Below, piece after piece: positions 1 to 64,000 of a stretch of 64,000 bases of DNA. The stretch comes from Halorubrum saccharovorum DSM 1137 (GTDB lineage Archaea > Halobacteriota > Halobacteria > Halobacteriales > Haloferacaceae): positions 66,980-130,979 of the forward strand of contig NZ_AOJE01000021.1 in the NCBI RefSeq assembly GCF_000337915.1. The letters run 5' to 3'. How positions within the stretch are numbered: position 1 is the stretch's first letter; the number at the start of each line of letters is the position of its first letter. A program made the position numbers and the translations under genes. The notes below the pieces were generated by a model. That model was not told the DNA's origin. It made no database searches and saw only the letters and a list, made by a program, of their open reading frames with translations.

Positions 1-1629
1 GAGCCCGATCGACGGCTCGTCCAAGACGTACAGCACGCCCACGAGCCCCGAGCCGACCTGGGTGGCGAGCCGGATGCGCTGGCTCTCGCCGCCCGAGAGC
101 GTCGACGCCTCCCGGTCGAGCGTGAGGTACTCTAAGCCGACCTCCTCCATGAAGCCGAGGCGCGCGCGGATCTCTTTGAGGATCTCCTCGGCGATTTTCG
201 TGTCGCGCTCGTTCAGGTCGGCTTCCATCCCCTCGAAGTGCTCGCGCGCCTCCGCGATCGACATCTCGTTGACCTCGGTGATCGCGGTGTCCCCCACGAG
301 GACGTGCCGCGACTGCTCTTTCAGGCGGGTGCCCTCGCACTCCGGACACGTCGTCACGGCCATGTACTCCTCGATGTGGTCGCGAGCGCGCTCGGAGTCG
401 GTCTCGACGTGGCGGCGCTCCAGGTTCGGGATGACGCCCTCGAAGCGCTCGGTCTTCTCCCGGGTGCCGTTCTTCGTGGTCCACTCGAAGTGGACGAGGT
501 CGTCGGTGCCGTAGAGGAACTGCCGACGAACCGACTCGTCGAGCTCCTCGAAGGGCGTCTCCAGCGAGACGCCGAAGTGGTCGGCGACGTTGTCGAGCTG
601 GCGGGAGTAGTAGGTGCGGTCGTAGCTCCACGGCTCGAAGACGTGTTTGAGGGGCTTCGAGGGGTCTTCGATCACGAGGTCCTCGTCGACCTCCTTCGTC
701 GAACCGATCCCCTCGCACTCGGGACAGGCGCCGTAGGGGCTGTTGAAGGAGAACGAGCGCGTCTCGATCGCCGAGAACTGCACGTCGGAGTTGGGGTTGC
801 CGAGCTCCTCGGAGAACTCGACGACGAGGCGGTCGTCCGCGTCGGCGTCCTCCGCGAGCGATCCGGTCGAGCGCGCGTTCGACGCGAAGGGCACGTCCTC
901 GGGCGGATCGGGGACGATCAGCTTGAGGGAGCCGCCGGCCTCCTCCAGGGCGGTCTCCACGGAGTCCGTGATCCGCGAGCGGGCGTCGGGCGAGACGGTC
1001 ACGCGGTCGACGATCACGTCGATCGTGTGGTCGTAGTTCTGGTCGAGGTCGGGGTCGTCTAAGGTCAGGTCGATCGGCTCGCCGTCGACCTCGACGCGGG
1101 CGTACCCGTCGCTCACGAGTTCCTCGAATAAGTCCTCGAAGGCGCCCTTCTGGTCGCGGACGACCGGTGCGGCGATCTTCGCGCGGGTCCCCTCGGGCAG
1201 TTCGAGGATCTGGTTTACCATGTCCTGTGCCGACTGCTCGCCGACCTCCTCGCCGGTGACGGGGTCGTACTGGGTGCCGATGCGGGCGTACAGCAGCCGG
1301 AGGTAGTCGTGCAGTTCGGTGACGGTCCCCACCGTCGAGCGGGGGTTGTTCGCGGCGTTCTTCTGATCGATGGAGATCGCGGGCGAGAGTCCCTCGACAG
1401 ACTCCACCTGCGGTTTGTCCATCTGCCCGAGGAAGTTGCGGGCGTACGCCGACAGCGACTCGATGTACCGCCGCTGCCCCTCGGCGTAGACGGTGTCGAA
1501 CGCGAGCGACGACTTCCCCGACCCGGAGAGCCCGGTGACGACGGTGAACTCCTCGCGCGGGATCCGGACGTCGAGGTCCTTGAGGTTGTGTTCCTCGGCG
1601 CCGCGGACCTCGATGTAGTCCTTGCTCAT
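1..1629 (-). CDS. uvrA: UvrABC excinuclease subunit A, N-terminal part (runs off the window)
   Basis: This is the damage-recognition ATPase of nucleotide excision repair, which loads UvrB (encoded here at 32272) at lesions. The first 543 codons are present; the gene continues past position 1. The start is the ATG at 1629. The protein opens with an ABC Walker A region ([12 protein letters not shown]). Near 690-740 there is the [11 protein letters not shown] zinc-module motif, and near 330-345 the matching second CPEC pair. At the window edge the frame reads [13 protein letters not shown], which is the signature and Walker B region of the first nucleotide-binding domain. The second ATPase half is therefore missing only because the window ends. 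It lies upstream of tatCt on the same strand with a 123-bp gap. Confidence 0.95.
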
Positions 1630-1752
1630 CTTGTCCCCTCGTTGCGTGCGCGCGCGGGAATACTCGTCGGTCTCGGCGGTCCACCCCCGTCGGTCTCGCC
1701 GTCTAACGCGCCCGCGACGGAGCGAGGGGAAGAAAAGCGTTCGCGGCGCTCG

Positions 1753-3984
1753 TCAGGGCTCGACCAGTTCGGAGGGCGGCGAGAGGTTCCGCCGACCGCC
1801 GAACGTGACGAGGAACAGGACGCCGACGCCGATCCCGTACGCCGCCATCAGCGGGAGCGTCGCGAGGAACATCGTGATCACGTCGGCGGGGGTGAACACC
1901 GCCGCGAACAGCATGATCCCGACGGTGACCTCGCGCCAGCGGTTCCGGAAGACCCGGTAGGGGACGCCGGCGTTGTTGAGCAGGAGCATCGCGATCGGGA
2001 TGTCCGCGAGGAAGCCGATCCCGATGGTGGTGTAGACGACGAGCCAGAGGAAGTCGCTCACCTGGTAGGTGATGATCATGTCCGCCAGCTTGGCGTCGGT
2101 GACGAGCCACCCGATGATCCCGGGCGCGATGTAGGCGTACCCGAGCGCGAAGCCGCCGATCAGCCCGGCGAACAGCGCCCCCGCCCAGAGGTACACCTGG
2201 TAGATGCGTCCGGCGACGAAGCCGCGCTCCCGCAGAGCGGGCCACGCGTAGTAGAGGACGACCGGGAACACGGCGACGATCCCGAGCAGGACGGAGAACT
2301 TCACCATGAAGATCAGCGCCTCGACGGGGTGGAGCGTGATGATGTTGATCCCGCCCTCGATCTCGGCTGGGACGCGGGACTCCAAGTCGTTGCGCACCGT
2401 CGCGAGCCCGCCGAGGTACAGCCACGTGAACGCGGCCGCCATCACGCCGCCGAAGACGGCGACGAGGCGGAACGACCGCGATCGCAGCGAGTCGAAGATG
2501 AACTTGAGGTCCTTGTAGTAGCCGCCGATGTCGTCTTCCGCCTCCTCCTCGTCGCCGTCGGTGAGCTCGGAGAGGAACGTGGAACTGGCCCGGGAGGTGC
2601 GGTCCTGAACGGTTCCCATCAGGCCGTCACCACCGGAACCGCCCTCGGCTCCGCCTCCGGCTTCCGTCGCGTCGCCGTCCTCGTCGCCGCCCTCGTCGCC
2701 GCTCTCGTCGCCGTCATGCACCGCGTCGAACCGGTCGAGGATCGCCTGCGCCTTCTCGGGGTCGTCGTCGTCGATCGCGGCCTGCGCGAGCGCGAGCGAC
2801 TCCTCTTCGTCCATTTCGGCGAAGGCGTCGTCCGGGGCGGCGCGCACGCCTGGCGCGTCGAGTTCGCCTACGTCGACCGCGGTGGGATCGCCGTACTGGT
2901 ACCCCGCGCTCGTCGTGTCGAGGTCGGCGTAGACGGCCCACAGCGTCGCGACGGCGACGAACGCAAGCGACCAGGCGGCGGCGTAGATCCCGGCCGCCGT
3001 CGTCGGGTCGACGCCGAGCCCCGCGCCGGGGTCGAGGAAGCGCCAGTCGCTGTTTGCGAGTCGGAGGAGGTCGTTGACCGCGGTTCGACCGCCGTACTCG
3101 TAGAAGGCGTACACGATCCCGCCGCCGAGGACGGCCGCCCCGCCGACGACGTTCCAGTGGTTCCGGGCCGCGCCGAGCACGTCGATGCGGTCGGAGCTCC
3201 GCTTGGCCGTGACGACGAGCTTCGCGAGGTAGAGGCTGAAGCCGTACAGGGCGATGAGCGGGAACGCCCACATCAGCTGGGTGAACGGGTCCGGCGGGGA
3301 GAACATCGCGCCGAAGACGAAGATGGCGACGACCGCGTAGCGCCACTTGTCGCGGAACGTCTCGTACTGGACGATCCCGGAGTAGGAGAGTCCGGTGATG
3401 AGAAGCGGCATCTGCCCCGCAAGCCCGAAGGAGAGCGAGAGGAAGACGATGAACTCCGTCCACATCACGATCCCGTAGGTGGGCTGGAGCCCGGCTTCCA
3501 GCCCGAAACCGGCGAGGAAGGAGAACATGATCGGGAAGAACGCGTAGACCCCGTAGGCGACGCCGACCGCGAACAGCCCGAAGCCGAGGAGCCCCATCCC
3601 CGCGAGCTTCCAGCGCGCGACCGGCGACTGCGGCCACGCCCCGCGGGCGCGGAGCTCGTCACGGGCGACGTAGATGAAGGGCGGAATCGCGAAGATCACG
3701 CCGACGATCAGCCCGATCTTCGCCTGGAGGAGGATCACCTCGAACGGGGTCGTCGCGATCACGTCGGTGTCGGCGGCGACCGCGGCCGACATGTTCGACT
3801 CGGTAACGTTATACAGGAAGTCCCAGATGAACACGCGGAGCGCCCAGAACGTCGCAAGAAATCCCAACAGGAAGACGATAAACACCTTCTGGAGGTCTTT
3901 CTGAATCGACCGAAGGAAGGCCTTCGCAGACTCGCGTCCGTCCGCGAGAGACTGCTGGGTATCTTCGTCGAGGGCACTCGCCAT
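1753..3984 (-). CDS. tatC: TatCt, twin-TatC-domain translocase subunit
   Basis: Sec-independent (Tat) protein translocase core subunit, integral membrane, which recognises twin-arginine signals on folded proteins. Haloarchaea export many proteins by Tat, and TatCt is their characteristic fused form. The 743-residue protein has two TatC-like halves. The first half (about residues 20-290) and second half (about 495-735) each carry several hydrophobic segments with the FSPPDP or FTPADV motif near the last helices. The linker between them is long, acidic and Gly-rich (about 400-490) and is preceded by extra membrane helices. The ATG at 3984 is preferred over an upstream in-frame start, because the next residues (MASALDEDTQQ) begin a normal cytoplasmic N-terminus. 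It is divergent from tatCo, with a shared 134-bp promoter region. Confidence 0.92.
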   Translation of the reverse strand: MASALDEDTQQSLADGRESAKAFLRSIQKDLQKVFIVFLLGFLATFWALRVFIWDFLYNVTESNMSAAVAADTDVIATTPFEVILLQAKIGLIVGVIFAIPPFIYVARDELRARGAWPQSPVARWKLAGMGLLGFGLFAVGVAYGVYAFFPIMFSFLAGFGLEAGLQPTYGIVMWTEFIVFLSLSFGLAGQMPLLITGLSYSGIVQYETFRDKWRYAVVAIFVFGAMFSPPDPFTQLMWAFPLIALYGFSLYLAKLVVTAKRSSDRIDVLGAARNHWNVVGGAAVLGGGIVYAFYEYGGRTAVNDLLRLANSDWRFLDPGAGLGVDPTTAAGIYAAAWSLAFVAVATLWAVYADLDTTSAGYQYGDPTAVDVGELDAPGVRAAPDDAFAEMDEEESLALAQAAIDDDDPEKAQAILDRFDAVHDGDESGDEGGDEDGDATEAGGGAEGGSGGDGLMGTVQDRTSRASSTFLSELTDGDEEEAEDDIGGYYKDLKFIFDSLRSRSFRLVAVFGGVMAAAFTWLYLGGLATVRNDLESRVPAEIEGGINIITLHPVEALIFMVKFSVLLGIVAVFPVVLYYAWPALRERGFVAGRIYQVYLWAGALFAGLIGGFALGYAYIAPGIIGWLVTDAKLADMIITYQVSDFLWLVVYTTIGIGFLADIPIAMLLLNNAGVPYRVFRNRWREVTVGIMLFAAVFTPADVITMFLATLPLMAAYGIGVGVLFLVTFGGRRNLSPPSELVEP

Positions 3985-4118
3985 ACGGGACCGGAAGTCC
4001 GTCGCCGTTATCAACCTTTTCGACCGCGTTCGGGTCGTCGCACCGACCCGTCGCACCGGCCCGTCGCTCGTCGCCATCCGAAAAGGCCTATAGTCACCCG
4101 GTTGCGTAGAAGAAGTGA

Positions 4119-5300
4119 ATGGACGACTCGGACCGGTCGCGTGACGAGCCCTCGGCCCCCGAGGACGACTCGGTCGACGACGGGACGGTCGATAGTGCCG
4201 ACGCCACGAATGACGAATCGACCGAAAGCGACCTCGATCCCTCCGTAGGCCGTCGATCCGCCGGGGACGAAGACGGGGACGACGACGAGTCGACGTCCGT
4301 GGAGCCGGAGGTGTCGCCCGAAGTCACGTCGGAAATCGGCGGCGACGACGGCGATGGGGATGATGACGCGGGCGACGGCGAAGACGACGAAGACGACACG
4401 TTCGACGCGCACGAGCCGGGGAGCGCGAAACACCTCGACTACAGCAAACCGGACCTCGAGGGCGATTCGTCCGACAGCGACTCCGCTACCGGAGACGACG
4501 CAGACGCACCGACCGTCGAGGACGGCGGCGTCGCGGGCGAGGGAGCCGCCGGAAGCGACGAGGAGTTCGCGGGGCTGGAGGCGCCCGAGACGGACGAGGA
4601 GATGCCGCTCGCGGCCCACATCGAGGAGATGATGCGCCGGCTCGCCGTCGTCTTCGTCTTCGGCGGGCTGGCGACGCTCGTCGTCGTCACCGAGTCGACG
4701 GAGCTCATCAACTACTTCTGGAGCTACCACATCCCCGCGCCGATGGAGAACCGGCCGCGGCTGTACGGCCCCCTCGAGCTCCCGCTCACGCGGCTGAAGG
4801 TCGCCGGGCTCGCGGGCGTCGTGGTCGGGCTCCCGGCGTTCGTCTACCAGACATACCGGTTCATGCGACCGGGGCTGTACGAGAACGAGCGGCGCTACTA
4901 CCTCGCGGCGGTCCCCACGAGCCTCGTCCTCGGCGGGATCGGGATCGCGTTCGCGCACTTCCTCGTGTTGCCCGCGATCTTCTCGTATTTCACCACCTAC
5001 ACCTCCGACGCCGCGACGATCGCGTTCGGACTCGCGGAGACGTTCAACCTGATCGTCATCATGCTCGCGTTCATGGCGATCGTCTTCCAGATCCCGCTGT
5101 TCATCATGCTCGCGATCATGATGAACCTCGTCACCCGGCAGTGGCTGGAGGCGAAGCGGCTGATCTTCTGGGGGTCGTTCCTCGGGATCGCGTTCCTCTT
5201 CAGCCCCGACCCGACCGGGATGGCGCCGATCATCGTGACGCTGACGATGATCGTGCTGTACGAGGGGACGCTGGCGGTGCTGCGCTGGACCGGGAACTAG
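4119..5300 (+). CDS. tatC: TatCo, Sec-independent translocase subunit TatC
   Basis: Second Tat translocase gene, encoding a single-domain TatC of 393 residues. The first ~150 residues form a very acidic low-complexity tail rich in Asp, Glu and Ser, which is not part of the usual TatC fold. The canonical core begins at MPLAAHIEEMMRRL and has six hydrophobic segments, including the conserved FVYQTYRFMRPGLYENERR loop and FSPDPTG near the end. The acidic tail probably suits the high-salt cytoplasm; that is an inference. The gene is divergent from tatCt, so both Tat core subunits can be expressed together. A run of eight T follows the stop. Confidence 0.93.
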   Translation: MDDSDRSRDEPSAPEDDSVDDGTVDSADATNDESTESDLDPSVGRRSAGDEDGDDDESTSVEPEVSPEVTSEIGGDDGDGDDDAGDGEDDEDDTFDAHEPGSAKHLDYSKPDLEGDSSDSDSATGDDADAPTVEDGGVAGEGAAGSDEEFAGLEAPETDEEMPLAAHIEEMMRRLAVVFVFGGLATLVVVTESTELINYFWSYHIPAPMENRPRLYGPLELPLTRLKVAGLAGVVVGLPAFVYQTYRFMRPGLYENERRYYLAAVPTSLVLGGIGIAFAHFLVLPAIFSYFTTYTSDAATIAFGLAETFNLIVIMLAFMAIVFQIPLFIMLAIMMNLVTRQWLEAKRLIFWGSFLGIAFLFSPDPTGMAPIIVTLTMIVLYEGTLAVLRWTGN

Positions 5301-5312
5301 ATTGCGGATCGG

Positions 5313-5320
5313 TTTTTTTT
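5313..5320 (+). terminator. T8 tract after tatCo
   Basis: Eight consecutive T lie 12 bp after the tatCo stop codon. Archaeal RNA polymerase terminates at T-rich tracts without needing a strong hairpin, so this is a likely terminator. It separates tatCo from repeat copy A. Confidence 0.6.
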
Positions 5321-5349
5321 ATAAGTTGTATAACATCGTGGTTCAGGTC

Positions 5350-5662
5350 TTCAAAGCCCCAGCCGCTCGGCGATACATGATCGACCGTTTCCTGATAAAC
5401 ACCGCCAAAGCCCCAGCCGCGAGGACTCGATGGGCTCGCTGCGATCCTCAGTCAGTCGCTGGCGCTCCCTCCTTGCGGTCCTTACGTCGCCCGTCTTCGT
5501 CCTCGCGACTGCCCCTTTGAGTCCCACCGCCCCGCACAGCACCGCACCTCCCACCTCCCCAGCCTCGTCAGTCGCCGTCGCTTCGCTCCGGCGACTGACT
5601 CCCTCGCGCGGCGCTCCTCGCGGCCGCCGGAGGCGGCCGCTCGCAGGCGCACGCCACCGCAT
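5350..5662 (+). repeat. Dispersed structured repeat, copy A
   Basis: Noncoding element filling the gap between tatCo and argF. It shares blocks with copies at about 31370-31690 (inverted) and 51840-51965. In order it contains: the 15-mer CAAAGCCCCAGCCGC twice (5352 and 5406), a 24-bp block starting GCGACTGCCCC (5505-5528 region) identical to copy B, and CCTCCCCAGCCTCGTC (5554-5569) identical in all three copies. Hairpin 1 is at 5567-5599 with an 11-bp perfect stem. The block GACTCCCTCGC follows (5597-5607). Hairpin 2 is at 5620-5640 with a 9-bp stem. The conserved end is CGCAGGCGCACGCCACCGC. Short open frames inside differ between copies and are not conserved, so it is unlikely to be coding. 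Confidence 0.8.
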
Positions 5663-5709
5663 GTCTGTTTATAAATAGTGTCGTCGTTCAACCGACTCCC
5701 GCTCCGCTC

Positions 5710-6609
<900 letters not shown>

Positions 6610-6614
6610 GGGTA

Positions 6615-6700
6615 GATGAGTGTGAGTGTGAAGTCGGTGGGTGGTGTCGGTGAGCGGTGGGGTCTGTGAGCGATGGGGTCTGTGAGCGATGGTGTCGTGA
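6615..6700. repeat. Short tandem repeat upstream of argF
   Basis: Imperfect tandem copies of a unit like GTGAGCGATGGGGTCT lie directly upstream of the argF start, within its presumed leader. Slippage could vary the leader length. No function is visible. Confidence 0.5.
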
Positions 6701-6751
6701 CAGCGGTGAGATCAGTCGGCGGCGACGAAACGGTCTGGTTCAAAAGGAGGC

Positions 6752-6777
6752 GGCGTCACGGTCGGTGCCGTGACGCC
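6752..6777 (-). terminator. Hairpin at the argE stop (terminator or processing site)
   Basis: A perfect 10-bp inverted repeat, GGCGTCACGG at 6752-6761 and CCGTGACGCC at 6768-6777 with a 6-nt loop, begins inside the argE stop codon. On the transcribed strand it is followed by TCCTTTTG. It divides argE from argF and could reduce read-through or stabilise the upstream mRNA end. Confidence 0.55.
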
Positions 6778-7955
6778 TACGGTCGGTCCCGGCAGACATC
6801 GCTCAACACGGCCGTCGCGCGGTCCAACTCGGAGAGGGGAAGCCGCTCGTCGGGCGCGTGGTCGAGGTCCGAGTTCCCGGGGCCGTAGGTGACCATCGGG
6901 CAGTCCCACGCGGCCGCGAACAGGTTCATGTCGCTCGTTCCGGTCTTGCGCAGCAGGCGCACGTCACCGCCGGCGCCGCGGATCGCGACGCGGAACGCCC
7001 GCGCCAGCTCCGTGCGGGGGCTCTCCATCACCGGCGGGATCGGCTCCTTCCAGTGGACCGAACCGGTCGACAGCTCCGTCTCGGCCAGTTCGTGGATCTC
7101 GTCGACCGTCCGGTTGGGCGGAACGCGGAGCTGTACGTCCATCGTCGCCTCGACCGCCAGCCCGTCGTCGGAGAGCCCGCCGTCGACCGAGACGGGCTTG
7201 GTCGTCACCTGCTCGAAGACGGGCGTGTCGTCGTCGGTGGGGTCGAACGTCTCCTCGACGCCGTGCCACCAGTCGATCGCGTGCTGGATCGCGTTGGGCT
7301 CCGGCCGCGAGGTGTGGCCGGACTCGCTCGTGTTCACGTACGTCCCCGCGAGGAAGCCGCGGTAGCCGAGGGTGACGCCGTCCCAGCCGGAGGGCTCGCC
7401 GTTCACCACGGCCTCGGGCGCGTCGCGGTCCTCGACGAGAAACCGGGCGCCCCGCGAGTTCGTCTCCTCGCCGGCGACGCCGACGAACGAGACGCCCGTC
7501 TGGACCGCCGCGACCGCCATCGCGACGAGCGGGCCCGTGGCGTCCACGGCCCCGCGCCCCCAGAGGACGGGCTCGCCCGGCTCGCCGGCCTCGTCGTCCT
7601 CTGCCGCCGGCCTCACCTCGACCGGGATGTCGCCCGGTACCGTGTCGATGTGCGAGGTGAGCAGGACGGCGTCGCTGGCGGGCGCGCGGACGTTGCCGAC
7701 CTCGTCGATCCACGCCTCCCGCCCGTTCGCCTCGAAGAAGTCGACGAGGCGCTTCGCGGCCTGCTCCTCCTCGCCCGAGGGCGAGGGGATGGAGACCATG
7801 TCGTACAGCAGCTTCCGGGCCGGCGTGTCGCAGGCTTCGGGGTAGCCGCCGCCGGCGACCACGTCGGTCCCGGCCGCGGACGACTCGTCGGCGGCGGAGC
7901 CGTCGGCAGTGGACTCGTCCGTATCGGCCGCCTCCCGCTCCTTCCCGGTCGACAT
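6777..7955 (-). CDS. argE: [LysW]-ornithine/lysine hydrolase (M20 family)
   Basis: M20 zinc peptidase-family hydrolase of 392 residues that should release ornithine from the ArgW/LysW carrier. It carries the metal motif SHIDTVPG (101-108), a GEETNSRGA metal and catalytic region, and EPSGWDGVTLGYRG. The ATG at 7955 overlaps the argD stop as TGATG and is preceded by GGAGGTGATC (7961-7970), a full match to the archaeal 16S 3' end; this fixes the start. Residues 10-35 form an acidic, Ala/Ser/Asp-rich extension before the catalytic domain. Context with argW favours the carrier-linked substrate over free N-acetylornithine. Specificity for ornithine rather than lysine is inferred from the argF-G-H neighbours. 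Confidence 0.88.
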   Translation of the reverse strand: MSTGKEREAADTDESTADGSAADESSAAGTDVVAGGGYPEACDTPARKLLYDMVSIPSPSGEEEQAAKRLVDFFEANGREAWIDEVGNVRAPASDAVLLTSHIDTVPGDIPVEVRPAAEDDEAGEPGEPVLWGRGAVDATGPLVAMAVAAVQTGVSFVGVAGEETNSRGARFLVEDRDAPEAVVNGEPSGWDGVTLGYRGFLAGTYVNTSESGHTSRPEPNAIQHAIDWWHGVEETFDPTDDDTPVFEQVTTKPVSVDGGLSDDGLAVEATMDVQLRVPPNRTVDEIHELAETELSTGSVHWKEPIPPVMESPRTELARAFRVAIRGAGGDVRLLRKTGTSDMNLFAAAWDCPMVTYGPGNSDLDHAPDERLPLSELDRATAVLSDVCRDRP

Positions 7956-9082
7956 CACCCGATCACCTCCGCGAGCGCGTCGACCACCGCGTCGGCGTGC
8001 TCGCGTTCGAGCGTCAGCGGCGGGAGCAGGCGCAACACGGTGCGGCCCGCGGGCAGCGCGAGCACCTGATGCTCGATCGCCAGGTCGCGAAGCAGCCGGT
8101 TCGAGCCGCGCTTCACCTCGATGCCGATCATCAGGCCGTCGCCGCGCACGTCGCGCACGTCGTCGCCGAGGCGCTCCTCGATCTGTCCGCGGATGTACGC
8201 GCCCATCTCGGCGGCGTGGTCGGGGAGGTCCTCGCGCTCGATCACGTCGAGCGTGGCTCCCGCTGCCGCCGACACGACGGGTCCGCCGGAGAACGTCGAG
8301 CCGTGGTTGCCGGCGTCCTCGGCGATCCAGTCGCGACACAGCGTCGCGCCGATCGGGAGCCCGCTGGCGAGCCCCTTCGCGGTCGTGAGCACGTCGGGCA
8401 CCACGTCGTGGCGCTCGGCCGCCCACATCGACCCGGTGCGGCCGAGCCCGGTCTGGATCTCGTCGAGGACCATCGCGGCCCCCGCCTCCGCCGTGGCCTC
8501 GCGGACCGTCTGCAGGTACTCCGTGGCGGCGGGGTTGATCCCGCCCTCGCCCTGCAGCGGCTCTAAGATCACCGCGGCGGTCTCGTCGTCGACCGTCTCG
8601 CGCATCGCGTCGGCGTCGCCGTACTCGACGAACTCCACGCCGCCGGCGAGCGGCTCGAACCCCTGCTTGTACTTCTGTTTCCAGGTGGCCGCGAGCGCGC
8701 CCATCGTCCGGCCGTGGAACCCCTGCGTCGTCGCGACGATCTTCTCGCGGCCCGTCGCGTGCCGGGCGAACTTCAGGGCGGCCTCGTTGGCCTCGGTCCC
8801 CGAGTTACAGAGCCAGACGTCGTCGACGTCGCCCGGCCCGGCCTCGGAGAGCCGCTCGTACAGCGCCGTCCGCGCCGCGTGCGGGTACGACGCCTGCACG
8901 TACATGAGCTCCTCCAGCTGGCTCGTCGCGGCGTCGACGACCTCGGGGTGACAGTGGCCGACGGGGGTACACGCGTAGCTCGCGCCGAAGTCGAGATACT
9001 CGGTCCCGTTCGCGTCGGTGAGCGTCACGCCGTCGCCCGAGGCGATCTCGATCGGCTTCTCGGAGAAGACGAAGCCGCTCAT
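7955..9082 (-). CDS. argD: [LysW]-aminoadipate/glutamate semialdehyde transaminase
   Basis: Class III PLP aminotransferase (375 residues) converting carrier-linked glutamate semialdehyde to carrier-linked ornithine. NSGTEA is at 93-98, DEIQTG at 207-212, and the PLP lysine is K236 in TTAKGLASG. Sequence alone does not separate ArgD from LysJ. The neighbourhood (argG, argH, argF and no other lysine genes) favours arginine synthesis. It overlaps argB by 4 bp at its start and argE by 1 base at its end. A GGGAGGTGAG Shine-Dalgarno precedes the ATG at 9082. Confidence 0.92.
   Translation of the reverse strand: MSGFVFSEKPIEIASGDGVTLTDANGTEYLDFGASYACTPVGHCHPEVVDAATSQLEELMYVQASYPHAARTALYERLSEAGPGDVDDVWLCNSGTEANEAALKFARHATGREKIVATTQGFHGRTMGALAATWKQKYKQGFEPLAGGVEFVEYGDADAMRETVDDETAAVILEPLQGEGGINPAATEYLQTVREATAEAGAAMVLDEIQTGLGRTGSMWAAERHDVVPDVLTTAKGLASGLPIGATLCRDWIAEDAGNHGSTFSGGPVVSAAAGATLDVIEREDLPDHAAEMGAYIRGQIEERLGDDVRDVRGDGLMIGIEVKRGSNRLLRDLAIEHQVLALPAGRTVLRLLPPLTLEREHADAVVDALAEVIG
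7961..7970 (-). promoter_or_regulatory. Strong Shine-Dalgarno of argE inside argD
   Basis: On the minus strand GGAGGTGATC lies 5 nt before the argE ATG, within the argD 3' end. This is a complete match to the anti-SD sequence. It indicates independent ribosome loading inside an operon whose genes overlap by a few bases. Confidence 0.8.
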
Positions 9083-9987
9083 GCGGTCTCACCTCCCGTT
9101 TCCGCCTGTTCCGCAATTGCGGAGCGCTCGATCGTGGTCCCCTCGCCGCCGAGCGCGGCGACGATCGGGTCGCGAACGTTGGCGTCGGCGACGACGACGC
9201 GCCCGGATCCACCCGAGAGCGCCTCCGTCGCGGCCATCACCTTCTTGCCCATGAACCCCTCGGCGGCCGCTTCGACCGCCGCGAGTTCGTCGGGCGTGGA
9301 CGCCGACTCGATCAGCGTGTCGGGGTCGTCGGGGTCAGCGTAGACGCCGGCCACGTCCGTCAGCAGGACGAGGTCGGCACCGAGCGCGCCGGCGACCGCG
9401 GCGGCCGCCCGATCCGCGTCGGTGTTGACGGGCGTGACGCCGCCGTCGCCCTCTTTCCCCTCCATCGGGGGCGAGACGACGGGGGTGTAGCCGTCGGCGA
9501 GCAGCCCCGAGAGGAGGTCGGCGTTCACCGACTCGATCCGGCCCGAGTGCTCGCCGCGGCGGATCTTCTTCTTGCCGTCCTCGACCACGCGGACCGCCGA
9601 CTTGCGCGGCCCCGAGAGGACCCCGCCGTCGACGCCGGAGAGTCCGACCGCGTCGACGCCGGCCTCGCGGAACTGCGCCGTCAGCTCGGTGTTGAGCTTG
9701 CCGGCCATCGCCATCGTGAACGCCTCCATCGTCTCCGCGTCGGTGAACCGGCCCGTGACGCCGGAGGCGGACTCGACGTACTCGGGCTCCATGCCGAGCC
9801 GCTCGATCGTCTCGTCGACGACGGTCGAGCCGCCGTGGACGACGACGACCCGCCGCCCGTTGGCGGCGAGGTGCGCCACGTCGCCGACCGCGCCGGCGGG
9901 ATCGACCGCCTTCGCGCCGCCGATCTTGACGACGACGGGGGGTTCGTCGGCGGCGCGTCCGCCGGTGTCAGCCTGTTCCCCGCTCAT
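9079..9987 (-). CDS. argB: [LysW]-L-glutamate/aminoadipate kinase
   Basis: Amino-acid kinase family protein of 302 residues that phosphorylates the side-chain carboxylate of carrier-linked glutamate. The nucleotide motif KIGGAK is at 21-26; the substrate loop includes HGGSTVVDET, and the C-terminal part has the LTDVAGVYADPDD segment. Close relatives act on LysW-bound substrates rather than on N-acetylglutamate, consistent with argW and argX in the same operon. It overlaps argC by 4 bp and argD by 4 bp, implying translational coupling. Confidence 0.92.
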   Translation of the reverse strand: MSGEQADTGGRAADEPPVVVKIGGAKAVDPAGAVGDVAHLAANGRRVVVVHGGSTVVDETIERLGMEPEYVESASGVTGRFTDAETMEAFTMAMAGKLNTELTAQFREAGVDAVGLSGVDGGVLSGPRKSAVRVVEDGKKKIRRGEHSGRIESVNADLLSGLLADGYTPVVSPPMEGKEGDGGVTPVNTDADRAAAAVAGALGADLVLLTDVAGVYADPDDPDTLIESASTPDELAAVEAAAEGFMGKKVMAATEALSGGSGRVVVADANVRDPIVAALGGEGTTIERSAIAEQAETGGETA

Positions 9988-11033
9988 GGCGATCCCACGG
10001 GGTGGAGCCCCTGGAACTCCAGGCCGGCGTCTTCGGGCAGCCCGAGGGCGACGTTCGCCGCGTGGACCGCCTGTCCGGCGGAGCCTTTCATCATGTTGTC
10101 TATCGCCGAGAAGACGACGATACGCCGGTTACCGGGATCGAGCTCGAAGCCGACCTCGCCGTGATTGGTGCCGGCGACCGCCTTCGGCTCGGGGTAGCGG
10201 TAGACGCCGCCTCCGCCGGAGACGATCCGCATGAACGGCTCGTCGGCGTAGGCGCCGCGGTACGCCTGCCACAGGTCCGCCTTCGAGACGGGCTCGTCGG
10301 GGAAGACGTGGCAGGTCGCGCTCGCGCCGCGCACCATCTCGACCGCGTGGACGGTGAAGGAGACGTCGAGCCCGAGGTACGCCCCGATCTCCGCCTCGTG
10401 GCGGTGGCTCGTGGGCGCGTACGGGCGCACGACGCCCGACCGCTCCGGGTGCGAGGAGGCCGCGCCGCCGCCGGCGCCGCCCTCCGAGGAGCCCACCTTC
10501 ACGTCGACGACGACCTCGCCCGCGTCGGGACCGAGCGCGCCCGCGTCGACGAGGGGCTTGAGCCCGAGCATCGTCGCGGTCGCGTTGCAGCCGCCGCCGG
10601 CGATCAGGTCGGCGCCGGGGAGGTTCTCGCGGTTGATCTCGGGGAGCGCGTACTCGGCGCGCTCCAAGTACTCGGGCGACTCGTGGCCGTCGTACCACTC
10701 GTCGTACAGCTCGGCCTCGGGAAGTCGGAAGTCGGCCGAGAGGTCGACGACCGTGTCGGCGGCCTCGAAGTACTCGTCGATCCGCCCCATCGAGACGCCG
10801 TGGGGGGTCGCCGAGAACAGCACGTCGACCGACTCCAGGTCGTCCGGGTCCGAGAAGCGCAGGTCGAGCCCGCGCAGGTTCGGATGCGACCGACCGACCG
10901 TCATGTTGTCGGCCGACCGCGACGTGGCCTGCACCACGTCGAATCCGGGGTGTCCGGAGAGGATCCGCAACAGCTCGCCGCCGGTGAAGCCGGTGCCGCC
11001 GACGACGCTCGCGGTGTACGTCTCGTCGGTCAT
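9984..11033 (-). CDS. argC: [LysW]-glutamate/aminoadipate-phosphate reductase
   Basis: NADPH-dependent reductase of 349 residues that turns the acyl phosphate into the semialdehyde. The Rossmann motif GGTGFTGGE is at 12-20 and the catalytic Cys is C149 in GGGCNATAT. It is the LysY/ArgC form used with carrier-bound substrates. It overlaps argX upstream and argB downstream by 4 bp each. Confidence 0.92.
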   Translation of the reverse strand: MTDETYTASVVGGTGFTGGELLRILSGHPGFDVVQATSRSADNMTVGRSHPNLRGLDLRFSDPDDLESVDVLFSATPHGVSMGRIDEYFEAADTVVDLSADFRLPEAELYDEWYDGHESPEYLERAEYALPEINRENLPGADLIAGGGCNATATMLGLKPLVDAGALGPDAGEVVVDVKVGSSEGGAGGGAASSHPERSGVVRPYAPTSHRHEAEIGAYLGLDVSFTVHAVEMVRGASATCHVFPDEPVSKADLWQAYRGAYADEPFMRIVSGGGGVYRYPEPKAVAGTNHGEVGFELDPGNRRIVVFSAIDNMMKGSAGQAVHAANVALGLPEDAGLEFQGLHPVGSP

Positions 11034-11917
11034 GCCGTGACCTCCTCGTCGTCGGCCGTCGCGGCCGCCTTCGCCTCCAACCAGTCGACGACCTTCGCGG
11101 GCACGTCGACGTCGCTGGCCGAGTCGAGCGCCTTGAACTCGACCGTGTGGTTCACCTCGTGAACGGTGTACTCGCCGGAGCCGGTGCCGCCCACCTCCAT
11201 CAGGTCGACGCCAAGCATGCCGCCGCCGACAGCCGCAGAGGCGCGCTCAACCAGATCGAGCGCGCGGTCGTCGAGGTCGAACGACTTCGTCTCGCCGCCC
11301 TTCGCGGCGTTCGTGAGCCAGTGGTCGGACGACCGGGTCATCGCGGCGACCGGCTCGCCGTCGACCGCCAGCACGCGGATGTCGCGGCCGGGCTTGTCGA
11401 CGAACTCCTGGATGTAGAACACCTTGTGCTCGTAGTGGCCGAGCGTCTCCTTGTGCTCTAAGATCGCCTCCGCGGCGTTGCGCGTGTCGATCTTCGCCAT
11501 CAGCCGGCCCCACGAGCCGACGACGGGCTTGAGCACGCAGGGGTAGCCGAACTCCTCGATGGCCTCCATCGCGGTCTCCTTCGTGAACGCGACTTCGGTC
11601 GCGGGAGTCGGGATGTCGGCCTCCGCGAGCGCGAGCGAGTTCTTCGCCTTGTCGGCGCAGACGTCGCCCGTCTCGGGGGAGTTGATCACGGGAACGCCGT
11701 AGCTGTCGAGGAACTTGGTCGCGTACAGCGACCGGCTCGTCGACAGGCAGCGGTCGACGACCAAGTCGAGGTCGGCGACGTCGGCCGTGGTCGACTCCAG
11801 GCCGAACCGCTCCTTGCGCACGTCGATCTTCGTGACCTCGTGACCGCGGTCGCGGAGCTCGGCGAGCAGCAGCTTCTCGTCTTTCCGGATCCGCGAGTAG
11901 AGGATCCCTATTTGCAT
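11030..11917 (-). CDS. argX: Glutamate-ArgW/LysW ligase (RimK-type ATP-grasp)
   Basis: ATP-grasp ligase that joins the amino group of glutamate to the C-terminal Glu of the carrier protein ArgW, committing glutamate to ornithine synthesis. The protein reads MQIGILYSRIRKDEKLL and contains the RimK-like KPVVGSWGRL and LKPVVGS region, FVDKPGRDIR, and the terminal EVNHTVEFKA metal-site motif. The ATG at 11917 is chosen; a GTG three codons upstream (11926) is possible. It follows argW after about 40 bp and overlaps argC by 4 bp. LysX paralogues make the aminoadipate conjugate; the all-arginine context supports ArgX. Confidence 0.9.
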   Translation of the reverse strand: MQIGILYSRIRKDEKLLLAELRDRGHEVTKIDVRKERFGLESTTADVADLDLVVDRCLSTSRSLYATKFLDSYGVPVINSPETGDVCADKAKNSLALAEADIPTPATEVAFTKETAMEAIEEFGYPCVLKPVVGSWGRLMAKIDTRNAAEAILEHKETLGHYEHKVFYIQEFVDKPGRDIRVLAVDGEPVAAMTRSSDHWLTNAAKGGETKSFDLDDRALDLVERASAAVGGGMLGVDLMEVGGTGSGEYTVHEVNHTVEFKALDSASDVDVPAKVVDWLEAKAAATADDEEVTA

Positions 11918-11958
11918 GTCGACCACTCGCGTGTTGCGGTCGTGGCGATCGTCGCCAT

Positions 11959-12147
11959 CTACTCTCCCCAGTCCTCCTCGAGTTCGGGGGCCTCTTCCAA
12001 CACGACGGGGTCCAGCGAGATGACCTCCAGCTCGGTCCCGGTGACCGGGCTGTCGATGATCTCGCCGACCTCGACGTCGGCCGGAAGCTCGATCTCTTCG
12101 CCCGTGATCGGGTCCTCTGCCATCACTGGATCGGTGTCGCTCGTCAT
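11959..12147 (-). CDS. argW: Amino-group carrier protein ArgW/LysW
   Basis: Tiny acidic carrier (62 residues) to which glutamate is attached during ornithine synthesis. It ends in EDWGE, the conserved tail whose final Glu is the attachment point. The central part (GTELEVISLDP) matches the LysW fold. Strikingly there is no cysteine: the zinc ribbon CxxC pairs of bacterial LysW are replaced by DPITG and SPVTG. The ATG at 12147 has GGGGGT 3 nt upstream. A start at 12123 would give the classic 54-residue form. It is the first gene of the argW-X-C-B-D-E series, 292 bp from argH, with its own palindrome upstream. Confidence 0.9.
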   Translation of the reverse strand: MTSDTDPVMAEDPITGEEIELPADVEVGEIIDSPVTGTELEVISLDPVVLEEAPELEEDWGE

Positions 12148-12190
12148 CGTACCCCCTACTCGACCGTGAACCCGCATAAACCCTTCGAAC

Positions 12191-12208
12191 TTGTAATTTA
12201 GATTACAA
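12191..12208. promoter_or_regulatory. Perfect palindrome upstream of argW (candidate operator)
   Basis: TTGTAAT-TTAG-ATTACAA forms a perfect 7-bp inverted repeat 44-61 bp before the argW ATG. On the transcribed strand it overlaps the AT-rich CTATTTATTG segment, which could hold the TATA box. The geometry fits a dimeric regulator of the Lrp/AsnC type blocking or aiding preinitiation, but the factor is not identified here. Confidence 0.6.
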
Positions 12209-12257
12209 TAAATAGGCTACCCGCTAACGGATGAAGATCGGTCGTACAACCGCCGTG

Positions 12258-12279
12258 TGAAATCCGATGTCAGATTTCA
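12258..12279. repeat. Inverted repeat between argH and argW
   Basis: TGAAATC (12258-12264) and GATTTCA (12273-12279) are separated by 8 nt. The site lies 50 bp upstream of the palindrome facing argW. It could be a second operator half-site pair or a weak transcript-end hairpin. Confidence 0.4.
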
Positions 12280-12350
12280 GTAGTTAGTGTGTCCCCTCGC
12301 GGGGACGGCGGCGCCGTCGGCGGTCGCGGGTCGACCGTCGACGGCACCGG

Positions 12351-12418
12351 TCGTCGCGGTGGTCGCGGTGGTCGCGGTCGCCGCAGTCGCGGTGGTTGCG
12401 GTCGCCGCGGTCGCCGGT
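12351..12418. repeat. Low-complexity GTCGCGGTG tandem repeat
   Basis: About seven degenerate copies of the nonamer GTCGCGGTG or GTCGCCGCG occupy the space just downstream of the argH stop. No reading frame across it is bounded like a gene. It looks like simple-sequence DNA. Confidence 0.7.
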
Positions 12419-12438
12419 TCGCGGCGGCCGTCGCCGGC

Positions 12439-13911
12439 TCACACATACTCGGCTACCTCCGCGTCCAGCAGTTCCGCCGCCGCCGCGAGCGACTCCCGCT
12501 CGTCGGCGAGCACCGCGTCGTCGTCTTCGATCCTCACCGTCGCGTTCGCGAGCTCGTCGTCGACGGCGTCGGGGGCGGGTCCCCCGGCCGAGTCGCGGCT
12601 CGCGACGCTGGCGGCGGGGTCGAGTGCGGACTCCACGTCCTCGCGGCTCACGTGTGCCGAGAGGGACTCGCCCGTCACCTTTCGAGTGGCCTCGTCAACT
12701 TTTGCGGCCGCGGCGGCCGGCGAGTCGTCGTCGGAGACGGTCTCGGCGGCGCTCGCGACGATCTCGTGGGCGGTCCGGAAGGGCATCCCGCCCATCGCGA
12801 GCAGGTCGGCAACCCCCGTCGCCGTCGAGAACCCCTCGCCCGCGGCGTCCGCGAGCGCCGCCTCGTCCCAGTCGACGGTCGCGACCGCGCCCGCGGCGAC
12901 CTCCGTCGCCTCCCGCACGTCGTCGGCGATCTCGAACACGCTCGCGTGGGCGCGCTGGAGGTCGCGGTTGTACGCGCGCGGGAGTCCCTTGAGGAGACTC
13001 AGCGTCCCCGTCGCCTCGCCGATCGCGTCGCCGGCGACGCCGCGAGTCAGCTCCAGCGTGTCCGGGTTCTTCTTCTGGGGCATGATCGAGGAGGTGGAGG
13101 CGTATTCGTCCGACAGCTCCACGAACCCCTTGTTCGAGAAGAGGATGAGGTCCTCCGCGAGCCCCGACAGCGTCGTCGCGAGCGTCGCACACGCGGTCGA
13201 CCCCTCGGCGAGGAAGTCGCGCGCCGACGCCGCGTCCGTCGAGTTCCGGACCGTCCCGTCGAACCCGAGCAGCTCCGCGGTCCGGTCGCGGTCGATATCG
13301 AACGGCGTCCCCGCGAACGCGGCCGCGCCGAGCGGCGACCGGTTCACCCGGTCGTACGCGTCGAGCAGGCGCTCGGTGTCGCGGGCGATCCCGCCCTCGT
13401 ACGACAGCAGATAGTGCGCGACCGTCGTGGGCTGGGCCGGCTGGAGGTGGGTGTAGCCGGGCATCACGGTCTCGGTGTGCTCGCTCGCGACCTCGACGAG
13501 CGCCTCGCGGAGCGCGATCGTGGCCTCGACGACCGCGAGCAGGTCCTCGCGCAGGCGGTACCGGATGCAGGTCGCCACCTCGTCGTTGCGCGAGCGGGCG
13601 GTGTGCATCCGCCCGCCGTCGGGCCCGATCCGGTCGATCACGGCGGTCTCGATCGCCTCGTGAACGTCCTCGCCGTCCGGAAGCGCGTCGTGGCCGGCGG
13701 CCTCCACGTCGTCGAGCGCCCCGAGAATCTCGCCGGCGACCGCGCTATCGACGATCCCCCGCTCGGCGAGCATCACCGTGTGCGCGCGGTCGACCGCGAG
13801 GTCGGCCTCGAAGATCGCCGCGTCGGCGGCGAGGCTCGACAGGAACTCGCGGGCGGGGCCGCCGCTGAAGCGGTCGCGGCGAACGGCCGTGCCGGGGTCG
13901 TCGTCGGTCAT
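12439..13911 (-). CDS. argH: Argininosuccinate lyase
   Basis: Cleaves argininosuccinate to arginine and fumarate. The 490-residue protein has HTARSRND (103-110), the catalytic-base region GYTHLQPAQPTT (152-163) and the fumarase-family signature SSIMPQKKNP (274-283). Its ATG directly follows the argG stop, so the two final pathway enzymes are co-translated. C-terminal residues are Ala-rich but the active-site core is intact. Confidence 0.95.
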   Translation of the reverse strand: MTDDDPGTAVRRDRFSGGPAREFLSSLAADAAIFEADLAVDRAHTVMLAERGIVDSAVAGEILGALDDVEAAGHDALPDGEDVHEAIETAVIDRIGPDGGRMHTARSRNDEVATCIRYRLREDLLAVVEATIALREALVEVASEHTETVMPGYTHLQPAQPTTVAHYLLSYEGGIARDTERLLDAYDRVNRSPLGAAAFAGTPFDIDRDRTAELLGFDGTVRNSTDAASARDFLAEGSTACATLATTLSGLAEDLILFSNKGFVELSDEYASTSSIMPQKKNPDTLELTRGVAGDAIGEATGTLSLLKGLPRAYNRDLQRAHASVFEIADDVREATEVAAGAVATVDWDEAALADAAGEGFSTATGVADLLAMGGMPFRTAHEIVASAAETVSDDDSPAAAAAKVDEATRKVTGESLSAHVSREDVESALDPAASVASRDSAGGPAPDAVDDELANATVRIEDDDAVLADERESLAAAAELLDAEVAEYV

Positions 13912-15153
13912 TTAGAGCTGGTCGCTGTCGGTTCCGTCCGTCTCTCCGGAGCCGTCGGTGGCCAGTTCGGGCTTCGAGACGTTCGCCTTCACGTCGTTGG
14001 CGAGGCGCTCCTGCAGCCCGTGGTACTTCGCGACGCCCGTGGCGTCCTCCTGCGCGATGCCGGCCACGTCCTCGGTGTTGAACGAGGCCATCTCCTCGGA
14101 GTAGACGGCGTACTCCGAGTCGCGGGCGACGACGCGGCAGTTGCCGCCGGAGACCTTCACCGTCGCCGTGCCCGTCACCACGTCCTGCGTCTCGTCGATG
14201 AACGCGTCGAGCGCGTCGACGACGGGGGCGAAGACGAGACCCTGGTACGCCTTCTCGGACCACTCCTGCTCGATCCCCTTCTTGAACGAGCGCTCGTTCT
14301 TGGTTAAGACCAGGTCTTCGAGCGCCTGGTGGGCCGTCAGCAGGACGGTCGCGGCCGGATGCTCGTAGTTCTCGCGTACCTTCAGCCCGAGCATGCGGTC
14401 CTCCATCACGTCGGTGCGGCCGATGCCGTAGCCGCCGGCGTACTCGTTGAGGTGCTGGATGAGCGAGACGGGGTCCATCTCCTCGCCGTCGACGGCGACC
14501 GGGACGCCCTCCTCGAAGGCGACCTCGATGGTGGTCTCCCCTTCCGGCTCCGCAGTCCACTCGTAGATGTCCTCCGGCGGCTCGTAGTTCGGGTCCTCCA
14601 GCTTCCCGCCCTCGACCGCGCGCGACCAGATGTTCTCGTCGATGGACCAGACGCCGCCGTCGCCGGCCTCGACGGGCAGGTCCTTCTCGGCGGCGTAGTC
14701 GATCTCCCACTCGCGGGTGAGCCCGAGCTCGCGGACGGGGGCGATCACTTCGAGGTCGGAGCCGCGCCAGACGGCCTCGAACCGGAGCTGGTCGTTCCCC
14801 TTCCCCGTGCAGCCGTGCGCGATCGCGTCACAGCCCTGCTCCTCGGCGACGCCCAGGATCGCCTCGGCGATGACGGGGCGCGCGAGGGCGGTCCCGAGCG
14901 GGTAGCCCTGGTACGTCGCGTTCGCCTTCACCGCGTCGTAACACAGGTCCGCGAACTCCTCTTTGGCGTCGACGACGTGGATGTCGAGCCCGAGTGCCTC
15001 CGCGGTCTCCTCCGCCTCGTCGAACTCCTCGGTCGGCTGCCCGACGTCGACGTTGACGCCGATGACCTCGTCGTAGCCGTACTCCTCTTTCAACAGCGGC
15101 ACGCAGACGGTCGTGTCGAGTCCCCCACTGAACGCGAGTGCAACGGTTGCCAT
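13912..15153 (-). CDS. argG: Argininosuccinate synthase
   Basis: ATP-dependent condensation of citrulline and aspartate. The 413-residue protein has the N-type ATP pyrophosphatase loop FSGGLDTT (8-15), IAHGCTGKGNDQLRFE and the citrulline/aspartate region SIDENIWSR. It is the promoter-proximal gene of the arginine cluster. The AT-rich segment AATTTAAGG, 30 bp before the ATG on the coding strand, is a plausible TATA box. Confidence 0.95.
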   Translation of the reverse strand: MATVALAFSGGLDTTVCVPLLKEEYGYDEVIGVNVDVGQPTEEFDEAEETAEALGLDIHVVDAKEEFADLCYDAVKANATYQGYPLGTALARPVIAEAILGVAEEQGCDAIAHGCTGKGNDQLRFEAVWRGSDLEVIAPVRELGLTREWEIDYAAEKDLPVEAGDGGVWSIDENIWSRAVEGGKLEDPNYEPPEDIYEWTAEPEGETTIEVAFEEGVPVAVDGEEMDPVSLIQHLNEYAGGYGIGRTDVMEDRMLGLKVRENYEHPAATVLLTAHQALEDLVLTKNERSFKKGIEQEWSEKAYQGLVFAPVVDALDAFIDETQDVVTGTATVKVSGGNCRVVARDSEYAVYSEEMASFNTEDVAGIAQEDATGVAKYHGLQERLANDVKANVSKPELATDGSGETDGTDSDQL

Positions 15154-15524
15154 TACCGGAGTAGAATAGACTCTACCCCTTAAATTCGTCGGTTTAGATG
15201 TTGTAAGGAAATGGCGGCGGCGACGCTACGGACGGACGTAGCTGTCACTCTCCGGAACGGAACGGCGCGAACGCGACGAGGGAGGAAGTTATCGGCCCGA
15301 AGGGGCCGGTCGTCGCGCCGCGCCGGAAGCCGGTCGCGGCGGTCGGACGCCTCGTCGCGGTCGCGGGGCTCGTCGGCCTCGGACGAGAGCGGCGTCGAGA
15401 CGAGCCTCCGCGGTCATCACCTGTATCTACCCGAGTTTCGGTATAAAAAGATTCCGCACCTGGCGGCCGGTCGCAACGTTTGCCGGTCGGCGTCGTCGGC
15501 TACGGCGCCGCCCGGAGGCGACGG
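15154..15524. other. 371-bp gap upstream of argG
   Basis: Both neighbours (hemL and argG) are on the minus strand. The argG-proximal end is AT-rich and should hold the promoter (AATTTAAGG near 15180). A second AT-rich patch, GGTATAAAAAG, lies near 15440. The middle is GC-rich with Arg/Ser-type low-complexity frames that I do not consider coding. No tRNA or clear hairpin was found. Confidence 0.5.
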
Positions 15525-16862
15525 TTATAGCGCCTCGCGGTACGCCGCCAGCGTCTCCTCGACGTCCTCCTCGGTGTGCGCGTAGGAGGTGAACTGACAC
15601 TCGAACTGGTTCGCGGTGAGGAAGACGCCCCGCTCTTTCATCTCCTGCCAGAACACGCGCTCCCAGCGGTCGGTGGCGGCGCGAGCGACGTCGGCGCCGG
15701 TCTTCGGACAGCCGTCGTAGCGGTCGCAGTCGGGGTCCTGTCGGCAGCCGCCGGGACAGCAGGCGTCGGGGTCGTCGGGCGCGTCGCGCGTGAAGACCGT
15801 CTTGAACATCGAGTCGGTGCCGACGACGGTGTACTCGGGCGCGCGCTCCGCGCAGATCTCGGCGATCCCCTCGCGGAGCTTCCGGCCGAGGCGGTTGACG
15901 TGCTCGTACACGTCGTTCTCGGCGGCGTACTCCAAGGTGGCTTTCCCGGCCGCCATCGTCACCGGGTGGCCGGAGAACGTCCCCGACTGGAACACGTCGC
16001 CGGCGGGCGTGAACTCCTCGACGATCTCGGCTTGCCCGCCGATCGCGCCGACCGGGAAGCCGCCGCCGACGATCTTGCCGAACGTCGTCACGTCGGGCGT
16101 GACGCCGAACTTCGACTGCGCGCAGCCGAGGCCGCCCACGCGGAACCCGGTGATCACCTCGTCGAAGACGAGGAGGGAGCCGTGGTCGTCACACAGGTCG
16201 CGGAGCGTCTCGTGGTAGCCGTCGATCGGGGTGACGATGCCCATATTGGCGAGGATCGGCTCGACGAGGACCGCCGCGATGTCGTCGCCGTGCTCGGCGA
16301 ACACCTCCTTCGCCGCCTGCGGGTCGTTGAACGGGATCGGGAGGGTGTGCTCGGCGAACTCCTCGGGGATCCCCTTCGTCGAGGGGTGCGGGTCGTCCGG
16401 CGGCCCCTCCACGAGCGTCGACTCCTGTGCCCCGTGGTAGCCGCCCTGCATGACGACGATCTTGTCGCGGCCGGTGTGGCCGCGCGCGAGCCGCACCGCC
16501 GAGACGGTCGCCTCCGTCCCCGAGTTGACGAACCGGATCGACTCCACGCTCGGGACGTGTCGGGCTACGAACTCGGCGTGTTCGACCTCGATCTCGGTGG
16601 GCGCGCCGTACATCGGGCCCGCGGCGACGTGCGACTGGATCGCCGCCTCCACCGGCTCCGGAAGGTCGTGGCCGTACAGCAGCGGGCCGTACCCCATCAC
16701 CCAATCGACGTACCGGTTGCCGTCGGCGTCGATCACGTGCCCGCCGTCGCCGCGCTCGACGAAGAACGGGTGCGGCATCGTCGCTCGGACGGAGGAGTTG
16801 ACGCCGCCGGGCATGACCGACAGCGCGCGGTCGTACAGCCCGCGAGAGCGCTCGTGGTTCAT
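15525..16862 (-). CDS. hemL: Glutamate-1-semialdehyde 2,1-aminomutase
   Basis: PLP enzyme making 5-aminolevulinate for haem and cobalamin. The 445-residue protein starts at the ATG at 16862 ([13 protein letters not shown]). It has [23 protein letters not shown] and the PLP lysine in [14 protein letters not shown]. Unusually, residues ~368-385 contain five cysteines (pattern CC-x3-C-x5-C-x5-C) in a Pro/Asp/Gly loop, which bacterial HemL lacks. This could bind a metal or form disulfides. The rest of the enzyme appears intact. Confidence 0.93.
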
Positions 16863-17070
16863 GTCCCGGCGTTCGGTCGGCAGCGTGAAAGTTGTTGCCG
16901 AACCGGGCGACGAGAGGCGATCTGATCGCCGGAGGGCCACCGGAAACGCGGGCGACACCGTCGGTGGCGTCGCACCGCGGAAAAAGCGTCAGTCGAAGAC
17001 CGCCGCCGCGTCGGTCGTTTCGCCGGCGCCGATCCGTTATCGATTCACCGCCGGGGTCGGCCGTCCGGCC

Positions 17071-18750
17071 CTACACCGCCTCCGGACCGGTCGTGCCGGT
17101 GCGGACCTGCAACGCGTCCTCGACCGGCATGATGAACACCTTGCCGTCACCGGGCTCGCCGGTCTTCGCGGCGTCGGCGATCGCGTCCGCGACCTCGTCG
17201 GCCGGGATGTCGGCGACGACCACGTCGATCTTCACCTTCTGGTGGAGGTCGACCGTGAACTCCTCGCCGCGCCACTGGCCCGTCTTCGCGGGCTGGCTGC
17301 CGCGGCCCGAGACGTTCGTCACGGTGAGCGAGGGCGCGTTGATCTCCGCGAGCGCCTGCTTGATGGCCCCGAGCTTGTCGGGGCGGACGACCGCCGTGAC
17401 CATCTTGATCTCCGAGCCCGCCTCCTCGCCGCCGTCGGCGCGCGGGGATTCGTCGGTGGTGTCGACGACGGAGGGACCGCCGTCGGTCGCGACGTTCGCT
17501 TTACCGAACTCGGGGTACGTCTCGACGCCGTGTTCGCTGACATCGAGTCCGTCACGCTCGTGGTCGGGGGTGACGCGGGCCTGACCGGCGGCCTTGAAGA
17601 CGCCGAACACCACGCCGGTCGCGACGACCGTCCACGCGGTGATGACGACGACGCCGATCACCTGCGAGACGAGCAGGTCCATCGAGAAGCCGTCCACGTG
17701 GATGAACGGCAGCGCGAGGACGCCGATGACGCCCGCAGAGCCGTGAACCGGGAACACCGCGCACACGTCGTCGATCTTCATTTTGTCCGAGACGAACTCG
17801 AACACGAGCGGGAGCTGGAGGCCGCAGATCAGCGCGACCGCGATGGCGCCCCACCAGGTGATCGCGTTGGCCGTGCCGGTGACGGCGACGAGTCCCGCAA
17901 GCACGCCGTTGGCGACGTACAGGGTGTCGACCTTCTTCGTGAGGTACATCGAGCCGAGCGCCGCGCCGATTGCCCCGGCTCCCATGCCGAGCGTCGTCGT
18001 CAGGGAGACGCGGCCGACCGCGGCGTAGCCGCCGAGCGCGAGCTCGCCGGACTCCGTGACCGAGAAGACGGTCGCGGTCGTCCCGACGTTGAATCCGTAC
18101 CAGCCGAACGCCAAGATGAGCGTGCCGAGCACCGCGAACGTCATCGAGTGACCGGGGATGACGTTCGTGGACCCGTCCTCGGCGTAGCGATCCATGCGCG
18201 GTCCAAGCATGTACGCCGCGGTGAGACCGGCGATGCCGCCGACCCCGTGGACGATCATCCCGCCCGCGAAGTCAGTGAAGCCGAGGCCGGCGCCGCCGAG
18301 GAAGCCGCCGCCCCAGGTGATTCCCGCGACGACCGGGTAGATGACCGCGGAGATAGCGACCGTGTACGCGACGTACGCGCGGAGTTTCGCGCGGCCGGCG
18401 ACCGCACCGGAGACGATCGTCGCCGCCGTCATCGCGAAGACGGCGCCGAACAGCCAGCTATTGACCCAACCGCCGTCGCTGAGGGCCGACGCCGGAGAGA
18501 ATCCGCCGCCGCCGGCGACGCCTTCGATCCCGAAGCCGATCAGGAAGTACACTAAGACACCGACTCCCCACGTGAGGAGATTCTTCGTGAGCTGGTTCGC
18601 GACGTTCTTCGCGCGTACCTGCCCGGCCTCCAGCATCGCGAAGCCGGCGTGCATGAAGAAGATCAGGAAACAGACCACCGCGACCCACATCAGGTTCACG
18701 CCCTCCGCGAGGACGCTCGGGTCGATGCTCGCGAGTACGCCGGTCGTCAC
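17071..18750 (-). CDS. amt: Ammonium transporter fused to a PII signalling domain
   Basis: Residues 1-~415 form an Amt/Rh channel with about eleven hydrophobic segments (start [13 protein letters not shown], then [19 protein letters not shown]). Residues ~447-559 are a complete PII (GlnB/GlnK) domain: [18 protein letters not shown], the T-loop, and the B-loop [26 protein letters not shown] normally blocks Amt as a separate protein; here it is covalently attached. The T-loop Tyr51 equivalent, the uridylylation site, is Phe (about residue 498), and Tyr46 is Trp. A ~30-residue acidic linker joins the two parts. The GTG start at 18750 is fixed by the Shine-Dalgarno GAGGTGATC at 18756-18764. Confidence 0.93.
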
Positions 18751-18755
18751 GCTTC

Positions 18756-18764
18756 GATCACCTC
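18756..18764 (-). promoter_or_regulatory. Shine-Dalgarno deciding the GTG start of amt
   Basis: GAGGTGATC on the minus strand, 5 nt before GTG 18750, matches the 16S 3' end over nine bases. No in-frame ATG exists nearby upstream before a stop, so it fixes the start codon. Confidence 0.8.
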
Positions 18765-18844
18765 AACTGAACATTCGTTATCCAAACCGTGCATTTCGTC
18801 CGTGTTCATGTTCTGAATCACGTTCCGACAACGGGGAACAGGAA

Positions 18845-18852
18845 TATATAAA
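18845..18852 (-). promoter_or_regulatory. TATA box of amt
   Basis: TTTATATA on the minus strand, preceded by CGAACG as a possible BRE. Transcription should begin about 26 bp downstream, leaving a leader near 70 nt that carries the strong Shine-Dalgarno. The archaeal TBP gene is in this window (24368). Confidence 0.7.
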
Positions 18853-18931
18853 CGTTCGAGTTGAGTTTCACAAGAAATCTGCTTGATGATACGGAAGGTG
18901 TTCAATATAAGGACAAGTCAATGTTGTATTA

Positions 18932-18943
18932 GGTCATATGACC
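18932..18943. promoter_or_regulatory. 12-bp palindrome upstream of the amt promoter
   Basis: GGTCATATGACC is a perfect palindrome about 80 bp upstream of the amt TATA box. Its position suits an activator or repressor of nitrogen genes; the factor is unknown. Confidence 0.45.
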
Positions 18944-19318
18944 CGGGAGTCGGTAGCAATATTTGCACTCGAAGCGAACAGATGTTTTATTAATTTACTG
19001 TCAATATCTGCCGGAACAGAGGTTTTCGAGCCGCAAAGCGCCGTGCGCGGGGGGTGGTGGAAATACTTGCCACCGCAGAGATCGCCGTGAAAACCGCCAG
19101 ATAGCCCGACTACCCGGATATCGGGTGTCTCGGTGATGTTCTTCGGGAAACTGACGTTTGTCAACCCGATTTCGGCTCCGCTGTGCGATCAGGAGAACGA
19201 CATCACACAGCGTCACGTGTTCGATGCGTTTCGTCCGCAAAATTCTGTCCAAATCGGGAGACGGGGCGAAAGCAATAGCGGTGCTGGACTCGGAGGATCG
19301 ATCCGCGAGGAGCGCCCG
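18944..19318. other. Low-GC noncoding stretch between radA and amt
   Basis: Together with the amt promoter this is a 568-bp gap, clearly lower in GC than its surroundings. It includes nested pairing: GGTTTTC (19021-19027) with GAAAACC (19089-19095) enclosing GGTGG (19056-19060) with CCACC (19070-19074). The near-palindrome CCCGGATATCGGG (19113-19125) follows. Open frames inside are short, lack starts with recognisable signals and do not resemble haloarchaeal proteins. It may hold a small RNA, or be the remnant of imported DNA. Confidence 0.4.
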
Positions 19319-20350
19319 TTACTCCGGTTTCAGTCCCTCGCCCTGGACGCGCATCACGGCCTCGCCGTCTGCGAGGTTCGGCGCGTCGACGAGTCGGACG
19401 ATCCGCTTGTTACCCTTCGACTTCCGGAGGTAGATCCGGAACGTGGAGGCGTGCCCGAGGATGTTGCCGCCGATCGCCTGCGTCGGGTCGCCGAAGTAGG
19501 AGTCGGGGTTGGAGGCGACCTGGTTGGTGACGAGGATGGCGGTGTTGAACAGATCGCCGATCCGCATCAGGTCGTGGAGGTGTTTGTTGAGCTTCTGCTG
19601 TCGCTCCGCGAGCTCCCCCCGCCCGACGTACTCCGCGCGGAAGTGGGCCGTCAGCGAGTCGACGCAGACGATCCGGATGGGCCACTCGCCCTCCTCGTGC
19701 TCGCCGGCGAGCTCCTTGGCCTTCTCGGCCAGCAGGATCTGGTGGTTGGAGTTGAACGCCTTGGCGACGTGGATCTGGTCTAAGAAGGCCTCGATCAGCT
19801 CCTCCATCGCCTCCTCGTCGTCGGGTGTTCCCTCGATCTCGCGGCGCTCCATTTCGTCGGCGAGGATCTCGTCGTCGAGCCCGCGAACCATGTCGTCGAT
19901 CCGTTCCGGGCGGAACGTGTCCTCGGTGTCGACGAAGATACAGCCGCCGTCGAGCCCGCCGTTCTCCGGCAGGAGCTGGACGTTGACCGCCATCTGGTGG
20001 GTCACCTGCGACTTCCCGGACCCGAACTCGCCGTACACCTCGGTGATCGACTGCGTCTCGATCCCGCCGCCGAGCAGGTCGTCGACCTCGTCGATCTGCC
20101 AGGAGAGCTTCCCGATTTCCTGTCGGCGTTCGAGCACGGTCGCGCCCGTCTCGAAGCCGCCGACGTCGGCGGCGTCGCGGGCGGCGTTGATGATGTCCGC
20201 GGCCGACGATTCGCCGATGTCGGCGGTGTTGGACATCTCGCCGGGGCTCGCGACGGCGATCGACTGGTAGCTCTCGAACCCGTTCTCGACGAGTTTGTCT
20301 GCGGTGGCGGGGCCGACTCCGGGGAGGTCCTCGAGTTCGTCTTCTGGCAT
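19319..20350 (-). CDS. radA: RadA recombinase
   Basis: Archaeal RecA/Rad51-family recombinase that forms filaments on single-stranded DNA and pairs homologues. The 343-residue protein begins with a helix-hairpin-helix DNA-binding module ([16 protein letters not shown], about 9-24). Walker A is GEFGSGKS at 107-114, and Walker B is within [14 protein letters not shown]. The polymerisation and ssDNA loops are present ([15 protein letters not shown]). No intein interrupts it. The ATG at 20350 is preceded by TTTATACGG about 30 bp upstream, a likely promoter. Confidence 0.96.
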
Positions 20351-20543
20351 GTACGCGTCCCTTGTTCGCCATCCCGTATAAAGACTGGTTTACACCCGAG
20401 TGAAAGTGAAAATCGGGCAGGAACGCGTTCCGAACTGGCTCGGGACCGTATATAAGACGCAGGGCGGACGCGCCGACGCGGGGAGCCGGTGGAACTGGTC
20501 AGTTCGATCTGCCGGTCAGCGGCGGTCCCTCGGCCCAACCGCC

Positions 20544-21044
20544 TCAGAATCCGACGCGGCGGACGTACTCCAGGTCGCGTATCTCGACGAGCAGATCGCC
20601 GGAGAGGTCGGCGTCGGTGATCACGTACAGCTTCGGGTCGTCGGTGAACTCCGGATCCTCGCTCAGCACCTGCCGGATCGAAATCTCGTGATCGGCGAGA
20701 ATCCCGGTCACCTCGGCGACGATGCCGGCCTCGTCGGCGGCCGCGACCTCTATCGTGAGCACCGTCAGGTCCAGCACGGGAGCCAGGTCCATCAGGCTCG
20801 GAACCGACGAGATGTTGGTGAAGATGCGCTTCAGTTCGGGATCGGCGAGGATCGCGTCCGTCGTCGAGTCGACGACGCGACGGTCGACGTCGAGCTCGCG
20901 CGCGATTCCGGTGTACGGGATCTCGATCCCGCCGGAGACGACCCGCCCCTCCTCGTTGACGGAGAAGCCGCGCTCCAAGAACAGTCGGATCACCGCCTGC
21001 TGGCTGGGTGACCCCTCGAACTTCTCGAGGATCTCGTCGAACAT
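20544..21044 (-). CDS. HTH-ACT domain regulator of amino acid metabolism (predicted)
   Basis: 166-residue cytoplasmic protein. Residues ~1-75 contain a winged-helix-like segment (SPSQQAVIRLFLERGFSV and GIARELDVDRRVVDSTTD). Residues ~92-160 form an ACT domain (LTVLTIEVAAADEAGIVAEV), which typically binds amino acids. It matches the archaeal group annotated as predicted regulators of amino acid metabolism. It lies upstream of radA on the same strand with a 193-bp gap. Its ligand and targets are not shown by the sequence; the arginine operon is one possible target, by inference only. Confidence 0.8.
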   Translation of the reverse strand: MFDEILEKFEGSPSQQAVIRLFLERGFSVNEEGRVVSGGIEIPYTGIARELDVDRRVVDSTTDAILADPELKRIFTNISSVPSLMDLAPVLDLTVLTIEVAAADEAGIVAEVTGILADHEISIRQVLSEDPEFTDDPKLYVITDADLSGDLLVEIRDLEYVRRVGF

Positions 21045-21098
21045 GCGTTGCTACGGTGGTCGTCGCCGAGGGGTTAAAAAGCGAGGTACCGCGAGGCG

Positions 21099-21569
21099 TC
21101 AGTTCGCGACCGCCGAGTAGACGCCGCCGAGGACCGTCCCGTACACGGCGTGACCGACGAGGCTCTCGACGCCGACGTTCGGCAGCGGCGGCGCGCCCGG
21201 GAACCCGACGGCCCCCAGCCAGATCGGCATCGCGATCACCGCGAGCGCGAGCCACACGAGGAGGCCGTAGCCCGCACCGACGCCGAGGCTCGTTCCGAGC
21301 GAGCCGCCGAGGTCCGGCCGCAGGCCCGCGATCGCGGCGAATCCGAGACCGATGACCGCGCCGTGAGACATGTGAATCGCCCAGCCGACGGCGCCGGCGG
21401 GGCCCTCGACCCCGTACATCGCCGGGAGCGCCATCTCCAGCACGCCGGGAGTCATCATCGACATCATCACGCCGAAGACGAAGCCCCCGGCCAGTCCGCC
21501 TGCCACGCCGGCCTTCCAAGCGCCGTTTTCGGTCGATACGTCGGTCGCCGTCGCGGTTTCGGTTGCCAT
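21099..21569 (-). CDS. Small haloarchaeal membrane protein, function unknown
   Basis: 156 residues. A Thr/Ala-rich N-terminus is followed by about four hydrophobic segments (GVAGGLAGGFVFGVMMSMM; AVIGLGFAAIAGL; GYGLLVWLALAVIAMP; GHAVYGTVLGGVYSAV). The conserved-looking HMSHGAVIGLGF and GHAVYGTVLGG motifs place two His within membrane segments. I do not recognise the family. It follows the ACT regulator's upstream side on the same strand with a 54-bp gap and may be co-transcribed. Confidence 0.7.
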   Translation of the reverse strand: MATETATATDVSTENGAWKAGVAGGLAGGFVFGVMMSMMTPGVLEMALPAMYGVEGPAGAVGWAIHMSHGAVIGLGFAAIAGLRPDLGGSLGTSLGVGAGYGLLVWLALAVIAMPIWLGAVGFPGAPPLPNVGVESLVGHAVYGTVLGGVYSAVAN

Positions 21570-21747
21570 AGCGGATGCGACATCGCCCGAGAACCGGTAA
21601 TAAACGCCGGAAAAGTGTGTGTACGGTGCACAGATCCCAAACGGTTAAGTTCGCTGAAACGACGACGGCGAGGAGCGCGATCCCGCGGTCGACCACTTCC
21701 GCTCCGGCACCCCACCCCTTTTAGCCGATGACGACGAACCTCGTCCC

Positions 21748-23943
21748 GTGTCAGAGTCGCCGCATCTGCGGTTCTTCCCGTACGAGGAGCCGTACCCGAA
21801 CCAGCGCGAGGCGATGGACAGGATCGCCAACGCGCTGGACCGCGGGCAGGACGTGCTGTTCGAGGGGGCGCCGGGAACCGGGAAGACCCTCTCCGCGCTC
21901 GTGCCCGCCCTCGAACACGCCCGCGAGCACGACCGCACGGTCGTGATCACGACCAGCGTTCACCAGCAGATGCGGCAGTTCGTCGAGGACGCCCGCGCGA
22001 TCACCGGCGAAGAGCCGATCCGCGCCGTCGTGTTCAAGGGGAAGTCGTCGATGTGCCACATCGACGTCGACTACCAGGAGTGTCAGACCCTCCGGGACAC
22101 CACCCGCGAGATGGTGGAGACCGAGAGCGAGGTCCGCGAGCTGGAGGCCCGCCAGCGCGAGCTGCTGGCCGAGAGCCGCGAGGGGGACGCGGGGGCCGCC
22201 GAGGCCCGCGAGTCGGTCATGGACGAGCTCGACGAGCTGGAAGCGGAGATCGAGGAGTACGAGACCGCGAACGTCTGCGCCCACTACCGGAACAACCTCG
22301 TCGAGGACACCGACGAGTTCTTCGGGTGGCTGTTCGAGGACGTTCGCACCCCCGAGGACGTGTACGCGTACGCGGACGAGCGCGAGCTGTGCGGCTACGA
22401 GCTGTTGAAGGAAGGGATGGAGGGCGTCGATCTGGTGGTGTGTAACTACCATCACCTGCTGGATCCCAACATCCGCGAGCAGTTCTTCCGGTGGATCGAC
22501 CGCGACCCCTCCGAGATAATCACCGTCTTCGACGAGGCCCACAACGTCGAGGACGCCGCCCGCGACCACGCCACCCGCACGCTCACCGAGAACACGCTCG
22601 ACGCCGCCCTCGACGAGCTCGCGGACAGCGACGACTCCCGCGCCGAGGCGGCCGAGAACGTCGTGCGCGCCTTCCGCGACGCCCTCGTGGAGACCCGCGA
22701 CGACGCGCTCGGCGTCGGCCGGCGCGAGTCGGTCGGCGAGAACTGGGAGGACCTGTCGATCGCCAACGACGACCGCCGCGACGACCTCACGCTCGCGTTC
22801 CTCCGCAACTACGAGGGGAAGGGGATCGACACCGAGACGGAGCTCGCGGTCCAGCTCGGACAGGCGCTCGACGAGGAGTACGAGCGGCGCTACCGCGACG
22901 GCGAGACCACGACCCGCACGGAGTGTCAGACCCTGCAGGTCGCGCGGTTCGTCTCGACGTGGATGGAGGAGGGGACCGAACTGGGACAGTACCCGGTCGT
23001 CTCCGTGCGCCGCGACGGCGCCACCGACGAGGTGTACGGCCGCGCGGAGCTGTACACCTGCATCCCCCGACGCATCACGCAGGAGCTGTTCGGCGAGGTC
23101 GCCGCCTCGGTGCTGATGAGCGCGACGCTCCGCCCGTTCGACGTCACCAACGACGTGCTCGGCTTAGAGGACGTGGCGACGCTCGCGTACGAGATGGGAT
23201 ATCCCGAGGAGAACCGGCGGACGTTCGCCGTCGACACGCCCCCCTTGTTCGCCTCCGAGCGCAGCGATCCGGAGACGCAGGAGACGGTGGCGTCGCTGCT
23301 GCGCGACGCGATCCGCTTCACGCCGGGGAACACGCTCGCCTTCTTCCCCTCCTACGCCGAGGCCGAGCGCTACTACGAGCGGCTCGGCGGGTCGGCCGGT
23401 GGCAGCGGCGCAGACGCGGACCTCGGACCTCTCTATCTGGACGGACCCGGGCAGAACGAGGAGGAGCTTCGCCGGCGGTTCGTCGAGAGCGACGACGCGA
23501 CCCTCTTCACCTCGCTGTGGGGAACGCTCGCCGAGGGCGTGAGCTTCGACGGCGACGACGCCCGGACGGTGGTGGTCGTCGGCGTTCCGTACCCGCACCT
23601 CTCCGACCGGATGGAGGCGGTCCAGGACGCCTACGACCGGGCGTTCGCCGACCGCGACCGCTCGCGCGACCCCGGCTGGGCGTACGCGGTCGAGATCCCG
23701 ACGATCCGCAAGACGCGACAGGCGCTGGGGCGTGTCGTCCGCGGTCCCGACGACTTCGGCGTCCGGATCCTCGCGGACCGCCGATACACGTCCGCGGACA
23801 TGGGGAAGTACTCAGTCCGCAGCGCGTTTCCGCTCGAGGAGCGCGAGGAACTGCTCGATATCGCCCCCGAGAAACTGAAGTTCGCGATGCTGAACTTCTA
23901 CGGCGACCACGACGCGTACGACGGAGGGCCGCCGGAACCGTGA
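21748..23943 (+). CDS. XPD/DinG-family iron-sulfur DNA helicase
   Basis: Superfamily 2 5'-3' helicase of 731 residues, related to XPD and Rad3. Walker A is EGAPGTGKTLSA (about 32-43) and the DEAH box is DEAHNVED. Between them are four cysteines suited to a 4Fe-4S cluster (in SSMCHIDVDYQEC, NVCAHY and ELCGYELL). C-terminal motifs include TLWGTLAEGVSFDG and QALGRVVRGPDDFGVRI. The coiled, Glu/Arg-rich region between the first Cys pair and NVCAHY corresponds to the Arch domain. The start is GTG at 21748. The likely role is unwinding in repair or transcription-coupled processes. Confidence 0.9.
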   Translation: MSESPHLRFFPYEEPYPNQREAMDRIANALDRGQDVLFEGAPGTGKTLSALVPALEHAREHDRTVVITTSVHQQMRQFVEDARAITGEEPIRAVVFKGKSSMCHIDVDYQECQTLRDTTREMVETESEVRELEARQRELLAESREGDAGAAEARESVMDELDELEAEIEEYETANVCAHYRNNLVEDTDEFFGWLFEDVRTPEDVYAYADERELCGYELLKEGMEGVDLVVCNYHHLLDPNIREQFFRWIDRDPSEIITVFDEAHNVEDAARDHATRTLTENTLDAALDELADSDDSRAEAAENVVRAFRDALVETRDDALGVGRRESVGENWEDLSIANDDRRDDLTLAFLRNYEGKGIDTETELAVQLGQALDEEYERRYRDGETTTRTECQTLQVARFVSTWMEEGTELGQYPVVSVRRDGATDEVYGRAELYTCIPRRITQELFGEVAASVLMSATLRPFDVTNDVLGLEDVATLAYEMGYPEENRRTFAVDTPPLFASERSDPETQETVASLLRDAIRFTPGNTLAFFPSYAEAERYYERLGGSAGGSGADADLGPLYLDGPGQNEEELRRRFVESDDATLFTSLWGTLAEGVSFDGDDARTVVVVGVPYPHLSDRMEAVQDAYDRAFADRDRSRDPGWAYAVEIPTIRKTRQALGRVVRGPDDFGVRILADRRYTSADMGKYSVRSAFPLEEREELLDIAPEKLKFAMLNFYGDHDAYDGGPPEP

Positions 23944-23947
23944 CGGC

Positions 23948-24307
23948 TCATCCCGGCATCGTCGCAAACAGCAGAGAGACGCTGAATAACACGACCGCGA
24001 GCAGCGTCGTGATCACGGCGTGGATCACGGTCATTCCGACCACGAGGCGACGGGGCTGGTCGTAGCTCCACGCGAACATGGCGGCGTCGAGAAGGAGTGC
24101 GACGAAAACGATCAGGGCTTCCGGCAGTGCGTAGGTGACGCCGACGATTGCGGTGACCGCGGGAAGCGGACCGATGTAGAGAGCCCGGCGGGGATCGACG
24201 TCGCCGAGGACGTTCCGCGCCGCGAGATGGGCGGTCACGGAGAGGAACAGCGCGAACAGGACGGTCGTCCCCAGCACCGTGATCGGCGTCACCGTCTGGA
24301 GGAGCAT
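23948..24307 (-). CDS. Conserved small membrane protein
   Basis: 119 residues with four hydrophobic segments and a short polar loop DVDPRR between helices one and two. No catalytic motif is seen. It is convergent with the XPD-like helicase (4-bp gap) and sits downstream of tbp on the same strand. Function unknown. Confidence 0.75.
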   Translation of the reverse strand: MLLQTVTPITVLGTTVLFALFLSVTAHLAARNVLGDVDPRRALYIGPLPAVTAIVGVTYALPEALIVFVALLLDAAMFAWSYDQPRRLVVGMTVIHAVITTLLAVVLFSVSLLFATMPG

Positions 24308-24367
24308 GGGCGACCTACGAGGCGGCGGGTAAAAGTGGTCGCGGAATCGAATCGAGCGGGACCGTCG

Positions 24368-24925
24368 TCAGTCGAGCAGCCCGAGGCCGTCGAGTTCCTC
24401 GACGATCACGTCGACGGCGGCCGCGGCGTCGTCGGGGGTCGTCCCGCCGGTGATGACGAGCTTTCCGCTGCCGAACAGAAGCGCCACCACGTCGGGGTCG
24501 TCGATCCGGTAGACGAGCCCGGGGAACTGCTCCGGCTCGTACTCGATGTGTTCGAGCCCCAGCCCGATCGCGATCGCGTTGAGGTTGAGGCTCTCGCCGA
24601 GGTCGGCGGAAGTGACGATGTTCTGGACCGTGATCTCCGGGTCCTCGATCGGGATCTGGAGCTTTCGAAGCTCGTCGAACACCAGATCGAGACTCTCGTG
24701 GACGGCGTCGATGGAGTTGGCGCCCGTACAGACGATCTTCCCGGACCGGAAGATCAGCGCGGCCGACTTCGGGTCCGTGGTGCGGTAGACGAGCCCGGGG
24801 AACTGCTCCGGATCGTAGTCGGCGCCCTCGAGGTCCATCGCGACGCTCTGGAGATCGAGCTCCTGCCCGATCCCCGTGGAGGCAACGACGTTCTCTATCG
24901 TGATTGTCTCCTTCGGATCGGCCAT
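24368..24925 (-). CDS. tbp: TATA-box-binding protein
   Basis: General transcription factor (185 residues) that binds the TATA box. It shows the direct-repeat saddle fold: ENVVASTGIGQELDL with FPGLVYRTTDPKSAALIFRSGKIVCTGA in the first half, and QNIVTSADLGESLNL with FPGLVYRIDDPDVVALLFGSGKLVITGG in the second. The start MADPKET at 24925 is supported by the usual archaeal length; the frame stays open far upstream only because of high GC. It is divergent from the tRNA methyltransferase gene. Confidence 0.96.
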   Translation of the reverse strand: MADPKETITIENVVASTGIGQELDLQSVAMDLEGADYDPEQFPGLVYRTTDPKSAALIFRSGKIVCTGANSIDAVHESLDLVFDELRKLQIPIEDPEITVQNIVTSADLGESLNLNAIAIGLGLEHIEYEPEQFPGLVYRIDDPDVVALLFGSGKLVITGGTTPDDAAAAVDVIVEELDGLGLLD

Positions 24926-25012
24926 TACTACCTCGGTACACAGTTGAAGCACGTAAAAAGGTGGCTGGTCGGAACCGCTATCCTCTTGCGACCGGCGGCC
25001 CGACTCCGCGGC

Positions 25013-26104
25013 GTGTACTGGCTCGAACTCGCCGGCGAGGAGGACGCGTTCGCCGCCCGCGAGGCCGCCGTCGCGGCGACGGGCGTGGAACTGCTCGCGC
25101 CGGGGATCGCGCGGGCCGGGAGCGTCGGGGGAAGGGGGACCGTCAGCGGTGAGGGGGGCGGCGGTAGCGCGGGCAGTTCGGTCCGCCGGCTCGCGTACAC
25201 CCGCGCCGCCCACGAGGCGGTCGCCCGGACCGACGCCGATATCGACGCCGCCGCGGCCGCCCTCGACGCGGCGCCGCTCGACCGGTCCGGGACCGTCGCG
25301 GTCCGCGCCCGCAACGTCCGGAACACGACGGGGGTGTCGACGAGCGCCGCCGAACGGGAGTTGGGCGGGGTCCTCGTCGACCGCGGGTTCGAGGTCGACC
25401 TGGACGACCCCGACCACGTCCTGCGCGCGCTGTTCGCGGCCGGCGAGCGCGAGGACCACGACGCGGTGCGGGGGGCGGACGGCGACGACGCCGACACCTG
25501 CGCGCTCGGGTGGGTCGCCGTCGAGGCCGCCCGCGACTTCGCGCCCAAGCCGACCGACCGACCCTTCTTCCAGCCGGGGAGCATGGCGCCGGTCGACGCC
25601 CGCGCGTACGCGAACCTCGCCGGCGCCGCGCCCGGACGAGCTATCCTCGACCCGATGTGCGGCACCGGGGGGCTCCCGCTGGAGGCCGGGATCGTCGGGA
25701 GCGACGTGATCGCGTGCGACGCCCAGGCGAAGATGGTCCGCGGAACGCGTGAGAACCTCCGGGAGTACGTGGGCGGGGCCGAGAGCGACGCGGAGCGGTC
25801 CGCCCCCGACTGGCACGTCGCCCGCGGCGACGCCACGGCTCTCCCCCTGCGCGACGACGCGGTCGACGGGGTCGCGTTCGACGCCCCGTACGGCCGCCAG
25901 TCGAAGATCGCCCGCCACGAACTCGCGGACCTCGTCGGGGGCGCGCTGACGGAGGCCGCCCGAGTCGCGCCCCGAGCCGTCGTGGTCGCCGACCGCGACT
26001 GGCGCGGAGAGGCGCTCGCGGCCGGCTGGACGGTCGACGCCGCCTTCGAGCGCCGGGTCCACCGATCGCTCACGCGACACGTCCTCGTGCTCGATCGGGA
26101 GTGA
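25013..26104 (+). CDS. tRNA (guanine-10-N2)-dimethyltransferase, TIGR01177 type
   Basis: SAM-dependent tRNA methyltransferase of ~363 residues, related to archaeal Trm-G10/Trm11. The N-terminal half has a THUMP-like RNA-binding region. The C-terminal domain has motif I DPMCGTGGLPLEAG and the N-methyltransferase motif IV DAPYGRQS. GTG 25013 (then YWLELAGEED) is chosen because the family starts close to this point; a TTG at 24986 is possible. It is divergent from tbp with an 87-bp gap that must hold both promoters. Confidence 0.87.
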   Translation: MYWLELAGEEDAFAAREAAVAATGVELLAPGIARAGSVGGRGTVSGEGGGGSAGSSVRRLAYTRAAHEAVARTDADIDAAAAALDAAPLDRSGTVAVRARNVRNTTGVSTSAAERELGGVLVDRGFEVDLDDPDHVLRALFAAGEREDHDAVRGADGDDADTCALGWVAVEAARDFAPKPTDRPFFQPGSMAPVDARAYANLAGAAPGRAILDPMCGTGGLPLEAGIVGSDVIACDAQAKMVRGTRENLREYVGGAESDAERSAPDWHVARGDATALPLRDDAVDGVAFDAPYGRQSKIARHELADLVGGALTEAARVAPRAVVVADRDWRGEALAAGWTVDAAFERRVHRSLTRHVLVLDRE

Positions 26105-26265
26105 CCCGGAGCGGCGGTTGGCGAGGCGAGGACACCCCGAGACCACCGTCCCGAGAGTGAACGATCGACCGGCGATACCCGGCGGTTGAGCGTCGCAGGC
26201 GACAAGTTTCAGTTTCACCGTCCCCGCGGGCAACGGTTAAGTGGGCGGCCTCTCGTGGTGTGCAC

Positions 26266-27393
26266 ATGACCGGGGACGCCGGCGGCGACATGCTCTCGTG
26301 GGACGAGTCGGTGTTCCGCGACGAGTCGGTGTTCGAGATCGACCACGTTCCCGAGACGTTCCGCCACCGCGAGAGCCAGCTCGAGAGCCTGAAGTACGCG
26401 CTCCGCCCCGCCGTCCGCGGCTCTCGTCCGCTCAACACGATGGTGCGCGGGCCGCCGGGCACCGGGAAGACCACCGCGGTCCAGAAGCTGTTCGGCGAGC
26501 TCGGCGCCCGCACCGACGTGCGAACCGTACGAGTGAACTGCCAGGTCGACTCGACGCGGTACGCCGTCTTCTCGCGGCTGTTCGAGGGGATATTCGACTA
26601 CGAGCCGCCATCCTCCGGAATATCGTTCAAGAAGCTGTTCGGCCAGATAACCGACCGGCTCGTCGAGGAGGACGACGTGCTCGTCGTCGCGCTCGACGAC
26701 GTGAACTACCTCTTCTACGAGAACGAGGCCTCCGATACCCTCTACTCGCTGCTTCGGGCCCACGAGGCGCACTCGGGCGCGAAGATCGGCGTCATCGTCG
26801 TCTCCTCCGATCTGGGGCTCGACGTGATCGACGATCTCGACACCCGGGTCCAGTCCGTCTTTCGGCCCGAAGAGGTGTACTTCCCCGTCTACGACGCGAC
26901 CGAGATCTACGACATCCTGTTGGAGCGCGCGAAGCGCGGGTTCCACGACGGCGTCATCGACGACGAGGAACTGGAGCGCGTCGCGGACCTGACCGCCGAG
27001 AGCGGCGACCTTCGGGTCGGGATCGACCTCCTCCGCCGGGCGGGGCTCAACGCGGAGATGCGCGCCTCGAAGACGATCGCCGAGGAGGACGTGGAGTCCG
27101 CCTACGACAAGTCCAAACACGTCCACCTCTCGCGCTCGCTCCGCGGGCTCTCCGAGTCCGAGCGCGCCCTCGTCCGCGTGCTCGCCGAGAACGACGGCGA
27201 GCGCGCCGGGACGGTGTACGAGGCGTTCCACGACGAGACGGACCTCGGCTACACCCGCTACTCGGAGATCATCAACAAGCTCGACCAGCTCGGCGTGATC
27301 GACGCGGAGTACGCCGAGGTGGAGGGACGCGGGCGCTCGCGGGAGCTCTCGCTGGCCTACGAGTCGGAGGCGGTGCTGGACCGGTTGGAGTGA
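26266..27393 (+). CDS. Orc1/Cdc6 replication initiator-type AAA+ ATPase
   Basis: AAA+ origin-recognition family protein of ~375 residues. Walker A is GPPGTGKTT, Walker B is VVALDDVNYLFY, sensor 1 follows, and a C-terminal winged-helix domain is present (LVRVLAEN and TRYSEIINKLDQLGVI). Haloarchaea carry many such paralogues, and only some act at origins. The upstream 155 bp is GC-rich without repeated origin boxes, so an origin here is not supported. The ATG at 26266 is preferred over the GTG six bases before it. Confidence 0.92.
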   Translation: MTGDAGGDMLSWDESVFRDESVFEIDHVPETFRHRESQLESLKYALRPAVRGSRPLNTMVRGPPGTGKTTAVQKLFGELGARTDVRTVRVNCQVDSTRYAVFSRLFEGIFDYEPPSSGISFKKLFGQITDRLVEEDDVLVVALDDVNYLFYENEASDTLYSLLRAHEAHSGAKIGVIVVSSDLGLDVIDDLDTRVQSVFRPEEVYFPVYDATEIYDILLERAKRGFHDGVIDDEELERVADLTAESGDLRVGIDLLRRAGLNAEMRASKTIAEEDVESAYDKSKHVHLSRSLRGLSESERALVRVLAENDGERAGTVYEAFHDETDLGYTRYSEIINKLDQLGVIDAEYAEVEGRGRSRELSLAYESEAVLDRLE

Positions 27394-27465
27394 GCGCGTC
27401 GCCGCGTGCCGACCCGCCCTCGAAACCCCGACGCCTTTTCAACGGCGCCGCACGCACTCGACTGC

Positions 27466-28197
27466 ATGAAGACGAGCGGCGGCAGCGACGCGGCGAAGCG
27501 ACGCGCCGGCGAGTCGGCGGCCGAGACGGTTGCCGACGGCGAGGTGGTCGGCCTCGGAACCGGATCGACCGCGGCCCATGCGATCCGACGGCTCGGGGAC
27601 CGAGTCGGTTCCGGCCTCGACATCCGGGGCGTGGCGACCTCCTTCGCGAGCCGGGAGCTCGCGGCCGACTGCGGGATTCCACTGCTCGACCTCGACGAGG
27701 CGGCGGGCCCCGACGCGCCCGGGATCGACGTCGCGATCGACGGGGCGGATCAGGTCGCGGTCGGCGGGGGTGAAGACGACGGACCGACCGCCGGCCCCCT
27801 GATCAAGGGCGGCGGCGCCGCCCACGCCCGCGAGAAGCTGGTCGACGCGGCGGCCGACCGCTTCCTCGTCGTGGCCGACCCCTCGAAGGAGACGCCGGTC
27901 CTCGATCGACCCGTTCCGGTGGAGGTGCTCCCCGCCGGCCGAACCGCGGTCGCCGAGGCGGTGCGGGCGACCGGCGGCGAGCCGGCCTTACGGCGCGCGG
28001 AGCGGAAGGACGGGCCGGTCGTCACCGATAACGGGAACCTGGTGCTCGACTGCGCGTTCGGCGCGATCGACGATCCGGGCGCGCTGGCGACGACGCTGGC
28101 GACGACGCCCGGCGTCGTCGAGCACGGGGTCTTCGTCGACCTCGCGGACGAGGTCCACGTCGGGACGGAGACAGGTGTGCGGGTCGCGAGGCGGTGA
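27466..28197 (+). CDS. rpiA: Ribose-5-phosphate isomerase A
   Basis: Interconverts ribose 5-phosphate and ribulose 5-phosphate. The 243-residue protein has the family motifs LGTGSTAAH, DGADQV and LIKGGGAAHAREK, the last containing the catalytic region. The ATG at 27466 gives the usual length. It lies 72 bp after the Orc1/Cdc6 gene. Confidence 0.94.
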   Translation: MKTSGGSDAAKRRAGESAAETVADGEVVGLGTGSTAAHAIRRLGDRVGSGLDIRGVATSFASRELAADCGIPLLDLDEAAGPDAPGIDVAIDGADQVAVGGGEDDGPTAGPLIKGGGAAHAREKLVDAAADRFLVVADPSKETPVLDRPVPVEVLPAGRTAVAEAVRATGGEPALRRAERKDGPVVTDNGNLVLDCAFGAIDDPGALATTLATTPGVVEHGVFVDLADEVHVGTETGVRVARR

Positions 28198-28202
28198 CGG
28201 CG

Positions 28203-28218
28203 GGCCGGCTCCTGCCGG
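28203..28218. repeat. GCCGGC-tcct-GCCGGC hairpin after rpiA
   Basis: A 6-bp inverted repeat with a 4-nt loop just after the rpiA stop. It is likely part of transcript ends between the convergent rpiA and DUF1931 genes. Confidence 0.45.
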
Positions 28219-28282
28219 CAGATAGTCGGACGCGTCGCTGAGGGATCGGCGGACGCGTCGCTCGGCGGTCGGTGGTCGCGTC

Positions 28283-28288
28283 AAAAAA
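28283..28288 (-). terminator. T6 tract after the histone-fold gene
   Basis: On the minus strand CTTTATTTTTTGACG follows the stop of the 55-residue gene by 24 bp. T-rich tracts terminate archaeal transcription. Confidence 0.6.
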
Positions 28289-28312
28289 TAAAGAACGGAA
28301 AGCGCGTCCGTC

Positions 28313-28480
28313 TTAGAGGTCGCGAGGCTGGACCGTCTTCCGGTCGTTGGCCTCGGCGCGGCGCGCGGCGTCTTCGAGCAGCTCGTCCACTTCGTCGTCC
28401 AGCGCGTCGTAGAAGTCCGAAGCGACGTTCTTGTCGTCCAGGGCTTCCTTGACGGCCGCTTTGACAATAAGGTCTGCCAT
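28313..28480 (-). CDS. 55-residue histone-fold-like protein (DUF1931 type)
   Basis: Small acidic protein beginning MADLIVKAAVKEALDD and ending NDRKTVQPRDL. The helix-strap pattern and the closing RKTVQPRDL (compare RKTIKAEDI in archaeal histones) fit a minimal histone fold. Haloarchaeal and some bacterial homologues are grouped as DUF1931. It may bind DNA as a dimer, but its strong net negative charge argues against plain chromatin packing. ATG 28480 is preceded by an AT-rich promoter (TTATTAACTAT). It is encoded between rpiA and larB. Confidence 0.85.
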   Translation of the reverse strand: MADLIVKAAVKEALDDKNVASDFYDALDDEVDELLEDAARRAEANDRKTVQPRDL

Positions 28481-28666
28481 GCGGTCGACGCTATCCGTCG
28501 ATAGTTAATAAGAGTTCCTGAATTCGACCGCGAGGGGCGTCGTGCGGGCGGTTCGCGGCGGTGTCCAAGAACGCGTGCTTATAAACCTTGTGAGAGCGAG
28601 AGGCGATCGGTGGCCAAATCGGATCAAATCGATAGGTACGACACCGTCGGACCCGGACAGGTGACC

Positions 28667-29452
28667 ATGCGCGACACGCTTGAGGCGCTCGACGCCGGAG
28701 AGATCGGCGTCGCGGAGGCGGAGTCACGGCTCGCGGGCTACGCGACGACGGCGGCCGGGCGGTTCGACGCCGCCCGCGAGGGACGACGCGGGATCCCAGA
28801 GGCGATCCTCGCGGAGGGAAAGACGCCCGCGGAGGTCGCCGCGCTGACGACGACCGCGGTGGAGACGACGGGCCGCGCGCTCGTCACGCGGGCGGACGCG
28901 GACGACGCGACCGCGATCCAGACGGCGATCGCCGACCTCGACCTCGACACGCCGGACCCCCTGGACGCGACCGTCGACCACGACGAGCGGACCGGAACAG
29001 TCGTGGTTCACGCGGGCGACTTCGAGCGCCCGGACCTCGACGCGACCGTCGCGATCGTCGCGGCCGGCACCGCGGACGCGGCGGTCGCGGGGGAGGCGGC
29101 GGTCGTCGCTCGCGAGATCGGTGCCGCGATCGATCGGGTCGACGACGTGGGGGTCGCGAACCTCGACCGGATCCTGGACCAGCGCGATCGCATTCGCGAG
29201 GCCGACGTGGTCGTGGTCGCCGCCGGCCGCGAGGGGGCGCTCCCGACGGTCGTCGCGGGGCTCGTCGCTGCGCCGGTGATCGCGCTCCCGGTGTCGGCCG
29301 GCTACGGCGTCGGCGGCGAGGGGGTCGCGGCGCTGGAGGGCGCGCTCCAGTCCTGCTCGGTGCTCACGACCGTGAACGTCGATGCCGGCTTCGTCGCCGG
29401 CGCGCAGGCGGGCCTGATCGCCCGCGCGGTCGACGCGGCGTCCGACTCGTAG
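28667..29452 (+). CDS. larB: LarB-like nickel-pincer cofactor carboxylase
   Basis: 261-residue protein related to PurE (NCAIR mutase). The N-terminal helical part [19 protein letters not shown] is typical for LarB, and the C-terminal PurE-like domain contains [17 protein letters not shown] and [24 protein letters not shown]. LarB carboxylates and hydrolyses nicotinate adenine dinucleotide to start the nickel-pincer cofactor of lactate racemase. No larC or larE is nearby. ATG 28667 is preferred to the GTG at 28610 because family members start with this helix. Confidence 0.85.
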
Positions 29453-29522
29453 TTCGGGGCGTGGCCCACACCGGCAATGCGGGGATCGCGGTGGTTTTGA
29501 GGCCGGAAGACAACCCGCTCTC

Positions 29523-29771
29523 GTGTCAGGTCATCACGTGTACGTCGTCGAGTGCGCCGACGGCACGCTCTACACCGGCTACACCACCGACGTGGAGCGG
29601 CGCGTCGCCGAGCACGACGCCGGCGAGGGCGCCAAGTACACCCGCGGCCGGACCCCCGTGACGCTGCGCCACGTCGAGTCGTTCGACTCGAAGTCGGCCG
29701 CGATGTCGCGCGAGCACGCGGTCAAGTCGCTGACGCGCGCCGAGAAGGAGCGGCTGATCGGCGACGGGTAG
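29523..29771 (+). CDS. GIY-YIG nuclease-domain protein (UPF0213/YhbQ type)
   Basis: 82 residues holding a single GIY-YIG domain: [28 protein letters not shown] with the VYV...YTGYT hallmark, then [11 protein letters not shown] and the Glu-containing [10 protein letters not shown]. Related small proteins are nucleases of uncertain biological role. The start is GTG at 29523. It is convergent with hisG (15-bp gap). Confidence 0.88.
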
Positions 29772-29786
29772 GGTCTCATCCCGGAG

Positions 29787-30677
29787 TCATTCGACGAGCC
29801 GCTCGATCTCGGTGACGAGGATGCCGGTCGCGCCGACCGACTTCAGCTCCGAGATCGTCGCGAACACGTCGCGCTCCTCCACGACGGCGTGGACCGCCAC
29901 CATCCCGTTCCCGTCCTCGTCGGCCTCCACGTCCATCACCGTCGGCCCGCCGAGCCCGGGGATCACGTCTTTCACCTCGTCGAGGCGCTCCTTCGGGGCA
30001 TTCATCATCAGGTAGCGCCGGCCGTCGGCCGCGAGCACGGACTCGAAGGCGGTCAGCACCTGCTCGACCTTCGCGTCGTCGACGACATCGGGGCGAGCGA
30101 ACAGCCGCACCGAGGAGTCGAGCACGTCGTCGATGACGGCGAGGCGGTTCACCTTCAGCGTCGTCCCCGTGGAGGTGATGTCGACGATGGCGTCGGCCAT
30201 GTCGACGTGCGGCGTGAGCTCGGTCGCGCCCGTCACGGTGACCACGTCGGCGTCGACGCCGACCCGGTCGAGGTAGTCGCGGGTGACCGCCGGGAACTCG
30301 GTGGCGATCGTCCCGCCGGCGAGGTCCCCGACGCCCTCGATGTCGCCGTCCTCCGGCGCCGCGAGAACGAGCTTACAGGAGCCGTACCCCAGATCGAGTA
30401 AGTCGACGAGGTCGCCCTCCGCCGCCGCGCTCGCGGCGTCGACGACGCCGCCGGACTCCGCGGCCTGGTCGAGGCCCGTGATCCCGATGTCGGCGGCGCC
30501 GTCGCGGACGTACTCGGGAATGTCGGCCGCGCGCGCGAACAGCACCGTCACGTCGGGGTCGACGGTGTCGGCGTACAGCTGGCGGTCGGCGGTCTCCTCG
30601 ACGTGGAGCCCCGCGCGCTCTAAGAGCGAGAGCGTCGGATCGTGCAGGCGGCCCTTGTTGGGGACGGCGATGCGCAT
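29787..30677 (-). CDS. hisG: ATP phosphoribosyltransferase (long form)
   Basis: First enzyme of histidine synthesis, joining ATP and PRPP. It is 296 residues and the long form: it has [28 protein letters not shown] and the PRPP loop region [12 protein letters not shown]. The C-terminal ~75 residues form the regulatory ACT-like domain ([26 protein letters not shown] in two stretches) that binds histidine. ATG 30677 is selected by family alignment. Confidence 0.94.
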
Positions 30678-30746
30678 ACGGAGAGCGTCGCGGGGAGGCG
30701 GGGAAACGTTTTCGTCCAATCGCGCGGTCGCTCTCCGCAAAACAGC

Positions 30747-30780
30747 TATACGTATACGTGCGTAAAGCACACGTATATGT
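30747..30780. promoter_or_regulatory. Palindromic operator overlapping the antitoxin start
   Basis: TATACGTATA (30747-30756) is a palindrome. ATACGTG (30754-30760) and CACGTAT (30770-30776) form an inverted repeat with a 9-nt spacer, ending at the ATG (30777). This is the expected place and form for autorepression by a ribbon-helix-helix antitoxin. The TATA box lies within it. Confidence 0.7.
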
Positions 30781-31073
30781 CAAACGCCGACACGGGAACC
30801 GACGACGGCGGCCCGGAGACGGTGCAGATCAATCTCCGCCTCGGGAAGCCGTTCCTCGACGACATCGACGCGACGTGGAAGGAACAGGGGTTCAACTCTC
30901 GCAGCGAGTTCCTACGATACGCCGTCCGCGACGCCGTCAAGCATCCCGACTTTTCGAGAGAGGGATGGCGACAGATCGCGACGAGCGAGCACGAGCTCCG
31001 GACCGAGAGTTCCGAACTCGTCTCGCGGGAGGAAGTCATGAAAATGATGGACCAGAACGAGGACCGTGAGTGA
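30777..31073 (+). CDS. Ribbon-helix-helix antitoxin (CopG/ParD type)
   Basis: 98 residues. Residues ~15-60 form an RHH DNA-binding domain: [20 protein letters not shown] followed by [18 protein letters not shown]. The C-terminal acidic part ([19 protein letters not shown]) likely wraps the toxin. It overlaps the next gene by 8 bp, as in type II toxin-antitoxin operons, and a palindrome sits over its start. Confidence 0.85.
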
Positions 31074-31344
31074 AGAGTGGACGTGGGCGTTCACGTCGCG
31101 TGCAGCCGAGCAGTTCGAGGTCCTAGACGCACACGTGCAAGACCGGATCACCTCGAAGCTCGACGAGGTCGTCGACTCGGAGTGGCGGGAGCCCGCGGAG
31201 TTCGTCGAACCGCTGACCGGTGGTCCGTTCTCCAAGCTTCGCGTCGGACAGTACCGACTCGCGTGCGTGCTCGATCACGACTCATCGATCGTCGAGGTAC
31301 ATCGGATCGAACACCGGAGCGGGGCGTACACGGCCGACGACTGA
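31066..31344 (+). CDS. RelE/ParE-family toxin
   Basis: 92 residues with the RelE fold pattern: WTWAFTSRAAEQFEVLDAHVQDRI, PLTGGPFSKLRVGQYRLACVLD and VHRIEHRSGAY. The basic residues of the RVGQYR strand and the terminal H-R-S/Y cluster are where RelE-type ribonucleases have their active site. The GTG start overlaps the antitoxin end. Whether it cuts mRNA or acts on gyrase (ParE) cannot be told from this sequence. Confidence 0.85.
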   Translation: MSEEWTWAFTSRAAEQFEVLDAHVQDRITSKLDEVVDSEWREPAEFVEPLTGGPFSKLRVGQYRLACVLDHDSSIVEVHRIEHRSGAYTADD

Positions 31345-31369
31345 GACGTGAGGACCGGATGTAGTTAGT

Positions 31370-31700
31370 CGCGGTGGCGCGCACCTGCGAGCGGCCGCCC
31401 TCGGCGGCCGCGAGTCAGCGTGTGCGAGGGAGTCGGCGCGGCGCTTATAAGCGCCGCGCCGACGAGGCTGGGGAGGCGTGAGGTGCTGGCGGTCGGGGTC
31501 GGGGTGGGACTCAAAGGGGCAGTCGCGATTTCCGCGAGCGTAGCGAGCGGAAAGACGGGAGACGAAGTCTCCCGGAAGGACGAAGACGCGGGACGCAAGG
31601 ACCACAAGGAGCGAGTGAAACGAGCGACTGAGGACCGCAGCGACCGCACAGAGTCCTCGCGACCGGGGCTTTGGAGGTGTTCACCGCCGAACCAGCGCCA
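31370..31700 (-). repeat. Dispersed structured repeat, copy B (inverted)
   Basis: Reverse-oriented copy of the element at 5350-5662, between the toxin gene and a membrane protein. Reading on the minus strand it has the AAAGCCCC start, the 24-bp block identical to copy A (31503-31526), and CCTCCCCAGCCTCGTC (31461-31476). Hairpin 1 (31432-31463) is a perfect 32-bp palindrome. GACTCCCTCGC is at 31424-31434. Hairpin 2 (31391-31411) has the 9-bp arm GCGGCCGCC. It also has two extra hairpins, TTTCCGC/GCGGAAA (31529-31553) and GGGAGAC/GTCTCCC (31557-31573), absent from copy A. Confidence 0.8.
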
Positions 31701-31741
31701 ACAGTTTATGAATGAACGGTTGAGACTTTCAAGAATCCACC

Positions 31742-32149
31742 TCAACGACCGGTAGACGTACCCTCAGCCGTTCCAAACCTCTTTCTCACCAGCCAGTACG
31801 CGACGGGCAGACAGCAGGCGAACGCGACCGGCCAAACGGTCAACTGCGAGATCGGATCGGGCGGCGAGACGAGGCTCCCGACCACCAGCCCGCCGAGACC
31901 GGCGACGACGACGATAGCGGTGGCTCGCTCCCACTTGGACGCCGGATACTCGCGGGAGCGTCCGCGGCGCCACCACAGCAGGTAGTAGGCCAGCACGATG
32001 CCCGAAACCGGGGCCAGAACGCCCCAGAACCCCGGATGGTCGCTTCCGCGGGCGTGGGCGTCGAAGTTGACCCACGCGCCGATCGCGACCCAGACGAACA
32101 GCACGAGGGCCGCGCCGAACGCGGCGACGGGCGTGAGTTGGAGGGACAC
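31742..32149 (-). CDS. Membrane protein, function unknown
   Basis: 135 residues with four hydrophobic segments: an N-terminal pair (FGAALVLFVWVAIGAWVNF; GFWGVLAPVSGIVLAYYLLWW), a basic loop RRGRSREYPASKWERA, then a second pair. No recognised motif beyond a resemblance to small haloarchaeal membrane proteins. It is divergent from uvrB and downstream of repeat copy B. Confidence 0.7.
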   Translation of the reverse strand: MSLQLTPVAAFGAALVLFVWVAIGAWVNFDAHARGSDHPGFWGVLAPVSGIVLAYYLLWWRRGRSREYPASKWERATAIVVVAGLGGLVVGSLVSPPDPISQLTVWPVAFACCLPVAYWLVRKRFGTAEGTSTGR

Positions 32150-32271
32150 GGGCTCAGTTCCGTCCGGTCGCTAATCGGTCTTCCCCCTGATGGACCCGCC
32201 TGAGAGGAAACCGGGCAGTCGACCGCCGTAGCCGCGCCGCTCAAGTGGCTCGCCGCCCAACGACGCGTATC

Positions 32272-34326
32272 GTGAGCGACGCCGACTCCCCCCTCTCGGA
32301 GGACCGCCCGACCGTCGACCGCCCCCTCCGCGTCGACGCCCCGTTCGAACCCGCGGGCGACCAGCCGGAGGCGATAGCGGAACTCGTGGAGGGGTTCGAG
32401 TCGGGCGCCGACAAGCAGACGCTCCTCGGCGTCACCGGCTCCGGGAAGACGAACACCGTCTCGTGGGTCGCCGAAGAGCTCGATCAGCCCACCCTCGTCT
32501 TGGCGCACAACAAGACGCTCGCGGCCCAGCTGTACGAGGAGTTCCGCGAGCTGTTCCCGGACAACGCCGTCGAGTACTTCGTCTCCTACTACGACTACTA
32601 CCAGCCGGAGGCGTACGTCGAGCAGACGGACACGTTCATCGACAAGGAGATGTCGATCAACGAGGAGATCGACCGACTGCGCCACTCGGCGACGCGCTCG
32701 CTCCTCACCCGCGACGACGTGATCGTGGTCGCCTCGGTCTCCGCGATCTACGGGCTCGGCGACCCGGGGAACTACCGCGACATGGCGCTCCGGCTGGAGG
32801 TCGGCGAGGAGGTGGGCCGCGAGGAGCTGCTCGCCCGACTCGTCGACCTGAACTACGAGCGCAACGACGTGGACTTCACGCAGGGAACCTTCCGCGTCAG
32901 AGGCGACACCGTCGAGATCTACCCGATGTACGGCCGGTACGCGGTCCGGGTGGAGCTGTGGGGCGAGGAGATCGACCGGATGATCAAGGTCGACCCGATG
33001 AAAGGCGAGGTCGTCTCGGAGGAACCCGCCGTCATGCTCCACCCGGCGGAGCACTACTCGATCCCGGACGACCAGCTGGAACAGGCGATCGCGGAGATCG
33101 AGGACCTGATGGAGAAGCGGGTCAGCTACTTCGAGCGGCAGGGCGACCTCGTGGCCGCCCAGCGCGTCGAGGAGCGGACCACGTTCGACCTCGAGATGCT
33201 CCGGGAGGCGGGCTACTGCTCGGGGATCGAGAACTACTCCGTCCACATGGACGACCGCGAGTCGGGCGACGCCCCGTACACCCTGCTCGACTACTTCCCC
33301 GACGACTTCCTCACCGTGATCGACGAGTCCCACCAGACGATCCCCCAGATCAAAGGGCAGTACGAGGGCGACAAGTCGCGGAAGGACTCGCTGGTCGAGA
33401 ACGGGTTCCGGCTCCCGACCGCCTACGACAACCGCCCCCTCACCTTCGAGGAGTTCGAGGAGAAGACGGACCGCACTCTCTACGTCTCGGCGACGCCGGG
33501 CGACTACGAGCGCGAGACCTCCGACCGGATCGTCGAGCAGATCGTCCGCCCGACGCACCTCGTCGACCCGAAGGTGGAGGTGACGGAGGCGACGGGGCAG
33601 GTCGAGGACCTCCTCGGACGCGTCGACGAGCGGATCGAGCGCGACGAGCGCGTCTTGGTCACCACCCTCACCAAGCGGATGGCCGAGGACCTCACGGAGT
33701 ACTTCGAGGAGGCCGGGATCGACGTGGCGTACATGCACGACGAGACGGACACCCTCGAACGCCACGAGATCATCCGCGACCTCCGGCTCGGCAACATCGA
33801 CGTGCTCGTCGGGATCAACCTGCTCCGCGAGGGGCTCGACATCCCGGAGGTGAGTCTCGTCGCCATCCTCGACGCCGACCAGGAGGGCTTCTTACGCTCC
33901 ACCACCACCCTCGTCCAGACGATGGGGCGGGCCGCCCGCAACGTCAACGGCGAGGTCGTCCTCTACGCCGACCGAACCACCGACTCGATGGAGGCCGCCA
34001 TCGAGGAGACCCAGCGCCGCCGCGAGATCCAGCTGGCGTATAACGCAGAGCACGGCTACGAGGCGACCACCATCGACAAGCCGGTCGGCGAGACGAACCT
34101 CCCCGGCTCGAAGACGGACACCTCCTCGGTCAGCGTCGGCGACGTGGAGAGCGAAGCCGAGGCGAAAGCCCAGATCGAGGCGCTCGAAGAGCGCATGGAC
34201 GAGGCCGCGAGCAACCTGGAGTTCGAGCTGGCGGCCGACATCCGCGACCGGATCGCGGAGCTCCGCCGCGCGTTCGAACTCGACGGCGGCGACGACGGCG
34301 TGCCGGCGCCGATGGTCGAGGAGTAG
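32272..34326 (+). CDS. uvrB: UvrABC excinuclease subunit B
   Basis: Damage-verifying helicase-like subunit of excision repair (684 residues from GTG 32272; an in-frame GTG at 32245 is possible). Walker A is [10 protein letters not shown]. The beta-hairpin region contains [18 protein letters not shown], the DEAD-type box is DESH, and motifs V-VI include [15 protein letters not shown] and TMGRAARN. The C-terminal UVR domain ([20 protein letters not shown]) binds UvrC. The partner uvrA begins at 1629, so the genes are not in one operon. Confidence 0.96.
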
Positions 34327-34427
34327 TCGGACGCACTCCCTCGACCGTCCCCGCACCGGGGCCGATTCTCACGCGCCGAAAACCGCGACGGCGGGGTTTT
34401 TACCCGCGACCGACGGAACGGCGTCAC

Positions 34428-34958
34428 ATGAAGCGCCGCGCGGTGGCCGCCGGGCTCCTCGCCGTCGCCAGCGCGGGCTGTACCGACCGCCTCTACGACC
34501 TGGCGGCGTCGACGCCGCGGGACCTCGCGGTCCGGAGCCGCTACGTCGACGGGAACCCGCTCGTCGAGGGGCAGAGCGTGCGCTCGCTGCCCGAGGAGCT
34601 GCGGACCCACGCCGCCTCGTTCCGGTCGAAGTCGGCGGCGACGTCGGCGGTGCTCCCCGATCAGCCGGAGACGACGGCGTTCGTCGAGGCGACCTCGTTC
34701 GTCGACGACGGCGGCGAGTCGGTGCTCGTCGTCGCCCAGCGGCTCACGGCCGACGAGGTCCAGTTACGTCTCGGCGGGATCAGCCGTACCGGCGACCGCG
34801 CGCTCCGGATCGCCGTCGATCAGGCCGGCGTCCGCGGCGATATCGAGACCGACGACCCGGTCGTCAAGACCCTCCTGTTGCGGCTCTCGGACGAGCGGGG
34901 GACACCGGAGCGCGTGATCGTCTCGATCGGCGGCCAGCGGGCCGGCGTGACGATCTGA
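34428..34958 (+). CDS. Putative lipoprotein, function unknown
   Basis: 176 residues. The N-terminus MKRRAVAAGLLAVASAGC has a twin Arg, a hydrophobic stretch and a lipobox ending in Cys18, so the mature protein is probably lipid-anchored outside the membrane. The rest is mixed alpha/beta with no recognised motif. It lies between uvrB and a membrane protein. Confidence 0.75.
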   Translation: MKRRAVAAGLLAVASAGCTDRLYDLAASTPRDLAVRSRYVDGNPLVEGQSVRSLPEELRTHAASFRSKSAATSAVLPDQPETTAFVEATSFVDDGGESVLVVAQRLTADEVQLRLGGISRTGDRALRIAVDQAGVRGDIETDDPVVKTLLLRLSDERGTPERVIVSIGGQRAGVTI

Positions 34959-35037
34959 GGCGGGCGCGCCGCTTGGTCCCCATTTTCATCGGCCCGCTCC
35001 CGCGACCGTTTTGTGTCCGCGCGGTGTCCGGCGGAAC

Positions 35038-35628
35038 ATGAGCACGCTCCGCCGTCGCCTCGTCGGATCGGTCGCCCTCCTCGCCGCCACGGCGTCGCTG
35101 TTCCTCGCGTCGGGCACCACTCCGGCGCTCGTCGCCTCGTCATCGAGTTCGACGGGATACACGGCCGTCACGCTCTCGCCGGTCTCGCTGCTCGTTTCGC
35201 CCGCGCTGCTCGCGGCCGGGTCGGTGCTTCTCGTCGGCGGTGGCGCCGCGCTCGCCGACGCCGATCTCTCCGCACGCGCCGCGATGGCCGCGCCGGCGAT
35301 AGGCGCCGCCGCCGCGGTCGCGTTCGGCTTGGGGTTCGGGGTCGCTCCCGGCTCGGCCCTCGCGGCCGCGACCGATCCGGCCGCGTACGAACACCTCGGC
35401 TCCGAATTCGGTGCCCGGATCGCCGCGGGCGCCGTCGTCGGCGGTGCCGTGGCGCCGGTCGTCCGCGCGTCGACGACCGAGGACACCGCGGCGCTGCTCG
35501 TCGGCGCGGCGCTGCTGCTCGTGTCGGTCGCCGCGGGCTCTCCGCTCGCGCTCGCGACGGGAGGCGTCGCCGGCGCGCTCGCGGTGGGCGCGCTCTGGGC
35601 AGTCGATCCGGCGACGTGGCGCCCCTGA
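35038..35628 (+). CDS. Ala/Gly-rich membrane protein, function unknown
   Basis: 196 residues. A basic N-terminus (MSTLRRRLVGS) is followed by about five hydrophobic segments with few charges. Composition is dominated by Ala, Gly, Val and Leu. I do not recognise the family. ATG 35038 is chosen over an upstream ATG (35011) because the membrane segment then follows a short basic leader. Confidence 0.7.
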   Translation: MSTLRRRLVGSVALLAATASLFLASGTTPALVASSSSSTGYTAVTLSPVSLLVSPALLAAGSVLLVGGGAALADADLSARAAMAAPAIGAAAAVAFGLGFGVAPGSALAAATDPAAYEHLGSEFGARIAAGAVVGGAVAPVVRASTTEDTAALLVGAALLLVSVAAGSPLALATGGVAGALAVGALWAVDPATWRP

Positions 35629-35959
35629 ATCCGGGTCTCTCACCGGAGTTGGAGGCGTCGCCAGCCCTGTGACTCGCCCCGAGCGACCGATCCGACGGCG
35701 TGAGTACCGTAGTCCGTCGTGTGGCCGGAGTCGACGCGCCGTCTGCCTCCCGCGCCGAAGTACAACCAAAGTTGTTTTACTGAAAATTTGTTGGTAATGT
35801 TTATACCGGTGGAGCCGGAGTTGTCTGACACGGATCGAACGGGATTTCGCCGCCGATCGCGGCCGACAGCGACGCTTTCGCGGCGATCGGGACAGCACCC
35901 GTGAGTGGCGACGCTGTCGGTCGCTTCGCGGCGGCGAGCCCGGACGGACCGAACACACC
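35629..35959. promoter_or_regulatory. Promoter and long structured leader of nrdA
   Basis: 331-bp gap. ACAAC-CAAA-GTTGT (35762-35775) is a palindrome just upstream of an AT-rich stretch and the TATA-like TTTATACC (35800-35807). If transcription starts ~25 bp later, the nrdA leader is about 130 nt, long for a haloarchaeon. Within it CCGACAGCG (35863-35871) can pair with CGCTGTCGG (35912-35920), and the segment CGCTTTCGCGGCG recurs as CGCTTCGCGGCGG. Such a leader could control nrd expression. No known riboswitch core was identified. Confidence 0.5.
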
Positions 35960-38572
35960 ATGAGCACGACGACACACGACACCGCTGTTCGCGACCTGCT
36001 CGACCGGGCTCGGGCGGGCCACGAGGACGTACTGGACGGCGACGAGCGCGACCGGATCGCCGACGAGATCGAGCGCGCGCTGTACGACGGCGCCAGCCCC
36101 GACGAGGTCGCCGAGGCGACGGTCGACGCGCTCACGGCGCGCATCGAGCGCGACCCCGCCTACGACGCCGCCGCCGCCCGCGTCGCCCGGGAGGATTACT
36201 TCCGACGCGTGACCGGCGAGCGGCCGCCCGAGGGCGACGCCGCGCTCGCGGCGACGTACCGCGACTCCTTCCGCGAGGCGATCGACCGAGGGCTCGACGC
36301 CGACCTGCTCGACGAGCGGATGGGCGAGTACGACCTCGACCGCCTCGCCGACGCGATCGAGCCGGCCCGAGACGAGCTGTTCGACTACACCGCGCTCGAC
36401 ACGCTCGAACAGCGCTACTACCTCCGGGAGGCCGACGCCGAGCCGTTCGAGCTCCCGCAGGTGTTCTGGATGCGCGTCGCGATGGGCGTCGCGCTCCGAG
36501 AGGACGAGTCGGAGCGGGCGGCGCGCGCCGAGGAGTTCTACGAGGTCCTCTCCACGCTGCGGTTCGTCCACTCCACGCCGACGCTGTTCCACGCCGGGAC
36601 GACCCACCCCCAGCTCTCCTCGTGTTACCTCACGACCGTCCCCGACGACTTAGAGGGGATCTTCGACGCCTACAAGGAGCACGCCAAGCTCTCGAAGTGG
36701 TCCGGCGGGCTCGGCAACGACTGGACCCCGCTGCGGGCCGACGGCGCGCTGATCTCCTCGACCGGCGTCGAGTCGACCGGAACGGTCCCGTTCCTCAAGA
36801 TCTCTAACGACGTGACCGGGGCGATCAACCGGTCCGGAAAGCGCCGGGGCGCGGCGGCCGCCTATCTCGAAGCGTGGCACCTCGACTTCCCGTCGTTCAT
36901 CGACCTCCGGCGGAACACCGGCGACGAGCGCCGCCGCACGCACGACATGAACACCGCCGCGTGGGTGCCGGACCTGTTCATGAAGCGGGTCGAGAACGAC
37001 GAGAAGTGGACGCTGTTCTCGCCCGACGAGGTCCCCGAGCTCCACGGCACCTACGGCGAGGAGTTCGAGGCGCTGTACGAGGAGTACGAGGAAGCGGCCG
37101 AGAGCGGGGAGCTCCGCCAGCACGAGACGGTCGACGCGAGCGAGCTCTGGCGCGAGACGCTCACCCGGCTGTTCGAGACGGGCCACCCGTGGATCACGTT
37201 CAAGGACCCGTGTAACGTCCGGTCCCCGCAGGACCACGTCGGTGTCGTCAACTCCTCGAACCTCTGTACGGAGATCACGCTCAACACGAGCGAGGAGGAG
37301 ACCGCCGTCTGCAACCTCGGCTCGGTCAACCTCGCGCGCCACATGACGTTCCGCGGCGACGCGGAGGCGCATCCCGCCCCCGACGATATCGGGGTCGCGG
37401 CGCGGAGCGGCGGAGCCGAGCTCGGGGACGGGTCGGAGACCGCGGACGCCTCCCCCGACCTCGGCGTCGACGGCGAGGCCGCCGAGCTCGACGCCGAGCT
37501 GTTCGCCGACACCGCCGAGACGGCGATGCGGATGCTCGACAACGTCGTCGACCTCAACTTCTACCCGACGGATAAGGCCGAGCGCTCGAACGCGCGACAC
37601 CGCCCGATCGGGCTCGGGATGATGGGGTTCCACGAGGCGCTCCAGCTCGCCCGCGTCCCGATGAACTCCGAGCGCGCGCTCGGCTTCGCGGGGCGGGCCG
37701 GCGAGCTGCTCGGCTACCACGCGATCGACAACTCCGCGAAGCTGGCGGCCGAACGCGGCGCCTACGAGACGTTCGAGGGGTCGAAGTGGGACCGGGACGT
37801 CCTCCCGCAGGACACCCTCGACCTGCTGGCCGACGAGCGCGGCCGGGAGGTCCCGGTCGACCGCGCGGAGACGCTCGACTGGGACGCGGTCCGCGATCGG
37901 ATCGCCGAGCACGGGATGCGCAACTCCAACACCACCGCCGTGGCCCCGACGGCGACGATATCGACGATCGCCGGCACCTCGCCGTCGATCGAGCCGCTGT
38001 ACTCGAACCTCTACGTCAAATCGAACATGTCCGGCGACTTCACCGTCGTCAACGAGCGGCTCGTCGCCGACCTCAAGGCCGAGGGCCAGTGGGGCGCCGA
38101 GGCGCTCGACCGCCTGAAGTACCGCGACGGCGCGGTCGGCGACCTCGACCTGCCCGGCGAGCTCTCCGATCTGTACCGCGGCGCCTTCGAGATCGACCCG
38201 CGCCACCAGCTCCGGCTCACCGCCCGGCGCGGCGCGTGGATCGACCAGAGCCAGTCGCACAACGTCTTCTTCCCGTCGACGGACGGCTCGCTGCTCACCG
38301 ACGTGTACGAGACCGCGTGGGAGCTCGGGCTGAAGACGACCTACTACCTGCGCACGCTCGGCGCGTCGAGCATCGAACAGTCGACGCTCGACATGAGCGA
38401 GTACGACGACACGCAGTCGCGCGGGGGGGACGCCGACCGCGGGTCCGGCTTCGGCGAGGAGCCGACGTCGACCTCCGCCGAGTCCGAGAACGGTTCGGCC
38501 GACGGCTCGTCGAACACGGCGGGAGACGACCTCCCGACCGTCGAGGACCCGACCTGTGACGCCTGCCAGTAA
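35960..38572 (+). CDS. nrdA: Ribonucleotide reductase, large (catalytic) subunit
   Basis: Reduces ribonucleotides to deoxyribonucleotides for DNA synthesis. 870 residues. Active-site features: STPTLFHAG and the first redox Cys in LSSCYLTT; the catalytic NLCTEI (Cys and Glu of the C-x-E motif); the second region SNTTAVAPTATISTIAGTSPS. The tail ends in TCDACQ, a CxxC pair that re-reduces the active site. A Ser/Glu-rich flexible tail precedes it. An ~85-residue N-terminal helical extension may be a degenerate regulatory cone. It is followed by nrdB 32 bp later, giving a class I operon. Confidence 0.94.
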   Translation: MSTTTHDTAVRDLLDRARAGHEDVLDGDERDRIADEIERALYDGASPDEVAEATVDALTARIERDPAYDAAAARVAREDYFRRVTGERPPEGDAALAATYRDSFREAIDRGLDADLLDERMGEYDLDRLADAIEPARDELFDYTALDTLEQRYYLREADAEPFELPQVFWMRVAMGVALREDESERAARAEEFYEVLSTLRFVHSTPTLFHAGTTHPQLSSCYLTTVPDDLEGIFDAYKEHAKLSKWSGGLGNDWTPLRADGALISSTGVESTGTVPFLKISNDVTGAINRSGKRRGAAAAYLEAWHLDFPSFIDLRRNTGDERRRTHDMNTAAWVPDLFMKRVENDEKWTLFSPDEVPELHGTYGEEFEALYEEYEEAAESGELRQHETVDASELWRETLTRLFETGHPWITFKDPCNVRSPQDHVGVVNSSNLCTEITLNTSEEETAVCNLGSVNLARHMTFRGDAEAHPAPDDIGVAARSGGAELGDGSETADASPDLGVDGEAAELDAELFADTAETAMRMLDNVVDLNFYPTDKAERSNARHRPIGLGMMGFHEALQLARVPMNSERALGFAGRAGELLGYHAIDNSAKLAAERGAYETFEGSKWDRDVLPQDTLDLLADERGREVPVDRAETLDWDAVRDRIAEHGMRNSNTTAVAPTATISTIAGTSPSIEPLYSNLYVKSNMSGDFTVVNERLVADLKAEGQWGAEALDRLKYRDGAVGDLDLPGELSDLYRGAFEIDPRHQLRLTARRGAWIDQSQSHNVFFPSTDGSLLTDVYETAWELGLKTTYYLRTLGASSIEQSTLDMSEYDDTQSRGGDADRGSGFGEEPTSTSAESENGSADGSSNTAGDDLPTVEDPTCDACQ

Positions 38573-38604
38573 CCGTCCGAGACACGACCGACACCACACC
38601 ACCG

Positions 38605-39597
38605 ATGCCGATACTCAACACCGACAGCCAGCACGACCCGAACAAGATCCTGCCGATACAGTACGACTGGGCCCGCGAGTACTACCGGGACGGCGTCAAC
38701 AACAACTGGGTCCCCGAGGAGATTCCGATGGCGGACGACGTTCACCAGTGGGAGAGCGACGAGCTCACCGATGCGGAGCGTCGGCTCGTCGAGTGGAACC
38801 TCGGCTTCTTCTCGACCGCGGAGTCGCTGACGGCGAACAATCTCGTGTTGGCCGTCTACGACTACGTCACCGCCCCGGAGTGCCGCCAGTACCTGCTCCG
38901 GCAGGCGTACGAGGAGGCGATCCACACGGACACGTTCATCTACTGCTGTGACTCGCTCGGGTTCGAGCCGGAGTACATGTACGGGATGTACGACCGGATC
39001 CCCGCCATTCAGAAGAAAGACGAGTTCGTCGTCGACCTGACGCGCTCCATCGACGACCCGTCGTTCACGGTCGAGACCGACGACGACGTGCGCGCGCTCC
39101 TCCGGGACCTCGTCGGCTTCTACGTGATCATGGAGGGGGTCTTCTTCTACGCCGGCTTCGCGATGATGCTCGCGCTGAAGCGGCGCGGGAAGATGGTCGG
39201 CGTCGGCGAGCAGTTCGAGTACATCATGCGCGACGAGTCGCTCCACCTCAACTTCGGGATCGACCTGATCAACACGATCCGCGAGGAGCACCCGGGCGTC
39301 TGGACCGACGAGTTCGAGGCGGAGATCGACGAGCTGATCCGCGAGGCCGTCGAACTGGAGTCGACGTACGCCGAGGAGGCGTGTCCCCCGGACCTCATGG
39401 GGATGTCCGCGGAGGGGTTCGTCGAGTACGTCGAGTACATCGCGGACCGGCGGCTCACCCAACTGGGCATGGACGAGCGGTTCGGCACGGAGAACCCGTT
39501 CCCGTGGATGTCGGAGGCAGTCGACCTGAACCGCGAGGCCAACTTCTTCGAGCGGCAGGTCACCGAGTACCAGTCCGGCGGATCGCTGGACTGGTAG
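38605..39597 (+). CDS. nrdB: Ribonucleotide reductase, small subunit (class Ic-like)
   Basis: Ferritin-fold R2 subunit of 330 residues that generates the radical for NrdA. Metal ligands can be read by spacing: Glu in STAES, then 31 residues later Glu and His in EAIH, then Glu in the MEGVFFYAGF helix, and ESLHLNFG. The position of the radical Tyr (four after the His) is Phe: EAIHTDTF. The first ligand, Asp in E. coli, is Glu. Both are hallmarks of the class Ic group (Chlamydia type, Mn/Fe). ATG 38605 directly follows nrdA. Confidence 0.92.
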   Translation: MPILNTDSQHDPNKILPIQYDWAREYYRDGVNNNWVPEEIPMADDVHQWESDELTDAERRLVEWNLGFFSTAESLTANNLVLAVYDYVTAPECRQYLLRQAYEEAIHTDTFIYCCDSLGFEPEYMYGMYDRIPAIQKKDEFVVDLTRSIDDPSFTVETDDDVRALLRDLVGFYVIMEGVFFYAGFAMMLALKRRGKMVGVGEQFEYIMRDESLHLNFGIDLINTIREEHPGVWTDEFEAEIDELIREAVELESTYAEEACPPDLMGMSAEGFVEYVEYIADRRLTQLGMDERFGTENPFPWMSEAVDLNREANFFERQVTEYQSGGSLDW

Positions 39598-39637
39598 GGC
39601 GCCGCAGACGACCGGCCGGTGACCCGTGACCGGCGAC

Positions 39638-39727
39638 CGCCCGTTCGACCCGCGTCCCGCTCAGTCGCCCGTTCGACCCGCGTCCCGCTCAGTCGCCCGT
39701 TCGACTCGCGTCCCGCTCAGTCGCCCG
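39638..39727. repeat. Three 28-bp tandem repeats after nrdB
   Basis: Unit CGCCCGTTCGACCCGCGTCC plus CGCTCAGT occurs three times (39638, 39666, 39694), the third with one change, plus a partial copy. The last unit overlaps the stop of the convergent SPFH gene. It is likely a slippage product at transcript ends. Confidence 0.75.
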
Positions 39728-40946
39728 GCCGCTCGCTTTCGGTCTCCAGTTCGATGTCGCGGTCGGCCTCGCGGGCCCGCTCTTCCTGCCGGTCCAGCTC
39801 GACGTCGCGGGCCGTGTCCGCGTCGCGCGTCTCGTCGGTTCGCAGGTCGCTGTCGGCCACCGTGTCGAGCTGTTCGAGGGCGCTCTCGATGTCCTCCAAC
39901 CCGAGGAGCTTCTCGGTCTCCTCGTCGAACTCCTTCCCCTCTAACCCCTCCATCTGTTGCACGTCGGAGCCGGAGAGGGCCTTGCCGTAGCGGCCGACGA
40001 GGCTGGTGAGCTCCTGGGGGAGCACGAAGGTGGTGGACTCGCCTTTGCCGATCTCTTCGAGAGTCTCCATCCCGCGCTCGATGATGGCGCGCTCGCCCAT
40101 CGACTCGGCCGAGCGGGCGCGGAGAACGGTGGAGATCGCGTCCCCCTGCGCTTCGAGGATCTGGCTCTGCTTTTCACCCTGTGCGCGGATGATGTTCGAC
40201 TGCTTGTCACCCTCGGCCTGCTCGATCGCCGAGCGGCGTTCCCCCTGCGCTTCGAGGATCATCGCGCGGCGACGGCGCTCGGCGCCGGTCTGTTGCTCCA
40301 TCGCGCGCTGGACCTCCTGCGAGGGGCTCACTTCGCGGACCTCGACCGCCTCGACGCGGATCCCCCACTCGTCGGTCGGCTCGTCTAACTCCTCGTTGAT
40401 GCGGTCGTTGATCTGGTCGCGCCGGGAGAGCGTGTCGTCGAGCTCCATGTCGCCGAGGACGGCGCGGAGGGTGGTCTGCGCGAGGTTCGAGACGGCGTTC
40501 TTGTAGTCGTCCACTTCGAGAAAGGCCTTCTTGGCGTCCATCACCTTGATGTAGACGACCGCGTCCGCGGTCACCGGCGAGTTGTCCCGCGTGATCGCCG
40601 ACTGGCTCGGCACGTCGATCGTCTGGGTCCGCATGTCGAACGCGTACGTGCGGGAGACGAACGGCGGGATGAGGTGGACGCCCGGTTCGAGCAGCTTCCG
40701 GTACTCCCCGAACACTGTGAGCGCCTCCTTGTCGTAGGCGTCGACGATCTCGACCGCGCTGACGACCGTCACCGCCGCGACCAGCACCGCGAGCGCACCG
40801 ACCCCGTAGACGAGGCTCTGGCTGAGGAGGGCGAAGCCGACGAGGAGCGCGCCGGCGAGCGCCGTGTACCGCCAGACGGCGTCCGGGATCGATCCCGTCG
40901 CCTCCCCGATCTCGAAGGCGTCACCGCGCGGACCTTGTGTTCCCAT
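39717..40946 (-). CDS. SPFH/band 7 (stomatin-prohibitin-like) membrane protein
   Basis: ~409 residues. Two N-terminal hydrophobic segments are followed by the band 7 domain (VEIVDAYDKEALTVFGEYRKLLEPGVHLIPP), then a long alanine/glutamate/glutamine coiled coil built on EAQGERRSA, EQAEGDKQS, RAQGEKQSQ repeats. The C-terminal tail is very acidic with Arg and Asp (RDADTARDVELDRQEERARE). Such proteins oligomerise into membrane rings or scaffolds. ATG 40946 is chosen; a GTG two codons upstream is possible. No NfeD partner gene is next to it. Confidence 0.9.
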   Translation of the reverse strand: MGTQGPRGDAFEIGEATGSIPDAVWRYTALAGALLVGFALLSQSLVYGVGALAVLVAAVTVVSAVEIVDAYDKEALTVFGEYRKLLEPGVHLIPPFVSRTYAFDMRTQTIDVPSQSAITRDNSPVTADAVVYIKVMDAKKAFLEVDDYKNAVSNLAQTTLRAVLGDMELDDTLSRRDQINDRINEELDEPTDEWGIRVEAVEVREVSPSQEVQRAMEQQTGAERRRRAMILEAQGERRSAIEQAEGDKQSNIIRAQGEKQSQILEAQGDAISTVLRARSAESMGERAIIERGMETLEEIGKGESTTFVLPQELTSLVGRYGKALSGSDVQQMEGLEGKEFDEETEKLLGLEDIESALEQLDTVADSDLRTDETRDADTARDVELDRQEERAREADRDIELETESERPGD

Positions 40947-41120
40947 AGACACAGTTACGGCCCGACGCTGTTAACGGTTGGCACGAGAGGGGTCGCACGG
41001 CCCGAAATTGCCGGGATGTCTCCGTGGAATACCCGACCCCGCCGGGGTCCGCCTCCGAGATACCGGAAACGTCCGCAACGGTCGGGCGGCTTTAAGCGCT
41101 CGGCGCGCGCACGCCCAGGT

Positions 41121-42425
41121 ATGCCAGCCGACGAGGACGACATCGATCACGAGTTCCGCACGCGAAGCGTCCACGCGGGATCGGACCCGGACCCGGCGAC
41201 CGGCGCGCGCGCCACGCCCATCTATCAGACGACCTCCTACGAGTTCGAGGACGCCGATCACGCCGCCCGGCTGTTCGGGCTGGAGGAGGCTGGCAACGTC
41301 TACTCGCGGATCATGAACCCGACGAACGCCGCCTTAGAAGAGCGGATCGCCTCCCTCGAGAACGGCGTGGGCGCGGTCGCCACCTCCTCCGGGATGGCGG
41401 CGTTCGATCTGGCGACGTTCATGCTCGCGAGCGCGGGCGACAACGTCGTCTCGTCGTCCGCGCTGTACGGCGGCACCTACACCTACCTCACGCACTCGGT
41501 CGAGCGCCGCGGGGTCTCGACGCGGTTCGTCGACCCGCTCGACTACGAGGGGTACGCCGACGCGATCGACGAGGACACCGCCTACGTCCACCTCGAAACG
41601 ATCGGCAACCCCGCCTTGGTCACGCCCGACATCGAGCGGATCGCCGACATCGCTCACGACCACGGCGTCCCGCTGTTCGTCGACAACACGTTCGCGACGC
41701 CGTACCTCTGCCGCCCCCTCGACCACGGCGCGGACCTCGTCTGGGAGTCGACGACGAAGTGGCTCACCGGCAACGGCACCACCGTCGGCGGCGTCCTCGT
41801 CGACGGCGGGTCGTTCCCGTGGGCAGACTACCCCGAGAAGTATCCCGAGATCGCGCAGGACAACCCCGCGTACCACGGGATCAACTACGTCGAGGCGTTC
41901 GGTGACGCCGCGTTCACCTTCGCGGCGGTCACCCGCGGCCTGCGCGACCTGGGGGACCAGCAGTCCCCGTTCGACGCGTGGAACACGCTTCAGCAGACCG
42001 AGTCGCTCCCGCTGCGGATGGACCGCCACTGCGAGAACGCCGGGATCGTCGCGGAGTACCTCGCCGAGCACGACGACGTGGCGTGGGTGAACTACCCCGG
42101 GCTGGAGAGCCACGAGACCCACGAGGAGGCCAGCGAGTACCTGGAAGGCGGCTACGGCGGCATGATCACCTTCGGGCTGGAGGGCGGCTACGAGGCCGCG
42201 AAGGGGACCGTCGAGAACGCGGACCTCGCCTCGCTGCTCGCGAACGTGGGCGACGCGAAGACGCTCGTCATCCACCCGGCGTCGACGACCCACCAGCAGT
42301 TGACGGAGGAAGAGCAGGAGGCCGCCGGCGTCACCGGCGACATGGTGCGGCTCTCGGTCGGTATCGAGGACCCGGCAGACATCGTCGCCGACCTCGAAGC
42401 GGCGATCGAGCGCGCGTCGGCGTAG
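41121..42425 (+). CDS. O-acetylhomoserine sulfhydrylase (MetY-type PLP enzyme)
   Basis: Cys/Met metabolism PLP family, 434 residues. It has RTRSVHAGSDPDPATGARATPIYQT, YSRIMNPTNAALEERIASLE and LYGGTYTYL; the PLP lysine is in ESTTKWLTGNGTTVGG. The 430-residue length and YGGTYTYLTH pattern favour O-acetylhomoserine sulfhydrylase over cystathionine gamma-synthase (about 380). The ATG at 41121 gives a short acidic N-terminus. The upstream metX partner is not in the window. Confidence 0.88.
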   Translation: MPADEDDIDHEFRTRSVHAGSDPDPATGARATPIYQTTSYEFEDADHAARLFGLEEAGNVYSRIMNPTNAALEERIASLENGVGAVATSSGMAAFDLATFMLASAGDNVVSSSALYGGTYTYLTHSVERRGVSTRFVDPLDYEGYADAIDEDTAYVHLETIGNPALVTPDIERIADIAHDHGVPLFVDNTFATPYLCRPLDHGADLVWESTTKWLTGNGTTVGGVLVDGGSFPWADYPEKYPEIAQDNPAYHGINYVEAFGDAAFTFAAVTRGLRDLGDQQSPFDAWNTLQQTESLPLRMDRHCENAGIVAEYLAEHDDVAWVNYPGLESHETHEEASEYLEGGYGGMITFGLEGGYEAAKGTVENADLASLLANVGDAKTLVIHPASTTHQQLTEEEQEAAGVTGDMVRLSVGIEDPADIVADLEAAIERASA

Positions 42426-42450
42426 ATCGGCCGCGGGGCGGCCTCTCTCC

Positions 42451-43281
42451 TTACAAGTCGTCGGCGTCGAACTTCCAGAGCCCGACCAGCGGCGGCGCGA
42501 TCGTCCAGAACACCAGCATCGACACCGCCGAGACCTGGTGGTTGACGACCTCGCCCGAGAACAGCCGACCGCTGAGGAACGCGTTGGACAGCAGCTCGAC
42601 CCCGGTTATCGGGTTCGCGACCTGCAGGAACACGCCGATCTGCTGTTGGGAGACCGGCAGGGGGTTGAGCAGCCCCGCGTCGCCCGCGGCGTTGAGGAAC
42701 TGGCCGGTGACCGCGCCCCAGAGCATCACGAACAGGACGTAGATCGCGACCCCGCCGATCAGCGCGCGCCGCTGCGTGGACGCGGCCGCCGAACAGCCGG
42801 TCGCGATCGCGACGAAGACGACGCCGAGGACCGCGGCGAAGACGGTGTACCCGAGGTACGAACCGACGTTGAACGCCTGGATGTACCCGAGCTGAGAGAG
42901 CGCGAGCAACACGAGCGCCGGGAGGAGGAAGCCGGAGAACACCGCGAGCGACAGCGCGGCTCCCCGCCCGACCACCTTTCCGAAGACCACGTCGGCGCGC
43001 GAGTGCGGCAGCGACAGGAGCAACTTCAGCGATCCCGACTCGCGCTCGCCGCTGACGGCGTTGTACCCGACGACGACGCCCACGAGCGGGACGAGCGTCG
43101 TCACCAGGAAGGGACCGACGGCGGCGCTCAACAGGAACTCCGTCGCGAACTGCTCTCCAGGGGGCGCGAAGACGTACGCGAACACGGCGACGAGCAGCGA
43201 GAACAGCGCCACGAGGATCAGCATTCCGCGGGAGCGCACCGTGTCGTGGAAGTCCTTCTCAGCGATGGCGGGGAGGCTCAT
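42451..43281 (-). CDS. ABC-2 type transporter permease
   Basis: 276 residues with six hydrophobic segments. The opening (MSLPAIAEKDFHDTVRSRGMLILVALFSLLVA) and the loop NAVSGERESGSLKLLLSLPHSRADV are typical for NosY-type permeases. It overlaps the ATPase gene by 4 bp and forms an exporter with it. The substrate is unknown; no copper or nitrous oxide gene is nearby. Confidence 0.88.
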   Translation of the reverse strand: MSLPAIAEKDFHDTVRSRGMLILVALFSLLVAVFAYVFAPPGEQFATEFLLSAAVGPFLVTTLVPLVGVVVGYNAVSGERESGSLKLLLSLPHSRADVVFGKVVGRGAALSLAVFSGFLLPALVLLALSQLGYIQAFNVGSYLGYTVFAAVLGVVFVAIATGCSAAASTQRRALIGGVAIYVLFVMLWGAVTGQFLNAAGDAGLLNPLPVSQQQIGVFLQVANPITGVELLSNAFLSGRLFSGEVVNHQVSAVSMLVFWTIAPPLVGLWKFDADDL

Positions 43282-44279
43282 CGGTCCACCTCCTCGGCGT
43301 CGGCCGCGTCGTCATCGCTTCCACCCTCCCTCTCTTCACCCGGCGCGTCGCCCTCCGTATACGCCAAGAAGAGGTCTTCGAGCGACGCCTCGCGGGTGTG
43401 GAAGTCGGCGACCGCGACGCCGGCGTCCTCCAGCGCGCCGATGACCCGCGTCTTCGCGCCGTCGGCGCAGCTCACGACGAGCGCGTCGCCGTCGCGGTCG
43501 ACGCGACTCACGCCGTCGAGGTCGCGGACCGCGTCGACGGCGGCATCGCCCGCGCCGCCCGCCTCGCTCGCGCCGTTCGCGCCGCCGGCGATCGCGATCT
43601 CCAGCGTCTCCTCGCCGCCGACGGCCTCGCGGAGCCCCTCCACGGAGTCCTCGGCGACGAGCTCGCCCGCCCTGAGGATGCCGACGCGGTCGCAGACGGC
43701 CTCGACCTGTTCGAGGATGTGCGAGGAAAAGAAGACCGTCGCGCCGCGGTCGGCCTCGGTCCGGACGATCTCGCGCATCTCCTTCGCGCCCGCCGGGTCC
43801 AGCCCGGAGGACGGCTCGTCGAGGATGAGCAGGTCGGGGTCGCCCGCGAGCGCCATCGCGAGGGCGAGGCGCTGGCGCATCCCCTTCGAGTAGCCGCCGG
43901 CCTTGCGGTCGGCGTCGCCGAGGAGCCCCACGCGGTCGAGGAGGTCGTCCGGGTCGTCGTCGGCCTCCTTCGATCGGACCGCGAACTCGACGTGTTGCCG
44001 CCCCGTGAGCCGGTCGTACACGGCGAATCCGTCGGGGAGCACCCCGGTCCGCTGGCGGATCGAGACGCCGTCGGCGGTGGCGTCGCGTCCGAGCACGCGC
44101 ACCGTCCCCTCGGTCGGCCGGACCAGGTCGAGCACCATGTCGATGGTCGTCGACTTGCCGGCGCCGTTCGGGCCGAGGAAACCGTACACCTCACCCTCTT
44201 CGACGGTGAGATCAAGGCCGCGAACGGCCGTGACGTCGGCGAACTCCTTCGTCACGCCCCGCAGTTCGATGGCGGTCAT
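43278..44279 (-). CDS. ABC transporter ATP-binding protein
   Basis: 333 residues. Walker A is GPNGAGKST, the signature is YSKGMRQRLALAMAL (a Lys-Gly variant of SGGQ), and Walker B is LLILDEPSSGLDPAGAKE. The C-terminal ~100 residues form the DUF4162-like tail, with an Ala/Gly-rich insert GGANGASEAGGAG that looks like a slippage-prone repeat. It is translated first, then the permease (4-bp overlap). Confidence 0.9.
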   Translation of the reverse strand: MTAIELRGVTKEFADVTAVRGLDLTVEEGEVYGFLGPNGAGKSTTIDMVLDLVRPTEGTVRVLGRDATADGVSIRQRTGVLPDGFAVYDRLTGRQHVEFAVRSKEADDDPDDLLDRVGLLGDADRKAGGYSKGMRQRLALAMALAGDPDLLILDEPSSGLDPAGAKEMREIVRTEADRGATVFFSSHILEQVEAVCDRVGILRAGELVAEDSVEGLREAVGGEETLEIAIAGGANGASEAGGAGDAAVDAVRDLDGVSRVDRDGDALVVSCADGAKTRVIGALEDAGVAVADFHTREASLEDLFLAYTEGDAPGEEREGGSDDDAADAEEVDR

Positions 44280-44406
44280 ACCGCCCCGTTGCCGCGTCGC
44301 CGGATAAAGGGTTGCGGGTCGTGACCGCGAGCTGCGAAGGGTTAGCGGGGTGGCGAAGCCGACGGTGACACGAGTCGGGCGCTCGCGGCGCCCGCCGTCT
44401 CGAGTG

Positions 44407-44422
44407 AACTGATTGTTCAGTT
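44407..44422. promoter_or_regulatory. AACTGA-TTGT-TCAGTT palindrome
   Basis: A 6-bp inverted repeat with a 4-nt spacer in the gap between the ABC operon and gntP. It lies upstream of AT-rich DNA (GAATACGTATTAGATATATG). A partial match to one arm (CAACTGAACA) occurs in the amt leader near 18770. It may be an operator. Confidence 0.4.
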
Positions 44423-44573
44423 GAAGTAAAGAATACGTATTAGATATATGACTATTATGCGGATGTCGACGTCACCGCGCCGTCGAAGATCTCGCGCGTC
44501 TCGATGATGCAGAAAAACACTAGACAGAGGCCCGATTTCCCGTCTTCGAAAATTTTAATTATTTATCTACAGC

Positions 44574-46001
44574 ATGTCAGGCAGGATGCTACCAACGCCG
44601 CTCCAAGCAACTGTTCAGTTCTCGCACAGTCCACTACTAACATTTATAATTGGGTTGATAATTGTCATCGCGATGCTCGTGTGGTTGGACCTCCCGGCGT
44701 TCCTCGGGCTGATCATCTCGGCGTTCTTAGTCGGGGTCGTGAACACGCTCTTCGTCCCAGACTTCACCGCCACGGACGCCGGGAGTCAGGTAGCGACGGC
44801 GTTCGGAAACGGAATGGCAGGGATCGGGATACCGATCCTCATGGCGGCGGTCATCGGGAAAGGGATGTTAGAGAGCGGCGCGGCACAACGGATCGTCCGC
44901 GGGTTCCAAGGCGTACTCGGCGAGAGCAACTCTGATATCGCGCTGCTCGGGAGCAGTTCGGTGCTGGCGGTCCCCGTCTTCTTCGACAGCGTATTCTACC
45001 TCATGGCGCCGCTCGCCCGGTCGATGCGCGCCCGCGTCGGCCGCGACTACACGCTGTTCATCGTCGTCGTCGGCGCGGGCGCCGCGACGACGCACGTGTT
45101 CGTCCCGCCCACGCCCGGCCCGCTCGCGGTCGCCGACCAGATCGGGAGCAACCTGTTCACGACGATCGTCATCGGGCTGGTGACCGCGATTCCGGTGGCG
45201 ATCGCCTCCGGGCTCATCTACGGGCGCTGGATCAACAACCGGCTCGACATTCCGCTCCGGGACACGATGGCGACCTCGACCGAGGAGCTGCAGGAGGTCG
45301 CGGACCGGCCGACCAGCGAACTCCCGGGAGTGCTCGAGTCGCTGGCGCCGATCCTGCTGGCGGTCCTGCTGATCGCGTCGTCGACGTTCGCCAACACGTT
45401 CCAGGATCTGTTCCCGGTACTGGCCTCGGTGCAGCCGATCACCGACTTCATCGGGAACAAGAACGTCGCGCTGACGATCGCCGCGCTCGCGGCCGCCTAC
45501 ACGTTCTACCGCTACGACTCCATGAGCCAGAGCGAGTGGAGCGACGAGCTCACCGAGGCCCTGAAAAGCGGCGGGAACATCGCCGCGATCACGGCGGCCG
45601 GCGGGGCGTTCGGCGCGCTGCTCGCGGCCTCCGGAATCGGTGACTACCTGGCCAACGCGCTTCAGGAAGTGGGGATCGGCCTGCTCGTCACGGCCTGGCT
45701 CATCGCCGCGATCGTCCGCGTCGCGCAGGGGTCCGCCACGGCCGCGATGTTGACCGCCGCGGGGATCATGGCGCCGCTCACCGGGCAGCTGACCGTCAAC
45801 CCGGCCTACCTCGTGATGGTCATCGGCGCGGGCGGGAACATCTTCTCGTGGTTCAACGACTCCGGCTTCTGGCTCGTCAGCGAGATCGGTGGACTGACCA
45901 AGCGGGAGACGCTGCAGACCTGGACCGCGCTCACAACGATCATCTCGGTGACCGGCCTCATCACCGTGCTGATCGTCTCCACGATCTTCCCGCTCGTCTG
46001 A
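44574..46001 (+). CDS. GntP-family permease (gluconate or sugar acid)
   Basis: 475 residues, about 12-14 hydrophobic segments, with the GntP motifs IGIPILMAAVIGKGMLESGAA, SVLAVPVFFDSVFYLMAPLAR and VFVPPTPGPLAVADQIG, and near the end VMVIGAGGNIFSWFNDSGFW. Transport is proton-coupled in relatives. The substrate cannot be settled: gluconate, 2-keto-3-deoxygluconate and glycerate are possible. The first ATG is 44574 and the next in-frame one 44586; AATTATTTATC lies just before, suggesting a nearly leaderless transcript and perhaps favouring the second ATG. Confidence 0.88.
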   Translation: MSGRMLPTPLQATVQFSHSPLLTFIIGLIIVIAMLVWLDLPAFLGLIISAFLVGVVNTLFVPDFTATDAGSQVATAFGNGMAGIGIPILMAAVIGKGMLESGAAQRIVRGFQGVLGESNSDIALLGSSSVLAVPVFFDSVFYLMAPLARSMRARVGRDYTLFIVVVGAGAATTHVFVPPTPGPLAVADQIGSNLFTTIVIGLVTAIPVAIASGLIYGRWINNRLDIPLRDTMATSTEELQEVADRPTSELPGVLESLAPILLAVLLIASSTFANTFQDLFPVLASVQPITDFIGNKNVALTIAALAAAYTFYRYDSMSQSEWSDELTEALKSGGNIAAITAAGGAFGALLAASGIGDYLANALQEVGIGLLVTAWLIAAIVRVAQGSATAAMLTAAGIMAPLTGQLTVNPAYLVMVIGAGGNIFSWFNDSGFWLVSEIGGLTKRETLQTWTALTTIISVTGLITVLIVSTIFPLV

Positions 46002-46026
46002 GGCCAGCGGCTCGGTTCCTTTTTCG

Positions 46027-46088
46027 AACGCCGACGACAGCGGAGGGAACGACGCCGACAGTGGAGAGAACGACACCGACAGCGGGAG
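46027..46088. repeat. Three 21-bp tandem repeats downstream of gntP
   Basis: Degenerate units AACGCCGACGACAGCGGAGGG, starting at 46027, 46048 and 46069, fill the space between the convergent gntP and ligA genes. No frame through them looks coding. Confidence 0.6.
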
Positions 46089-46096
46089 CCTCGGCG

Positions 46097-48370
<2,274 letters not shown>

Positions 48371-49546
48371 CTACGCGACCTGATCGCCCGCGGCGAACAC
48401 CGCGTCCGGCTCCCGCCACGCCGTCACGTCCTCGGTGGGGTCGGCGTCGAGGACGACGAGGTCGGCGCGGTACCCCCCTTCGATCCGCCCCACGTCGTCG
48501 AGCCCGAGCAGGTCGGCGGCGTTGACGGTGGCCGCCTCCAGCGCGCCCTCGGGCGAGAGTCCGTAGTCGACCATGTACTCCAGCTCCCGCGGGATGTCCC
48601 CGAAGAAGTTGAAGGGGGTGCCGGCGTCCGTGCCCATCGCGATCGGCACGTCGGCGTCCAGCGCGCGGTCCCACGCGTCGTCGAAGCGGTCGGCGGCGTC
48701 TTCGGCCTTCGCGACGGCGTCCTCGGGGATCCCCGCCTCGACGCCGTTATCGGCGATCCCGCGGAGCGCGCTTGCGGTCGGCACCCAGTACGTGCCGCGC
48801 TCGGCCATCATCTCGGCGGCCTCGCGGTCCATGAAGGTGCCGTGCTCGATGCTCGTGATCCCGGCCTCGACCGCGTTCTTGATCCCCCGCTCGCCGTGGG
48901 CGTGGGCCGCGGTGGGGGTGTCGGTCGGCGCGGCGGCGTCGGTGAACGCCGCGAGCTCGTCGGGCGTCAGCTCCGGGGCACCCGTCACCGCGCCCTCGGT
49001 GAGGACGCCGCCGGTCGCCATACACTTGAGCACGTCCGCGCCGGCCTTCAGCTGCTCGCGGGCCGCCTTCCGGACCTCTGCCGGGCCGTCGGCCTCGCGG
49101 CCGAACCAGTTGCCGTGGCCGCCGGTCATGATCACGTTGCGGCCGCACGCGAGGACGCGCGGGCCGTCGATCTCGCCGGCGGCGACCGCCTCGCCCGCGT
49201 CGAGCGCGAGCGTCCCGCGGCTCCCCAGGTCGCGGACCGTCGTGACCCCCGCTTCGAGGGCGTCTCGGAGGTTGCCGGCCGCCCGGTAGCTCGCGGTGTA
49301 GTCGCTGTCGGAGACCGCGGTGGCCACGTCTGGCCGCCCGTCCATCATGACGTGGACGTGCGCGTCGATCAGCCCCGGCGCGACCACCGAACCGCTCGCG
49401 TCGGTCTCGGAATCGACCGCGTCCTCGCCGCCGATCTCGGCGACCGCGTCCGGCCCGACCGCGATGATTTCGCCGTCCGCGACCGCCACGTCGGCCTCGC
49501 GGGTCCCGTCGACGTCGACCACTCGCCCGCCTCGAATCACGTGCAT
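48371..49546 (-). CDS. Amidohydrolase (imidazolonepropionase/prolidase-like)
   Basis: Metal-dependent hydrolase of 391 residues. Metal and catalytic residues are all visible: HVHV after APGLIDA, the carboxylatable Lys in DVLKCMATGG, His in AAHAHGERG, His in SIEHGTFM and Asp in MGTDAGTPFNF. The motif set resembles Xaa-Pro dipeptidase/prolidase-like amidohydrolases. The true substrate is unknown. It is divergent from the YegP-repeat protein. Confidence 0.88.
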   Translation of the reverse strand: MHVIRGGRVVDVDGTREADVAVADGEIIAVGPDAVAEIGGEDAVDSETDASGSVVAPGLIDAHVHVMMDGRPDVATAVSDSDYTASYRAAGNLRDALEAGVTTVRDLGSRGTLALDAGEAVAAGEIDGPRVLACGRNVIMTGGHGNWFGREADGPAEVRKAAREQLKAGADVLKCMATGGVLTEGAVTGAPELTPDELAAFTDAAAPTDTPTAAHAHGERGIKNAVEAGITSIEHGTFMDREAAEMMAERGTYWVPTASALRGIADNGVEAGIPEDAVAKAEDAADRFDDAWDRALDADVPIAMGTDAGTPFNFFGDIPRELEYMVDYGLSPEGALEAATVNAADLLGLDDVGRIEGGYRADLVVLDADPTEDVTAWREPDAVFAAGDQVA

Positions 49547-49691
49547 GTTCTCACGAGGGGGCGTTCGGCTCGTAAACGATCGGGTCGCGGTAGTCCGTCG
49601 GAGATCGGCTTTCGAGCCGCGGTGGTTCGCTAGACGTTAGTTCGTGTCACACACCCACACCTATAACCGGCCGGCCGGCGACTTCCGGGTC

Positions 49692-51428
49692 ATGGCAAGT
49701 GACAAGCAATCGGGCTCGCCCGGCGGGCTGTACGCTCGACGCATCGGGGCCCCGACGACCGACGACGAAGTGAACGGGTTCTGGCTGTTCGGGTTCGGCG
49801 TGCTGCTCGGGCTATCCGGGGTCGTCCTCTTCCTCCTCACCGAACAGGCGACGACCACCCGCGGGATCGGGTACGCGCTCGCGGCGCTGGCGCCGCCGTT
49901 CATCATGCTCGGCGCGGTGATCCGCTTCCCGCTCCGTCGAGCGGGGACGTCTCTCGGGTATCTCGGGACGGCGGTCAGCGTCCTCGGCGTGGTCTGGTTC
50001 GTGAACATCTTCCCGGACGGCTGGTCCACCGCCACCGGCGAGCCGGCCGTGATCGCCGCGTACGGGCTCGGGCTCGGGCTCATCGGGCTCGCGGGGACGG
50101 TCGTCCCGCTGCTGTCCGATCCGGTGTACGAAGACTACGAACGGATGCAGACCGAAACGGCGGCCGCGACGGCCGCGCGCGACGAGACGAGCGCGGAACT
50201 GGCGGCGACCCGCGAGGAGCTGGACGAGACGAGCGCGGAGCTGGCGGCGGCCCGCGAGGAGCTGGCGGCGGCCCGATCGGACCGAGAGGCGACCGAATCG
50301 GACCTCGCGGCGAGGAGCGAGGAGCTGGCGGAGACCGAATCGGCGCTCGAAGCGGCCCGCGCTGAGACCGCGGCGCTGCGCGAGAGCAAGGCCCGGTTCG
50401 AGCTGTTCGAGGACGCGGGCGGGAAGCCGCGCTGGCGGCTCCGCCACCGCAACGGCAACGTCATCGCGACCGCCGGGCAGGGGTACAGCAGCCGCGGCAA
50501 GGCCCAGAAGGGGCTCCACAGCGTCAGGCGGAACGCGCTCGGCGCGGGGATCCTCCGGATCGAGACCCCGGTCGCGGAGGCCGAGGCGATCGCCGACGAC
50601 GACGGGCCCGAGCCCGCGGACGCCGCGGACCCGGACGTGGCCGTCCCGAGCGAGGACGAGGATATCGCGAGCAAGGCGACCTTCGAACTGTTCGAGGACG
50701 CCGGCGCCGAGTGGCGCTGGCGGCTCCGCCACGACAACGGGAACGTCATCTCGGACTCCGGCGAGGGGTACGCCTCCAAGTCGAACGCGAAGCGCGCGCT
50801 CGGCCGAGTCCGCGAACACGTCGCCGCCGCGGACTACCTCCGGGTCGACCCGGCCGCCTTCGAGATGTTCCGCGACGCGGGCGGCGAGTGGCGCTGGCGG
50901 CTCATCCACGAGAACGGCAACGTGCTCGCCGACTCCGGAGAGGGGTACTCCTCCCGGTCGAAGGCCCGGCAGGGGCTCGACAGCGTGCGGTCGAACGCCG
51001 CCGACGCGGCCCTCGAAGCGGTCGGTGAAGAGGGCGGCGAAGGGGGCGAGGGCGGGGGCTCGAAGGCGACCTTCGAGCTGTTCGAGGACGCCGCCGGGGA
51101 GCACCGCTGGCGGCTCCGCCACCGCAACGGCAACATCGTCGCCGACTCCGGAGAGGGGTACGCCTCCGAGTCGGGCGCGCGGGACGCGATCGAGCGCGTC
51201 CGCGAGTACGGGCCCGACGCCGACGTGTTGGAGGTCGGCAACGCCGCCTTCGAGATCTACGAGGACGCGGGCGGCAAGTGGCGCTGGCGGCTCCGCCACC
51301 GCAACGGCAACATCGTCGCCGACTCCGGGCAGGGATACGCCTCCCGGTCGAACGCGGTCGAAGGGATCACGACGGTGAAGCGGAACGCCCCCGGCGCGGA
51401 GGCGGAGACGGGCGACGCGGGCGAGTAA
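49692..51428 (+). CDS. Membrane protein with coiled coil and five DUF1508 (YegP) repeats
   Basis: ~578 residues in three parts. Residues ~1-150 hold four hydrophobic segments. Residues ~160-230 are an Ala/Glu/Arg coiled coil made of EELAAAREELAAARS-type heptads. Five DUF1508 modules begin near residues 234, 329, 389, 459 and 519; each reads FELFEDAGG, RWRLRHRNGN, then SGEGYASRS. Linkers between modules 1-2 and 3-4 are acidic. YegP modules usually occur once or twice in small soluble proteins. ATG 49692 (MASDKQSGSPGG) is chosen over the upstream ATG. The function of DUF1508 is not firmly known. Confidence 0.85.
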   Translation: MASDKQSGSPGGLYARRIGAPTTDDEVNGFWLFGFGVLLGLSGVVLFLLTEQATTTRGIGYALAALAPPFIMLGAVIRFPLRRAGTSLGYLGTAVSVLGVVWFVNIFPDGWSTATGEPAVIAAYGLGLGLIGLAGTVVPLLSDPVYEDYERMQTETAAATAARDETSAELAATREELDETSAELAAAREELAAARSDREATESDLAARSEELAETESALEAARAETAALRESKARFELFEDAGGKPRWRLRHRNGNVIATAGQGYSSRGKAQKGLHSVRRNALGAGILRIETPVAEAEAIADDDGPEPADAADPDVAVPSEDEDIASKATFELFEDAGAEWRWRLRHDNGNVISDSGEGYASKSNAKRALGRVREHVAAADYLRVDPAAFEMFRDAGGEWRWRLIHENGNVLADSGEGYSSRSKARQGLDSVRSNAADAALEAVGEEGGEGGEGGGSKATFELFEDAAGEHRWRLRHRNGNIVADSGEGYASESGARDAIERVREYGPDADVLEVGNAAFEIYEDAGGKWRWRLRHRNGNIVADSGQGYASRSNAVEGITTVKRNAPGAEAETGDAGE

Positions 51429-51472
51429 GTCGACGCCGGTCGGGCGCTTTCCCGTCCTTTTCGAATAGCCGA

Positions 51473-51760
51473 TCAGGCCGCCGCCAAGAGCTTCAGCCGC
51501 AGCTCCCGCTCGTCGACCTCGTACTTGAACGCCGGGTGGCCGTCGACGAGCACGTAGGGGACGCGCTCGCCGTACTCCTCGGCCAGTTCGGGGTCCTCGT
51601 CGACATCGACCATGTCGAGGTCGATCGCCACGTCGAGGCCGTCGGCGACCTCCTCGATGGTCTCGCGGGCGACCTCGCACAGCGAACAGTTCTCGCGGGT
51701 GTACACCGTGACGGGGACGGTCTCCGCGGCGTCCGTTTCCGAGGCGTCCGTCTCGCTCAT
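51473..51760 (-). CDS. Glutaredoxin/thioredoxin-fold redox protein
   Basis: 95 residues. After an acidic N-terminus comes a thioredoxin fold with VTVYTRENCSLC, whose CxxC (CSLC) is the active site, a YGERVPYVLVDG cis-Pro loop, and a final helix. It belongs to the glutaredoxin-like DUF836 group. It is divergent in reading from the YegP gene (both end at the same gap) and follows repeat copy C. Confidence 0.88.
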   Translation of the reverse strand: MSETDASETDAAETVPVTVYTRENCSLCEVARETIEEVADGLDVAIDLDMVDVDEDPELAEEYGERVPYVLVDGHPAFKYEVDERELRLKLLAAA

Positions 51761-51837
51761 ACCCGGCGGTTGGGTCGGCGAGGCCGAGTCGCTTTCGATC
51801 GGTCGGATGCTGAGGGATCGGGGGCGCGGTGACCGCC

Positions 51838-51965
51838 TCCGAAGCCCCGTCCCGCACAGCGCCTCACGCCTCCCCAGCCTCGTCGAACCGGCGCGCCGCG
51901 CCGGTTCGACTCCCTCGCGCGCGCTGTTCGCGCCCGGGGGGCGCTCACAGGCGCGCGCCGCCGCA
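51838..51965 (+). repeat. Dispersed structured repeat, copy C (truncated)
   Basis: Right-hand portion of the element. CCTCCGAAGCCCC is followed directly by CCGCACAGCGCCTCACG; the middle (including the 24-bp block) is deleted. CCTCCCCAGCCTCGTC is at 51869-51884. Hairpin 1 is at 51882-51910 with arms GTCGAACCGGCGCG and CGCGCCGGTTCGAC. GACTCCCTCGC follows (51908-51918). Hairpin 2 is at 51930-51944 (GCGCCC/GGGCGC), and the conserved end CACAGGCGCGCGCCGCCGC closes it. Same orientation as copy A. Confidence 0.78.
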
Positions 51966-52084
51966 CATCGTATAGAGGTTCTGTACGGTACTCACCGCCG
52001 GCACGGAGTTCGAGAGCGTCAGAAAAATCGGGGATTGAGTTCGCGTCGCCGTCGACGGCGACCGGAGCGGATCGAGTCGGTCGC

Positions 52085-52999
52085 TTACGCGATCTTGTCG
52101 TACTGCTCGGAGAGCTTGTCGGCGGCCTCGTCGAGCAGCTCCGACTCGTACTCGTCGAGGTCCCACTCGACGACCTCCTCGACGCCGTTCGATCCGAGCT
52201 TCGCCGGCACGCCGAGCGCGGTGTCCTCGTAGCCGAACTCGCCGTCGAGCACGACGGAGCAGGGGAGCACCTCGCCGGTGTCGTTCAGGATGGCCTCGAC
52301 CGTGTGCGCGACGCCGGTGGCGGGCCCCCACTGCGTGGCGCCCTTGCGGCTGATCACGTCCATCGCCGACTCCTGGAGGTCCTCCAGGATCTCCTCCTTC
52401 TCGCCGGCGTCGAAGCTCGGGTCGCGACCGTTCACGCGCACCTTCGAGAAGACGGGGGCCTGCGCGTCGCCGTGCTCGCCGAGGATCGTCGCCTCGACGT
52501 TCTTGACGGGGGCGTCGAAGCGCTCGGAGAGGACGTACCGGAAGCGCGCGGAGTCGAGCCGCCCGCCGAAGCCGACCACCTTGTGGCGGTCGCGGTCGCC
52601 GGCCTCGTACAGGTGACGGTTGAGCAGGTCCACCGGGTTCGAGGTGGTGACGGTGACGAAGTCGTCGTTGTGCTCGGCGATAGAGGAACCGATGTCCTCC
52701 ATGATCGGCGCGTTGTCGCCCGCGAGATCGATCCGGGTCTGTCCCTCCTTGCGCGGGATGCCGGCCGTGATGACGACCACGTCCGAGCCGGCGGTGTCCT
52801 CGTACTCTCCCTGCCGGACGGTCGTGTTCGAGTCGTAGGCGACGCCGTGGTTCGCGTCGGCGGCCTGTCCGATGGTCGTCTCGCGCTGGTCCGGGATGTC
52901 GACGAAGACGAGCTCGTCGACCACGTCCCGCAGCGCGAGGTTGTACCCGGCCGCGGCACCGACAGTCCCCGCCGCACCGATGACGCTCACTTTTGTCAT
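52085..52999 (-). CDS. mdh: Malate dehydrogenase (lactate dehydrogenase-like)
   Basis: Oxidises malate to oxaloacetate with NAD. 304 residues. The Rossmann motif is [13 protein letters not shown] (8-20). The substrate Arg region is [20 protein letters not shown] and the catalytic His in [11 protein letters not shown] match haloarchaeal tetrameric malate dehydrogenases. Surface residues are markedly acidic. ATG 52999. It is 85 bp downstream of its probable promoter. Confidence 0.93.
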
Positions 53000-53129
53000 A
53001 CCGTGTGAAGTCGCGGTCGGGCGGCGAGTAAACGTTTCGGAACCTCACAAGCGTCCGTGCGATTTCCGGCGTCGATCCCGCCGGGCCGTCGCGAAAACCC
53101 TAACTCGGGGCGCGACCCACCTCCATTCA

Positions 53130-53723
53130 GTGCCGACGTTCCGCTACCCGTGTCCCGGCTGTCGGACGACCAACAGCCTCCACGACGCCGACTGCGACTT
53201 CGAGGGCGTGAGCTGGCCGACCATCGAGAAGGCGTACACGGACCTCCTCACCGTCCTCACCGCCGAACCCGACGGGATGGCCGAGTCCACGCTCCGCGAG
53301 GCGGTTCACGGGGAGTGGAGCGGCCTCCACAAGGCCGCGCTCGGCGCCCTGGAACGCGAACAGCGCGTCGTCGAGGACGGCGACCGGCTCCGGCTGCTCA
53401 CGGCGGCGGAGTTCAAGGAGCGCGTCTCCGAACCCACCCGCGACCCCATGCGGACCGTCTACGAGCACGGATCCGTCCCCGGCTGCCACGACAACGCCGT
53501 CTTCGCGATGGTGGCGTGGTACGAGATGGTCGGGCTCTCGTGGCCCGAGACGCGCGAGAACGTGATCGAGTGGCTCCGCGAGTCCGGCGCGTGGGACCGC
53601 GGCGGCTTCGAGGAGTCGACGCCAGAGGAACTCGTCGACGCCAAGCGCCACGTGTACGACGAGGGCTACGGCTGGAAGGAGAAGGGACAGGCCGCGAAGC
53701 GCGTCATCGAGCGGCATTTGTGA
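53130..53723 (+). CDS. Haloarchaeal conserved protein with an N-terminal Cys cluster
   Basis: 197 residues. Residues ~1-20 have a CPGC...C pattern (FRYPCPGCRTTNSLHDADC) suited to a small zinc site. The middle resembles a winged helix (ESTLREAVHGEWSGLHKAALGALEREQRVV). The C-terminal half contains VPGCHDNAVFAMVAWYEMVG and repeated Trp/Arg/Glu helices. I do not recognise a named family; similar proteins are conserved in haloarchaea. It could be a nucleic-acid-binding factor. The start is GTG 53130. It overlaps the MFS gene by 4 bp. Confidence 0.75.
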   Translation: MPTFRYPCPGCRTTNSLHDADCDFEGVSWPTIEKAYTDLLTVLTAEPDGMAESTLREAVHGEWSGLHKAALGALEREQRVVEDGDRLRLLTAAEFKERVSEPTRDPMRTVYEHGSVPGCHDNAVFAMVAWYEMVGLSWPETRENVIEWLRESGAWDRGGFEESTPEELVDAKRHVYDEGYGWKEKGQAAKRVIERHL

Positions 53724-55057
53724 CACATCCGGAGGCGGGGGCCGCGTCGATCGAGGGCGTCAGCGACCCGCGGCGCGCGCTCGCCGTGGTGATCGGCGTC
53801 GTCTTCATCGATCTCGTCGGCTTCGGGATCGTGATCCCCATCCTCCCCTTCTACGTGCGGTCGTTCGGTGTCAGCGACGCCTTCATCGGCCTGCTCGCGG
53901 CGTCGTACTCGCTCGCGCAGTTCCTCGCCGCGCCCACGCTCGGCCGGCTCTCCGACCGGATCGGGCGCCGGCCGGTCCTGCTCGCGTCGCTCGCGGCCGC
54001 CGGGGTCGCGTGGACGACGTTCGGCTACGCCGGCGAGGCGGGGGCGCGCTTCGGGCCCGTCGCCGCGCTCGCGACGCTGTTCGCCTCCCGGACGCTCGCC
54101 GGGGCGATGGGCGGCAACATCGCCGCCGCGCAGGCGTACGTCGCCGACATCACGCCGCGGGACCGGCGGGCGGGCGCGCTGGGGCTCATCGGGGCCGCGT
54201 TCGGTCTCGGCTTCGCCTTCGGCCCGGCGATCGGCGGACTGCTCGCCGCCGACCCCGTGGTCGCTCGCGCCGACGCCCTGTTTCCGGCGTTCGTCCCGGC
54301 GACGGCGTACTCGCTGCCGAGCTTCGCGGCGGCGGGGATGAGCTTCCTCGCGGTCGCCGTCGGGTTCCTCTTCCTGGAGGAGCCGACCCGGACGCGGGCG
54401 ACCGCAGAAGACGGCAGCCGGCGCACCACCGCCATCGGCCAGTTCCGCGACGCGCTCGCCTCGGCGGCGCTCCGACCCCTGACGGTCGCGTACTTCGTCG
54501 TCGCCGTCGCGTTCGCGGGCGTGCAGGTGATGTTCATCCCGTACGTCGCCGACGCGTTCGGCTACGACGCGACGGCCGCGGCGTTCCTGCTCACCTACGT
54601 CGGCGTCCTCGGCGCGGTGAACCAGGGCGTCCTCGTCGGGCGGCTCTCGCGGGTCGTCTCCTCGCGGACGCTCGTCGCGGCCGGGTCGGTCGTCCTCGGG
54701 ATCGCTCTCGTCGCGATCCCCGCGACCGGGCTCGTCGACCGGGTGGCCGACGGCGTCGACCTCGGCGGCCCGGCGTGGCTCACGCTCCCCCTCGTCGCAC
54801 TGCTCGCCGCGCTCGCGGCGCTCTCGCTCGGGAACGCCCTCGTGAACGTCTCGCTGGCGACGCTCGTCTCCTCGTCGGCCGGAGATTCGGAACAGGGGGC
54901 GGCGTTCGGGGTGACGCAGGGCGCGTCGAGCCTCGGGCGGACCGTCGGCCCGCCGCTGATGGCCGTCCTCTACACCGTCGCCGTCGCGTCGCCGTTCCTG
55001 ATCGGCGCGGTCCTGCTCGTTCCCGTGGCCGTCGCGTTCGGGCGCCGAACCGAGTGA
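53720..55057 (+). CDS. Major facilitator superfamily transporter
   Basis: 445 residues with 12 hydrophobic segments. It has the MFS loop motif GRLSDRIGRRPVLL after helix two and the drug-H+ antiporter style DLVGFGIVIPILPFYV in helix one (TetA-like). The GTG start at 53720 overlaps the preceding stop as GTGA, so translation is coupled to the Cys-cluster protein. The substrate is unknown; an efflux role is plausible. Confidence 0.88.
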   Translation: MTHPEAGAASIEGVSDPRRALAVVIGVVFIDLVGFGIVIPILPFYVRSFGVSDAFIGLLAASYSLAQFLAAPTLGRLSDRIGRRPVLLASLAAAGVAWTTFGYAGEAGARFGPVAALATLFASRTLAGAMGGNIAAAQAYVADITPRDRRAGALGLIGAAFGLGFAFGPAIGGLLAADPVVARADALFPAFVPATAYSLPSFAAAGMSFLAVAVGFLFLEEPTRTRATAEDGSRRTTAIGQFRDALASAALRPLTVAYFVVAVAFAGVQVMFIPYVADAFGYDATAAAFLLTYVGVLGAVNQGVLVGRLSRVVSSRTLVAAGSVVLGIALVAIPATGLVDRVADGVDLGGPAWLTLPLVALLAALAALSLGNALVNVSLATLVSSSAGDSEQGAAFGVTQGASSLGRTVGPPLMAVLYTVAVASPFLIGAVLLVPVAVAFGRRTE

Positions 55058-55119
55058 CGAGGAGGCGAACCGCCGCCGCACGACACCTTTAGGATCCGGG
55101 TCCCCCACGTCACTGACAC

Positions 55120-56982
55120 ATGCTCGACGCCGTCCCCGCGTGGCCCGCCCTCGGTTCGCTCGCCGGCGGGGCGGGGGCGATCGGCCTCGCGCTGGCGATC
55201 CGCGAACACCGGGGGCGTCCCGGCGTCGACTGGTTCCTCGGCGTGTTCGCCGCGCAGGCGACGTGGTGTTGCTCCTACGGGGTCGGCCTCCTCGTCGCGG
55301 ACCCGACGCTCCGGGCGGCGCTGGAGGCGACGATGTGGCTCGGCGTCGTCTGGACCGGGATCGCCTTCCTCGGCTTCGCGCTGGAGTACACGGGGCGGAG
55401 CGACGTGGTCCGGAGCCGCCTGTTCGCGGCGGTCGTCGGCTTCGGCCTCCTCTCGACCGCGCTCCTCGCCACGAACTCCCTTCACGGGGCGTTCTGGGCC
55501 GGGTTCGAGAGCGACCCCGTCTTCGGCGTCGAGACGGTCTCGTACGCGTTCGGTCCCTGGGCGTACCTCGTCGTCGCCGTCGAGACCGTGCTCGTCGCCA
55601 GCGCGGTCTTCCTGCTGGTCGACACCCTGCTCAGCTACGGCCCCCTCTATCGGCGAGAGAGCGCCGCGGTCGCGCTGAGCTCGCTTCCCCCCGGATTCGC
55701 GCTCGTCGCGTGGACGCTGGAGCTGGGGCCGGTCCCGCAGCTCCAGCTCGCGCCGCTGATGTTCGTCCCGCACATGCTGCTCGACGCGTACGCGTTCGAC
55801 CGCGCGGAGATGTTCGACCGCAATCCGACGACCAGCCGCGCCGCCGAGCGCACGGCGATCGACGACCTGACCGACCCCATCGTCGCGCTCGCGCTCGACC
55901 GACGCGTCGTCCGGCTCAACCCCGCCGCCGAGACGGTGTTGGGCGTCGACGCCGAGACCGCCCGCGACCGCCCGCTCGACGACTTCCTCGACCTGCCGGT
56001 CACCGTCGGGACCGGCTCGGGGGGCGACGCCGACTCGGACGGCGACGCCCCCATCGACGCCGACGCCAACTCGGGCACCGGCGGCTCCGATCCCGACGCC
56101 GGCGGCTCCCGCGAGACGGTCGAGATCGACTCCGCGGCCGGAACCGGTCGGCGCACCTACGCGGTGTCGACCTCGCGGCTGACGGACCCGAACGGGACCC
56201 ACGTCGGGTACACGGTCGTCCTCTCGGACATCACCGGGCGGGAGCGACGGCGACAGCAGCTGGAGGTGCTCAACCGGATCCTCCGCCACAACCTCCGCAA
56301 CGACGCCGGCGTCGTCCGCGGCTACGGCGAGATCCTCCGCGACCGCCTCGACGACGCCGAACTGGTCCGGATGGCCGACGCGGTCGAGCGCCGCGCGGGC
56401 GCGCTGGCCGCGCTCGGCGAGAAGGCCGGCACCGTCGAGCGGCTCGTCTCCGACAGGGACGCGAGCGCCGTCGCCGTCGACGAGGTCGTCGCGTCCGCGG
56501 TCGCCGACGCCCGAGAGCGCGATCCCGAGGCGACCGTCGAGTCGGAGCTCCCCGAGGGCGACTGGACCACGCGTATCAGAGAGGACGCGCTCCGGGCGAT
56601 CGTCGAGAACACCGTCGAGAACGCCCTCGACCACCACGACGGCGAGGGAACCGAACGCGAGGACGGTGGCGCGTGGGTTCGGGTGTCGCTCCGGCGGGAG
56701 GAGGACGCGGGACGGGAAGGGGAGGCGGACCCGGACGCAGACGACGCGAGCGGCGACGCCCGGTTCGCCCTCGTCGTCGAGGACGACGGTCCCGGCATCC
56801 CCGACCACGAGGTCGAGGCGGTCGAGTCCGGCCGCGAGACCGCGCTCGAACACGGGTCGGGGCTCGGCCTCTGGGTCGTCGAGTGGGGCGCCGCGGCGAT
56901 CGGCGCCGAGGTCGACTACGCCGACCGCGAGCCGCGCGGGACGCGCGTGACGGTGTCGATCCCGGTCGTGGACGAGGCGTGA
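55120..56982 (+). CDS. 7TM-PAS sensor histidine kinase
   Basis: 620 residues. The N-terminal ~230 residues make seven membrane segments (7TM sensor type). A PAS domain follows (DDLTDPIVALALDRRVVRLNPAAETVLG), carrying a long acidic Gly/Ser/Asp insert (GTGSGGDADSDGDAP). The phosphoacceptor is in RILRHNLRNDAG, typical of haloarchaeal kinases. The ATPase part shows NALDHHDG, EDDGPGIPDHE and GSGLGLWVV. No response regulator is adjacent, common in haloarchaea. The ATG at 55120 starts just before the first membrane segment. Confidence 0.9.
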   Translation: MLDAVPAWPALGSLAGGAGAIGLALAIREHRGRPGVDWFLGVFAAQATWCCSYGVGLLVADPTLRAALEATMWLGVVWTGIAFLGFALEYTGRSDVVRSRLFAAVVGFGLLSTALLATNSLHGAFWAGFESDPVFGVETVSYAFGPWAYLVVAVETVLVASAVFLLVDTLLSYGPLYRRESAAVALSSLPPGFALVAWTLELGPVPQLQLAPLMFVPHMLLDAYAFDRAEMFDRNPTTSRAAERTAIDDLTDPIVALALDRRVVRLNPAAETVLGVDAETARDRPLDDFLDLPVTVGTGSGGDADSDGDAPIDADANSGTGGSDPDAGGSRETVEIDSAAGTGRRTYAVSTSRLTDPNGTHVGYTVVLSDITGRERRRQQLEVLNRILRHNLRNDAGVVRGYGEILRDRLDDAELVRMADAVERRAGALAALGEKAGTVERLVSDRDASAVAVDEVVASAVADARERDPEATVESELPEGDWTTRIREDALRAIVENTVENALDHHDGEGTEREDGGAWVRVSLRREEDAGREGEADPDADDASGDARFALVVEDDGPGIPDHEVEAVESGRETALEHGSGLGLWVVEWGAAAIGAEVDYADREPRGTRVTVSIPVVDEA

Positions 56983-57037
56983 GTCGGGAGAAAAATCGCG
57001 ATCTTCGACAGCTCCGGAAACGTCGAATTCGACCGCC

Positions 57038-57781
57038 TCAGTCGCTCTGAATCCTCGGCGCAAGCATGAACGTAACGTGCCCGAGCCCCTCGGCGAAGCC
57101 GTAGTGGAGCTTGACGGGGAACTCTTCGCCGAGCTCGATGGTGACCTCGGCGTCGGAGGGGATCGCCTTGTTCATGTCCTTCAGGTAGTCGAGGCTGAAC
57201 AGCGAGTCGGCGGGGCCGGCGGTGAGCGCGATGAGGTCCTCGCGGGGGAGCCGGAGGTCGACGTCGTCGGTGTCGCCCTCCGCCTCGATGAAGAACGCCT
57301 CGTCGGTCTCGTCGACGCGCAGGCGGATGTGGTCGGAGACCATGTCGGCGGCCTTGATCCCGCGGTCGATCTGGGCGCCCTCGACGACGATCTCGGAGGC
57401 CAGATCGAGGTCGGGGATGTCCGGCTCCTGGCGGATGGAGTCGGGGTCGATGAGCGCGAGGGTGTACGAGAGCCCGTCGATCTCGATGTGGAGCTTGCGG
57501 GTCTCCTCGTCGAGTTCGAGGTGGATCAGGTCGCCGGAGTTGGCCATGCCGGCGATGTCTTCGAGGCGGGCGAGGTTGACGCCGATGACGCCGCCGTCGG
57601 CCTCGTAGGACTCGAACGCCGCGGCTTCGAGGGTGAGGTCGACCATGCCGACGTTGGCGGGGTCGACGGCACGGATGGAGAACTCCTCTTCGTTGAGGCG
57701 GATCTTGCACTCGTCGACCAACACGCTCACCGAATCGAGCGCGTCCTGTAGCGTCGACGCGCCCACGATGGCCTTGAACAT
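57038..57781 (-). CDS. pcn: PCNA sliding clamp
   Basis: Homotrimeric DNA clamp of 247 residues that tethers polymerase, ligase and FEN1. It opens [18 protein letters not shown], contains [15 protein letters not shown] and the interdomain and C-terminal [19 protein letters not shown] and [11 protein letters not shown] segments. It is very acidic as expected for a halophile. Convergent with the histidine kinase (56-bp gap). The TTTTTAGG tract 30 bp before the ATG is a possible promoter element. Confidence 0.96.
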
Positions 57782-57842
57782 ATACGTTCGGCTAGGGCGG
57801 TATCACCTAAAAAGGCACCCGATCGGACCGGCACGGAAACGC

Positions 57843-58199
57843 TCAAAGTGACCGGATCAGCCGGGCGACGACGACCGCGAGCGTGACGACGATCCGCACC
57901 AGTCGGAGACGTTCGATTCGGTATTCGACCGGTTCGGAATCGCGCTCTTCGTCGCTCTCGGACCGGTCGCGTTTCGGCCGATCGCGTCCCGTCTCCTCGG
58001 GGGGATCGACGCCGTCGCCGGGGCGGTCGGGTTCGGCTCGATTGGACTCGGCTCGATCGGGTTCGATCTGGTCGGCGTCCCGGTCGGGGTCGTTCTGGTC
58101 GGGGTCAGTCCGGTCGGGATCGGTCCGATCGGGATCGGTCGCGCTCGATTCGTCACCCGAGCCGTTCGGTGTCGAGGGTGCGGGGATCTCGTCGTGCAT
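57843..58199 (-). CDS. Asp/Arg/Pro-repeat tail-anchored protein (hypothetical)
   Basis: 118 residues. The first ~90 are low complexity, dominated by DPDRT-DPDQN-DPDRD and EPDR-type repeats. The last ~25 are hydrophobic and basic (LRLVRIVVTLAVVVARLIRSL), resembling a tail anchor. No domain is recognised. It lies upstream of pcn on the same strand. The DNA repeat could alone keep the frame open, so coding status is moderate. Confidence 0.5.
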   Translation of the reverse strand: MHDEIPAPSTPNGSGDESSATDPDRTDPDRTDPDQNDPDRDADQIEPDRAESNRAEPDRPGDGVDPPEETGRDRPKRDRSESDEERDSEPVEYRIERLRLVRIVVTLAVVVARLIRSL

Positions 58200-58339
58200 G
58201 GAACCACTCGCGGTCGACTCGGCGACCGCACACGACGGTTCGGCGTTAATTTATAAATATTCGAGCCGAACGCAAGGCGGAGCTGAAAGTCGTCAGAAAG
58301 GGGGTGCTCTCGGATCTCACGAGGCGAGTCCGCGGGCGC

Positions 58340-59740
58340 TCAGATCAGTGGGTCGACGATCTCGCGGCCCTCGGCGAGGAGGTCGTCGACCGCCGCTTCG
58401 GAGTCGGCCTCGGCGTACACCCGGAGCTTCGGCTCCGTGCCGGAGGGGCGGACGAGCAGCCACGAGCCGTTCTCCAAGAGGAGCTTGAAGCCGTCGAGGG
58501 TGACCACCTTCGCGACGCCGTGGCCGGCGACCGAGTCGGGGATGTGCTCTTCGAGTTCGTCGAGGACCGCCTCCTTGCGGTCGTCGGGGCAGTCGAGCGA
58601 CACCCGCCCGGAGGCGATCGCCCCGTGCTCGTCGAGCAGGCGATCGACCCGGTCGTCGAACGGCTCCGCGGCGTGGGTGCCCGCGGCCAAGAGCGCCATC
58701 AGCACGCCGTCCTTCTCGCGGACGTGGCCGCGGAGGGTGAACCCGCCCGACTCCTCGCCGCCGAACAGCGCGTCGCAGTCGCCCATCGCCTCGGCGACCC
58801 ACTTGAAGCCGACCGGCGTCTCGTACACCTTCTCACCGTGGGCCTCGGCGATGCGGTCGACGAGGAACGTCGTGGAGACGGTCCTGACCGCGGGTCCGGA
58901 GTCGTGCTCCAAGAGCCGGTCGTAGCAGGCGGCGTAGAAGAGGTTCGCGTTGAGCACGCCGCGCTCGGGCGTGACGACCGCGATCCGGTCCGCGTCGCCG
59001 TCGTTGGCGATCCCCAGGTCCACGTCGCTGTCGGGATCGGTGACGCGGGCGGTCAGTTCCTCGAGGTGCGCGGCCGAGGGCTCGGGCGAGTCGCCGCCGA
59101 ACGTCACGTCGCGCTCGCAGCGCAGCCTGACGACCTCGGCGCCGGCGGACTCGAGGAGCGCGTCGGTGACGCCGCGCCCGCTCCCGTGCATCGCGTCGTA
59201 CGCGACCGTCACCCCGTCGAGGTCGACGCCGTCGCCGCCGGTCGCGGCGCCGACGACCTCGCGGGCCGCGTCGGCGTGGTCGCTCACGAGGTCGACGCGA
59301 GTGATCTCGCCCCGCTCGCCCTCGGGGAGCAGGTCGGGCTCCGCGAGACGGGCGACGATGTCCTCGGTGTCCTCGGGGAGCGCGGGCGCGCCGTCGTGCG
59401 GGATGAACTTCACGCCGTTGTACTCGGGCGGGTTGTGTGAGGCGGTAACCATGCACGCGCCGGCGAGTCCGCGGTCGACGATGGCGTACGCGATCACGGG
59501 CGTCGGCGCGTCGCGCTCGGGGAGGAGCACGTCGAAGCCGTTGCCGGCGAGCACCTCGGCGAGGCTCTCGGCGAACCCCTCCGAGGTCTCGCGGGCGTCG
59601 TACCCCACCGCGACCGGTTCGTCGCGGCCCGCCGCCGCGAGGTGGTCGGCGACCGCCTGTCCCACGATCCGCACCCGTTCGTCGGTGAAGGTGTCGAGGG
59701 TGGCTCGCCACCCGTCCGTGCCGAAGGCAATCTGGTCCAT
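58340..59740 (-). CDS. Phosphohexomutase (phosphomannomutase/phosphoglucomutase)
   Basis: Alpha-D-phosphohexomutase of 466 residues. The phosphoserine loop is TASHNPPEYNGVKF, the Mg loop is NDGDADRIAV, the sugar-binding loop GGEESGGF, and the phosphate-binding tail SGTEPKLRVYAE. These loops are complete, so it should interconvert hexose 1- and 6-phosphates for glycan synthesis. The choice of mannose or glucose substrate is not clear. ATG 59740 (MDQIAFGTDGWRAT) is typical. Confidence 0.92.
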   Translation of the reverse strand: MDQIAFGTDGWRATLDTFTDERVRIVGQAVADHLAAAGRDEPVAVGYDARETSEGFAESLAEVLAGNGFDVLLPERDAPTPVIAYAIVDRGLAGACMVTASHNPPEYNGVKFIPHDGAPALPEDTEDIVARLAEPDLLPEGERGEITRVDLVSDHADAAREVVGAATGGDGVDLDGVTVAYDAMHGSGRGVTDALLESAGAEVVRLRCERDVTFGGDSPEPSAAHLEELTARVTDPDSDVDLGIANDGDADRIAVVTPERGVLNANLFYAACYDRLLEHDSGPAVRTVSTTFLVDRIAEAHGEKVYETPVGFKWVAEAMGDCDALFGGEESGGFTLRGHVREKDGVLMALLAAGTHAAEPFDDRVDRLLDEHGAIASGRVSLDCPDDRKEAVLDELEEHIPDSVAGHGVAKVVTLDGFKLLLENGSWLLVRPSGTEPKLRVYAEADSEAAVDDLLAEGREIVDPLI

Positions 59741-59849
59741 GTCGGCTACCTCGGCGGCGGGGACAATAATGCCCGGTGTCCGCTCTCCGGTCCGATCCGG
59801 GCGGCGGCGGGCTCGCCGCGCTTTTGCGCCCGGCACGCGAAGCGAGACC

Positions 59850-60398
59850 ATGACCCGAATCGTCGCGGTGTCCGGCAGCCGTCGGGAGGCGAGCACCACG
59901 CGGGCCGCGCTGGCGGTCGCGCTCGACGCCGCGGCGGCCGCCGGCGCCGAGACAGACCTGATCGATCTGGGCGCGGTCGATCTCCCGCTGTACCACCCGG
60001 ACGAGGACGTGCAGGGCGACAGCGAGGCGCTGAAACGGCGCGTTCGCGAGGCCGACGGCGTGCTCGCCGGCACTCCCGTCTACCGCGGGTCCTACTCCTC
60101 GACGTTCAAGAACTTCCACGACTTCTGCGGCTCCGACGAGTACGCGAACACCGCCGTGGGGCTGCTCGCGACCGCCGGCGGCGGCTCGTACGGGGGAACG
60201 CTCGAACACCTCCGGTCGACGTTCCGGAACGTCCACGCGTGGACGGTCCCTCACGAGGTCGGGATCGAGGGCGCGTCGAGGGTCGTCGAGACCGGCGACG
60301 CCGACGCCGGCCCGCGGATCACCGACGACGAACTCCGGGAGCGCACCGAGCGGCTGGGTCGGGTCGTCGTCGAGCACGCGGAGCGGCTGCGAGGGTGA
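59850..60398 (+). CDS. NADPH-dependent FMN reductase-family protein
   Basis: 182 residues, flavodoxin-like fold: RIVAVSGSRREASTTRAAL phosphate loop, PLYHPDEDVQGD, GVLAGTPVYRGSYSSTFKNFHDF and LLATAGGGSYGG. These are FMN-binding motifs of the azoreductase/NADPH-dependent FMN reductase family. It is divergent from the phosphohexomutase with a 109-bp gap. Confidence 0.9.
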   Translation: MTRIVAVSGSRREASTTRAALAVALDAAAAAGAETDLIDLGAVDLPLYHPDEDVQGDSEALKRRVREADGVLAGTPVYRGSYSSTFKNFHDFCGSDEYANTAVGLLATAGGGSYGGTLEHLRSTFRNVHAWTVPHEVGIEGASRVVETGDADAGPRITDDELRERTERLGRVVVEHAERLRG

Positions 60399-60503
60399 GG
60401 GGATCGGAGCGCCCGCTGGAGGCGGCGGCGGCCACGACGACCCGCCGGGCTTTTGACCGGCTCGCGTCTACGACGGGCATGACCGAACCGGGTGACGACG
60501 ACC

Positions 60504-61046
60504 GTGTCCGCTAACCGGAAGGGCGACCGCCGCGAGCGGGAGCTGGTGAACGCCCTCGACGAGGCGGGGTTCGCCGTGATGCGCGCCCCGGCCAGCGGCG
60601 CCGCCACGGAGCGGGAGCTGCCGGACGTGCTCGCAGGCGACGGCGAGACGTTCTACGCGATCGAGGCGAAGTCGAGCGCGGGCGACCCGATCTACCTCAC
60701 CGGCGAGGAGGTGGAGGCGCTGCTGTTCTTCGCGCGGAACTTCGGCGCGAAGGCGCGGATCGCGGTGCGGTTCGACCGCGAGGACTGGTACTTCTTTCAC
60801 CCCGGCGACCTGTACACCACCGACGCCGGGTCGTACCGCGTCAAGAAGGAGAAAGCGCTGGCCGACGGCACCGACTTCCCCGAGTTCGTCGGCGAGACGG
60901 AGAAGGTGACGCTCGGCGAGATCGGCGGCGACGGCGGCGGGGGCGCCGAGGGCGGGCCCGACCCGGAGGCGGAGGAGCGGCGATCGATTCTGGAGGCGGT
61001 TCGGGACGGGCACATGCCGGTCGAGGACGCGCTCGACGTGTTGTGA
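60504..61046 (+). CDS. hjc: Hjc-like Holliday junction resolvase
   Basis: ~180 residues. The nuclease core (1-~115) has [15 protein letters not shown] with the catalytic Glu, [19 protein letters not shown] with the D...ExK metal triad, and later FYAIEAK. It cleaves four-way junctions as a dimer with RadA. A ~65-residue C-terminal extension, Gly/Glu-rich then [21 protein letters not shown], is longer than thermophile Hjc (~140). The GTG at 60504 ([10 protein letters not shown]) is preferred; GTG 60492 is possible. Confidence 0.88.
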
Positions 61047-61140
61047 CACGCGATCGACGGCTGGCCCGGCGCGGTCGGGGCGGTCGCCGCGCTCCGCGGA
61101 CCCCCTCGCTTATCCCTCGCGGCGTCGAACGTCGAGGCGA

Positions 61141-62151
61141 ATGAGCGAGGAGTTCGTCCTGCTCGAGCCCGACGATCAGCCCGGCGACGAGTGGGAACAG
61201 CTGGACGTCTCCGACACGGAGGCGGACCGGATCGCCCGCCGACAGGACCGGGAGTTCGACGAGTTCCGCAAGCGGATCAAAGACACCGAGCAGTTCAAGC
61301 TCCAGGAGTCGGTGTTCGACGACGCGACGCTGGCGGCCATCTACAAGCTCGTGCAGGACGGCTACGTCGACGCCTTCGGGGGACCGGTATCGACCGGGAA
61401 GGAGGCGAGCGTCTTCGAGGCGCTCGGCGGGCAGGCGGGCGAGCGTCCGGAACCGGGATCGGCCGCGGCCGGAGGCGGCCCCGAGGGCGTCACGCCCGAG
61501 CGCGAGGTCGCCGTGAAGGTGTACCGGATCAACTCATCGAACTTCCGGCACATGCGCGAGTACCTGGAGGGCGACCCGCGGTTCGAGGGCATCGCGAGCG
61601 ACAAGAAGGCGGTCGTGCTGGCGTGGACCCGCAAGGAGTTGGCGAACCTCGAACGCGCGCGCAAGGCCGGCGTGCGGGTGCCCGAACCCATCGCGGTCCA
61701 ACGGAACGTCCTCGTGATGGAGCTGGTCGGGCACGCCGAAGACCGGGCACGGCGGCTCAGCGAGGTCGACGTGGAGAACCCCGAGACCGCCTACGAGGTC
61801 GTCCGCGAGTACATGCGCCGGCTCTACCGCGCCGGGCTGATCCACGGCGACCTCTCGGAGTACAACATGATCATCCACGAGGGCGAACTGGTGATCATCG
61901 ACATGGGACAGGCCGTGACGGTGCACCATCCGAACGCCGGCGAGTTCCTCGACCGGGACTGCGAGAACGTGGCGGCCTTCTTCACTCGGGAGGGGATCGA
62001 CGTCGACCCCGACGACCTCCGCGGGTACGTGACCGAGCCGGAGCCGGAGCCGAGCGGGGAGCCAGAGCCGAGCGGGGAGCCGGAGCCGAGCGGGGAGCCG
62101 GTATCGGAGTCGGGCGGGGAGCCGGAATCGGGCGAAGAGTCCGACGAGTAG
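61141..62151 (+). CDS. rio1: RIO1-type serine kinase
   Basis: Atypical kinase/ATPase needed for small ribosomal subunit maturation. ~336 residues. The Gly-rich phosphate loop is replaced by GGPVSTGKEASVFEA, AVKVYRINSSNF carries the nucleotide Lys, HGDLSEYN is the catalytic loop, and IDMGQAV the metal motif. The tail contains a PEPSGE repeat (62035-62110) that is absent from the core. It is followed by the KH protein gene 104 bp later. Confidence 0.93.
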   Translation: MSEEFVLLEPDDQPGDEWEQLDVSDTEADRIARRQDREFDEFRKRIKDTEQFKLQESVFDDATLAAIYKLVQDGYVDAFGGPVSTGKEASVFEALGGQAGERPEPGSAAAGGGPEGVTPEREVAVKVYRINSSNFRHMREYLEGDPRFEGIASDKKAVVLAWTRKELANLERARKAGVRVPEPIAVQRNVLVMELVGHAEDRARRLSEVDVENPETAYEVVREYMRRLYRAGLIHGDLSEYNMIIHEGELVIIDMGQAVTVHHPNAGEFLDRDCENVAAFFTREGIDVDPDDLRGYVTEPEPEPSGEPEPSGEPEPSGEPVSESGGEPESGEESDE

Positions 62152-62254
62152 CTTCGGATATTTCGTCCTCAAGCGCCCGAAGAACACCGTCACACGCCCA
62201 CACACTCGGTTCCGGCGGAACATATTTAAAAGGCTTCGCCGGGTACTTCCTCGT

Positions 62255-62797
62255 ATGCAACACGTGACGGTTCCGCAGGACCGTATCGGCGTCGTCATCG
62301 GCGCCGGCGGCGAGACGATGCGGGAGATCGAAGAGCGGGCGAACGTGCGGCTCGACATCGACTCCGAATCGGGCAGCGTCGCCATCGAGGAGCGCGACGA
62401 CCCGGTCGCCGCGCTGGTGGCCCCGGACATCATCAAGGCGATCGGTCGCGGCTTCAAGCCGGAGACGGCGCTGTCGATCCTCGACCACGACCTCCGGACG
62501 CTCGATCTGATCGATCTGTCCGAGCACACCCGCAACGACAACGACCTCCAGCGCAAGAAGGGACGGATCATCGGGGAGAACGGTCGCACGCGGGAACTGT
62601 TGGAGGAGCTGTCGGGCGCGAACGTCGTCGTCTACGGCTCGACCGTGGGCGCGGTGGGACAGCCCGAGGAGCTGGAAGTGGTGCGGCGGGCGGTCGGGAT
62701 GCTGCTCGACGGGGCGCCGCACGGCGCGGTGTACTCGTACTTGGAGCGGATGTCGAACGAGCTCGACGACGACGTGAGTTTCAACGCGCCGCAGTGA
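62255..62797 (+). CDS. KH-domain protein related to Dim2/Pno1
   Basis: 180 residues with two KH domains: first VPQDRIGVVIGAGGETMREIEE with the GxGG loop, second KKGRIIGENGRTRELLEELSG. This is the archaeal counterpart of the eukaryotic Pno1/Dim2 pre-rRNA-binding factor, and its neighbour is RIO1, with which it works in small-subunit maturation. AT-rich TATTTAAAAGG lies about 30 bp upstream of ATG 62255, so it may have its own promoter. Confidence 0.92.
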   Translation: MQHVTVPQDRIGVVIGAGGETMREIEERANVRLDIDSESGSVAIEERDDPVAALVAPDIIKAIGRGFKPETALSILDHDLRTLDLIDLSEHTRNDNDLQRKKGRIIGENGRTRELLEELSGANVVVYGSTVGAVGQPEELEVVRRAVGMLLDGAPHGAVYSYLERMSNELDDDVSFNAPQ

Positions 62798-62924
62798 GCG
62801 GGTTGGGCGTCGGCGTCGCCGGAGTTCGGTTACAGTCGACTGCCGCTGACAGCTGAGTGGACACCTCCGAGGCCCCAGCCGACCCCGAGCATAGGCGGTC
62901 CGCGTCCCAGCGCTCGATCTGGAG

Positions 62925-62935
62925 TTCTATAAAAA
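62925..62935 (+). promoter_or_regulatory. TATA-like CTATAAAAAGG
   Basis: An AT-rich box about 80 bp before the thermosome TATA box, in the KH-thermosome gap. It may drive an upstream or alternative transcript of the chaperonin gene. Confidence 0.4.
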
Positions 62936-62982
62936 GGCCTGTGTGAACGTACCCCATACAGATTGGTACTCCCCCACAGTGT

Positions 62983-63018
62983 TGCGTTTTCGCACGACCC
63001 GAGCAAAGGATTTATATA
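62983..63018 (+). promoter_or_regulatory. Thermosome promoter
   Basis: TTTATATA at 63011-63018 is a strong TATA box. The inverted repeat TGCG-TTTT-CGCA (62983-62994) lies upstream, where a heat-shock or BRE-like element would sit. The expected start of transcription is about 63040, giving an almost leaderless message for ATG 63044. Confidence 0.75.
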
Positions 63019-63043
63019 GAATCACAATCAATCAATGGTTGTA

Positions 63044-64000
63044 ATGTCACAGCGCCAGCGGATGGGCAATCAGCCCATGATCGTACTTTCCGAGGAGTCG
63101 CAGCGTACCTCCGGAAAGGACGCTCAGAACATGAACATCACGGCCGGCAAGGCGGTCGCGGAGTCCGTCCGCACCACGCTCGGCCCGAAAGGGATGGACA
63201 AGATGCTCGTCGACTCCGGCGGGTCCGTCGTCGTCACGAACGACGGCGTCACCATCCTGAAGGAGATGGACATCGACCACCCGGCGGCCAACATGATCGT
63301 CGAGGTAAGCGAGACGCAGGAGGAGGAAGTCGGTGACGGCACCACCTCCGCCGTCGTCGTCGCCGGTGAGCTCCTCGATCAGGCCGAGGAGCTCCTCGAC
63401 CAGGACATCCACGCGACCACGCTCGCGCAGGGGTACCGTCAGGCCTCCGAGAAGGCCAAGGAGATCCTCGAAGAGGAGGCCATCGACGTCTCCGAGGACG
63501 ACTACGACACGCTCGTCGAGATCGCCGAGACGGCGATGACGGGCAAGGGCGCCGAGAACTCCAAGGACCTGCTCGCCGAGCTCGTCGTCGACTCCGTGCT
63601 CGCTGTCAAGGACGACGACGGCATCGACACGGAGAACGTCTCCGTCGAGAAGGTCGTCGGCAGCTCCATCGACCAGTCCGAGCTCGTCGAGGGCGTCATC
63701 GTCGACAAGGAGCGCGTCGACGAGAACATGCCCTTCGCGGTCGAGGACGCCGACGTGGCGCTGTTCGACGGCGCCATCGAAGTGAAGGAGACGGAGATCG
63801 ACGCCGAGGTCAACGTCACGGACCCCGACCAGCTCCAGCAGTTCCTCGACCAGGAGGAGGAGCAGCTCCGCGAGATGGTCGACCACCTGACGGAGATCGG
63901 CGCCGACGTCGTCTTCGTCGGTGACGGCATCGACGACATGGCCCAGCACTACCTCGCGCAGGAGGGCATCCTCGCCGTCCGCCGCGCGAAGTCCGACGAC
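63044..64000 (+). CDS. Thermosome (group II chaperonin) subunit, N-terminal part
   Basis: ATP-driven protein-folding chaperonin, CCT/TCP-1 family. The first ~319 residues are present and the gene runs off the window. It has [37 protein letters not shown] (ATP site), [10 protein letters not shown] and [16 protein letters not shown] (catalytic Asp in GDGT). ATG 63044 is preferred over an in-frame ATG at 63035, since it follows the TATA box at the right distance. Confidence 0.95.

Follow-up and report, generated by a model that had tools for sequence, protein, structure and literature searches.

The element in the window

The window, the whole 64,000-nucleotide stretch of the Halorubrum saccharovorum DSM 1137 genome that was analysed, harbors three copies of a repeated element, A, B and C, which lie where a first-pass annotation had placed them, as borne out by inspection and by exact matches to the conserved block CCTCCCCAGCCTCGTC at 5554-5569 (+), 31461-31476 (-) and 51869-51884 (+). 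When up to two mismatches are allowed, this block has four matches in the window against 0.18 expected. The structured strand, referred to here as the element strand, is the opposite of the one read in that annotation, being the minus strand for copies A and C and the plus strand for copy B. A tRNA scan of the window found none.

Copy A (5350-5664, minus) has its 5' end at 5664, next to a TATA-like motif, TTTATAAA (5668-5675, minus), in a position common to the family. Its domain 1 (5537-5661, minus; model R1, 96.0 bits, E = 1.5e-18) contains helix P1 (5606-5654, minus), with GCGGCCGCC arms and a conserved GA/GA internal loop, the variable hairpin P2 (5567-5599, minus), whose arms GTCAGTCGCCG/CGGCGACTGAC form 11 bp, and the conserved block GACGAGGCTGGGGAGG (5554-5569, minus), located by block search. 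Domain 2 (5405-5522, minus) matches model R2 over 5406-5522 with 111.8 bits, and includes CTCAAAGGGG (5512-5521), the P3 arms (5499-5511 paired with 5415-5427, with inner helices between them) and GGGGCTTTGG (5405-5414), all on the minus strand. A second tail unit (5350-5373) forms part of the 3' tail. The copy is spanned by an open frame of 103 aa (5351-5662, minus), and in Halorubrum frames of this sort have probably been annotated as hypothetical proteins.

Copy B (31366-31700, plus) has a domain 1 at 31370-31493 (plus; model R1, 80.6 bits, E = 3.4e-15) in which P2 (31432-31463, plus) is a perfect 32-nt palindrome with a TTATAA centre, pairing over 16 bp or over 14 bp with a 4-nt loop, and in which the conserved block occupies 31461-31476 (plus). 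Its domain 2 (31510-31673, plus) extends from CTCAAAGGGG (31510-31519) to GGGGCTTTGG (31664-31673), matches model R2 over 31560-31673 with 66.4 bits, and carries two extra hairpins in the 5' arm of P3 (31529-31577, plus). Copy C (51838-51968, minus) consists of domain 1 (51852-51965, minus; model R1, 97.1 bits, E = 8.9e-19) and a tail remnant, GGGGCTTCGG (51839-51848, minus); domain 2 is otherwise gone, with neither CTCAAAGGGG nor P3 arms present. Its P1 (51917-51958, minus) has GCGCCC arms, its P2 (51882-51910, minus; GTCGAACCGGCGCG..) pairs over 14 bp, or over 13 bp if the loop has 3 nt, and its conserved block lies at 51869-51884 (minus). Folding z-scores on the element strand are -2.7, -4.8 and -2.6 for copies A, B and C, and -1.7 for the opposite strand of copy A.

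Much of what the first-pass annotation had claimed for these copies stands. The P2 hairpins are paired yet different in each copy (11, 16 and 14 bp), and the second hairpin it described, which corresponds to P1, has the same arms in A and B and changed arms in C. Its assertion that the P2 stems always start with GTC, end with GAC and pair perfectly is correct for these three and for most copies of the family, in which the stems are not mismatched, but other copies vary or carry stem mismatches, and the P2 foot elsewhere also takes forms such as CGCGGTGAGC..GCGAACCGC and GCCCGCGGCC..GGCCGCGGC. The copies it delimited are real, but the longer second domain was missed in A (5405-5522) and in B (31510-31673).

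Anatomy of the element

The element measures approximately 120-350 nt and has two domains. Domain 1 is ordered as P1, an unpaired GAGGGA, the hairpin P2 and an unpaired GAGGCTGGGGAGG, and domain 2 as CTCAAAGGGG, the long hairpin P3 and GGGGCTTTGG. Read along the element strand, the 5' part is often preceded by TTTATAA and runs through GCGGTGGCGCG, P1, GCGAGGGA, P2 and GAGGCTGGGGAGGYGTGAGG, and the 3' part comprises a GC-rich linker, GGGACTCAAAGGGGCAG, P3, CTGGGGCTTTGGAGGTGTTCACC and often at least one tail unit containing TTATAA. The long P1 helix contains a bulged C and a GA/GA internal loop that is conserved; its apical loops have 3 nt in 134 of 172 cases, and GNRA and UNCG tetraloops are nearly missing. 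AAAG/CTTT closes P3 around a GGG/GGG internal loop that is invariant, and the inner helices of P3, which again contain GA/GA pairs, surround GACGYAAGCACCGCA and GAGGAGCGCAGCGAG. The lengths of loops and inserts vary freely among copies.

Several larger variations are superimposed on this plan. A 3' tail unit of about 58 bp (CGAGCGGCTGGGGCTTTGGAGGTGTTCACCG..TTATAAG) is found in tandem behind some copies (5350-5404 in the window, and loci L023 and L178). A separate two-hairpin module of about 50 bp (AGCGAGG..CCTCTGGCAGCCGG..CCGGCGAC, with variants) interrupts the element at several positions, in both orientations, and lies in or near it at L002, L004, L021, L029, L202 and L213. Of 128 classifiable copies, 4 carry the domain 2 interior in inverted orientation between the P3 arms (L256:7588-7702(-), L263:7503-7625(-), L116:1712-1827(-) and L142:4920-5034(+)). 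Together, the inverted interiors and the modules in both orientations indicate that rearrangement at the DNA level also acts on the element. At several loci (L025, L028, L029 and L039) an N separates a copy from a duplicate to which it is joined, and at L037, near position 1544, a sequence resembling the transposon end of a sequencing kit (AGATGTGTATAAGAGACAG) follows an N within an element copy; these are probable assembly scars at element repeats.

Distribution of the element

The first-pass annotation had proposed a genome-wide search, and a covariance model of the 5' domain (domain 1) finds 62 copies in the H. saccharovorum genome. The block CCTCCCCAGCCTCGTC occurs there 39 times exactly and 48 times with at most one mismatch, with zero matches to the reversed control. 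The exact 16-mer is present in 51 of 52 Halorubrum genomes, with 1-125 copies per genome among those at least 90% complete, and is rare in the rest of the order. By structural model, 69 of 243 genomes of the order, belonging to 20 of 78 genera, contain domain 1, with 24-64 copies in each of three genomes of genus g35, which is probably Halorussus judging from locus L106 and plasmid matches. Domain 2 ranges more widely, being present in 59 of these genera (165 of the 243 genomes), often with at least 15 matches per genome among those listed. Outside Halorubrum, genera share the same architecture with unrelated helix sequences.

Few haloarchaeal plasmid records contain the exact block (four of Halorussus and one each of Halorubrum and Halobaculum), and relatives of domain 2 are found on plasmids of other genera in 39 records. 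Viral contigs contain 24 exact block matches, none of which fits the element model (the best reaches 24.8 bits), and a search of phages for the element gave no match.

Covariation and the folded strand

Selection on structure, which the first-pass annotation had proposed from three copies, is upheld by the wider family. In domain 1 (58 sequences) 94.1% of paired cells are standard pairs, a percentage favored by the fact that structures were drawn from the very sequences scored. The covariation score is 0.366, compared with 0.128 ± 0.007 for shuffled and at most 0.069 for slid controls, and 18 pairs show double changes; for domain 2 (44 sequences) the corresponding values are 0.312, 0.107 and at most 0.063, with 26 such pairs. 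Because the counts given in this section include related sequences, p-values are not to be read as probabilities of independent events. In domain 2, even short, separated helices of 2-4 bp covary. Noncanonical positions are kept as well: GA/GA is nearly fixed in P1 and in two inner helices, and in domain 2 G.A is retained in 44/44 sequences with A.G in 36/44, and a further G.A in 41/44 with A.G in 40/44, alongside A.A in 43/44 and GGG/GGG in 44/44. That mismatches are fixed in this way speaks against palindromes maintained by mutational processes alone.

Which strand folds can be read from mismatches, as a C to T change in a G-C pair yields G.T and a G to A change yields A.C, and G.T is better tolerated only on the folded strand. 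On the element strand G.T exceeds A.C by 89:19 for P1-P3 together, composed of 28:0 in P1 and 13:1 in P2 (isolated mismatches within stems, all mismatches scored alike) and 48:18 in P3 (ungapped arms). A gapped P3 count that reached into the interior gave 28:25, with no asymmetry, and the raw count from the domain 2 alignment is 27:24, and 15 of these A.C fall in a single column pair, at which a subclass of sequences appears to be out of register. In other genera the ratio is 13:5 in P1, and P2 has none of these mismatches. The flanking DNA of two species is biased in the opposite direction (C/T 139 versus A/G 203 differences), and the G.T excess is thus not a local C-to-T bias; it indicates that the element strand is the one that folds. 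G.T is the better mismatch in DNA too, and the asymmetry therefore does not tell RNA from single-stranded DNA. These sequence patterns indicate that a single-stranded fold of the element strand is under selection, most likely as RNA.

Evolution at orthologous sites

In 400 kb compared between two genomes that are approximately 90% identical, there are 10 and 21 copies, with about six positions in common. At positions shared by the two species the four unpaired blocks have 0-2 differences each and the helices differ, while the identity of the 5' flank ranges from 0.35 to 0.93. In the flanks of copies shared by genomes G024 and G048, G/C transversions (489) outnumber every other type of difference, an excess to which misalignment may contribute.

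At three orthologous sites examined in 30 species the element is present in 17, 12 and at least 12, the last being a lower bound as several loci at the third site have no anchor. The P2 hairpin differs in nearly every species at these sites, and the unpaired blocks hardly change. Some hairpin types, such as GTCGCTGGCGCCGACGGCGCCAGCGAC, recur across sites and species, suggesting exchange between copies, and partial stretches that are 92-95% identical among otherwise less similar copies fit such exchange. The hairpins in the P2 slot have been replaced repeatedly, probably by exchange with other copies. Losses occur as well, as indicated by G024, which has no copy at the third site, where its closest relative G048 and others have one, and which retains only both ends of another copy.

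Genomic context and mobility

A simple gene caller relying on composition called both neighbours of 45 copies, of which 19 lie between convergent, 19 between tandem and 7 between divergent genes. With 8 copies co-oriented with their tandem neighbours and 11 opposed to them, there is no preference, indicating no fixed relation to neighbouring transcription. A TATA-like motif lies 11-17 nt before GCGGTGG, the element start, in approximately 110 of 173 copies. In promoters of halovirus HF2 the TATA-to-start spacing is 26 nt (PMC8707807). The motif was considered and rejected as a promoter of the full RNA, as a 26-nt spacing puts the start inside P1, at odds with a transcript that contains P1 in full.

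The copy number of the element does not correlate with the count of Y1 transposases (PF01797; rho 0.03, p 0.82), and ten genomes (at least 90% complete) without PF01797 contain 9-82 copies. The reverse transcriptase domain RVT_1, which would be expected if the element were a retrotransposed RNA, is found in 0 of 52 Halorubrum genomes. In nine comparisons none of the marks of a MITE, terminal inverted repeats and target duplications, and no clean empty site was seen, the intergenic DNA being too diverged to reveal short duplications. Within genomes there are no recent near-identical full-length copies: the best intragenomic pair by score is 92% identical over 266 bp and the longest 84% over 364 bp.

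Interpretation

The element is best explained as a dispersed, structured noncoding family that acts in folded, single-stranded form, most probably as a noncoding RNA, an explanation to which we assign a probability of roughly 0.55. Such an RNA would be made from the strand opposite to the one first annotated; its unpaired purine-rich blocks and noncanonical pairs would probably present a surface for binding protein or RNA, scaffolded by the helices. If a role has to be named, our guess is a scaffold RNA that binds protein, as the fixed unpaired blocks would suggest. Random orientation to tandem neighbours is expected of independent units. Of the two alternatives first put forward, a small RNA family appears the likelier. 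More tentatively, the family may represent an order-wide, undescribed class of large structured haloarchaeal noncoding RNA, with domain 2 as its widespread core and domain 1 as a second module, encoded by tens to more than 100 dispersed gene copies that swap helices as cassettes and keep a fixed unpaired surface. Several observations sit uneasily with an RNA. The spacing of the TATA-like motif implies a start inside P1, P1 has 3-nt loops and nearly lacks the GNRA and UNCG tetraloops that are common in RNA, the domain 2 interior is inverted in some copies, the gapped P3 count shows no asymmetry, and single-stranded DNA would yield equal covariation and an equal G.T excess.

The main rival is a nonautonomous mobile DNA element, in the manner of REP/RAYT or PATE/IS605, in which a transposase would recognise the hairpins in single-stranded DNA and the fold would be selected for transposition. 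The copies are indeed dispersed, numbering 1-125 exact matches per species, two species approximately 90% identical differ in about half of the element positions, the sites are mostly between convergent or tandem genes, like those of REPs (PMC3733652), the hairpins are strand-specific with GNA triloops, and two-hairpin modules are inserted in both orientations. The mobility that the first-pass annotation had offered as an alternative is weakly supported by dispersal and by loss or gain between species, but target duplication, clean empty sites, recent amplification and a link to Y1 genes were not found in the comparisons above. As the element also persists at orthologous sites with conserved blocks, the best intragenomic pair is no closer than 92%, plasmid copies are few and viral contigs have no fitting copy, we consider this explanation unlikely.

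Two further proposals dispense with a folded single strand. The copies could be sites in double-stranded DNA, such as BIME-like cruciforms that absorb supercoils between convergent genes, or bidirectional terminators, for which the GC-rich palindromes, the scarcity of divergent sites (7 of 45, against 19 convergent) and, by itself, the random orientation to tandem genes would be suitable; in a cruciform, however, both strands fold and G.T and A.C should be equally frequent, which they are not, making this improbable. Quasipalindrome correction or template switching could alternatively keep the hairpins perfect without structural selection, in agreement with the minimal loops, the replacement of a whole hairpin at one site and the four interiors inverted between inverted arms. 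Correction would nevertheless erase mismatches such as GA/GA, A.A and GGG/GGG, which hardly vary; in addition, short helices of 2-4 bp that stand apart covary, the G.T excess is unexpected and unpaired blocks are conserved, so that such upkeep appears quite improbable. Finally, open frames traverse copies A and B, and one related copy lies inside a CDS annotated as "hypothetical protein" on a plasmid of halophilic archaeon DL31, but free variation in loop and insert length and covarying helices make it extremely improbable that the 103-aa frame is a protein-coding feature.

Comparison with known systems

A limited search of the open-access literature found no description of the element. Among the closest counterparts are the REP/BIME repeats, GTAG- or CGTC-tagged and RAYT-associated, palindromes that likewise occur in many intergenic copies and combine variable stems with short tags that stay fixed (PMC3733652). 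They also lie mostly between convergent or tandem genes and vary between strains (PMC3733652), and the foot of P2 reads CGTC on the strand first annotated. Unlike them, the element is archaeal, about ten times longer and bipartite, has long invariant unpaired blocks and lacks a RAYT/Y1 link; REPs are short palindromes of 20-40 bp, and the element spans 120-350 nt in two domains. The main text of PMC3733652 names no haloarchaeon beginning with Halo.

The PATE and SMR repeats of Haloquadratum walsbyi are, like the element, transposase-free palindromic repeats of a haloarchaeon, and they are described as having no target duplications (PMC3119063). PATEs have IS605-type near-terminal palindromes and strain-specific insertions, and SMRs are approximately 80-110 bp with terminal inverted repeats; these published descriptions set the element apart from both. 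Homogeneous PATEs share more than 90% identity, and no full-length pair of the element exceeds 84% over 364 bp, a comparison that does not bear on heterogeneous PATEs. PATEs and SMRs, as well as the 58-bp promoter repeats of halovirus HF2, were rejected as identities, the likeness being of a general kind. As for the mitochondrial double or repetitive hairpin elements (DHE/RHE; PMC2800124), the two-hairpin module of about 50 bp, and not the element as a whole, appears to resemble them in layout.

With structured RNAs of the Rfam type the element shares covarying helices, conserved unpaired and noncanonical positions and confinement to one strand. Tens of dispersed copies per chromosome are unusual for structured-RNA families defined by covariance models. 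Unlike such families, the element has no entry: Rfam 15 gave zero relevant matches, at the gathering threshold and at E up to 1. In a halite metatranscriptome, 22 intergenic sRNAs without assigned function are conserved in Halobacteria (PMC7002113), and these could include the element. If the element is transcribed, few structured RNA families in an archaeal genome would match it in copy number, and its many copies would provide unusually rich covariation data for structural work; if a mobile element read as single-stranded DNA, it would be a REP-like system without the usual transposase. On either reading, the replacement of whole hairpins at fixed orthologous sites provides a testable case of structure being kept while sequence is exchanged. 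Dispersed structured repeats are known as a kind; what is new here is how large the element is, its division into two domains, its range across the order and the repeated replacement of hairpins at fixed sites.

Follow-up and report, generated by a model that had tools for sequence, protein, structure and literature searches.

In the window, by which we mean the whole 64,000-nucleotide stretch of Halorubrum saccharovorum DNA that was analyzed, we found a gene encoding a protein with a DUF7139 membrane anchor, a long helical stalk, and five YegP modules (Table 1). The TATAA box-like sequence ahead of it may, judging by its position, be a promoter and would then fit a leaderless transcript.

Table 1. 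Features of the anchored YegP array and its upstream region (positions in the window)
Feature	Position	Strand	Basis or remark
TATAA box-like sequence	49662..49666	+	First base 30 bases before ATG; read from sequence; candidate promoter
Whole array gene, 578 aa	49692..51428	+	ATG 49692, stop 51426-51428; aligned relatives (MASD...) share this start
DUF7139 membrane anchor, residues 12-150	49725..50141	+	Four predicted membrane helices
Long helix/coiled-coil stalk, residues 144-230	50121..50381	+	AlphaFold2 helix; length comparison in relatives
YegP module 1, residues 234-286	50391..50549	+	Module HMM; unpaired by spacing; net charge +9 here
Acidic linker 1-2, residues 287-328	50550..50675	+	43 residues by HMM edges
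YegP module 2, residues 329-381	50676..50834	+	Module HMM; first of pair 2-3
Linker 2-3, 7 residues	50835..50855	+	Module HMM edges
YegP module 3, residues 389-440	50856..51011	+	Module HMM; second of pair 2-3
Gly/Glu-rich linker 3-4	51012..51065	+	19 residues by HMM edges; natural gene-split point in relatives
YegP module 4, residues 459-511	51066..51224	+	Module HMM; first of pair 4-5
Linker 4-5, 7 residues	51225..51245	+	Module HMM edges
YegP module 5, residues 519-570	51246..51401	+	Module HMM; second of pair 4-5

Pfam results showed five stretches of DUF1508 (PF07411; 4.7e-88, 289 bits against a cut-off of 22) and DUF7139 (PF23600) at residues 13 to 137 (1.5e-21, 77 bits against a cut-off of 30), and the NCBIfam model HVO_2922 (NF041908) matched the protein five times (1.8e-122, 399 bits against a cut-off of 90). 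Sequence matches in the PDB were all UPF0339/YegP proteins (6q2z, 2k7i, 3bid, 2k8e, and 2k49). The module HMM gave the same five starts (residues ~234, 329, 389, 459, and 519) as an earlier reading of the sequence alone, hereafter the sequence-only reading. The motifs RWRLRHRNGN and SGEGYAS, which that reading took to be kept in the repeats, are not identical in every copy (module 1 reads ATAGQGYSS), and the copies within one protein have a mean mutual identity of 51 to 62%. Both modules and anchor are known Pfam families, and the DUF1508 label is already in the records; a five-module protein of Haloarcula marina (WP_254280679.1), for example, is annotated only as a DUF1508 domain-containing protein. 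YegP/DUF1508 has solved structures and no agreed function, and the searches found no functionally characterized domain in the protein. A search of titles and abstract beginnings on the topics DUF1508, YegP, UPF0339, HVO_2922, DUF7139, and haloarchaea found no paper on anchored YegP arrays, the search for DUF7139 returned none, and the counted, anchored array with its 1 + 2 + 2 grammar was not found in print.

Neighboring genes were compared by similarity in 20 regions of 15 to 17 kb, the window, and three Halorubrum/Halobellus loci. Within this set, sharing of neighbors did not reach beyond clusters of 3 to 5 loci, and many of those shared were antisense shadow ORFs; the window's own neighbors recur as a run only in Halorubrum and Halobellus loci. 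By eye, we take these neighbors, all on the minus strand, to encode a DNA ligase (46097 to 48247), an amidohydrolase (48371 to 49546), a glutaredoxin-like protein (51473 to 51760), and a malate dehydrogenase (52085 to 52999). The presumed amidohydrolase and glutaredoxin-like genes flank the empty site in Halorubrum genomes without the array. The contig of the array also encodes a soluble two-module protein (L159, C21:5519-5914), and the similar L183 has an Amphi-Trp domain ahead of its two modules. Matches in PADLOC-DB were coil-driven only (E of 0.0065 and 0.0092), those in PHROGs were to proteins of unknown function or tape-measure coils only, phage records gave one weak matching place, and of 33 plasmid records none covered 80% of the query.

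Membrane anchor and stalk

The four-helix membrane anchor of the sequence-only reading was borne out by the DUF7139 match above its cut-off, by four predicted hydrophobic segments (residues 32-50, 59-77, 86-104, and 120-138), and by AlphaFold2 helices at residues 24-49, 55-78, 83-106, and 118-141. Because loops rich in Lys and Arg lie on the cytoplasmic side by the positive-inside rule, and in 49 of 61 relatives no loop has more of these residues than that between membrane segments 2 and 3, the array is predicted to lie in the cytoplasm; the same pattern suggests that both ends of the protein would be cytoplasmic. The AlphaFold2 model of the full-length protein is poor (pLDDT 61.5, pTM 0.22). 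A fold search with this model matched the anchor to cytochrome b561 (4o7g, Z 8.3, rmsd 4.0, 10% identity), which we take as a common helix-bundle arrangement; the remaining non-YegP rows of that search were weak.

We built a tree of the anchor from the 65 of 131 rows kept after removal of near-copies, in which 22 forks are open. The short arrays fall into one group of 40 rows (SH-aLRT 88) made up of 36 short arrays and four rows in which no same-frame module scored; at least three of these four are frame-broken, cut, or module-less relatives. Proteins of the DUF7139-DUF7140 type form another group (support 100). One of them is encoded in the same genome (L158); it has the same kind of DUF7139 anchor as the array but carries a short DUF7140 tail and no YegP modules. 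Judged by the anchor tree, Halobacteria probably settled on five modules early.

The best-predicted long stretch of the full-length model is the single long helix that forms the stalk. In 20 Halorubrum-type relatives, the window's protein included, the length from residue 145 to module 1 takes the values 60, 67, 74, 81, 88, 95, and 116, equal modulo 7 in 20 of 20, a pattern that a coiled coil changing by whole heptads would give. A Fourier test for 3.5-residue periodicity, counting A/L/I/V/M/F, was unsupportive, with 1408 of 2000 shuffles as high, probably because the ubiquitous Ala was counted as hydrophobic. The heptad coiled coil proposed earlier fits the length steps in close relatives but was not borne out by the periodicity test. 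Slippage in 21-base DNA repeats could yield such steps without selection, yet would still imply heptads. In other families the stalk of a few arrays is short or absent (lengths 13 and 27; L178-L180), so the coil is not essential.

Number and spacing of the modules

We counted modules in haloarchaeal homologs, as the sequence-only reading had proposed. Among 96 distinct anchored arrays, which are best matches plus loci picked as long or reduced and so no random sample for proportions, 77 have five modules, eight have 11 to 13, five have three, four have one, one has two, and one has four. When the loci of the long type were rescanned with a specific model, all 11 of them had exactly 13 modules. 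Odd counts made up 90 of the 96 (77 + 4 + 5 + 4) in the first scan and 94 after the rescan moved four arrays from 11 or 12 to 13; the two even-numbered arrays are L114 (two modules) and L180 (four modules). Relatives only 47 to 55% identical over the full length still carry five. By comparison, ORFs without a membrane segment have one module in 30 cases, two in 12, and four in one, in line with the earlier statement that soluble YegP proteins mostly have one or two; two further ORFs have 5 modules and another two have 13, and some of these four lie at loci cut off before the anchor. We offer this as a testable rule, namely odd numbers when anchored and pairs or homodimers when soluble.

The long DUF7139 arrays (e.g., L146, L151, and L153) resemble the five-module array in being anchored with an odd, fixed module number, but their first module does not follow a long stalk, their linkers are of about 9 residues, and with few exceptions their modules are acidic or near-neutral. 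In the whole 13-module DUF1508 family (L146-L155, L157, and L238) most linkers have 9 residues. A Natrialba magadii protein (WP_004216175.1) has 13 modules on a seemingly reduced anchor, and L166 has three modules joined by 7-residue linkers.

Linker and charge statistics were taken from 61 distinct five-module arrays, other counts being excluded by construction. Linkers 1-2 (19 to 47 residues, SD 7.9) and 3-4 (-1 to 33, SD 9.0) vary widely, and linkers 2-3 (7 to 11, SD 1.3) and 4-5 (7 to 8, SD 0.1) hardly at all; the SDs over the 40 distinct linker vectors are 8.0, 1.4, 9.4, and 0.2 for linkers 1-2, 2-3, 3-4, and 4-5. Natural gene splits fall at the two variable linkers. The gene is divided between modules 3 and 4 in L181 and L182 (one genus) and in L190 (Halorubrum), where an ORF ends after module 3 and an ATG stands just before module 4; L036 is split at the same place with an ATGA overlap, and L165 is split with an ATGA overlap between modules 1 and 2. 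The split arrays in G013, G048, G076, G153, and G228 are ready-made two-part constructs.

An AlphaFold2 model of modules 4 and 5 from 41 sequences (41 of the 44 listed segments) reached a pLDDT of 82.1 and a pTM of 0.50; the paired fold was modeled for 4-5 alone and may not be specific to that pair. The model aligns with the two-module units of E. coli YegP/UPF0339 (2k8e; Z 15.8, 110 residues, 1.6 Å, TMq 0.83) and SO_3888 (2k49; Z 15.4, 1.7 Å) over 109 to 110 residues. Both of these are single-unit proteins, which, unlike the array, have no anchor or stalk. Because of the linkers, the gene splits, and the YegP-like model of the 4-5 pair, we read the array as 1 + (2,3) + (4,5). Modules found their best match at the same position in 1113 of 2275 distant comparisons, so module positions are only partly fixed. 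The many reverse-transcriptase rows for the pair model (about 61 residues, 7% identity) were set aside as a common beta-alpha arrangement, and the weak rows of a BFVD search included phage DUF1508 proteins without a known function.

Arrangement, possible role, and loss of the array

We favor, with a probability of roughly 0.55, a dimeric tether or scaffold on the cytoplasmic face of the membrane, in which the coiled coil makes a homodimer and module 1 is cross-paired. The closest solved relative, HVO_2922 of Haloferax volcanii (6q2z, the best PDB match at 3.3e-18), is of the same module family, but it is a near-neutral protein of 60 aa with one module and no anchor. Since this single-module protein is a symmetrical dimer, as a passage in PMC7217052 has it, the lone module 1 would have to find a partner, for which module 1' of another chain is the simplest choice. 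In such an arrangement, the four-helix DUF7139 anchor would send the stalk into the cytoplasm, two chains would zip along it, and the lone basic module 1 would pair with that of the partner chain as HVO_2922 does with itself. Modules 2-3, and likewise 4-5, would form a complete YegP-type domain inside a single chain, giving each dimer five YegP domains held at a fixed distance from the membrane. Of these, the module 1 pair may be the conserved, specialized site and the other four outer binding or spacing units, with the protein acting as a tether or scaffold for a ligand. The anchored multivalent scaffold of the sequence-only reading survives in this form as the most economical reading, its anchor and five modules being confirmed, but its five equal modules are too simple a picture for a 1 + 2 + 2 array with a distinct module 1.

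Of the five modules, module 1 is the best conserved, and charge and selection set it apart. It is the most basic module in 61 of 61 arrays (mean net charge +6.2), which are related by descent and hence not 61 independent events; module 4 is the most acidic on average (mean -5.0). Pooled dN/dS over 20 Halorubrum-type sequences, with L114 omitted as it carries a deletion, is 0.08 for module 1, 0.22 for module 5, 0.30 for modules 2 and 3, 0.31 for the anchor, 0.42 for linker 1-2, 0.46 for module 4, and 0.52 for the stalk. With counted modules, a heptad-quantized stalk, and one module marked by both charge and selection, module 1 is the place to seek the ligand.

The main specific rival is polyanion binding by module 1: the protein would be a membrane-tethered holder of DNA or RNA, gripped by the basic module 1, with the outer modules spacing or assembling the array. 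So basic a module in an acidic proteome, when the HVO_2922 segment has a charge of 0, speaks for such a holder, as does the strongest purifying selection on this module, and the alternating Arg of RWRLRHR would, as read from the sequence, lie on one strand face. HVO_2922 is moreover listed among the genes induced by perchlorate, alongside recombination genes, in a part of PMC12175516; by analogy with this single-module relative, the listing is also the sole hint that the array might act in salt or oxidative stress. However, no nucleic-acid-binding family scored above cut-off in the Pfam and NCBIfam searches, structural resemblance to a tandem AP2 DNA-binding protein (Z 4.0) and to dsRBDs (Z 3.4) is weak, and the neighbors give no hint, and we regard a nucleic acid holder as doubtful. 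Also unlikely is a combined reading, in which anchored arrays are counted odd YegP rods of 5 or 13 modules, the odd module closing across the two-chain coil and its basic, conserved site tethering DNA or RNA to the cytoplasmic membrane face.

The five modules might instead be independent, identical binding units that work without pairing, by plain multivalent avidity. Each of them is under purifying selection (dN/dS 0.08 to 0.46), as such units would be, but the linker pattern, the split points, the oddness of the count, and a pair fold like that of YegP all argue for paired modules, which makes this reading quite improbable.

We investigated the distribution of the array gene in 52 Halorubrum genomes. 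It is intact in 35, broken, split, or reduced in 10, and missing in 7. Of the intact genes, 30 were read as loci, and five (G222, G224, G204, G233, and G196) were called by match together with L193, L101, L116, L107, and L192, among which L101, L116, and L107 were assigned to genomes by ORF length and module layout. Among the 10, in G213 the anchor is interrupted by a frame break, the gene of G228 is split 3|2, G219 retains two modules, G198 and G004 retain one each, and G178, G234, G044, G120, and G225 hold remnants. The gene was not found in G052, G110, G207, G211, G217, G220, and G229; in G052, G110, G211, and G220 the neighbors are present at the syntenic site, whereas in G207, G217, and G229 a neighbor was also not found and the absence may reflect incompleteness. 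Decay of the repeat copies in related genomes, which the sequence-only reading had said would count against it, is thus partly seen, next to a majority of intact arrays. With 17 of the 52 genomes lacking the gene or having it split or broken, it is dispensable. Repeats seem to have been lost by recombination between copies, because module hybrids (1/5 and 2/5) can be seen in L186, L160, and L194, with split match positions as a further sign.

These losses bear on the view that the protein is an accessory repeat protein whose copy number drifts by recombination, five having no specific role. Internal deletions or remnants in Halorubrum (L160, L186, L194, L161, L188, L187, L189, and L162) and clean absence at the syntenic site (L206, L210, L211, and L213) are what drift would leave. 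Five modules are kept, however, between proteins only about 50% identical and across several families, pooled dN/dS is below 0.55 everywhere, and intermediates are rare, so we find drift equally improbable. Purifying selection and a module number that stays at five from family to family both speak for function in the intact form.

Docking of a contractile injection system (CIS) or similar machine at the membrane is very improbable as a role: the pair model does match chain AD of the Anabaena baseplate 7b5h (108 residues, Z 8.2, rmsd 3.1, 16% identity; Foldseek prob 1.00, TMq 0.62, E 0.02), a chain that need not be Cis12, but this likeness is one of shared fold only, the haloarchaeal CIS anchor candidate described in a passage of PMC11566945 has six membrane helices against four here, and no CIS gene was recognized beside the array, where neighbors were compared by similarity and not annotated. 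A passage of PMC8894136 describes residues 610 to 1,100 of Cis12 as an extension absent from AFP, and an extra Cis12 domain as reaching the thylakoid membrane.

Two side observations concern other proteins. The baseplate protein Alg12/Algo12 gave weak sequence matches (E 0.06), and YegP-like domains may be present in injection-system baseplates. YegP modules are also fused to GT2 glycosyltransferases in L195, L196, L197, and L198 (Halorubrum G200, G228, G222, and G234) and in L156 (G076). These enzymes, which we take to be hyaluronan/cellulose-synthase-like, resemble the array in placing YegP modules on a mostly membrane-associated family, but they lack DUF7139 and have four modules, not five; four are present in 4 of the 5 fusions, and the fifth (L198) has a damaged first module.
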